Source: Glycomyces sp. L485
GTDB taxonomy: Bacteria; Actinomycetota; Actinomycetes; Mycobacteriales; Micromonosporaceae
Direction of reading: 5' to 3'
DNA: 36,410 nucleotides
Assembly (NCBI RefSeq): GCF_022548875.1
Contig: NZ_JAKZEW010000041.1
Coordinates: 1 to 36,410 of the forward strand
Positions 1 to 36,410 of this stretch are shown here, in pieces. The translations under genes were made by a program, and so were the position numbers. Below the pieces are notes generated by a model, which was given only the letters and a program-made list of their open reading frames with translations, was not told where the DNA came from and did not search any database. Each line of letters starts with the position of its first letter. Within the stretch, counting starts at the first letter, position 1.

Positions 1-305
1 AAACACAAAGAACCCGTCTCCAACAAAACGGGGGGACCTCAACCCGCCCCCGACCTCAACTCAGCTCTTTCGTCGCTGACACGCCTGAAGCTCGCCTCAA
101 AACGCACCAGTAAGCCGAAGACCCCATCCCCTCCCATCCCTCCACCTCGTCATTGCTGCCGCCCTTGGTGCAGAGGAACCATCCGCCCAACCCTGCTGTC
201 GCCAATGCCCCCGGGGTCATTGCCGGACTCCCCAGGCGGCTCGGAGTACATCGTCAACCGGACAGGCGCTTTCGGAGCGTAGCCGACTCCATATATAAGG
301 CATAC
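1..305. other. Left-edge intergenic stretch, no gene recognised
   Basis: No convincing coding frame is visible here: the short open frames have no ribosome binding site and no family resemblance. The base composition is mixed, with an AT-rich patch (ATATATAAGG) near 290-299. The region lies downstream of the minus-strand MHYT gene and its terminator, so it may contain the promoter or end of a gene lying outside the window. Confidence 0.5.
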
Positions 306-307
306 GC

Positions 308-340
308 AAAAAGCGGCCCTGCCTTTCGGCGAGGGCCGCT
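308..340 (-). terminator. Intrinsic terminator of the MHYT gene
   Basis: Read on the minus strand, the arms AGCGGCCCT and AGGGCCGCT (332-340 and 312-320) pair perfectly. An inner GCC/GGC helix closes a GAAA loop with one bulged base. The stem is followed by a run of five T (308-312). It starts 17 bases after the stop codon of the MHYT gene. This is a classical rho-independent terminator, unusual in this window for having a real T tract. Confidence 0.85.
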
Positions 341-356
341 CTGAAGTCTTGGTGCG

Positions 357-1415
357 CTATCTCATCGGCGGCCTGCGATTGCCCGGGTTCAGGCGCTCGG
401 GCTCCCGGTTCAGGTTCGCCGGTGTGTACTGCCTCGGGTGCTGCGGCCCCGGCTGGTCCGGCACACTGCCCGCGTTCATCGGCTGGTTCGGCACACTGCC
501 GCCGGTCACCGGCCGTTCCGGCACCCTGCCGCCGGTCACCGGCTGGTTCGGCACACTGCCCCCGGCCATCGGCTGGTCTCTCCTCGCTTGGCCCACTCGC
601 GGGGACACCGGGATCACGCTCGTATCGGGGTTGTCGTCGATGTCCATGCCCAGCTGCTCCCGCCTCGACACGGTCTTCGGCGTCGCCCCCATGAGCGCGA
701 ACAGGAGCACGATGATGCCGACCGTCGCGACACCCAGGATCGGCAGCATCAGCATGATCGGGTCGATCCCGGTCACTGCGTTCCGGCCCTCGTCGAACAC
801 CGTCACCTGCACCCCGGCCATGCCGGTGTAGTGCATGCCCGAGATGGCCGAGGCCATCACGAGCGCCGCGGCCGTATGCCACCTCCAGCCGTCCAGGTAC
901 ATCCCGCACGCCAGCGCCGCGGTCGCCGCCACGACGGCGATCACCACCGACGCCCAGAAGTATGTGCGGTCGTACGTGATCTCGCCCGAGATATTGATCG
1001 CCGCCATGCCCGAGTAGTGCATGAACACCACTCCGAGACCGGTCAGCGGACCCGCCATGAGGATCTTCGCGGCGGTGTTCTTCTGGCCCATCCCGGCCAC
1101 CGCGAGTCCGAAGAAGACCGAAGCGATCGACACCGCCAAGCTGATGAAGGTGATCGTCGGGTCGTAGGCGATGTCGGACTCGGTCACCCGGAAGCCGATC
1201 ATCGCGGTGAAGTGCATCATCCAGATCGCGGTGCCGCCCAGCGCGAACGCCGCCAAGGCGATCCACCTGAGCCGTTTCCCGGTCGACTTCACCGTTCCGC
1301 TATGCTTGCGCGCCTGCGTCATGCACATCAGTGCCAGGATCGATCCGGCGAATGCGAACCCGAGACCCATGATGGGATTGATCCACCCGTAAGTGAAATG
1401 GTTTAGGTGTTCCAT
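357..1415 (-). CDS. MHYT-domain integral membrane sensor protein with repeat tail
   Basis: A 352-residue membrane protein with seven hydrophobic segments in residues 1-245. Three copies of the MHYT signature are visible: MMHFTAM near 66-72, MHYSGM near 132-137 and MHYTGM near 194-199. MHYT domains are proposed to bind copper through conserved Met/His residues and to sense oxygen, CO or NO. No GGDEF, EAL or kinase output domain follows. Instead there is a soluble hydrophilic tail (about 245-352) containing four 10-residue repeats of the type QPVTGGSVPN at 281-320. The ATG at 1415 is preceded by GGAGG at good spacing. The next minus-strand gene upstream is a paralogue, 81 bases away, so the pair probably arose by duplication. 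The signalling partner is unknown. Confidence 0.9.
   Translation of the reverse strand: MEHLNHFTYGWINPIMGLGFAFAGSILALMCMTQARKHSGTVKSTGKRLRWIALAAFALGGTAIWMMHFTAMIGFRVTESDIAYDPTITFISLAVSIASVFFGLAVAGMGQKNTAAKILMAGPLTGLGVVFMHYSGMAAINISGEITYDRTYFWASVVIAVVAATAALACGMYLDGWRWHTAAALVMASAISGMHYTGMAGVQVTVFDEGRNAVTGIDPIMLMLPILGVATVGIIVLLFALMGATPKTVSRREQLGMDIDDNPDTSVIPVSPRVGQARRDQPMAGGSVPNQPVTGGRVPERPVTGGSVPNQPMNAGSVPDQPGPQHPRQYTPANLNREPERLNPGNRRPPMR
451..570. repeat. Four tandem 30-bp repeats inside the MHYT gene
   Basis: The units 451-480, 481-510, 511-540 and 541-570 are aligned copies of a 30-base sequence beginning GGCTGGTTCGGCACACTGCC. Each differs from the others by a few bases, and a partial fifth copy begins at 571. 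The period is a multiple of three, so copy-number change keeps the frame. The encoded decapeptides are QPMAGGSVPN, QPVTGGRVPE, RPVTGGSVPN and QPMNAGSVPD. Confidence 0.9.
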
Positions 1416-1496
1416 CCGCGGTCTTCCTCCCCAGGTCGACGCCCGTAACTGGAATGCTTCACTTTTTCAGTGTGTGCGCTTCGAAACGCTATACGA

Positions 1497-2312
1497 CTAC
1501 GGTCTGGTGGCATTCGCCAGACGCACAGTAGATTTTCCCAGCTCATCGGGACCTTTCGATCGATAGTCGACGTTGGGGGCGCTCAGCACCCCGAACACCA
1601 TGCCGACGATCGCCACCGTCGCGAACAGCAGGATCGGCAGCAGTAGCACCAGCGGGTCGATCCCCTCGACCGGCTGGCGCGCCGGCCCGCTCACGCGCAT
1701 CGCCGCCATTCCCGTGTAGTGCATGCCGACCACGGCCACGCTCATCACGCCCGAGGCCGCCAGCATCGAACCACGCCGGTTCACCACGGCCGCGAAACGC
1801 AGTGCCACAGTGGAGGCGACGACCGCGATCCCCGCCGAGGCCGCGACGAGTTCGCCGTCGTACGCGACTGTTCCCGCGGTGGAGATCGCGGCCATCCCTG
1901 TGTAGTGCATGCCCACCACGCCCGCGCCGCACACCAGGCCGCCCAGGATCAAGCGCGGCCAGCCAGCGCTCTCGGTCCCGGAGACGAACACTCCGATCCC
2001 GACGGCCAGGACCGCCAGGGCGAAAGACGCAACGGTCAGCTCCACATCATAGGCGATGTCCGAGCCCGTGACGGTGAATCCGATCATCGCGATGAAGTGC
2101 ATCATCCAAATGCCGATCCCGCCGATGGCCAAGGAGGCCAGGAGGATCCAGCGGAAGCGGCCGCCTTTGGTGGTGGCGGCGCGGGCATAGCGGGTGGCGG
2201 ACAGGCCGAGGAACGAGCCTGCCGCGGCGAAGGCGAGGCCCATCACCGGATTGAGCCAGCCGTAAGTGAAGTGGTGGTGTTCGAGCGCTGCTGCCAGGTA
2301 GTGCGTCTCCAT
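1497..2312 (-). CDS. MHYT-domain integral membrane protein, paralogue without tail
   Basis: A 271-residue polytopic membrane protein closely related to its neighbour at 357-1415. The start METHY..HHHFTYGWLNPVMGL aligns with HFTYGWINPIMGL in the paralogue. MMHFIAM, GMHYTGMAA and GMHYTGMAA mark the three MHYT repeats. It ends soon after the last membrane segment and has no repeat tail. The open frame continues upstream, but the ATG at 2312 is preferred: AGAGG lies just upstream and the N-terminus matches the paralogue. The role is inferred to be sensing of a small ligand or metal; no output domain is present. It is divergent from the aldehyde dehydrogenase at 2448. Confidence 0.88.
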   Translation of the reverse strand: METHYLAAALEHHHFTYGWLNPVMGLAFAAAGSFLGLSATRYARAATTKGGRFRWILLASLAIGGIGIWMMHFIAMIGFTVTGSDIAYDVELTVASFALAVLAVGIGVFVSGTESAGWPRLILGGLVCGAGVVGMHYTGMAAISTAGTVAYDGELVAASAGIAVVASTVALRFAAVVNRRGSMLAASGVMSVAVVGMHYTGMAAMRVSGPARQPVEGIDPLVLLLPILLFATVAIVGMVFGVLSAPNVDYRSKGPDELGKSTVRLANATRP

Positions 2313-2447
2313 GGGGGGCGGACCTCTCTGAACGGTTTCGCCCAACATTGCCGCATTCCGGCACCGGGGGTGTCGGACAGAATGTGCGAATTCCAGACTA
2401 GGCTGGCTGCTGCCACCTCGAAACCGAGTGATCAGACGGAGCCGGTC

Positions 2448-3944
2448 ATGACAGAGACGCTGCAGGGCATGGACCCGCGCACCGGCGAGTCCGTCGGCGA
2501 ACCCCTCCCCGAAACACCGTCCGAAGAGGTCTCCCGCCTCGCCGAGGCCGCGGCCGCTTCGGGCTTCACGGCGCTCAGCCTGGGCGAGCGGGCAGACCTG
2601 CTGCGGTCGGTCGCGGATGCGCTGCGCGCCGATGAGGCCCGCATCGTCGCGACCGCCGACGCCGAGACCGCGCTCGGGTCCGCACGGCTGACCGGGGAGC
2701 TCGCCCGCACCTGCGCCCAGTTCGAGTTGTACGCGGCGTTCGCCGAGTCCGGCGCGCACCTCGACGTCGTCATCGACCACGCCGACCCGCGCTCGACGCC
2801 GCCGCGGCCGGACCTGCGCCGCTGGAACGTCCCGCTCGGGCCGGTCGCGGTCTTCGCGGCCTCGAACTTCCCGCTCGGTTTCGGCGTAGCCGGGACCGAC
2901 ACCGCTTCGGCGTTGGCCGCCGGGTGCCCGGTGGTCGCCAAGGCTCATCCGAGCCAGCCGGGAACCGCCGTGCTCCTCGCGGGGATTCTCGGCGAGCACC
3001 TCGGGGACGCCTTCGCGGTCGTCCACGGCGTGGAGGCGGGTATCGATCTTGTCCGCCATCCGGCGGTCAGGGCCGCGGCGTTCACCGGTTCGGCCGCGGG
3101 CGGTCGGGCGCTGGCGGCCGAGGCCGCGTCGAGGCCCGTGCCGATCCCGTTCTTCGGGGAGTTCGGCAGCCTGAACCCGGTGGTGGTCACTCCCGAGGCG
3201 GCCCGTTCACGCGGCGGGGCGATCGCCGCGGACTTCGCGGGGTCCATGACGACCGGGGCGGGGCAGTTCTGCACGAAGCCCGGTCTGCTGTTCCTGCCCG
3301 AGGGGCACGGTATGGACGAGGCCCTGGTGAAGGCGTTGGGCGCCAAGGAGCTGCATCCGCTGCTGAATGAGCGCCTCCACGACGCCTGCTTGGCGGACGC
3401 GAGGCGCCTCGCGGCTCATGACCGGGCGTCCTTCCTGCTCGAACCCGCTTCGACCGGCTCGGGTTTCGGTGTCACTCCCGGGCTGGTGGCCGCTCCGGCC
3501 TCGGCGTTGGACGATGCGCTCCTGACAGAGTGCTTCGGCCCGGTCGCGCTGGTTCTGACCTACCGCGACGCCGCCGAGCTGGAGCGCGTCGTGCCGCGGT
3601 TGGGCGGGAACCTGGCCGCGGCCGTCCACGTGCTTTCTTCGGATGATCCGGTTGGCCGTGCGGTGCTGCCGCTGCTGGCCGAGGTCGCCGGGCGGGTCAT
3701 CGTGAACGGGTGGCCGACCGGTGTGGCGGTGGCCGACGCCCAGCACCACGGCGGGCCATGGCCGGCGACTACGAATGCGGCGCATACGTCCGTCGGCACG
3801 GGGGCGGTGGCGCGGTTCGTGCGCCCGGTGTCCTATCAGGGTGTTCCGGGGGCCCTCCTCCCGGAGGCGTTGCAGGAGGACAATCCGCTGATGCTGCCCC
3901 GCCGAGTGGACGGTGCGACGCGCCGTGCGGACGAGGTCCTTTAA
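2448..3944 (+). CDS. Aldehyde dehydrogenase, 2,5-dioxovalerate (alpha-ketoglutaric semialdehyde) dehydrogenase type
   Basis: A 498-residue NAD(P)-dependent aldehyde dehydrogenase. The catalytic set is complete: Asn140 in FAASNFP, the general-base Glu238 in PFFGEFGS and the nucleophile Cys275 in GQFCTKPG. The GEFGSLNPV block and the C-terminal NGWPTGV...HGGPWPATTN block are characteristic of the KGSADH branch, which oxidises alpha-ketoglutaric semialdehyde to 2-oxoglutarate in sugar-acid, pentose or hydroxyproline breakdown. The substrate is inferred from the family only, since no pathway genes lie beside it. Start ATG at 2448 has GGAG seven bases upstream; the frame is open much further upstream, but that part is antisense to the MHYT gene. 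An 8-bp inverted repeat spans the stop codon. Confidence 0.92.
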   Translation: MTETLQGMDPRTGESVGEPLPETPSEEVSRLAEAAAASGFTALSLGERADLLRSVADALRADEARIVATADAETALGSARLTGELARTCAQFELYAAFAESGAHLDVVIDHADPRSTPPRPDLRRWNVPLGPVAVFAASNFPLGFGVAGTDTASALAAGCPVVAKAHPSQPGTAVLLAGILGEHLGDAFAVVHGVEAGIDLVRHPAVRAAAFTGSAAGGRALAAEAASRPVPIPFFGEFGSLNPVVVTPEAARSRGGAIAADFAGSMTTGAGQFCTKPGLLFLPEGHGMDEALVKALGAKELHPLLNERLHDACLADARRLAAHDRASFLLEPASTGSGFGVTPGLVAAPASALDDALLTECFGPVALVLTYRDAAELERVVPRLGGNLAAAVHVLSSDDPVGRAVLPLLAEVAGRVIVNGWPTGVAVADAQHHGGPWPATTNAAHTSVGTGAVARFVRPVSYQGVPGALLPEALQEDNPLMLPRRVDGATRRADEVL

Positions 3945-3952
3945 CGCACGGC
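3922..3952 (+). terminator. Possible weak terminator hairpin over the aldehyde dehydrogenase stop
   Basis: GCCGTGCG (3922-3929) and CGCACGGC (3945-3952) are perfect inverted arms separated by 15 bases that include the stop codon. There is no T tract. It could form an mRNA hairpin; a terminator role is only inferred. Confidence 0.3.
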
Positions 3953-4284
3953 CCGGCGCCGAACGGTGTGCGCCCCTAGTCTGTGTGGATCGTTTTGTCA
4001 TCTGAACAGCTGAATACCTCATATGCATGTGACCGAAATTGACTGATTTCAGTCGAATCGCCCTGTAGGTCAGTGGGTTACGGAGTCGACTTGAGAACTC
4101 CAGTACGCCCCTGGATTTCGGGGCCCACATTCGTCATGATGGAATCTGCTGGGCTTCACATGCCGACTCAGCCGCCCCCAGCGGCCGGATGGCAGCCGGC
4201 GCGCGCCGTCGGCCCGAGACAGAACCGGTCCCACATGCCCGGGCCCGGTCTGACAAAGAGGACCACCCCAGGAGGCTAGACAAG
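3945..4284. other. Regulatory region upstream of the conservon
   Basis: No gene is visible in these 340 bases. The middle part is AT-richer than its surroundings (about 3985-4060). A TTGTCA hexamer lies at 3995-4000. A small perfect hairpin or operator-like inverted repeat, GACTG-ATTT-CAGTC, lies at 4041-4054. The cvnA ribosome binding site AGGAGG is at 4270-4275. This is presumably the conservon promoter region, with a long leader if transcription starts near 4030. The exact promoter cannot be assigned by eye. Confidence 0.4.
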
Positions 4285-7200
4285 GTGAGCAAGCGCAGCT
4301 CGAACCGAGCGGGTTCAGCGGCTCGACGAGGGCCGTTGGGTCTGCCCCGCATCGCCGACATGCGAATCAGGTCCAAGCTGGGCCTGATTCTCCTGGTGCC
4401 GCTCCTCGTCCTGGTAGCCGTAGCCGGGCTCCGCCTCTACGACCTGGCCGACCGTGTGTTCGAGTCGGGCGACATGGTGGAGCTGGTCGAGTTCAACTCG
4501 TTCACAGCCGAGTTGCGCTACGAGCTGCAGCGCGAGCGCAGCCTCCTCGTCACCTACCTGCGCCGGGGCGACGACCACGTCAGCGGCATCGACATGGACG
4601 AGTACGACCTCGACGCGGTCAACGCGCAGGCCGCGCTCACCGACGAGGCCCTCGCGGACTTCAACGCGGGCGCCGAGCAGCTGCCGAACCTCTCCGACGA
4701 CATCGACAACCGGATCGCCGCGGTCACCACCCAGTACGAGAGCCTCCTGCAGATCCGCGAAGCCGCCGAGACCAACCCCGAGACCACCTCGATCGACGCG
4801 ACCTCCCGCGTCTACCAGCGCCTGGTCTCCGAGCTGGTCACGATCACCGACGTCTCGGCCCGTATCGTCAACGACCCCGAGATCGCCCGCCAGCTGCAGG
4901 CGATCGCGTCGGCCACGATCATCCTGGAGCAGCTCGAAGAGGAACGCGCCATCGCCATCAACGTCGGCGACGGCCACAGCTTCCTCAACAACACCCGCTG
5001 GACGAACTTCGTCGCCTACTCTGAGCGGCGCGAGCAGGCCGAGACCGAGTTCAAGACCGTCGCCAACCGCGACGAGCAGCTCTCGTTCTTCTACAGCGGC
5101 GGCGGCCTCAGCACCGAGGCGGCCGAGCCTGCGCTGAACTTCGAGGCGCAGACGGTCAGCGCCGGCACCGAGTCGAACCTCACGGTGGACGCCGAGATCA
5201 TCGAGTCCTACGACGCGATCCTCGCCAACGGCCTGTCCTATATCGAGGACGAGTCGAACGAGGTCCTGTCGCACGCCCGGACGGACCGGGACACGCAGAT
5301 CTTCCAGCTCTTGCTGGAGGCCATCCTCATCCTCGCCGCGTTCGTCGTCGCGACCGTGATCGCCCTGGTCATCGCCCGCAACATGAACCACGGCCTGCGG
5401 CGCCTGCGCGAAGGCGCGCTCGACGTCGCCCACGTCAGCCTGCCCCAGGCGGTGGCCCAGATGCGCGACGCCGAGAGCATCGGCAACCGGACGCCGGACG
5501 AGGTCGCCGCCGAGAGCGGCGCGGTCATCGACATCGACCAGCGCGACGAGATCGGCAACGTGGCGCACTCGTTCAACATCGTCCACACCGAGGCGATCCG
5601 CATCGCAGCCGAGCAGGCGGCCCTGCGCGCCAACGTCTCCCAGATGTTCATCAACCTCGCCCGACGCTCCCAGAACCTGGTCGACCGGCTCATCGGCCAC
5701 CTCGATCACCTGGAGCGCGGCGAGGAGAACCCCGACCGCCTCGCCGAGCTGTTCCAGCTCGACCACCTGGCCACCCGAATGCGGCGAAACGACGAGAACC
5801 TCCTGGTCCTCGCGGGCGCCGACTCCACACGCCAGGAGCGCCACCCGGCGCCGGTCGGCGACATCCTCCAGGCGGCCCAGTCCGAGGTGGAGCAGTACAC
5901 CCGCATCGAGTTCGGGCTCCTCGACTCCGACCGCGAGATCAAGCCCGCGTCCGTCAACGACCTCGTCCACCTCGTCGCCGAGCTGATGGACAACGCCACC
6001 GCGTTCTCCCCGCCCGAGTCGCCGGTCCTGGTCGAGGCCGAGCAGATGCGTACCGCCGAGAGCCCCATGGGCGCCATCCGGGTCCGCATCATCGACTCAG
6101 GGATCGGCATGCCCGCGGCGCAGATCGAGGACATCAACCGGCAGCTGTCCGAATCGGCCGACGTCATCGACCTCGCCTCGTCGCGGATGATGGGCCTGGT
6201 CGTGGTCGCCCGCCTGGCCAAGCGCCACAACGTCCGCGTCGAGCTGCGGCCCGGCGAGCAGCGCGGCACAGTCGCAGAGGTCATCCTCGGCGAGTCGGTC
6301 CTGTCCGAGCCGAGGCTCCCCGAGCGCTCCCGCCCCGACAGCGGCGAATCCTTCGGCGACTCGGGCTCGCGCGGCGAGCTGGCCGGCGGCATGAACGCCG
6401 AAACCGGCGTCCTTCCGCGGGTTCCCGAGAGCCCGGCCGGCCTGTTCGACACGGTCGCACCGCCGAACCTCCAGTCCCCGCCGCAGCAGCCGGCCCCGTC
6501 GCCGTACCGCGCTCCCGAACCCACTGCGCCTCCGGCCCCGTCCGCGCCGTCGGCGCACGCCGAGCCGCGCACCGGTGAACACTCCGTCCAGCGGGGCGCC
6601 CAGGACGCGGCCGAGCCCGGCTTCATGTTCCGGCCCGGCGGGAAGACCGCCGACGAGCGCCGTTCCAACGGCAAGGTCATGGAAGTGACCGGGGAGATCG
6701 TCTCCTCCGAGCATGTGGCGCTGCCGAAGATCCAGCTCGAGGCGGCCCCGCAGGTCGAGGAGCCGGTGCCGCCGTCGTGGCCTGACACCGCCGCCGGTTC
6801 GGGTACCGAGGCGCCGCGCAAGTCGATGCGAGCGGACCGAGTCTCCGCGCTCGACGCCACCACGGAGCTCCCGATCTTCCGTGAGGTCGAGTCGGCCTGG
6901 TTCAAGGCGGTCACGCCCGCGCCCAAAACCGTCGACGACACCGCGAAGGTGTCGGACGGGATCCAATCGAGCTACGGTGAGGACCAGGTCCCGGCGGAGT
7001 CGACGGCTCCGGCCTGGGATGCGGCCCCGCAGTCCCCTCCGCAGCCCACGGAAGGCGCCCAGATGCACTCCTCGCCCCCGCCACCCGAGCGTTCTGAGCC
7101 CTCGCAGCAGCAGGTGACGCAACCGATTCCGCAGCGGGTGCAGCAGCAGGCGGCCGAGTCGGGGTTGGAGCGGCGCCGCCTCCAAACCGAACCCGGCGAG

Positions 7201-7458
7201 GACCCCTCTTCGTACGGATGGCGAACCGCTGCCGACGACGGCTGGAGCCGGGTCGACAACGCCTTCGCCGAGACCACCGATGAAACGACCACGGCGGGGC
7301 TCCCCAAGCGCCGTCCGATGGAACGCCTCGTCCCCGGCGGTGTGGAGGAATCACAGGAGACTGTCAGCGCGCAGAAGCGCAACCCCGAAGGCATTCGGGG
7401 CCTGCTGTCGGCCTATCACCGTGGGGTACAGCGAGGACGTGGCAATGACGGTAACTGA
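4285..7458 (+). CDS. cvnA: CvnA-type sensor histidine kinase with nitrate/nitrite-sensing-like extracellular domain
   Basis: A 1057-residue kinase, first gene of a conservon. Order of parts: membrane segment at about 32-51; an extracytoplasmic helical NIT-like sensor domain (about 65-335) starting with the LRYELQRERS type of motif; a second membrane segment (about 339-366); HAMP-like linker; a dimerisation helix with LDHLATRMRR near 495; and a HATPase domain with N-box ELMDNATAFSPP near 565 and G-box DSGIGMP near 603. Then follows a Pro-rich tail of roughly 380 residues with the short motifs SAWFK, DDGW, TAGLPKRRP..LVPGG and GLLSAYHRGVQRGR. GTG at 4285 is chosen because AGGAGG lies nine bases upstream and a basic N-terminus precedes the first membrane segment. 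In Streptomyces, CvnA works with CvnB-D as a membrane-associated G-protein-like complex. Confidence 0.9.
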   Translation: MSKRSSNRAGSAARRGPLGLPRIADMRIRSKLGLILLVPLLVLVAVAGLRLYDLADRVFESGDMVELVEFNSFTAELRYELQRERSLLVTYLRRGDDHVSGIDMDEYDLDAVNAQAALTDEALADFNAGAEQLPNLSDDIDNRIAAVTTQYESLLQIREAAETNPETTSIDATSRVYQRLVSELVTITDVSARIVNDPEIARQLQAIASATIILEQLEEERAIAINVGDGHSFLNNTRWTNFVAYSERREQAETEFKTVANRDEQLSFFYSGGGLSTEAAEPALNFEAQTVSAGTESNLTVDAEIIESYDAILANGLSYIEDESNEVLSHARTDRDTQIFQLLLEAILILAAFVVATVIALVIARNMNHGLRRLREGALDVAHVSLPQAVAQMRDAESIGNRTPDEVAAESGAVIDIDQRDEIGNVAHSFNIVHTEAIRIAAEQAALRANVSQMFINLARRSQNLVDRLIGHLDHLERGEENPDRLAELFQLDHLATRMRRNDENLLVLAGADSTRQERHPAPVGDILQAAQSEVEQYTRIEFGLLDSDREIKPASVNDLVHLVAELMDNATAFSPPESPVLVEAEQMRTAESPMGAIRVRIIDSGIGMPAAQIEDINRQLSESADVIDLASSRMMGLVVVARLAKRHNVRVELRPGEQRGTVAEVILGESVLSEPRLPERSRPDSGESFGDSGSRGELAGGMNAETGVLPRVPESPAGLFDTVAPPNLQSPPQQPAPSPYRAPEPTAPPAPSAPSAHAEPRTGEHSVQRGAQDAAEPGFMFRPGGKTADERRSNGKVMEVTGEIVSSEHVALPKIQLEAAPQVEEPVPPSWPDTAAGSGTEAPRKSMRADRVSALDATTELPIFREVESAWFKAVTPAPKTVDDTAKVSDGIQSSYGEDQVPAESTAPAWDAAPQSPPQPTEGAQMHSSPPPPERSEPSQQQVTQPIPQRVQQQAAESGLERRRLQTEPGEDPSSYGWRTAADDGWSRVDNAFAETTDETTTAGLPKRRPMERLVPGGVEESQETVSAQKRNPEGIRGLLSAYHRGVQRGRGNDGN

Positions 7459-7500
7459 GTCGCTGAGCTACAACACGGCAGACGCTAAGGAGCGCATACG

Positions 7501-7899
7501 ATGAGCACTGGTGGAACTACAGTCCAGGACTTGGGCTGGCTGCTGGCGGGATTCGCCGAACGCGTGCCGGGAGTGGCGCACGCCGTGGCGGTCAGCGCCG
7601 ACGGTCTGCTGCTGGCGTCCTCGCGGGACCTGCCGAGGGACCGGGCCGACCAGCTGTCCGCGGTCACCTCCGGCCTGGTGAGCCTCACCCAGGGGGCCTC
7701 GCGCTGCTTCGAAGGCGGCGCGGTGCTCCAGACGGTCGTGGAGATGGACCACGGATTCCTGTTCCTGATGTCCATCAGTGACGGGTCGTCCTTCGCCGTC
7801 CTGGCCTCGAAGAACTGCGACGTGGGCCAGGTCGGGTACGAGATGGCTCTGCTCGTGGACAGGGTCGGCCAGGCCCTGACCCCGTCGGCACGCAGCTGA
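7501..7899 (+). CDS. cvnB: Roadblock/LC7 domain protein, CvnB
   Basis: A 132-residue single-domain roadblock/LC7 protein. The pattern [20 protein letters not shown] followed by a helix with [14 protein letters not shown] and a terminal helix is typical of bacterial conservon roadblock proteins. These proteins dimerise and act as regulators of the partner small G-protein CvnD. The gene follows cvnA by 42 bases and belongs to the same transcription unit. A paralogue lies on the other strand at 9201-9626 and shares the ADGLPLA/RADQL core. The unusual feature is the 228-base space before cvnC. Confidence 0.92.
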
Positions 7900-8035
7900 C
7901 CAAGGGGTCGGACGTCCCGTTCGGTGCAGAGCCGTTTGCCGCAGGGGACACCGGCACGGTAGGCTCCACTCGATGCGGTTAGCAGCGCGAGTGGACAAAC
8001 TGAACAAACCCCTTCGTCGTCTCCCCAGACGGCGG

Positions 8036-8059
8036 ACCGCTGTCGCCCCAGACAGCGGT
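8036..8059. repeat. Perfect 9-bp inverted repeat between cvnB and cvnC
   Basis: ACCGCTGTC (8036-8044) and GACAGCGGT (8051-8059) are exact inverted arms around GCCCCA. No T tract follows, so a simple terminator is unlikely; a processing or attenuation hairpin or a protein-binding site is possible. It lies in the middle of a 228-base non-coding gap that interrupts an otherwise tight operon. Confidence 0.55.
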
Positions 8060-8127
8060 TGACGGAATAACTGACATGACTGTCGAGTCGGGATTGTGGG
8101 ATCCCGGGGCGGCGGTTGGAGGTAGAA

Positions 8128-8508
8128 ATGGTCCTCGGTGGTGATGAGCCGACAGGCTCACTCGTCAGGCCGTATGCGGTCACTCGCGGCCGCACGCGAC
8201 CCCAATTGGAGATCGCCCTCGAAGCACTGGTGGAGACCACCGCGCGCGGCAGGTCGGGGCAGTTCCTCGGCGGTCGCGAGCAGAAGGTGATCGTCGACCT
8301 CTGCGGTGGCAGACTGCAATCGCTCGCGGAGATCGCCGCCCGCATGGAAGTGCCCTTGGGCGTGGCCCGCGTGCTGGTCGCGGACATGGCGGCCGATGGC
8401 TTGTTGGCAGTGCACGAACCAACTGGATTCAGCGACGAAGACGGCGCCGATGAATCCGTCGGAACCGAACTCCTCGAGCGCGTTCTCAGTGGACTCAGGA
8501 GGCTATAG
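8128..8508 (+). CDS. cvnC: DUF742 protein, CvnC
   Basis: A 126-residue DUF742 protein, the third conservon component. After LVRPYAVTRGRTRP, a hallmark of the family, the middle resembles a small winged-helix fold (SLAEIAARMEVPLGVARVLVADMAADGLL). ATG at 8128 is preferred to a TTG four codons upstream because GGAGGT at 8118-8123 sits at the right distance. cvnD begins six bases after its stop, so the two are probably translationally coupled. In known conservons CvnC binds CvnA or CvnD; its biochemical role is not settled. Confidence 0.9.
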   Translation: MVLGGDEPTGSLVRPYAVTRGRTRPQLEIALEALVETTARGRSGQFLGGREQKVIVDLCGGRLQSLAEIAARMEVPLGVARVLVADMAADGLLAVHEPTGFSDEDGADESVGTELLERVLSGLRRL

Positions 8509-8514
8509 ACCCTA

Positions 8515-9102
8515 ATGAACTCACCCGCAGACACCTCTCGCGTGACCTCCGCGAAGATCGTCATCGCCGGAGGCTTCGGCGTCGGCAAGACGACTCTGGT
8601 CGGATCGGTCTCCGAGATCACTCCGTTGACGACAGAGGCGATCATGACGTCCGCCTCCGAAGGCGTCGACGACAACAACCTCGTGCCCGACAAGTCCACG
8701 ACTACCGTGGCGATGGACTTCGGCCGCATCACCATCGACCAGGACCTGATCCTGTACCTGTTCGGCACGCCCGGACAGACCAGGTTCTGGTTCATGTGGG
8801 ACGAACTGGTGCGCGGCGCGATCGGCGCCATCGTCCTGGTCGACACCCGGCGGTTGGCCGACTGCTTCTCGGTCATCGACTTCTTCGAGCACCGCAAGCT
8901 CCCGTACCTGGTGGCGGTCAACTGCTTCGACGGCAAGCAGCTGCACGACCTCCAGGACATCCGCGACGCCCTCCAGGTGTCGCAGGACGTGCCGCTGATG
9001 TACACCGACGCGCGCAACCGGGAGTCCACCAAGCAGGTCCTCATCAAGCTCGTCGAGTACGTCCTCTCGATGCGGCGCACCCGTACCGTCGGTGTCGGAT
9101 AG
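8515..9102 (+). CDS. cvnD: Small GTP/ATP-binding protein, CvnD
   Basis: A 195-residue P-loop NTPase of the conservon G-protein family, distantly Ras/MglA-like. The P-loop GGFGVGKTT is at 19-27. FGTPGQ corresponds to the G3 region and VNCFDG to G4, where the classical NKxD is replaced, as is usual for CvnD. The sequence TTTVAMDFG is the switch I region. It is thought to act as the output switch of the CvnA-B-C complex at the membrane. It is the last gene of the unit, and a strong hairpin terminator follows 51 bases after the stop. Confidence 0.93.
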   Translation: MNSPADTSRVTSAKIVIAGGFGVGKTTLVGSVSEITPLTTEAIMTSASEGVDDNNLVPDKSTTTVAMDFGRITIDQDLILYLFGTPGQTRFWFMWDELVRGAIGAIVLVDTRRLADCFSVIDFFEHRKLPYLVAVNCFDGKQLHDLQDIRDALQVSQDVPLMYTDARNRESTKQVLIKLVEYVLSMRRTRTVGVG

Positions 9103-9153
9103 AGCCCACACTGAGACCGACCGTCTAGGCTGACCCGAACCACCTGGACCAGA

Positions 9154-9189
9154 GCGAAGGCCCCGGAGCGAAAGCTCCGGGGCCTTCGC
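9154..9189. terminator. Bidirectional hairpin terminator between cvnD and the second roadblock gene
   Basis: GCGAAGGCCCCGGAGC (9154-9169) and its exact complement (9174-9189) form a 16-bp stem closed by a GAAA tetraloop. There is no T tract on either side, which is common in actinobacteria. It sits between convergent genes and can serve both strands. Confidence 0.85.
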
Positions 9190-9200
9190 CGTTGCTTGAG

Positions 9201-9626
9201 TCAGACGACCTTGGGGATGGACCCGGTGTTGGTCAGGGCCTCGTTGAGAAGGGGGCCGACCTGCATCGTGAACTGTCCGAGTTCGTAGCCGAGTTGCTCG
9301 CGGTCGCACTGGGACACCGCCAGCAGCGTCAGGCAGATCTGCGGGCCGACCGGGGCCGCCAGCAGGACGCCCTCGGCCATCTCGACGATGACCTGCTGGG
9401 TCGGGCCGTGGTTCATCGCCCGGCCGGCGCCTTCGCCCATCGACAACAGACCCGAGCCGATGCCGGCGAGCTGATCGGCGCGCTCCTTCGGGAGCCCGGC
9501 CGAGACTGCCAGCGGCAGCCCGTCCACGCTCACCAGCACGGCGTGCGAGAGCCCCGGGGTGCGGGCCACCAGCGAGCCCAGCAGCATGCTGAGTGAACGC
9601 TCGTAGACGCCGAGGTTCGCGCTCAT
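9201..9626 (-). CDS. Second roadblock/LC7 domain protein
   Basis: A 141-residue roadblock/LC7 protein paralogous to CvnB at 7501. TPGLSHAVLVSVDGLPLAVSAGLPKERADQL aligns with [31 protein letters not shown] in CvnB. Its start overlaps the stop of the upstream minus-strand gene by four bases (ATGA type), so the two are almost certainly translated together. No G-protein, DUF742 or kinase gene accompanies it on this strand. It may bind the tail of its upstream partner or exchange with CvnB in the neighbouring conservon; both ideas are inference. Confidence 0.9.
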   Translation of the reverse strand: MSANLGVYERSLSMLLGSLVARTPGLSHAVLVSVDGLPLAVSAGLPKERADQLAGIGSGLLSMGEGAGRAMNHGPTQQVIVEMAEGVLLAAPVGPQICLTLLAVSQCDREQLGYELGQFTMQVGPLLNEALTNTGSIPKVV

Positions 9627-11146
9627 CGGCTCGCCATCCTCTCAGCCTGGCGGGTGCCCATCGGGCCCTGGCCGCCGCCACGCGCTCGCCCCCAGCCCTT
9701 GAAGTAGCCGGAGGTGTTCTGCGCGAGCAGTTCCGCGTCGCGCTCGATCGGCTCGTCGACGCGGGGCAAGTCGTCGGTGACCGAGCCGGGCACGAGGTTC
9801 GCCTGCGGCTTGCGCCGCGGCAGCCCCGCGGCAGTGGTGGCCTCCTCCGCCTCGGGGGCCTCGGTGACGTGGCGGGCGGTGCGCCAGCCGTCGTCGCCGG
9901 GCAGGGTCCACGACTCCGGTTCGGGCTCTTCGCCTTCGGGGCGCTTGAACCAGGCGCTCCTGGCCTGCCCGAAGATGAGCAGGCCGTCGTCGTCATCGGT
10001 CAGGCCGGAGAACTCCTCGAACGTCTCGTCCTTGGGCTGCCATGGGTGGCGGCGGACCTCGTCGACAGGCTCGTCATGGGGCAGGCCCGCGGGCTCGGCG
10101 CGGCGGCGCCGGATGCCGCGGGTCGTGGTCTCGCCCTCGGGCGGCAGCGGGAGGTCGTGAAGGACCTGCGCCGCCTCCGAATCGGGTCGGACGATCGAGT
10201 GGAGCTGCGAGGCCGGGTCGAGTGCCCGCAGGCTCTCGCGGTCGGGGAGGTCGCCGGGGAGCCGCACCGTCTGGTGCGTCTCGACCGAGCGCCGCCGACG
10301 CCTGCCTTCGGTGTGCTCGGGCTCGGGCTCGGGGGCCGGGGCTGGGACGGTTTCGGGACGCGGCCGCTTGGCCTGCAGGAGTCCGATGAGGCCCTCCAGC
10401 GAACGGTCCCACGCGGCCACGGCCCCGGCCGTGGCCGACACCGATGGCGCCACCGACGGGTCGTCGCCGCCGCCGATCTCGCGGATGGCCTCGGTCAGTG
10501 CACCGGCCATCGCCGCGACCTGGCCGGGGTCGGCCACGGTCGCCAGGTCGGCGGCCAGCTCCTCGGTCGAGATCGACTGGATCGCGCCGGGCTGGGGCAA
10601 CCGGGTGAGGATGGCGACGGCGTTGGCCTCACTCGGGTCGTCCCAGGCGGCGAGCGCGGCAGGGAAGACCGCGCGCAGCAGGCAGGTGAGGGCTTCGGAG
10701 GCGTCGTGGCGGGCGCGGGAGGCCGCCGAGACGGTGTCGAGGATGGGGCGCAGGCAGGCGACGTCGGGGCGGGGGGCGAAGGGCTGGTTGCACTGGATCT
10801 CGCCGGTGGCCAGGCCGCGGGCGAGGGCGATGGCGTCGTCGAGGGCGTCCTTGGAGCGGGAGGCGGGACTGGAGGCCTGGACGACGAGGTGTCCGGCGGC
10901 GGAGGCGAACTCGGCGAGCTGACCGACCTCGCCGTCGACGGCGATGGAGAGCGGGGAGGAGCCTGGCGTCTGGCGGGCGAGCAGACCGGCGAATCGGACC
11001 CATCCTCGGGGGTCGTCGCTGAACGTGTCGGTGGCGAGCAGTCCGCCTCCGGCGACGACGAGGGCGACAGCGCACATGGTGTCGCCGTGTCCAGACGGGG
11101 GTCCGTCGGACTTGTGGTCCGTGGTGATGCCGCAGAAAACTTGCAC
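9623..11146 (-). CDS. Degenerate IS110-transposase-like domain fused to a CvnA-like tail
   Basis: A 507-residue protein of unreported type to my knowledge. Residues 1-225 follow the layout of the IS110 DEDD transposase N-terminal domain: FCGI at 4-7, a strand VALVVAGGGLLATD, IAVDGE near 68-73, KDALDDAIALARGL near 99-112, a helical LRPILDTVSAASRARHDASEALTCLLRAVFP-like stretch at 132-162, and LTRLPQPG near 180-187. The first catalytic Asp expected after FCGI is Thr here. The C-terminal transposase domain with the catalytic Ser is absent. Instead there is an acidic/Pro/Arg-rich segment (about 255-390) and a tail with SAWFK (397-401), DDGWRTA (418-424), TTAAGLPRRKPQANLVPG (437-454) and YFKGWGRARGGG (481-492). 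These match the CvnA tail in order. GTG start at 11146 has GAGGAG upstream. It is coupled to the roadblock gene. A domesticated transposase is inferred. Confidence 0.85.
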   Translation of the reverse strand: MQVFCGITTDHKSDGPPSGHGDTMCAVALVVAGGGLLATDTFSDDPRGWVRFAGLLARQTPGSSPLSIAVDGEVGQLAEFASAAGHLVVQASSPASRSKDALDDAIALARGLATGEIQCNQPFAPRPDVACLRPILDTVSAASRARHDASEALTCLLRAVFPAALAAWDDPSEANAVAILTRLPQPGAIQSISTEELAADLATVADPGQVAAMAGALTEAIREIGGGDDPSVAPSVSATAGAVAAWDRSLEGLIGLLQAKRPRPETVPAPAPEPEPEHTEGRRRRRSVETHQTVRLPGDLPDRESLRALDPASQLHSIVRPDSEAAQVLHDLPLPPEGETTTRGIRRRRAEPAGLPHDEPVDEVRRHPWQPKDETFEEFSGLTDDDDGLLIFGQARSAWFKRPEGEEPEPESWTLPGDDGWRTARHVTEAPEAEEATTAAGLPRRKPQANLVPGSVTDDLPRVDEPIERDAELLAQNTSGYFKGWGRARGGGQGPMGTRQAERMASR

Positions 11147-11412
11147 CCGCAGAGCTCCTCTCGTAGGGCGCGCCCGTCCAGGCGCCGACCCTGTCGGCGT
11201 GGACTTTCGCCCGGCCCGTTTATAAGTCCGTTATCAGTTTTCCGCAGAATACTCCGATCCGCAAGCCGGAGGCGAGCGCGGGTCATCATCTGAATTGCGG
11301 GGATAGCACGCAAAACCGTCAATCCCCGGGAGAGGAATTGTCTGAATCCTTTAAGGAATAACCGATTGCAGTCGCCGCGATCACAATGCGGCGGAATCGG
11401 AGTCGAAAGGAG

Positions 11413-12210
11413 CTATTCGGCGCCGCCGCGCCACTCCGAGGCGGCGTTGATCTTGCCGATGACGCCGCGCCAGGCGATCGCCGCCTGCTCGGCGCCGGTC
11501 TTGCGAAGCCGCCGCTTGGCGAACATGGCGCGCAGGCCGCCGTCCATGACGACCCGAAGCGCTTCGTCGATGTCGTCCAGCGGAGAACCGGGCGCGAGTG
11601 CGTCGACGACCGACTCGAGCTTCAGTGCGTAACCGAGGTCCCGGCCGATCTCGGCGGCCTTGACGAGGAGCTCGGGTTCCCACGAGTCGTGGCCGCCACG
11701 CAGATTCTCGGTGACCAGATCCAATTCATAGATGTCGTCTTCATCACACACGACGGCATCTGCGGCAATGCGTTTCTGGAGATCGCCGTATTCGTCGATC
11801 ACGGCCAAGTCGTGGTCATCCGACTCCTTGACGAATCGGACCAGTGACTCCTTGTCGCGGAACACGAGCAGCTTGCCTTTACGCGTCAGGAAGACCGGCA
11901 CCTCCTCCGGGGCGGCGTCGAGCGCGTCGACCTCGTCCTCGTCGAGGAAGTCGGCCTCGTCGGGTGCCGGAGCCGACTCGTCCTCGGCGTTCTCTGCGAT
12001 GTCCGGCCGCTCCTCGGCCGTTTCGGGCTCGGCCTGCTCCTCCGGCTCGCCGGCCGGTGCCGCGCCGGGGAGCGTGTCCGACATGCGATAGGCGCGCAGG
12101 GTGAAGCCGGAGTCCTTGCCCAAGTGGAGCTCCACCGGGTCGACACTGGTCTCGTTCCAGAGCTTGTCGGCCTCGGCACTCCGAGTCCGTTCGTCGGATG
12201 CGGCAGCCAT
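11413..12210 (-). CDS. Conserved actinobacterial acidic protein (often labelled primosomal-like)
   Basis: A 265-residue soluble protein. It opens with RTRSAEADKLWNETSVDPVELHLG, a block I associate with a conserved actinobacterial family sometimes labelled primosomal protein or DNA primase without firm support. Residues about 48-100 form a very acidic low-complexity linker. The C-terminal part has VPVFLTRKGKLLVFRD, DDIYELDLVTENLRGGHDSWEP and WRGVIGKINA. The function is unknown and no catalytic motif is evident. The ATG at 12210 has GGGAGGA eight bases upstream. It is divergent from the secretion-type operon that starts at 12459 and lies 266 bases upstream of the transposase-like gene, in the same direction. 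Confidence 0.85.
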   Translation of the reverse strand: MAAASDERTRSAEADKLWNETSVDPVELHLGKDSGFTLRAYRMSDTLPGAAPAGEPEEQAEPETAEERPDIAENAEDESAPAPDEADFLDEDEVDALDAAPEEVPVFLTRKGKLLVFRDKESLVRFVKESDDHDLAVIDEYGDLQKRIAADAVVCDEDDIYELDLVTENLRGGHDSWEPELLVKAAEIGRDLGYALKLESVVDALAPGSPLDDIDEALRVVMDGGLRAMFAKRRLRKTGAEQAAIAWRGVIGKINAASEWRGGAE

Positions 12211-12458
12211 ATCGCGTTCCTCCCGTAGTCGTCAGCTGTGCAACAGCCTACGACCACAGGTGGTGCCCCACGGCAGCCGGTAGGTCCGTTTCGCGCGCAA
12301 GCGGGACCGCCGGACGCGCGCGAGCACCTCTTGTGGACGGGATCCATTACAGTGACCGTCAGTTACATCCTCCTTTGTCTGAGAGGAACGCAATTGCGCC
12401 TCATACCATGCGCTGCAGCAGCGGCGCCACATTCGCGTCGCTCGAACGGGGTCCGCTG

Positions 12459-12833
12459 ATGGCGGGCGCCGACGTCTTCACGATGGAGCCCGACGAGGTC
12501 CACAAATCGGTGGAGGTCCTGTTCGACATCGAGTCGGCCGTCGACCGCGAGACCGCCTCCATCGCCGAGGAGACCGCCCCCGTCGCAGAGACCCTCAGCG
12601 CGGCGGGCACCGCATTCGGCCCCGCGCTCGGCGAGGCCGCCGAATGGTGGAAGCTCCACCGCGCAGGCGGCTTCACCCGCCTCGCGGGCACCACCGGCGA
12701 ATATCTCGCCACCTGCGCCGAGGAGGCCGTCGAGGTCGACGACTACAACGCCGGAGCCTTCGCCTCGCACGCCGACCACGACCGCTATCCCGACCGGGCG
12801 AACGCGACCGCCTCGGCCCGGCCCGACTGGTAG
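12459..12833 (+). CDS. WXG100/EspC-like small protein, putative type VII secretion target
   Basis: A 124-residue mostly helical acidic protein beginning MAGADVFTMEPDEVHKSVEVL. That opening and the later FGPALGEAAEWWKLHRAGGF with a final helix ending in DDYNAGAF resemble EspC/DUF2580-type ESX-secreted proteins. No clear Trp-x-Gly turn is present, so the assignment is to the broad superfamily only. ATG at 12459 is preferred because it gives the family-like N-terminus, although its ribosome binding site is poor; an in-frame ATG at 12408 would add 17 residues. First gene of an operon; the next gene starts 11 bases after the stop. A TACAGT -10-like box lies at 12348-12353. Confidence 0.75.
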   Translation: MAGADVFTMEPDEVHKSVEVLFDIESAVDRETASIAEETAPVAETLSAAGTAFGPALGEAAEWWKLHRAGGFTRLAGTTGEYLATCAEEAVEVDDYNAGAFASHADHDRYPDRANATASARPDW

Positions 12834-12844
12834 ACGGAGACCGC

Positions 12845-14704
12845 ATGAGCGACATGACCTGGCAGGACCTCCGCGACCTCGACTGCGAAGCGATCAGGGA
12901 CCTGGGCGAGGCGTGGAAGTCCCACGCCTCGACCATGGCAGAGCAGGCCCAGCGAATCCGCGACGAGGTCGTCGGCGGCCACCTCAGCGTCGAGAACTAC
13001 GAGTCCGACACTGCGGACACCGTCCGCGAGCAGCTGACGCTCACGGCCGACCGCTTCGACGACGACCTCTCCGACTACGCGACCGTCCGGCTGTCCACCT
13101 CACTGCTCGAAGCCGCCGACGCGTTCGAAGCCGAGCAGGGCGAGCTCGAAGAGCTCATCCCGCTCATCGAATCCCACGGCTTCGAGATCGACGGCGACCC
13201 CGACGACTACCGGGTCAAACCCACCGGCGACCTCCAGTGGGCTATCAACAAGCTCAACCCGCCTCAGTGGCTGTGCGACCGGGTCGGGATCAACAAGCCC
13301 GACGGCTTCCTCGACTGGGACACCCTGAACACGCTGTTCAACCTCCAGGACCTCATCGCCGCCGCCTGGAGCCTGGGCGGCCAGTACGAGGACTGGCTCC
13401 AGGCGGTGATGTCCCGCGCCCACGACGCCGACGACGACGCGGCGGCCGTGCTCTCGGAGATGCGCGAGAGCGCCCCGGGTCTTCCTCCGCAGCTCGGCGC
13501 GACCTACGACGACCTGGTCGGCGACTACAAGAGCGAGCTGAGCGAGGAAATCGCCGAGGAGATGCAGGCCATCGCGGGCGGCGAATCCGGTCTGTCACCG
13601 GGGCAGGTGAACGAGTGGTGGAACAACCTCAGCGACGCCGAGCGCGAGGCGCTCATCGAGGAGCACCCCGAATGGGTCGGACCGACCGACGGGATCCCGG
13701 TCGAATCGAGGGACACCGCCAACCGGGTCGTCCTCGACCGCGAGATCGACGGCATCGGAGGCCGGATCACCGAAGTCGAGCAGCTCATGGCCGAGATGGA
13801 GGCCAACGGGACCGACACGGTCACCGGCAGGTACGGCCAGGAGACCTCGGACGCGTACGCCGAGCTCGAAGACGAACTCGCCGACCTCAGGCAGGACCGC
13901 ACGGACCTTGAGAACCTCCAGGACCACATCACAGACGCAGACGGCAACCCCGCGAACTTCGACGGCACCGGACAGCCCTACTACCTCCTCGGCTTCGGCA
14001 CCGAAGGCAGTGGTGAGGCGATCGTCTCGATCGGCAACCCCGATACTGCCGACAATGTCAACGCCTACGTCCCGGGGACCGGCTCCAACCTCGACGGCGC
14101 CTCGAACGGCCTGATGGACCGAACCGAGACCATGGCGCGAGACGCAGATCGTTGGGGCGACGGCGGCGAGACCGCTACCGTCCTGTGGATGGGGTACGAC
14201 GCTCCCGACAACCTCCTCGAAGCCACCGACGACAAATGGGCCCAGGAAGGGTCGGCATCGCTCGAATCCTTCACGCAGGGAATCCGGTCGACCGCCGAAG
14301 GCGACCCGTCGAACCTCACGCTCACCGGCCATTCCTACGGGACGACCATGGTCGGTACCGCCGCCTCCACCGAAGGAGTCGACGCCGACAACATCATGTT
14401 CGTCGCCTCGCCCGGTGTCGGGACCGACACGGCCTCCGCTCTGGGTGTCGACGAGAGCAACGTTTGGGCCTCCACGAACGATGAAGACGTGATCCAGTAC
14501 GGCATGGTCCACGGCACCGATCCGACCAGCGCCGAATTCGGCGGCAACGAGTTCGCCAGCGACTCGCCCCGAGAGGCGAGCGCTCCGTGGAAGTTCTGGG
14601 AGGGCGCGGTGGAGAACCACAGCTCCTACTGGGACCTCAACAACGAGACCAGCCGCAGGAATCAATCGCACATCGTCACCGGGCAGGAGAGTGGTGTCTC
14701 ATGA
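12845..14704 (+). CDS. DUF1023 alpha/beta hydrolase with WXG-like helical N-terminal domain
   Basis: A 619-residue protein. Residues 1-120 are predicted helical and start TWQDLRDLDCEAIRDLGEAWKSHA, resembling the long helices of type VII substrates. A charged helical linker follows (up to about 360). The C-terminal domain (about 370-615) is a DUF1023 alpha/beta hydrolase, with YLLGFGTEG, IVSIGNPDTADNVNAYVPG, the nucleophile elbow GHSYGTT, FVASPGVGTD and a likely catalytic His in ENHSSYW. It is probably a secreted or cell-surface lipase/esterase-like effector. The sequence contains no classical signal peptide. GGAG lies just upstream of ATG 12845. The stop overlaps the next start (ATGA), so the lipoprotein gene is coupled. 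Confidence 0.88.
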   Translation: MSDMTWQDLRDLDCEAIRDLGEAWKSHASTMAEQAQRIRDEVVGGHLSVENYESDTADTVREQLTLTADRFDDDLSDYATVRLSTSLLEAADAFEAEQGELEELIPLIESHGFEIDGDPDDYRVKPTGDLQWAINKLNPPQWLCDRVGINKPDGFLDWDTLNTLFNLQDLIAAAWSLGGQYEDWLQAVMSRAHDADDDAAAVLSEMRESAPGLPPQLGATYDDLVGDYKSELSEEIAEEMQAIAGGESGLSPGQVNEWWNNLSDAEREALIEEHPEWVGPTDGIPVESRDTANRVVLDREIDGIGGRITEVEQLMAEMEANGTDTVTGRYGQETSDAYAELEDELADLRQDRTDLENLQDHITDADGNPANFDGTGQPYYLLGFGTEGSGEAIVSIGNPDTADNVNAYVPGTGSNLDGASNGLMDRTETMARDADRWGDGGETATVLWMGYDAPDNLLEATDDKWAQEGSASLESFTQGIRSTAEGDPSNLTLTGHSYGTTMVGTAASTEGVDADNIMFVASPGVGTDTASALGVDESNVWASTNDEDVIQYGMVHGTDPTSAEFGGNEFASDSPREASAPWKFWEGAVENHSSYWDLNNETSRRNQSHIVTGQESGVS

Positions 14705-15405
14705 TGAGACGGCGATACTCCTTCCGCGCCGCTACCCGAAGAACCGGCCATGGCCCCGGGCTCCTGGCGGCCGCGACCGCACTCATGATCACCGCAGCCT
14801 GCTCAACAGGGAAGGACACAATGGATTCCTCCGAAACCCCGCCCGAGAGCGAGTTCACACAGGCCGAGGCATACGCTCCGATCGAGGACGCCGTCTCTGA
14901 AGTGGTGTCGGCCCTGCCGGACTTCCCAGGGTTCGAGCAGAGGTTCTGGGCGGAACTTCCATGCAGCCACAACGGCATCGACGTCCCCGACTACACCAAC
15001 ATCGAAATCGAGTACCGGTTCTCGCTGAAAGACTCGGAGACCGAGCTCGTCCGCGAACAATACGTCGATCTGCTGCGCGACCACTGGGCCGCCCGGGGCC
15101 ACGAGATCACACTCGACGACCAGACCGAGCTCGACGACCGGACCGACCGCAGTCTCGTGGCCCAACGCGATGACGGGATCAGACTCTGGTACGCCGTGGG
15201 CCGCTATGCGGCCGTTCTGGTGCAGTCGGGCTGCGTCCCGGTCAGCGATGAGGGCGAGATCGAGTACATCCCGCCGGCCGGAGGCATCGAGCCGGGCGGT
15301 GAGGGCGACAAGGTCGGGCGCTACTTCCCGGATGGCATCCCCACCGACAGGGCCGACGCCGTAGCCCCGTTCGAGCAGCCGGCCGACTATGAAGACCAGC
15401 TCTGA
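14701..15405 (+). CDS. Putative lipoprotein coupled to the hydrolase gene
   Basis: A 234-residue exported protein with a basic N-terminus, a hydrophobic stretch (about 20-33) and a lipobox-like TAAC ending at Cys34, so it is probably anchored outside the membrane. The mature part is acidic and shows no recognised domain; two further cysteines (in LPCSHNG and SGCVPVS) could form a disulfide. The ATG at 14701 overlaps the hydrolase stop by four bases. Close coupling to a putative exported hydrolase suggests a partner, cofactor-like chaperone or self-protection role, all of which is inference. Confidence 0.8.
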   Translation: MMRRRYSFRAATRRTGHGPGLLAAATALMITAACSTGKDTMDSSETPPESEFTQAEAYAPIEDAVSEVVSALPDFPGFEQRFWAELPCSHNGIDVPDYTNIEIEYRFSLKDSETELVREQYVDLLRDHWAARGHEITLDDQTELDDRTDRSLVAQRDDGIRLWYAVGRYAAVLVQSGCVPVSDEGEIEYIPPAGGIEPGGEGDKVGRYFPDGIPTDRADAVAPFEQPADYEDQL

Positions 15406-15781
15406 CCCCGAGGCACGCACCGCCCGGCCGCCCTGGCCGGTCATCGCGGCCGCCTTCATTCCTCCGGTCTACTTCGTCCTGATCGGCTTCGTACTACTGG
15501 GCACGACCAGTCAGGACCTCGGGGATTTCGGCACTCTGGCGCTGATCGCGTTCGCGCTGGCGGCGCTCGAACTGCTGTTCTCCGCCGGAGTCTGGAGCGG
15601 TTCGCGCGGCGCCTGGATCGTTTCGATGGCCGTTCACGGCCTCCTCGTCGTGGCGGGTCTGCTGGCCCTGCCCTGGGCGCTGTACCTCGTGCCGTTCTCC
15701 TGCTGGATCATCCCGTCCGTCCTCGCGCTGCTGCTGCTTTCGCTTCCGCCGTCGGTGCGCTGGAGCAAGTCCGTCAGATAG
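15389..15781 (+). CDS. Small four-helix membrane protein
   Basis: A 130-residue hydrophobic protein with about four membrane segments: PVIAAAFIPPVYFVLIGFVL, LALIAFALAALELLF, WIVSMAVHGLLVVAGLLALPW and VPFSCWIIPSVLALLLL. The C-terminus RWSKSVR is short and basic. No family is recognised. It overlaps the lipoprotein gene by 17 bases and is followed at once by a terminator hairpin, so it is the last gene of the four-gene operon. The start ATG at 15389 is the only good one before the first helix. Confidence 0.75.
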   Translation: MKTSSDPEARTARPPWPVIAAAFIPPVYFVLIGFVLLGTTSQDLGDFGTLALIAFALAALELLFSAGVWSGSRGAWIVSMAVHGLLVVAGLLALPWALYLVPFSCWIIPSVLALLLLSLPPSVRWSKSVR

Positions 15782-15783
15782 CG

Positions 15784-15817
15784 CGAAGCGCCCGGCGAAC
15801 GGACGCCGGGCGCTTCG
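15784..15817. terminator. Bidirectional hairpin terminator
   Basis: CGAAGCGCCCGGCG (15784-15797) pairs perfectly with 15804-15817 around the loop AACGGA. It begins three bases after the stop of the membrane protein gene and lies 10 bases beyond the stop of the convergent short aldehyde dehydrogenase gene, so it can end both transcripts. No T tract. Confidence 0.82.
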
Positions 15818-15827
15818 TCGCTGTCTG

Positions 15828-16694
15828 TCAGTACCCGCCTCCGGCGGCCGAGGCCATCCCCGCGGGGTGCCAGACGGTCTTGTACTCGGTCCACTGGCGC
15901 ACGAGGTCGAGTGAGGCACCGGCCCGGCCGGGCCGGCGCACGACCTTCAACGTCTCGGCCGCGCTCGCTTCGAGCTCGGCCGCCAGGGCCGCGTCCTCGA
16001 CACCGCCGAGGTCGAGGCCGTTGACGTCGCCGTGGCTCGCCAGCCACGGGGCGATCTCGGCGACCTTGCCACTGAGCAGGTTCACCACGCCGCCTGGCAG
16101 GTCCGAGGTCGCCAGGACCTCGGCGAAGCTCAACGCCGGCAACGGCTTCGACTCGCTCGCGATCACGACGGCCGCGTTGCCGGTGGCGATCACCGGCGCG
16201 AGTGCGTCGATCAGACCGAGCAGCGGGTCGTCCTGCGGCGCGACGACCGCGACGACGCCGAGCGGCTCGGGCTTGGTGTGGTTGAAGAACGGCCCGGCCA
16301 CCGGGTTCGCGCCGCCGAGGACCGAGGCGAACTTGTCGGTCCACCCCGCATAGTGGACGAGCCGGTCGACGGCCCGCTCCACCGCGTCCCGCGAAGGCTC
16401 GCCTGTGGCCGCTTCGAGCTCTTCGGCGAACTGGCCGGCCCTGCCTTCGAGCATCTCGGCGGCCCGGTACAGGATCTGCCCTCTCAGGTACGCGGTCTGG
16501 CCCGCCCACGGCCCCTGGGCCTTGCGGGCGGCTCCGACGGCGTCGCGGGCGTCCTTGCGGGAGGCGAGCGCAGCGTTCGCGAGCTCGGTGCCGTCAGGAG
16601 TGGTCACCGCGTAGCTCCTTCCGGATTCCGAACGCGGGAACTTCCCGCCCACGTACAGCTTGTAGGTCTTCTTGACACGCAGGCGATCAGACAT
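15828..16694 (-). CDS. Half-length aldehyde dehydrogenase homologue without catalytic residues
   Basis: A 288-residue protein homologous to the N-terminal, coenzyme-binding half of aldehyde dehydrogenases: YKLYVGGKFPRSESGRSY, PWAGQTAYLRGQILYRAAEML and EPLGVVAVVAPQDDPLL. The PWNFP Asn motif is replaced by APQDD. The chain ends before the region that normally holds the Glu base and Cys nucleophile. It is therefore a probable pseudoenzyme, not a simple broken gene, because start, frame and end are clean and the gene is coupled by an 8-base overlap (ATGTCTGA) to the full-length enzyme upstream. It may be a subunit or stabiliser of that enzyme. The same gene pair beside deoC occurs in other actinobacteria to my knowledge. 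Confidence 0.88.
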   Translation of the reverse strand: MSDRLRVKKTYKLYVGGKFPRSESGRSYAVTTPDGTELANAALASRKDARDAVGAARKAQGPWAGQTAYLRGQILYRAAEMLEGRAGQFAEELEAATGEPSRDAVERAVDRLVHYAGWTDKFASVLGGANPVAGPFFNHTKPEPLGVVAVVAPQDDPLLGLIDALAPVIATGNAAVVIASESKPLPALSFAEVLATSDLPGGVVNLLSGKVAEIAPWLASHGDVNGLDLGGVEDAALAAELEASAAETLKVVRRPGRAGASLDLVRQWTEYKTVWHPAGMASAAGGGY

Positions 16695-18111
16695 CGAGGT
16701 AGGCCTCCAGCCCCTGGCGGCCGCCCTCGCGGCCGTAACCGGACTCCTTCAGGCCGCCGAACGGGCTGGCGGCGTCGAACTGGTTGAACGTGTTGGCCCA
16801 CACCACGCCCGCGCGCAGCCGCTCGGCCGTCCACAGGATCTTCGAGCCCTGCTCGGTCCAGACCCCGGCGGACAGTCCGTACGGGGTGTTGTTGGCCTTC
16901 GCGATCGCCTCGTCGGGCGTGCGGAACGTCAGCACCGAAAGCACCGGGCCGAAGATCTCCTCGCGGGCGATGCGCATCGACTGCTGGACGCCGGTGAACA
17001 CGGTGGGGCGGAACCAGAAGCCGCGCTCGGGCAGTTCGCAGGCGGGCTGCCAGGACTCGGCGCCTTCGTCGGAGCCGGCTTCGGTGAGCGACTTGATGCG
17101 TTCGAGCTGCTCGGCGGAGTTGACGGCACCGACGTCGGTGTTCTTGTCGAGCGGGTCGCCGACGCGCAGTGTCGCCACGCGGTCCTTGAGCCGTTCGAGG
17201 ACGTCCTCGGCGATCGACTCCTGGACCAACAGGCGCGAACCGGCGCAGCAGACGTGGCCTTGGTTGAAGAAGATGCCGTTGACGATCCCCTCGACGGCCT
17301 GGTCGATCGGGGCGTCGTCGTAGACGATGTTGGCGGCTTTGCCGCCCAGCTCCAGCGTGAGCTTCTTCTTCGATCCGGCGACGGCCTTCGCGATCGCGCG
17401 GCCGACGGCGGTGGATCCGGTGAAGGCGACCTTGTCCACAGGGCTGTCGACGAGCGCCGCGCCGGTGGCTCCCGCGCCGGGGAGGATGTTGACCACGCCC
17501 GGCGGCAGGTCGGCCTCGGCGCACAGCTCGGCGAACATCAGCGCGGTCAGCGGCGTGGTCTCGGCGGGCTTGAGCACCACCGTGTTGCCGCAGGCGAGCG
17601 CCGGGGCGATCTTCCAGGCGAGCATGAGCAGCGGGAAGTTCCACGGGATGACCTGGCCGATGACGCCCAACGGCCTCGGGTCGGCTCCGAGTCCGGCGTA
17701 TTCGAGCTTGTCGGCCCATCCGGCGTGGTAGAAGAAGTGCTGCGCGGCGGTGGGGACGTCGAAGTCGCGGGTCTCCTTGATGGGCTTGCCGTTGTCGATC
17801 GATTCGGCGACGGCGAACTCGCGGGCCCGCTCCTGGAGGAGCCGGGCGATGCGGAACAGGTACTTGCCCCGCTCGGTGCCGCTCATCGGGCCCCACACCG
17901 TCTCGTGGGCGCGGCGGGCGGCGGCGACGGCGGTCTCGACGTCGGCCTCGCCTGCCTCGGCCACCGTGAAAAGCACTTCCTCATTGGAGGGATTGACGGA
18001 CTTGAAGGTGGCGCCGTCTTCGGCGTCTGCGAACTTCCCGTCGATGAACAGCCCGTAGTGCTCGCGGATCTCGGGGCGGACCGACTCTGGTGCTGGCGCG
18101 TACTCGAACAT
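16687..18111 (-). CDS. NAD(P)-dependent aldehyde dehydrogenase in the deoC operon
   Basis: A 474-residue complete aldehyde dehydrogenase with PWNFP (156-160), FTGSTAVG (230-237), Glu254 in LELGGKAA and the nucleophile Cys288 in NQGHVCCAG. The frame is open far upstream, but ATG at 18111 gives the expected N-terminus (FIDGKF at 22-27) and starts two bases after the deoC stop. Because DeoC releases acetaldehyde from deoxyribose-5-phosphate, oxidation of acetaldehyde to acetate is the likely role; this is inferred from position, and the sequence alone does not fix the substrate. It is coupled to the truncated homologue downstream. Confidence 0.92.
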   Translation of the reverse strand: MFEYAPAPESVRPEIREHYGLFIDGKFADAEDGATFKSVNPSNEEVLFTVAEAGEADVETAVAAARRAHETVWGPMSGTERGKYLFRIARLLQERAREFAVAESIDNGKPIKETRDFDVPTAAQHFFYHAGWADKLEYAGLGADPRPLGVIGQVIPWNFPLLMLAWKIAPALACGNTVVLKPAETTPLTALMFAELCAEADLPPGVVNILPGAGATGAALVDSPVDKVAFTGSTAVGRAIAKAVAGSKKKLTLELGGKAANIVYDDAPIDQAVEGIVNGIFFNQGHVCCAGSRLLVQESIAEDVLERLKDRVATLRVGDPLDKNTDVGAVNSAEQLERIKSLTEAGSDEGAESWQPACELPERGFWFRPTVFTGVQQSMRIAREEIFGPVLSVLTFRTPDEAIAKANNTPYGLSAGVWTEQGSKILWTAERLRAGVVWANTFNQFDAASPFGGLKESGYGREGGRQGLEAYLDV

Positions 18112-18113
18112 GG

Positions 18114-19028
18114 CTAGTCCACCGTCACGTAGTTGGGGCCGGAGTAGTTGCCGGTCTTGAGCTTCTGACGCTGCATGAGCAGGTCGTTGAGCAGGCTGGA
18201 GGCGCCGAAGCGGAACCAGTGGGGCGAGAGCCAGTTCTCGCCGAGGACCTCGTTGACGCACACCAGGTACTTGATGGCGTCCTTGGTGTTGCGGATGCCT
18301 CCGGCGGGCTTGACGCCGACCTGGACGCCGGTCTCGCGGCGGAAGTCGCGCACGGCCTGCATCATCAGCAGCGTGACCGGCAGGGTGGCGTTGACGCCGA
18401 CCTTTCCGGTGGAGGTCTTGATGAAGTCGGCGCCCGCGTACATGGCGAGGAACGACGCGCGCCGGACATTGTCGTAGGTGACCAGTTCGCCGGTCTCCAG
18501 GATGACCTTGAGTCGGGCGTCGCCGCAGGCGGCTTTGACGGCCTTGATCTCGCCGAAGACCCGCTCCAGGTCGCCTGAGAGGAAGGCGCCGCGGTTGATG
18601 ACCATGTCGATCTCGTCGGCGCCGGATCGCACGGCGCTCTCGGTGTCGGCGAGGCGGACCTCCAACGGCACCTGCCCGGCAGGGAACCCGGTGGCCACGG
18701 AGGCGACGTTCACGCCCGATCCCTTGAGGGCCTCGGCCGCGACGGCGGCCATCGACGGGTAGACGCAGACGGCCGCGACCGGAGGCGCGTCGCCGTCGGG
18801 TCGGACCGCCTTGGCGCACAGGGCCCGGACCTTCCCGGGGGTGTCGGCGCCTTCGAGTGTGGTGAGGTCGATCATGCCTATGGCCATGTCGATGGCCGCG
18901 GCCTTCGATGCCTTCTTGACCGAACGGGTGCCCAGTCCCGCCGCGCGCGCTTCGAGGCCGACCGCGTCCACCCCCGGCAGGGAGCGCACGAGGGAGGCGG
19001 CCTCGGCGCCGCTCAAAATAGATCCCAT
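18114..19028 (-). CDS. deoC: Deoxyribose-phosphate aldolase
   Basis: A 304-residue class I aldolase that cleaves 2-deoxyribose-5-phosphate to glyceraldehyde-3-phosphate and acetaldehyde. The Schiff-base lysine is Lys204 in DFIKTSTGK. Asp141 in DEIDMVIN and the Lys of GVKPAGGIR complete the active-site set. It is longer than the Escherichia coli enzyme, mainly at the N- and C-termini, as in other actinobacterial long forms. First gene of a minus-strand operon with two aldehyde dehydrogenase genes. There is no Shine-Dalgarno sequence; TATCAT sits six bases before the ATG, so the mRNA is probably leaderless. Divergent from upp. Confidence 0.95.
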   Translation of the reverse strand: MGSILSGAEAASLVRSLPGVDAVGLEARAAGLGTRSVKKASKAAAIDMAIGMIDLTTLEGADTPGKVRALCAKAVRPDGDAPPVAAVCVYPSMAAVAAEALKGSGVNVASVATGFPAGQVPLEVRLADTESAVRSGADEIDMVINRGAFLSGDLERVFGEIKAVKAACGDARLKVILETGELVTYDNVRRASFLAMYAGADFIKTSTGKVGVNATLPVTLLMMQAVRDFRRETGVQVGVKPAGGIRNTKDAIKYLVCVNEVLGENWLSPHWFRFGASSLLNDLLMQRQKLKTGNYSGPNYVTVD

Positions 19029-19034
19029 GACCGG

Positions 19035-19040
19035 ATGATA
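19035..19040 (-). promoter_or_regulatory. Likely -10 box of a leaderless deoC transcript
   Basis: On the minus strand TATCAT fits TANNNT and lies six bases before the deoC ATG, which has no ribosome binding site. Transcription would start at or next to the A of ATG. The -35 region (about GGTCAC, 17 bases upstream) is poor. Confidence 0.55.
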
Positions 19041-19092
19041 TCCCTAAGCTATGAGTGGTGACCACCTCACATTAGCGCGGCTACCTGGACGT

Positions 19093-19098
19093 TAAGGT
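19093..19098 (+). promoter_or_regulatory. Possible -10 box of a leaderless upp transcript
   Basis: TAAGGT fits TANNNT and ends eight bases before the GTG start of upp at 19107. The AAGG inside it could instead act as a weak ribosome binding site, so the two readings compete. Confidence 0.4.
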
Positions 19099-19106
19099 TG
19101 GGAACC

Positions 19107-19739
19107 GTGGATGTACAGATCGTCGAACACCCGCTCGCCGCCGAGAGGCTCACCGCCATGCGCGACGAGCGGTCCGACTCCCCGCGGTTCAGAGCCGCAC
19201 TGCACGAGCTCACCAGCATGCTCGTCTACGAGGCCACCCGCGACGTGGCCGTCAGCGAGTACGAGATCCGGACGCCAGTGGCGTCCGCTAAGGGCTACCG
19301 GCTCGCCAATCCGCCGGTGCTCGTGCCGGTGCTGCGCGCGGGGCTCGGCATGGCCGACGCGGCGCTCGCGATGATCCCGGACGCCACGATGGGCTTCGTC
19401 GGCCTCGCGCGCGACGAGGAGACGCACGAGCCGTACGCCTATATGGAGTCGCTGCCCGACGACCTGTCCGGGCGGCACGTGATCGTGCTCGACCCGATGG
19501 TCGCCACCGGCGGCTCGCTGCTGCGCTGCTGCGAGATGATCGCCTCGCGCGGTTGCGTCGACATCTCCCTGGTGTGCGTCCTGGCCGCGCCGGACGGCGT
19601 CGAGAAGTTGACCGCGAGCGGCCTGAAGATGCGCATGACCACCGCCGCGGTGGATCCGCGATTGAACGACAAGGCCTATATCGTCCCGGGCCTGGGCGAC
19701 GCCGGCGACCGCCAGTTCGGTGCCTACCGCCGCTTCTGA
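19107..19739 (+). CDS. upp: Uracil phosphoribosyltransferase
   Basis: A 210-residue salvage enzyme that makes UMP from uracil and PRPP. Family blocks are present: VQIVEHPLAAERLTAMRDE at the start, VPVLRAGLGM, the PRPP-binding loop LDPMVATGGSL and the C-terminal YIVPGLGDAGDRQFG uracil-binding block. Length is normal. GTG at 19107 matches the usual start of the family; a TTG three codons earlier is less likely. It is divergent from deoC with 78 bases between start codons, and a hairpin terminator follows. Confidence 0.96.
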   Translation: MDVQIVEHPLAAERLTAMRDERSDSPRFRAALHELTSMLVYEATRDVAVSEYEIRTPVASAKGYRLANPPVLVPVLRAGLGMADAALAMIPDATMGFVGLARDEETHEPYAYMESLPDDLSGRHVIVLDPMVATGGSLLRCCEMIASRGCVDISLVCVLAAPDGVEKLTASGLKMRMTTAAVDPRLNDKAYIVPGLGDAGDRQFGAYRRF

Positions 19740-19754
19740 CCGACGCGCGCCAAC

Positions 19755-19785
19755 GGGGCCGGGCGCGCGAAGCGCGCCGGGCCCC
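19755..19785. terminator. Hairpin terminator between upp and the phosphomutase gene
   Basis: GGGGCCGGGCGCGC (19755-19768) pairs with GCGCGCCGGGCCCC (19772-19785) around GAA with one mismatch. It lies 16 bases after the upp stop, between convergent genes. No T tract. Confidence 0.75.
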
Positions 19786-19873
19786 TCCGCAAGTCGACAG
19801 AGGCGCAGACCGCCTGCATGATCCCTGCGGGCCCGGGTGCTCTGCGCTCGGGCCCGCTCCCTGCTCGGGTGCT

Positions 19874-21547
19874 TCAGTGCGGGACTCCCAGGATGCCCGC
19901 CACTTCGGCCCTGAGGGCCGCCAGCGTCGCGCGGGCCCGTTCCCTGGCGGCGGTCAGGTCGCCTCCGGCCTCCTCGTGGACCTCCAGGTACGCCTTCAGC
20001 TTCGGCTCGGTGCCGCTCGGGCGGGCCACCACCCGCGCGCCGGCCGTCGCGATGGTGACGACGTCGGCGTCCGGGAGGCGGTCGACGTACTCCGTCACCG
20101 ACTCGTCCAGCAGGGTCGACGGCCGGTGGGACCGCAGGCGCTTCATGCAGGCGGCGATCTCGCTCAGGTCTTCGACCCGGACCGAGAGCTGCCCGGTCTC
20201 GTAGACGCCGAACTCCTCGGCCAGCTCGTCGAGGCGGTCGGTGAGCGTGGCGAACCTCGCGGCCTGCCCCGCGGCGATCTCGGAGACGACGAGGGCCGCC
20301 GAGATCCCGTCCTTGTCGCGCAGGAGCTCCGGCGCGACGCAGTAGCCCAGGGCCTCTTCGAAGGCGAACGCCAGGTCGGCGCCGGCTCGTGCGAGCCACT
20401 TGAAGCCGGTCAGGGTCTCCTCGTAACCGAAGCCGCGCCTCTCGCACATGGCCTTCAGCTGCGTCGTGGAGACGATGGTGGTGGCGTAGGTCCCGGCCCG
20501 GCCCTTGCGCATCCAGTGGTCGGCCAGCAGCACGCCCACCTCGTTGCCGGTCAGCTGCCGCCAGGTCCCGTCGCCGTCCGGGACGGCCACCGAGCAGCGG
20601 TCGGCGTCCGGGTCCAGGGCGAGGGCCACGTCCGCGCCCTCCTCGATCGCCAGGGCCTTGAGCAGGTCGATCGCGCCCGGCTCCTCGGGGTTCGGGAAGG
20701 AGACGGTCGGGAAGTCGGGGTCGGGCTCGGCCTGCTCGCGCACGAGTTTCGGAGTCCCGAACCCGGCGCGCTCCATGGCCCGCACGAGCGTTCGGCCGCC
20801 GACGCCGTGCATCGGGGTGGCGACCGCGGCGAGGCGCTTGGGGTCGTCGGGGTCGACGACGGAGCAGATCGCCGCCAGGTATTCGTCCACGATGGATTCA
20901 TCAAGGATCTCGCCGTCGTCGCCCAGCGGGACCTCCGAGAGCGGCCCCAGGTCGGCGATCGCCTGCTCGATCTCAGTGTCGGCCGGCGGCACGATCTGCG
21001 CGCCCGCGCCGAGCTCGCCGCCGAGCTCGCGCCCCAGGTAGACCTTGTATCCGTTGTCCTGGGGCGGATTGTGGCTCGCGGTCACCTGCACCGCGGCCGC
21101 GCCGTCGAGCCTGGTGACGGCGAACGCGGTCACCGGCGTCGGCAGCGGCTCCGGCATGACCAGCGCGCGGCGGCCCGAGCCGGTGACGACGCGGGCGGTC
21201 TCGGTGGCGAAATCGCGGCTGCCGTGCCGCGCGTCGTAGCCGATGACGACCGGTCCGGTGGCGCCCTTGGCGTCGAGCCAGTTCGCGAGCCCGGCGGCGG
21301 CGGCGCGGACCACGGCACGGTTCATGCCGTTCGGCCCGGCCCGCAGCGGGCCCCGCAGTCCGGCCGTGCCGAATTGGAGGCGGCCGGCGAAGCGGTCGGC
21401 CAGTTCTTCGGCGGTCTCGGGGAGGGCGTCGAGGAGCCGGTAGAGCTCGTCGCGGCTGGTCTTGTCAGGGTCGTCGGTGATCCAGGTGAGCACTTCGGCG
21501 CGAAGGGCGTCGAGACCGGTCACGTTTCCCGTGTGCGAGGACTCCAT
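19874..21547 (-). CDS. pmmB: Phospho-sugar mutase (phosphoglucomutase/phosphomannomutase or phosphopentomutase)
   Basis: A 557-residue member of the alpha-D-phosphohexomutase superfamily. The phosphoserine loop is TASHNPPQDNGYKVY with Ser158. The metal loop is DPDADRC near 303-309, the sugar-specificity loop includes EEALGY, and the phosphate-binding loop RPSGTEPKLKAYLE lies near the C-terminus. The long form with an N-terminal FGTAGLRG block resembles M. tuberculosis PmmB, which also sits by upp. Next to deoC, conversion of (deoxy)ribose-1-phosphate to the 5-phosphate is a reasonable role; hexose phosphates are the alternative. ATG at 21547 has GAGG upstream. Confidence 0.92.
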   Translation of the reverse strand: MESSHTGNVTGLDALRAEVLTWITDDPDKTSRDELYRLLDALPETAEELADRFAGRLQFGTAGLRGPLRAGPNGMNRAVVRAAAAGLANWLDAKGATGPVVIGYDARHGSRDFATETARVVTGSGRRALVMPEPLPTPVTAFAVTRLDGAAAVQVTASHNPPQDNGYKVYLGRELGGELGAGAQIVPPADTEIEQAIADLGPLSEVPLGDDGEILDESIVDEYLAAICSVVDPDDPKRLAAVATPMHGVGGRTLVRAMERAGFGTPKLVREQAEPDPDFPTVSFPNPEEPGAIDLLKALAIEEGADVALALDPDADRCSVAVPDGDGTWRQLTGNEVGVLLADHWMRKGRAGTYATTIVSTTQLKAMCERRGFGYEETLTGFKWLARAGADLAFAFEEALGYCVAPELLRDKDGISAALVVSEIAAGQAARFATLTDRLDELAEEFGVYETGQLSVRVEDLSEIAACMKRLRSHRPSTLLDESVTEYVDRLPDADVVTIATAGARVVARPSGTEPKLKAYLEVHEEAGGDLTAARERARATLAALRAEVAGILGVPH

Positions 21548-21603
21548 GCGGAAATCCTCGCACACCCGGCGCGGCCGGGACACCTGTTGCGGCTGGTGTG
21601 GCC

Positions 21604-23583
21604 TCAACCGGTCTCGAACGACCGCAGCGCCTCGTCGTAGACCTGCTGTGATAGATCCCAGGCGTCGGCGGGGCCTGCGATGAACACGCCGAACGTCGTC
21701 CCGTCGCCGGCGTCCACGATGGCCCAGACGGAGTGGCGTTCGGCGCCGGTGGCGATGTCCGTGCCGGTGTACTCGAGGACGGTGCCGCTCATGCCGCCGA
21801 ACTGGACGGGTTCGAGCCGCAGCTGTTCGGTGTCGCTGGTGTCGTCGAGCCCGTTCTCGTAGAAGTCGCCGAGGTAGGCCCCGGGGTCGGAGGCGCCGCG
21901 GTCGGAACCGGAGTAGAACCGGACCCACTGGGTGTCGTCCTCGGTGTTGAAGTAGCTGGCGAAGTCCTCGCCGGTGATGCCCTCGCCCCAGCCGGCGGGG
22001 TAGTTCACGCTGAAGCCGTCGCCGGAGTGCGCGGCGGTGTCGAAGCTCGGGCCGGTCTCCTCGTCGCCTTCGCCGCCTTCTTCGGGGGAGCCTTCGTCGG
22101 CGGGGGACTCCTCAGTGGTCTGGCCGGGGTCCTCGCCCGCGGTTCCTCCGCCGTCGCCGCCGACCTGCCACTGGTACAGCAGGTAGCCCAGGCTGAGGAC
22201 GACGAGCAGGCACACCACGGCGATCGCGAGCTTCTTGACGGCGCCCGACCTCCCGCCGTCGGGTTCGGCCTCGCGGGCCGGCGGGCGCGTGGGCGGCGGC
22301 GAGACCTCTTGTTGGGCCGACGAGGGCAGGGCGCCCCGGCTCGGCGTCTCGGTCTGGGCTCGGCCGGGCGTCGCGCCGGCGGCGAGGGGCCCGGACAGCA
22401 GTGCGGCCAGCTCCCGGCGGACCTGGTCGAGCGGGTAGCGATGCTGCGGTTCCTTGGCGAGCATGCCGCCGAGCAGCGGCGTGAGCGGACCGGCGTTGCG
22501 GGGGTTCTCCGGCGGATCCTGGACGACCGCGCGCATCGTGGAGACCGCGTCGCCCCGGTCGAACGGCGGGCGTCCCTCGACGGCCGCGTACAGGGTGACG
22601 CCGAGGCTGAAGACGTCGCTGGCGGCTTCGGCCGGCTGCCCGATGGCGCGCTCGGGCGCGATGTAGTGGGCACTGCCGAGGACCTTGCCGGGGGTGGTGC
22701 CGCCGGACATTTGGTTCATCTGTGCCGCACCGAAGTCGGAGAGCACGCAACGGCCGTCGACGGAGATGAGGACGTTGCCGGGCTTGACGTCGCGGTGGAT
22801 GATCCCGGCCTCGTGGGCGGACTGGAGGGCGCCGACCAGGGCCAGGCCGATCTTCGCGGCCACACGCGGAGGGAGCGGCCCGTCGCTGGTGAGGATGTCG
22901 GCCAGGCTCCGCGACTGGAGCAGCTCCATGACGATCCACGGCAGCCCGGAGTGCTCGACGACGTCGAAGACGCGGATCACGGACGGGTGTGACAGCCCGG
23001 CGGCGATCTGGGCCTCGCGCCTGGACCGGTCGATGAGCTGCGTGCGTTCGCCAGGCGGCAGGTCCGGCGGTAGGAAGACCTCTTTGAGCGCGACTTCGCG
23101 GCGCAGCACGGTGTCGTTGGCGCGCCACACCGACCCGTTGCCGCCCTTGCCGACGAGGTCGACGAGCTGGTAGCGGTCGCCGACCATGTCGCCGGGCTTA
23201 GCGTGGTGGCCGGGCGCGGCGGGGGAGTTGTAGCCGAACGAGGACTGGGACTGCCTGCCGTAGTCGTCGCCGACGGCGAAGCTCTGCCCGTAGTTGCCGT
23301 AATTGCCGCTGTGGCCGCCCTGTCCGTAGGCGCCGGAGTCGCCGTAGCCGCCGCCGTACGGATCGCGGTTGTAGGAGGACGAGTCGGCGAAGCGCGCGCC
23401 GAGCGAGGGGTGGGGATCTCGGCCGCCGGGCGGCGGCGACCCGTATGATGAGCCTCCCATGCCTCCGGAGACCCCGTAGGCCCCAGAGGAATCGGGAGCG
23501 CGCCGCTGCGGCGGCACCGTCCCGGAGCGGGGGTCCTCCCATCCACCGGGACCGCCGCGACCGTAGTCAGCTGAGTACGTCAT
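21604..23583 (-). CDS. Membrane Ser/Thr protein kinase with Gly/Tyr-rich N-terminus
   Basis: A 659-residue PknB-type (Hanks) kinase. Residues 1-130 are a low-complexity Gly/Tyr/Ser/Pro segment ahead of the kinase domain (about 137-400). Catalytic elements are complete: glycine loop VGKGGNGSVW, Lys167 in VALK, Glu190 in the C helix, HRDVKPGN with Asp265, and DFG with Asp283. A juxtamembrane region rich in Pro/Arg precedes one membrane segment (about 446-470). Then comes an acidic Gly/Glu linker and an extracellular domain of about 150 residues with VNYPAGWGEG and AIVDAGDGTTFGVFIAG, not a PASTA repeat; it resembles the small serine/threonine-kinase-associated or PsbP-like sensor folds, weakly. 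The start ATG at 23583 has GAGGAG upstream. Targets are unknown. Confidence 0.93.
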   Translation of the reverse strand: MTYSADYGRGGPGGWEDPRSGTVPPQRRAPDSSGAYGVSGGMGGSSYGSPPPGGRDPHPSLGARFADSSSYNRDPYGGGYGDSGAYGQGGHSGNYGNYGQSFAVGDDYGRQSQSSFGYNSPAAPGHHAKPGDMVGDRYQLVDLVGKGGNGSVWRANDTVLRREVALKEVFLPPDLPPGERTQLIDRSRREAQIAAGLSHPSVIRVFDVVEHSGLPWIVMELLQSRSLADILTSDGPLPPRVAAKIGLALVGALQSAHEAGIIHRDVKPGNVLISVDGRCVLSDFGAAQMNQMSGGTTPGKVLGSAHYIAPERAIGQPAEAASDVFSLGVTLYAAVEGRPPFDRGDAVSTMRAVVQDPPENPRNAGPLTPLLGGMLAKEPQHRYPLDQVRRELAALLSGPLAAGATPGRAQTETPSRGALPSSAQQEVSPPPTRPPAREAEPDGGRSGAVKKLAIAVVCLLVVLSLGYLLYQWQVGGDGGGTAGEDPGQTTEESPADEGSPEEGGEGDEETGPSFDTAAHSGDGFSVNYPAGWGEGITGEDFASYFNTEDDTQWVRFYSGSDRGASDPGAYLGDFYENGLDDTSDTEQLRLEPVQFGGMSGTVLEYTGTDIATGAERHSVWAIVDAGDGTTFGVFIAGPADAWDLSQQVYDEALRSFETG

Positions 23584-23696
23584 TCGGCTACTCCTCGCGA
23601 GGGCTCCTCAATAGTTTGCCGTGTCCGCGCCACCGTCCGCATGCCGGGTTGATCCATCGGGCCCGGCAGGCCCTCCCGAAGACGCCGCTCAACCAT

Positions 23697-23702
23697 TAGG
23701 AT
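23697..23702 (+). promoter_or_regulatory. Likely -10 box of a leaderless mutase transcript
   Basis: TAGGAT (TANNNT) ends seven bases before the ATG at 23710. The only purine-rich element, AAGG at 23706-23709, touches the ATG and is too close to act as a ribosome binding site. Confidence 0.5.
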
Positions 23703-23709
23703 CGCAAGG

Positions 23710-25296
<1,587 letters not shown>

Positions 25297-25867
25297 TCCC
25301 ATTGTCACCGAATGGCGGAAGCGGACAATCTGTGTGCCGTCGTGATTGCGGGCCCGCGTAATACTGGCTCCGGACGCGTCACCGGAACCGGCCGAGTCCG
25401 TCCTGTTATTGAAAAGTCGGATCAGGGCCGTAACTTTTTGAATCGGCAAGCGTTATGCAACACAACGGCGTCCTCGGCCGTGCGGGCGACTGCCGTGCCG
25501 CCACTTAGCGCACGGTCTTCGATCACGCTGAGTGCCAAGGTAATGCGATTTCGCGGTGGGTGTTCCACCGGCCCGACCGGGCCCGGTGGGGAAACGTCGC
25601 TCATCCCGGCGCAAGCCGCGACGGAGAGCGATCGGGTTTAAGCTTGCCCAGTCGTCCTCCTTTGGCGCTGATTCACGAACGCGAATTGAGAGGCGCGAAG
25701 GAATGTACACGCTCACTGCGGAGAATGTCGTCGAAATGGGTACAGCCACCAAGTCCAATAAGGCCCGCCCGACCGACGCGGAGGCGCTGAAGTCCCGCGT
25801 GCTGGTACCGGCTGCACTGCCCTCGCTCGGCACTTCACCTGGTCCCACCGCATCGGAGCCCCCAGCC
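25297..25867. other. Long region between the mutase and the amidohydrolase
   Basis: About 570 bases without an assured gene. It holds a sigma-type promoter at 25409-25436, AT-rich stretches, small inverted repeats near the mutase stop (CCATT/AATGG at 25299-25315) and a TAAGCT box at 25639-25644. From 25703 an ATG with GAGAGG nine bases upstream opens a 55-codon frame that continues without a stop into the amidohydrolase; it could be an N-terminal extension of that enzyme or untranslated leader. Confidence 0.5.
25409..25436 (+). promoter_or_regulatory. Candidate vegetative promoter upstream of the amidohydrolase
   Basis: TTGAAA (25409-25414) and TAACTT (25431-25436) are 16 bases apart, a good match to housekeeping -35/-10 elements in a locally AT-rich patch. 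The transcript would have a leader of about 260 bases to 25703 or 425 to 25868. Confidence 0.5.
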
Positions 25868-27058
25868 ATGTCCACATCGTTGCCCGACTTCCTCGACGCC
25901 TGGCTCGAAATCCACTTCGACGAGCTCGTCGCCGCCCGCCGCCACATCCACGCCAATCCGCGGCTGTCGCGCCAGGAGCACGACACGGCCGACTTCGTCG
26001 CCGCGCAACTGCGCGAGGCCGGCCTCAAGCCGCAGTTCATCCCCGACGGAACAGGGCTGACCTGCGATATCGGCGACGGCGACCGGGTCATCGCGCTGCG
26101 GGCCGACATGGACGCACTGCCCATCCAAGACCCCAAGGACGTCCCCTACCGCTCGACCGTCGACGGCGTGTGCCACGCATGCGGCCACGACGCCCACACC
26201 GCGATGATCGCGGGGGTCGGCCGCGTCCTCGCCGAGCTGTCGAGCCGCGGCGAGCTGCCCGGCCGGTTCCGGCTGATCTTCCAGCCCTCGGAGGAGCAGT
26301 TCCCCTCCGGTGCGCCCACCATGATCAAGCACGGCGCGCTCACCGACGTCGCCGCGATCTTCGCGTTCCACTGCGACCCGCAGTTCCTCGCCGGACAGGT
26401 CGCCGTCCGCAACGGGCCGCTCACCGCCGCCTGCGACGTCATGGAGATCCGGATGTCAGGCCGCGGCGGCCACACCTCGCGCCCGCACCTGACCACCGAC
26501 ATCATCAACGCCATGAGCCGCGTCATCGTCGACATGCCGGCGCTCGTGAACCGCCGCATCGACCCGCGACAGGCCGTCGCGATCGTCTTCGGCGCCGTCC
26601 AGGCCGGCGAGGCCGCCAACGCGATCCCCGAAGAGGCCCTCGCGCGCGCCACCATCCGCATGCAGGGCCGCGAGACCTGGCAGATGATCCCCGACCTCGT
26701 CCAGGAGGTCACCCGCTCGGTCGCCCGCTCCTCGGGCGTCGAATGCGAGATCGACTACCAGCGCGGCGTCCCGCCGGTCGTCAACGACCGACTCGCCTCG
26801 GCGATGTTCGCCGGCGCCACCGCCGCCGCCCTCGGCGAACAGGCCGTGGCCGAAGCTCCGATGTCGATGGGCGGAGAGGACTTCGCCTACTACCTGGAGC
26901 ACGTCCCCGGCGCGATGGCGCGCCTCGGCGTCGGCCGCCCCGGCGTCGAATGCGACATCCACCAGGGGAACTTCGACATAGACGAGACCGCGCTCGGCCA
27001 CGGCGTGCGAGTCATGGTCCACACCGCGCTGGCCGCCGCAGCGAGCCCCGCCTTCTGA
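25868..27058 (+). CDS. M20-family amidohydrolase (N-acyl amino acid/peptide deacylase type)
   Basis: A 396-residue metallopeptidase-family hydrolase. Metal-site motifs are clear: RADMDALPIQD near 79-88, CHACGHDAH with Cys105 and His107, PSEEQFPSGA with the catalytic Glu near 142, GRGGHTSRPH in the dimerisation/catalytic region, and MGGEDFAYYLE at the end. The Cys-x-His variant is typical of the AmiA/hippurate-hydrolase/IAA-amino-acid hydrolase group, consistent with amiA1/amiB1 occupying the matching place in M. tuberculosis. ATG 25868 has GGAG nine bases upstream and gives the normal family length; an ATG at 25703 would add 55 low-complexity residues. Its 3' end overlaps a convergent gene by 169 bases. 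The substrate is unknown. Confidence 0.9.
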   Translation: MSTSLPDFLDAWLEIHFDELVAARRHIHANPRLSRQEHDTADFVAAQLREAGLKPQFIPDGTGLTCDIGDGDRVIALRADMDALPIQDPKDVPYRSTVDGVCHACGHDAHTAMIAGVGRVLAELSSRGELPGRFRLIFQPSEEQFPSGAPTMIKHGALTDVAAIFAFHCDPQFLAGQVAVRNGPLTAACDVMEIRMSGRGGHTSRPHLTTDIINAMSRVIVDMPALVNRRIDPRQAVAIVFGAVQAGEAANAIPEEALARATIRMQGRETWQMIPDLVQEVTRSVARSSGVECEIDYQRGVPPVVNDRLASAMFAGATAAALGEQAVAEAPMSMGGEDFAYYLEHVPGAMARLGVGRPGVECDIHQGNFDIDETALGHGVRVMVHTALAAAASPAF

Positions 27059-27504
27059 AGTAACTCCGCGATCGGGCGCTTTCGCAGGGCCTCGACGTAG
27101 TCCTCGGGGGCGCCCGCCGCCTCGGCGGCGCGCAGGATCTCGTCGAGGTACCACTCGCTCGGCATGCCGCCCTCGAAACCCTCGAAGACGTAGAGCCACA
27201 CCGAGCGGTTGCCCTCCAGCGTCACCGCCTGCGAGTGCATCTTGCGGTACAGGCCGGAGTTGAATCCCTCCAGCTCGTCGAGGACCGCGCGGTCGGCCGG
27301 GTCGAGGTCGTACAGCGACACGAACACCCGGTCGCCGGGCTCCTCCACCACCGTCGCCACCGCCGATTCCCAGCCGAGATCGTCGCCGGCGAACGTCATT
27401 CGCCAGCCCTCCAGCCAGCCCGTTCCCACAAGCGGAGAACGTGGGCATGTCGCCCGCATGCGGGCCGGGTCTAGATTCGAGCCATACGCGGCATAGAGAT
27501 GCAC
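26890..27504 (-). CDS. Gamma-glutamylcyclotransferase-like protein with overlapping C-terminal extension
   Basis: A 204-residue protein. Residues 1-150 form a gamma-glutamylcyclotransferase/AIG2-like domain: HLYAAYGSNLDPARM (the YGSN substrate loop), VSLYDLDPADRAVLDELEGF with the likely catalytic Glu, and VWLYVFEGFEGGMPSEWYL. It resembles the small protein Rv3304, which lies beside lpdA in M. tuberculosis. The family-like part ends near 27058; no stop occurs there and the frame runs about 56 further codons, antisense to the end of the amidohydrolase gene. That extra part has no family resemblance. GTG at 27504 has no ribosome binding site, but TATCTT lies six bases upstream, pointing to a leaderless mRNA. 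The substrate is unproven. Confidence 0.82.
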   Translation of the reverse strand: MHLYAAYGSNLDPARMRATCPRSPLVGTGWLEGWRMTFAGDDLGWESAVATVVEEPGDRVFVSLYDLDPADRAVLDELEGFNSGLYRKMHSQAVTLEGNRSVWLYVFEGFEGGMPSEWYLDEILRAAEAAGAPEDYVEALRKRPIAELLQKAGLAAAASAVWTMTRTPWPSAVSSMSKFPWWMSHSTPGRPTPRRAIAPGTCSR

Positions 27505-27510
27505 GACTCG

Positions 27511-27516
27511 AAGATA
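27511..27516 (-). promoter_or_regulatory. Likely -10 box of a leaderless GGCT-like transcript
   Basis: On the minus strand TATCTT (TANNNT) is followed by six bases and the GTG start. The arrangement copies that of deoC. The -35 region is weak. Confidence 0.5.
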
Positions 27517-27566
27517 CCCTGGAACCTGCCCGCGCAGAAGCATCCCTGACACCGAAAGGCCCAACA

Positions 27567-28949
27567 GTGGCACGTGTAGCGATCATCGGAGGAGGACCGG
27601 CCGGATACGAGGCCGCCCTCGTGGCGTCTCAGCTCGGCGCCGACGTCACCCTCATCGAAGCCACCGGAGCCGGAGGCGCCTGCGTCCTCTCCGACTGCGT
27701 GCCCTCCAAGACCTTCATCGCCGCCTCCAACGTCCTCACCGAGATCCACGAGAGCACCCAGATGGGCGTCGGCGCCGTCGACACCACCATCGACGCCAAG
27801 GCCGTCAACTCCCGGGTGCGGCGCCTCGCCACCCAGCAGTCCGCCGACATCGCCCAGAAGGTCGCCGCCGCCGGAGTCGACATCGTCTACGGGCGCGCCG
27901 CCCTGCTCGACAACAAGATCAACTACGTCCACCGCGTACACGTCGTCCCGATCGACGGCGAACCGTACGACCTCGACTGCGATGTCGTCCTCGTCTGCAC
28001 CGGCGCCACGCCCCGCACCCTCGTCACCGCGCCGACCGACGGCGAACGCATCCTCTCCTGGCGCCAGCTCTACGACCTCGACGACCTGCCCGAGCGCCTC
28101 ATCGTCGTCGGATCCGGCGTCACCGGCGCCGAGTTCGCCTCCGCCTACCTCGCCATGGGCTGCGAGGTCACGCTCATCTCCTCGCGCGACCGCGTCATGC
28201 CCCACGAGGACGCCGAGGCCGCCGAAACCGTCGGCAAGGTCTTCCGCAAGCGCGGCATGGACATCCGGAGCAACACCCGGGCCGCGTCCGCCCGCCGCAC
28301 CGACACCGGCGTCGAGGTCGAGCTCGACGACGGCTCGACCGTCACCGGCAGCCACGCCCTCATCTGCGTCGGATCCATCCCCAACTCCGACGACCTCGGC
28401 CTGCACGCCTACGGCGTCGACATCGACGAACGCGGATTCATCCCCGTCGACAAGGTCTCGCGCACCAACGTCCCGGGCGTGTACGCAGCCGGCGACGTCA
28501 CCGGCGTCCACGCCCTCGCCTCGGTCGCCGCCATGCAGGGCCGCATCGCGATCTGGCACGCCCTCGGCGAGGCCGTCCGGCCGCTCAAGCTCCGCAACGT
28601 CGCAGCGAACGTCTTCACCGACCCCGAACTCGCCTCCGTCGGCGTGTCCCAGTCCGAGGTCGACGCCGGGACGGCCGACTGCCGCGCCGTACTGCTGCCG
28701 CTGACGTCGAACCCGCGCGCCAAGATGGTCGACCGCACCGAGGGCTTCGTGAAGCTGTTCGCATGGAACTCCTCGGGGATCGTCGCCGGCGGCGTCGTCG
28801 TCGCCTCCCGCGCCTCGGAGCTCATCCACCCGATCGCGCTGGCCGTCGAGCAGCGCCTCACCGTCGAGCAGCTGGCGCGGACGTTGACGATCTACCCGTC
28901 GCTGTCGGGCTCGATCGCCGAGGCCGCCCGCCAGCTCATGGAGTACTAG
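27567..28949 (+). CDS. lpdA: NAD(P)H-quinone reductase, LpdA-type flavoprotein
   Basis: A 460-residue flavoprotein of the pyridine nucleotide-disulfide oxidoreductase family. VAIIGGGPAGYEAAL at the start binds FAD. The CX4C pair Cys39/Cys44 lies in CVLSDCVPSKT, and the second nucleotide site is VVGSGVTGAEFA. The C-terminal His-Glu pair of true lipoamide dehydrogenase is absent: TIYPSLSGSIAEAAR replaces the usual HPTLSE. That is as I recall for M. tuberculosis LpdA (Rv3303c), which has no lipoamide dehydrogenase activity but reduces quinones. GTG at 27567 has GAAAGG seven bases upstream. It is divergent from the GGCT-like gene, as in mycobacteria. Confidence 0.92.
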   Translation: MARVAIIGGGPAGYEAALVASQLGADVTLIEATGAGGACVLSDCVPSKTFIAASNVLTEIHESTQMGVGAVDTTIDAKAVNSRVRRLATQQSADIAQKVAAAGVDIVYGRAALLDNKINYVHRVHVVPIDGEPYDLDCDVVLVCTGATPRTLVTAPTDGERILSWRQLYDLDDLPERLIVVGSGVTGAEFASAYLAMGCEVTLISSRDRVMPHEDAEAAETVGKVFRKRGMDIRSNTRAASARRTDTGVEVELDDGSTVTGSHALICVGSIPNSDDLGLHAYGVDIDERGFIPVDKVSRTNVPGVYAAGDVTGVHALASVAAMQGRIAIWHALGEAVRPLKLRNVAANVFTDPELASVGVSQSEVDAGTADCRAVLLPLTSNPRAKMVDRTEGFVKLFAWNSSGIVAGGVVVASRASELIHPIALAVEQRLTVEQLARTLTIYPSLSGSIAEAARQLMEY

Positions 28950-29020
28950 GCCGTCTGTGATCGCCTCGAGCGGAGTCGGATCCGAGTCGGGGCCGTCCGA
29001 ACGCGGCCCAGGCACGCGAA

Positions 29021-29045
29021 AGGCCCGCGGCATTACCGCGGGCCT
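29021..29045. terminator. Hairpin terminator between lpdA and the lectin-like gene
   Basis: AGGCCCGCGG (29021-29030) and CCGCGGGCCT (29036-29045) form a perfect 10-bp stem around CATTA. It lies between convergent genes, 14 bases beyond the stop of the lectin-like gene. No T tract. Confidence 0.78.
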
Positions 29046-29059
29046 CGTCGGTCTCGCGT

Positions 29060-30055
29060 TCACTCGAAGGTCTCCACCCGCAGGTGGCGCAGCAGGTGGA
29101 CGTCGTTGGCGGCGCCGGTGGAGGCGGCGAAGCCGAACTTGAACGTATCGGGCGCCTCGACCGGCACGGTCGCCTCCAAGACCCGCTGCCAGCCGTCGCC
29201 GTCGAGGAAGTCGATGTCGACGGTGACCTCCGGCATCGGGTCGTCGTTGACCTTGAGTTTCACCAGGCGCTTCGCCGCCTCCAAGGAGTCGACGCTGAGC
29301 GCTTCGGGGAAGGAGCTGCCGTACAGGTCGTCTCCCCTGACTCCGGTGCCGACGATCTCGTCGGTGGCGGTGGTGGCGAGCAGGCAGTAGCCCTCGGAGC
29401 CCGAGCCGGGGCCGCGCAGGGCGACATTGTCGGGGGCGCGGGCGGTGCTGGTCTGGAGGTGGTCGGGCGCCCGCTGGTTCTCCGGGCAGCCGGTGCCGCG
29501 GCCCTCGGTGTCGGCCGAGAAGTTGCCCCAGGAGTCGAGGCCGAGCCCGAGGTAGCCGCCGTCGACGCCCGAGAGGTCGCCGAGTTGGGCGTAGCCGAGG
29601 CTGCCGCCGTAGGCGCCCGCCTCGGCCAGATCCGTCTCGCCGTCGACGAGGAAGAACGAGATGCCGTCGGCTCCGGCCCCGCCGTACTGGTACTGCGCGA
29701 AGTGGACCTCGATGCCGCCGTCGTTCTCGAGCGGCCGGTTGTAGAGGACGCCGCTGGTCTTGAACCCGCCGGCGTCGGTGAGCTGGAGGTATCCGGGCGT
29801 CTCGCCCGCCATGGGCACCGGCCCCAGGCTCTCTGCGTCGCACGGGCTGAAGACGCCGGTCTCTGTCGCCCCGGTGAGGCAGGCCGAGCCGAGCGGGATG
29901 AAGTCGTCGTCCACGACTTCGTCGCCGTTGAAGTGGCCCTCGACCAGGAGGGACTTGGCCTCCTCGCGGTCCGGGGACTGGGCGGCGGCCGGCAGGGCGA
30001 TCATACCGGTGGCGATCATCATCGCCCCCGCGCCGAACATGGCAGTGCGTTTCAC
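29060..30055 (-). CDS. Secreted L-type-lectin-domain-like protein
   Basis: A 331-residue exported protein. The signal peptide has KR, a hydrophobic core and ALPAAAQS, with cleavage probably after residue 25. The mature protein resembles bacterial L-type (legume-like) lectin domains: LTDAGGFKTSGVLYNRPL, GADGISFFLVDG, AGAYGGSLGYAQ, DGGYLGLGLDSWGNFS and a final KFGFAASTGAANDVHLLRHLRVETF. A short insertion with several Cys probably forms disulfides. No membrane anchor, LPxTG motif or second domain is present, so it should be released or bound to glycan. GTG at 30055 has AAGGAG just upstream. The ligand is unknown. Confidence 0.88.
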   Translation of the reverse strand: MKRTAMFGAGAMMIATGMIALPAAAQSPDREEAKSLLVEGHFNGDEVVDDDFIPLGSACLTGATETGVFSPCDAESLGPVPMAGETPGYLQLTDAGGFKTSGVLYNRPLENDGGIEVHFAQYQYGGAGADGISFFLVDGETDLAEAGAYGGSLGYAQLGDLSGVDGGYLGLGLDSWGNFSADTEGRGTGCPENQRAPDHLQTSTARAPDNVALRGPGSGSEGYCLLATTATDEIVGTGVRGDDLYGSSFPEALSVDSLEAAKRLVKLKVNDDPMPEVTVDIDFLDGDGWQRVLEATVPVEAPDTFKFGFAASTGAANDVHLLRHLRVETFE

Positions 30056-30130
30056 AGGTGCTCCTTCTGAATCATCGGGCGATTACAGAAAGAAGCTATA
30101 TGGAATAGTCTGCAATGTACCGCTGATCGC

Positions 30131-33472
<3,342 letters not shown>

Positions 33473-33479
33473 GTCCCGC

Positions 33480-33485
33480 AGTGTA
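33480..33485 (-). promoter_or_regulatory. Likely -10 box of the carboxylase gene
   Basis: On the minus strand TACACT (TANNNT) is followed by seven bases and the GTG start, a leaderless arrangement. No convincing -35 element is seen. Confidence 0.45.
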
Positions 33486-33610
33486 ATGCTCCAGTCTCCG
33501 TGCCCGATCCCACGTGCCGGTCGAGGCGTGCGCAAAAACGGGACAAAGCAGGCTTATTTTGTGGCTACCCGACAGTTCTCTTTGTGGATTTTTTGAGGTG
33601 ATGTATCGAA

Positions 33611-33628
33611 CGCTCGTTAAGGCGAGCG
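33611..33628 (-). terminator. Weak hairpin after the padR-family gene
   Basis: CGCTCG and CGAGCG are perfect six-base arms around TTAAGG, ending one base before the stop codon of the regulator gene. The stem is short and no T tract follows, so it is only a possible terminator. Confidence 0.35.
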
Positions 33629-33629
33629 C

Positions 33630-34304
33630 TCACTTGAAGGTCGACTGCCACTGTTCGACCGCCGGGTTCTGGAAATCGTCGGTGCGAATCGCCTCGCGCC
33701 GGTTCTCGTTCTCGACGGGGCTGGGAACGGCGCCGAGGTCGAGCTCGCCGGACTCGATCCTCGCCGCCGTGGTCTCGCACCACTCGGCGTCGACGACCAT
33801 CAGGTCGGTCTGGCGCTTGAGCATCGCCCGAACGTGCGGCGGCAGGAACTCCTCCTCGCGGCCCGGCGCGCACTCGCCGGTGGTGGAGGCCAGGAGCACC
33901 GTCACGGCCTCGATGCGGGAGTAGAGGATCTCGGCGCGTCGGCGCAGCATCGCCGTGTTCTCGTTCTTGCCGAGCACATTCGCGAACGACCAGGCGGTGT
34001 GGAACGGGTCGTCGGCTTGCGCCACGTTCCACAGCTTCTCCCGAACGAGCCGCTGAAACTCGCTCTCGCCTGTCACAGTGATCCGATACGTTGTCCGAGC
34101 TGGACGGTCGTCCACCGATTCGGTCGCGACCACCTCGATCAGCCCGTCGGTCGTGAGCTTCTTGAGCGCGTGGTAGATCGAGCCCGCTCCGATCTCGCCG
34201 ACCCCCGGCATCCGCCACGAGTCGAGCTCGCGGCGCACGAGGTAACCGTGGACGGGGCCAAGCCATCGGACCAGGCCGAGGACGAGAAGTCGCGTGCTCC
34301 ACAT
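33630..34304 (-). CDS. PadR-family transcriptional regulator
   Basis: A 224-residue repressor-type protein. The N-terminal winged helix is typical of PadR proteins: LLVLGLVRWLGPVHGYLVRREL, GAGSIYHALKKLTTDGLIE and a wing with RTTYRITVTGESEF. A longer C-terminal helical part (about 90-224) serves dimerisation and probably ligand binding. The gene is divergent from a drug-type ABC exporter, a common PadR arrangement, so it likely represses that exporter and itself until an inducer binds. The open frame extends upstream, but ATG 34304 gives the family start and lies nine bases after TATACT. Inverted TTTGACTAT/ATAGTCAAA arms in the spacer are candidate operators. Confidence 0.92.
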   Translation of the reverse strand: MWSTRLLVLGLVRWLGPVHGYLVRRELDSWRMPGVGEIGAGSIYHALKKLTTDGLIEVVATESVDDRPARTTYRITVTGESEFQRLVREKLWNVAQADDPFHTAWSFANVLGKNENTAMLRRRAEILYSRIEAVTVLLASTTGECAPGREEEFLPPHVRAMLKRQTDLMVVDAEWCETTAARIESGELDLGAVPSPVENENRREAIRTDDFQNPAVEQWQSTFK

Positions 34305-34313
34305 GCCGACAAT

Positions 34314-34319
34314 AGTATA
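34314..34319 (-). promoter_or_regulatory. -10 box of the padR-family gene
   Basis: On the minus strand TATACT lies nine bases before the ATG at 34304 and is embedded in ATAGT-N9-ACTAT (34312-34330), so repressor binding there would block transcription. The leader would be two or three bases at most. Confidence 0.6.
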
Positions 34320-34321
34320 GC

Positions 34322-34393
34322 TTTGACTATCGCCACTGCCATGGGTATACCTGTTTGCGCCCAACGCAACTGCATGTTTATAGTCAAATTTGA
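34322..34393. promoter_or_regulatory. Candidate operator pair in the divergent PadR/ABC promoter region
   Basis: TTTGACTAT (34322-34330) is repeated as its exact complement ATAGTCAAA (34380-34388), 49 bases apart. The second copy overlaps the palindrome TCAAATTTGA (34384-34393) and the -10 box of the exporter promoter; the first touches the -10 box of the regulator gene. The arrangement suits autoregulation and repression of the exporter, but binding is inferred. Confidence 0.6.
34355..34384 (+). promoter_or_regulatory. Promoter of the ABC exporter operon
   Basis: TTGCGC (34355-34360) and TATAGT (34379-34384) are 18 bases apart. The -10 box overlaps the candidate operator ATAGTCAAA. Transcription would begin near 34391, about 55 bases before the ATG. 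Confidence 0.6.
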
Positions 34394-34446
34394 ACAAGGA
34401 ACCGCGGCCCGCTCGGGCCGCTCGGAAACCCACCCGTGAGGTACCC

Positions 34447-35424
34447 ATGCTCATCGAAACCAAGGGGCTGAAGAAGACCTTCAAGTCCCGCGGGAAGGAA
34501 GTCGAGGCCGTCCGCGGCGTCGACCTTGCCGTGAAAGAAGGAGAGATCTTCGGGCTCCTCGGCCCCAACGGCGCCGGGAAGACCACGACGATGCGGATGC
34601 TCTCCACGCTCATCGAGCCCACCGAGGGCCGCGCCGTCGTCTGCGGACACGACCTCGCCGGCGACCAGGCCGGCGTCCGCCGCGACATCGGCTACGTCGG
34701 CCAGGAGGGCGGCACCTGGGGCGAGGTCACCGCCCGTGATGAGCTCATCATGCAGGGCCGCCTCTACGGCATGTCCAAGCGGACGGCCTCTGATCGCGCC
34801 GAGACCGTCCTGGAGGCCTTCCAGCTCACGGAGTTCGCCGACCGCAACATCAAGACGTACTCCGGCGGCCAGAAGCGCCGTCTCGACATCGCCCTGGGCA
34901 TCATGCACGAGCCCAAACTGCTCTTCCTCGACGAGCCCACCACCGGCCTCGACCCGCAGTCGCGGGCCCACATGTGGGACGAGGTCCGGGCGCTGCGCGA
35001 GCGGGGCACCGCGATCTTCCTGACCACCCACTACCTCGACGAGGCCGACGCCCTGTGCGACCGGCTCGCGATCATCGACCACGGCGAGATCGTCACCGAA
35101 GGCACCCCGCTCGCGCTCAAGAAAGAGGTCGCCGGCGACGTGGTCGCCATCGGCGTCAACGGCCGGTCCGAAGCGGCCCAGAACCTGCTCGGCGCCGAGG
35201 ACTTCGTGCGCGAGGTCGAGGCCGGCGGGGCTGATCCCGCCACCGGGATCGCCGTCATGCGCCTCTATGTGGACGACGGCTCCACCGCCCTGCCCGCACT
35301 GCTGCGCGCCCTCGACGGCGCCGACATCGCCGCCGCGTCAATCGAGCTGCACCGGCCCAGCCTCGACGACGTGTTCCTGAAGCAGACCGGCCGGTCGCTG
35401 CGCGAAGAGGAGACCGCCGCATGA
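34447..35424 (+). CDS. ABC exporter ATP-binding protein, DrrA type
   Basis: A 325-residue ATPase of the DrrA daunorubicin-resistance family. Walker A GPNGAGKTT (39-47), Q-loop VGQEGG, signature YSGGQKRRLD (138-147), Walker B LLFLDEPTTGLDP (158-170) and the H-loop TTHYLDEAD are complete. The C-terminal part (LHRPSLDDVFLKQTGRSL) is the usual DrrA regulatory tail. ATG at 34447 has TGAGGT five bases upstream; an in-frame TTG at 34390 is less likely. The stop overlaps the permease start by four bases. It probably energises export of a hydrophobic drug or lipid; the actual substrate cannot be read from sequence. Confidence 0.95.
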   Translation: MLIETKGLKKTFKSRGKEVEAVRGVDLAVKEGEIFGLLGPNGAGKTTTMRMLSTLIEPTEGRAVVCGHDLAGDQAGVRRDIGYVGQEGGTWGEVTARDELIMQGRLYGMSKRTASDRAETVLEAFQLTEFADRNIKTYSGGQKRRLDIALGIMHEPKLLFLDEPTTGLDPQSRAHMWDEVRALRERGTAIFLTTHYLDEADALCDRLAIIDHGEIVTEGTPLALKKEVAGDVVAIGVNGRSEAAQNLLGAEDFVREVEAGGADPATGIAVMRLYVDDGSTALPALLRALDGADIAAASIELHRPSLDDVFLKQTGRSLREEETAA

Positions 35425-36182
35425 AAGCCCTCCGCGACACCTGGCTCGTCTACTCCAGGGCCATGAAGCTCAACATCAAACAGCCGGTCTGGCTCGTCGT
35501 CATGCTGGTCCAGCCGCTGTACTTCCTCGTCTTCTTCGCACCGCTGCTCAACTCGCTCGACGGTCAGCGGGGATTCGAGTCCGGTGCGATGGAGACGTTC
35601 GTGCCCGGACTGATCATCATGATGGCCCTGTTCGGCTCCACCTTCGTCGGCTTCGGCCTCATCGCCGAACTGCGGCAAGGCGTCATCGAACGGATGCGGG
35701 TCACCCCGGTCAGCCGGGTCGCGCTCCTGATCGGACGCACCTTCGCGACGGTAACCACGACGCTCGTCCAGGCCCTCATCCTCGTGCTGTTGGCATCGCC
35801 GGTAGGCGGCCTGGCGATCTACTGGCCCGGTGTCTTCCTCATGTTCGGGATCATCATCCTGACCTCGTTCATGCTGGGCGCCCTTTCGTACGGGGTGGCG
35901 ATCGTTCTCAAGAGCGAGGACACGCTCGCGCCGGTGCTCAACACGGTCGTCCAGCCGGTCATGCTGCTCTCTGGCATCATGCTGCCGATGGCACTGGCGC
36001 CCAGTTGGCTCCAGAGCGTGGCCGACTTCAACCCGTTCTACTACGCCGTCGAGGCCGCCCGCGCGCTGTTCGCCGGAGACCTGGAGAGCAACTTCATCTG
36101 GCAGGCCGCAGTCTTCATCGGCGGCCTAGGAGTCCTGCTCGTCATCTGGGCGAGCCGCAAGTTCGCCCGCGCCGTCGCCTGA
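35421..36182 (+). CDS. ABC-2 type permease, DrrB type
   Basis: A 253-residue membrane permease with six predicted segments, partner of the DrrA-type ATPase. The N-terminal RAMKLNIKQPVWLVVMLVQPLYFLVFFAPL resembles DrrB. FGLIAELRQGVIERMRVTPVSRVALLIGR is the coupling-helix and signature region of ABC-2 permeases, and the end has PLM-type ISG-like LLSGIMLPMALAPSW. It is coupled to the ATPase gene by an ATGA overlap, and a strong hairpin follows. Two such permeases would form a half-transporter dimer. Confidence 0.94.
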   Translation: MKALRDTWLVYSRAMKLNIKQPVWLVVMLVQPLYFLVFFAPLLNSLDGQRGFESGAMETFVPGLIIMMALFGSTFVGFGLIAELRQGVIERMRVTPVSRVALLIGRTFATVTTTLVQALILVLLASPVGGLAIYWPGVFLMFGIIILTSFMLGALSYGVAIVLKSEDTLAPVLNTVVQPVMLLSGIMLPMALAPSWLQSVADFNPFYYAVEAARALFAGDLESNFIWQAAVFIGGLGVLLVIWASRKFARAVA

Positions 36183-36217
36183 GACGCGCCCCGAACCCGC
36201 TGGAAACCGGGAACCAC

Positions 36218-36253
36218 GAGACCGCCGCGAATCACCGGATTCGCGGCGGTCTC
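36218..36253 (+). terminator. Hairpin terminator after the ABC exporter operon
   Basis: GAGACCGCCGCGAATC (36218-36233) and its exact complement (36238-36253) form a 16-bp stem around ACCG, 35 bases after the permease stop. No T tract follows. It may also serve a minus-strand gene entering from the right. Confidence 0.82.
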
Positions 36254-36315
36254 AGTATGTTCGGGCCCCAGCACCGTCTGCCATACGCATCGAACCGAGG
36301 CCGGTGAACTGCTTG

Positions 36316-36410
36316 CTAGGTATTGCGCGACAGGAGCCCGGCAATGGCCACGGGGGCGTCGGCGGGAGTGGTGTGGCTGATGGTTGTTCTGCGCCAAGGG
36401 CGGCGGCGAT
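36316..36410 (-). CDS. Possible 3' end of a gene cut by the right edge
   Basis: On the minus strand a frame is open from the window edge to a TAG at 36316-36318. It encodes about 30 residues ending APVAIAGLLSRNT, a plausible protein C-terminus that faces the terminator at 36218-36253. Nothing identifies the family, and two other frames are also open over this short distance, so the call is weak. Confidence 0.3.
   Translation of the reverse strand, partial: RRRPWRRTTISHTTPADAPVAIAGLLSRNT

Follow-up and report, generated by a model that had tools for sequence, protein, structure and literature searches.

P0001, a 507-residue protein of Glycomyces sp. L485, is probably an exapted, catalytically dead IS110 scaffold or adaptor whose tail, of the type carried by the sensor kinase CvnA, would dock it to a conservon G-protein system. 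Its descent from an IS110-family recombinase is, on sequence comparison and a predicted model, near certain, and its family corresponds to the front two thirds of an IS110 transposase, with the RuvC-like and helical domains kept. The gene lies in a stretch of 36,410 nucleotides (contig NZ_JAKZEW010000041.1, here called the window) and is convergent to a conservon, cvnA-cvnB-cvnC-cvnD, identified with Pfam. The features of the locus are as follows.

4189..7458, plus strand: CvnA, sensor kinase with NIT, sub-threshold HAMP and HATPase domains, tail at 6856-7455 (Pfam, tail HMM)
7501..7899, plus strand: CvnB, roadblock/LC7 protein (Pfam Robl_LC7)
8116..8508, plus strand: CvnC, DUF742 (Pfam)
8515..9102, plus strand: CvnD, small GTPase (Pfam, GTPase-type match)
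9154..9189, no strand: perfect 16-bp hairpin lying between cvnD and ROB2, two convergent genes (inverted repeat I3)
9201..9626, minus strand: ROB2, second roadblock/LC7 protein (PF03259, 67.7 bits)
9623..11146, minus strand: P0001, IS110-derived protein with CvnA-type tail, 507 aa (ORF, GTG start)
9668..9997, minus strand: CvnA-type tail, residues 384-493 (tail HMM and profile searches)
9998..10360, minus strand: low-confidence linker, residues 263-383 (low pLDDT, alignment)
10361..10771, minus strand: helical coiled-coil/Nop-like domain of IS110, residues 126-262 (HMM and hhalign alignments cross the domain; omega 0.086)
10772..11146, minus strand: RuvC-like domain derived from DEDD_Tnp_IS110, residues 1-125 (profile and fold matches to IS110, residue mapping)
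11413..12210, minus strand: upstream neighbor of the P0001 gene (common to 79/79 loci)

Direct scans of P0001 returned no Pfam or NCBIfam match, so the fold, which a first-pass annotation had assigned by eye as the layout of the IS110 DEDD domain, needed outside evidence. The motifs behind that assignment are all present: FCGI occupies residues 4-7 and runs into Thr8, IAVDGE surrounds D71, and KDALDDAIALAR and LTRLPQPG both occur. An N-terminal profile of the P0001 family matches complete IS110 transposases (E 5e-29), with both IS110 domains present in all 10 of the profile matches scanned, and the best fold matches of the P0001 model are IS110 recombinases, so that profile and fold comparison both bear out the assignment. 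Alignment with hhalign against the same IS110 set gave 99.2 and 98.0, with differing options. The close superposition on IS110 is that of the RuvC-like domain; for the whole two-domain model, Foldseek aligned IS110 loosely (TM 0.32-0.36, rmsd 17-20 Å, one E-value <0.001), and structure matches of the helical domain fall on the Nop5/Nop56 region. PF01548 scored above its cut-off in 2/10 relatives, P0001 itself lies below Pfam detection and a PF01548 search of its own genome misses the gene; the IS110 link of P0001 rests on its relatives and on its predicted model. The relatives comprise 73 proteins among the matches listed at E ≤ 0.001, counting P0001 itself and one tail-only kinase match. A PDB sequence scan of P0001 gave nothing useful (its Prp8 rows, at E 0.088 or worse, were taken as chance), a PDB sequence search with P0060 gave no match, and no P0001 relative was confirmed in a scan of viral contigs. 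The point of origin within the IS110 tree is unsure, because the tree contains one long branch (L106). P0001 is thus like the IS110-family recombinases (IS621, ISCro4; PF01548 plus PF02371) in its RuvC-like fold, helical domain, motifs and best PDB matches, but differs from them in lacking the C-terminal transposase domain and the first catalytic Asp, in having a single match in its genome and a fixed locus, and in its added CvnA-type tail.

In IS621 the catalytic residues are D11, E60, D102, D105 and S241, and mutating any of them abolished recombination (PMC11208158). The corresponding positions in P0001 are T8 for D11, D71 for E60, A101 for D102 and D104 for D105, residue 8 falling at about the place of D11, as the structural alignment pairs model residue 1 with chain residue 4. 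Among 158 family entries (79 database proteins and 79 loci, some genes being counted twice), the first catalytic Asp is missing in all 151 that could be read as the residue following a CG[ILVMFA] motif (A 77, T 71, V 2, G 1), the other seven entries lacking the motif; this count was used since the hmmalign column for the position, with one D among 158, is blurred by a gap. In the HMM alignment of the same 158 entries, the E60 position is Asp in 131, the D102 position Ala in 128, and the D105 position Arg in 82 and Asp in 59. As the second acidic position is Asp in so many entries, some metal binding is still conceivable, and the family may retain it. The IS110 C-terminal region was matched by 0/158 entries using an HMM of 13 IS110 C-termini, and PF02371 (Transposase_20) by 0/52 at E ≤ 0.01. 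The replacement of the first catalytic Asp by Thr and the absence of the Ser-containing C-terminal domain, both noted in the first-pass annotation, therefore hold for P0001, and the relatives examined likewise lack this Asp and this domain.

The tail of P0001 carries, in order, LLIF..SAWF, DDGW, GLPRRxPQANLVPG and GYFKGWxRAR, and its motifs SAWFK, DDGW, GLPRRxPxxxLVPG and a terminal GxxRxRG recur in the same order in the tail of the CvnA encoded ∼2 kb away. An HMM of the P0001-family tails detected 78 family ORFs and 57 CvnA ORFs (E ≤ 2.3e-13) in 79 loci plus the window, where it matched no other ORF of at least 80 aa. In the opposite direction, a profile from CvnA tails alone retrieves P0001 in a whole-genome search (E 8e-14) and its orthologue in a second genome (E 4.9e-13). 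Since the CvnA of the window and a second CvnA from its genome went into the profile, their own matches arise by construction; the matches to the P0001 family in the two genomes do not. Because searches succeed with both the family-tail HMM and the CvnA-tail profile, the likeness goes beyond chance, and the tails are homologous, as the four shared motifs had suggested by eye. The tail also holds invariant positions within the P0001 family. The CvnA-tail profile found tails in 48/148 genomes of the class, 46 of the 48 outside the family of P0001, and most of its matches belong to frames of CvnA size (740-1,457 aa; judged by length). From this distribution the tail is probably older in CvnA than in the P0001 family, and its capture by an IS110 piece would be the simplest order of events. 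P0001 has the same motifs in the same order as the CvnA sensor kinases of conservons and actinobacterial G-protein systems but differs from them in having no Pfam match to NIT, HAMP or HATPase.

Two further CvnA-like frames of the P0001 genome end in sequences that resemble the tail motifs: the tail HMM picks up L142, with GLPRRQPMSNLVPG (E 1e-12), but does not match L140, with LPKRNKQAHLAPQLR. A separate arrangement was seen in P0050, a 609-aa protein on one 1998-bp metagenome contig, in which a P0001-family tail and a CvnA tail stand in series between a caspase-like part (Peptidase_C14) and a DivIVA-like C-terminus. Glycomyces caspase/DivIVA frames in two genomes (G017 and G004) pass from caspase to DivIVA directly, without tails, and no second example of the P0050 arrangement was found among the best 120 of 245 matches. 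P0050 may be either a decoy module or a chimera created in assembly.

The surroundings of the gene were compared in 79 loci from named genomes, the best 80 (79 distinct) of 264 relatives, a choice that under-represents far relatives. The same upstream gene is present in 79/79; it is a weak match to the model of SatS, a mycobacterial export chaperone (39 bits, cut-off 700). A convergent cvnD lies downstream in 63/79, which gives P0001 the conserved neighborhood with cvnA-D expected of a conservon accessory protein, and CvnA is visible in 56 of those 63. Nine of the 16 loci without cvnD have <5.2 kb left in the fetched stretch; the other seven extend at least 5.8 kb downstream with no cvnD. In 5/21 Glycomyces genomes with matches, a tail-bearing kinase-sized frame was found on another contig. 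With CvnA still visible beside cvnD in most loci, P0001 is an addition to the conservon, and the proposal in the first-pass annotation that it takes the place of the kinase is not supported. Nor is a neighboring roadblock gene constant: ROB2 was found in 26/79 loci and not in 53 by single-sequence search, two of these loci ending right after the P0001 gene. The seven loci that extend far enough but have no cvnD, the five genomes with the frame on another contig and the loci in which ROB2 was not found count against the scaffold reading. In the window, the start of ROB2 overlaps the stop of P0001 (ATGA), as it does in the seven Glycomyces loci inspected. In a roadblock tree, 10/11 ROB2 rows form a clade separate from CvnB with support 100/99, the eleventh (L073) being too incomplete to place; 4/24 inner branches of this tree are well supported, and only the ROB2 clade was used. 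The hairpin at 9154-9189 is perhaps a terminator shared by cvnD and ROB2, although no terminator was called there. Single-sequence searches of the fetched 12-19 kb at eight outgroup loci, from other families of the order and with the upstream neighbor, found neither a P0001 gene nor a conservon. These loci fit the view that the P0001 gene and conservon are a derived block; the ancestral site was not found.

Two stretches within 11147-11330 hardly vary among 13 Glycomyces sequences: one ∼35 bp upstream of the P0001 gene (GAGTATTCTGCGGAAAACTGATAACGGACT and neighbors), the other directly before its start codon. They are perhaps a promoter or regulator site; the sigma-70 consensus has no match in 11147-11330.

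The P0001 gene was matched at E ≤ 1e-10 in 296/300 genomes of its GTDB family, mostly once per genome, and in 43/44 genera. The weakest best match among the matches listed for the 296 genomes is 2e-37, and the four genomes without a match are assemblies in 360-780 contigs. Neither several copies nor variable sites, as expected of a mobile element, were seen: P0001 gives one match in its own genome, and the upstream gene is the same in every locus. A core gene at a fixed locus agrees with the suggested domestication. As to the accompanying claim that no IS ends are evident, inverted-repeat pairs I1 and I7 (16-21 nt, 81 and 88% complementary) straddle the gene but are imperfect and not at its borders; IS110 elements, however, are described as lacking long terminal inverted repeats anyway (PMC11208158), which makes this point weak.

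We propose that an ancestor of the family (GTDB Micromonosporaceae, including Glycomyces) would have held on to the RuvC-like and helical domains of a transposase while the C-terminal transposase domain and the first catalytic Asp disappeared, and would have acquired the tail of the conservon kinase CvnA; these losses and this gain are demonstrated by comparison of sequences and structures. The coiled-coil domain of IS621 mediates dimerization (PMC11208158), and the helical domain of P0001, like this counterpart, would dimerize the protein, so that a pair of CvnA-type tails would be displayed. Each would dock onto whatever CvnA's own tail binds, and P0001 would either help the membrane kinase to control the CvnB/C/D G-protein module's state or compete with it for that control, acting in ROB2-bearing lineages with the translationally coupled ROB2. 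We lean toward a single exaptation, in the family ancestor, that turned an IS110-family recombinase into a core, non-catalytic part of small-GTPase signaling, with the dead RuvC and helical domains as a dimeric scaffold and the captured kinase tail supplying docking specificity. With a dead IS110 piece joined to the kinase tail of the neighboring operon, it seems that the protein of a jumping gene was recruited into cell signaling. The recruitment of a transposase fold into a signaling complex suggested earlier is thus sustained as to IS110 origin, CvnA-type tail and fixed, conservon-linked locus, but not as to replacement of the kinase.

Other readings were weighed against this scaffold. That P0001 is an unrelated RNase H-like protein of the Tex/Spt6, RuvC or sugar-kinase type, merely resembling IS110, is highly improbable, given that the IS110 rows stood 2.5 Z and 2.9 Z above the next entry in two structure searches and that the sequence match to IS110 (HMM, hhalign) continues through the helical domain. 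Still less credence is due to a decaying, functionless transposase remnant that came to lie beside the conservon by accident. Decay would leave a transposase stripped of catalytic residues and C-terminal domain, as seen here; retention of the gene in 296 of 300 genomes and the invariant tail positions speak against it, and purifying selection already contradicts it. Median omega is 0.42 for the RuvC-like domain, 0.086 for the helical domain, 0.51 for the linker and 0.27 for the tail, from our own pairwise counting of the window against each of 20 Glycomyces loci, in which pairs are not independent. Selection is strongest on the helical domain, and the dead RuvC-like domain changes faster.

A decoy or inhibitor, in which the soluble tail titrates the partner away from CvnA and dampens the pathway with no positive scaffold role, is possible, albeit unlikely: the tail comes without a kinase domain, and most loci still encode the kinase close by, but by itself a decoy explains neither the strong conservation of the helical domain nor the overlapping roadblock gene. 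We consider it improbable that the retained Nop-like helical domain, like those of IS110 and box C/D proteins, still binds RNA and places the conservon under RNA control. In its favor, no part of P0001 is better conserved than the helical domain, which resembles Nop5/Nop56, and the RNA-binding region of IS110 has been called Nop-like (PMC12045711); in addition, conservation within Glycomyces (13 sequences) covers parts of the 184 bp upstream, where 5/37 predicted pairs show two-sided change. Against this, the net charge of the helical domain is reversed, from a median of +4 in 12 IS110 sequences to -5 across the family (156 entries) and -11 within Glycomyces (63 entries), which makes RNA binding less likely, and the covariation term contributes only -1.53 of -35.5 kcal/mol. 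In most Micromonosporaceae loci, moreover, ∼70 bp separate the upstream frame from the P0001 gene, too short for a bridge RNA in cis (values of ∼2-3 kb at L047, L049, L052, L053, L065, L072 and L079 are artefacts of tail-only anchoring). This spacing, and the lack of any Rfam match near the gathering score at 9000-11500, speak against a retained bridge RNA, while RNA control as such was kept as a rival reading.

As a conservon-tied scaffold, P0001 can be set beside several known proteins. Like the conservon accessory proteins CvnE and CvnF, described in a 2026 paper on CvnF8 (PMC13343842), it is an extra protein tied to a conservon. CvnF is there a GAF-domain protein found with CvnA proteins that have no sensor domain (PMC13343842), whereas the CvnA beside P0001 has a NIT domain and P0001 is IS110-derived. 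No GAF domain was found in P0001 (no Pfam match; the model is RuvC-like plus helical), and the terms "transposase" and "IS110" are absent from the main text of that paper (PMC13343842). Nop5 of box C/D RNPs also combines an inactive RuvC-like domain with a Nop/coiled-coil domain as a protein platform (PMC12045711), but it serves an RNA-modification machine, whereas P0001 has an acidic helical domain and a signaling context. If our reading is true, the dead RuvC/helical scaffold of P0001 would parallel the dead RuvC/Nop scaffold of the box C/D proteins. The Piv/MooV invertases are proteins related to IS110 transposases and, like P0001, have another role than their transposase kin; however, they recombine DNA, and Piv reportedly needs its DEDD motif, as the title of a paper on that motif has it, whereas P0001 has no intact DEDD.

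Exapted transposases are known, but we found no report, in open-access literature with few subscription journals, of an IS110 protein taken up for a task other than DNA recombination, nor any of the P0001 family in the open-access literature on conservons, roadblock proteins or domesticated IS110. The signal path of conservon G-protein systems is described as poorly understood (PMC13343842). The tail shared by CvnA and P0001 defines a docking module, such that any binder should bind both proteins. The P0001 gene also shows what IS110 holds on to after catalysis is lost, the helical domain being kept while the RuvC-like domain changes faster. The GTDB family of P0001 includes many antibiotic producers, and as the gene is near universal in this family, it should belong to how these bacteria run their conservon G-protein systems.
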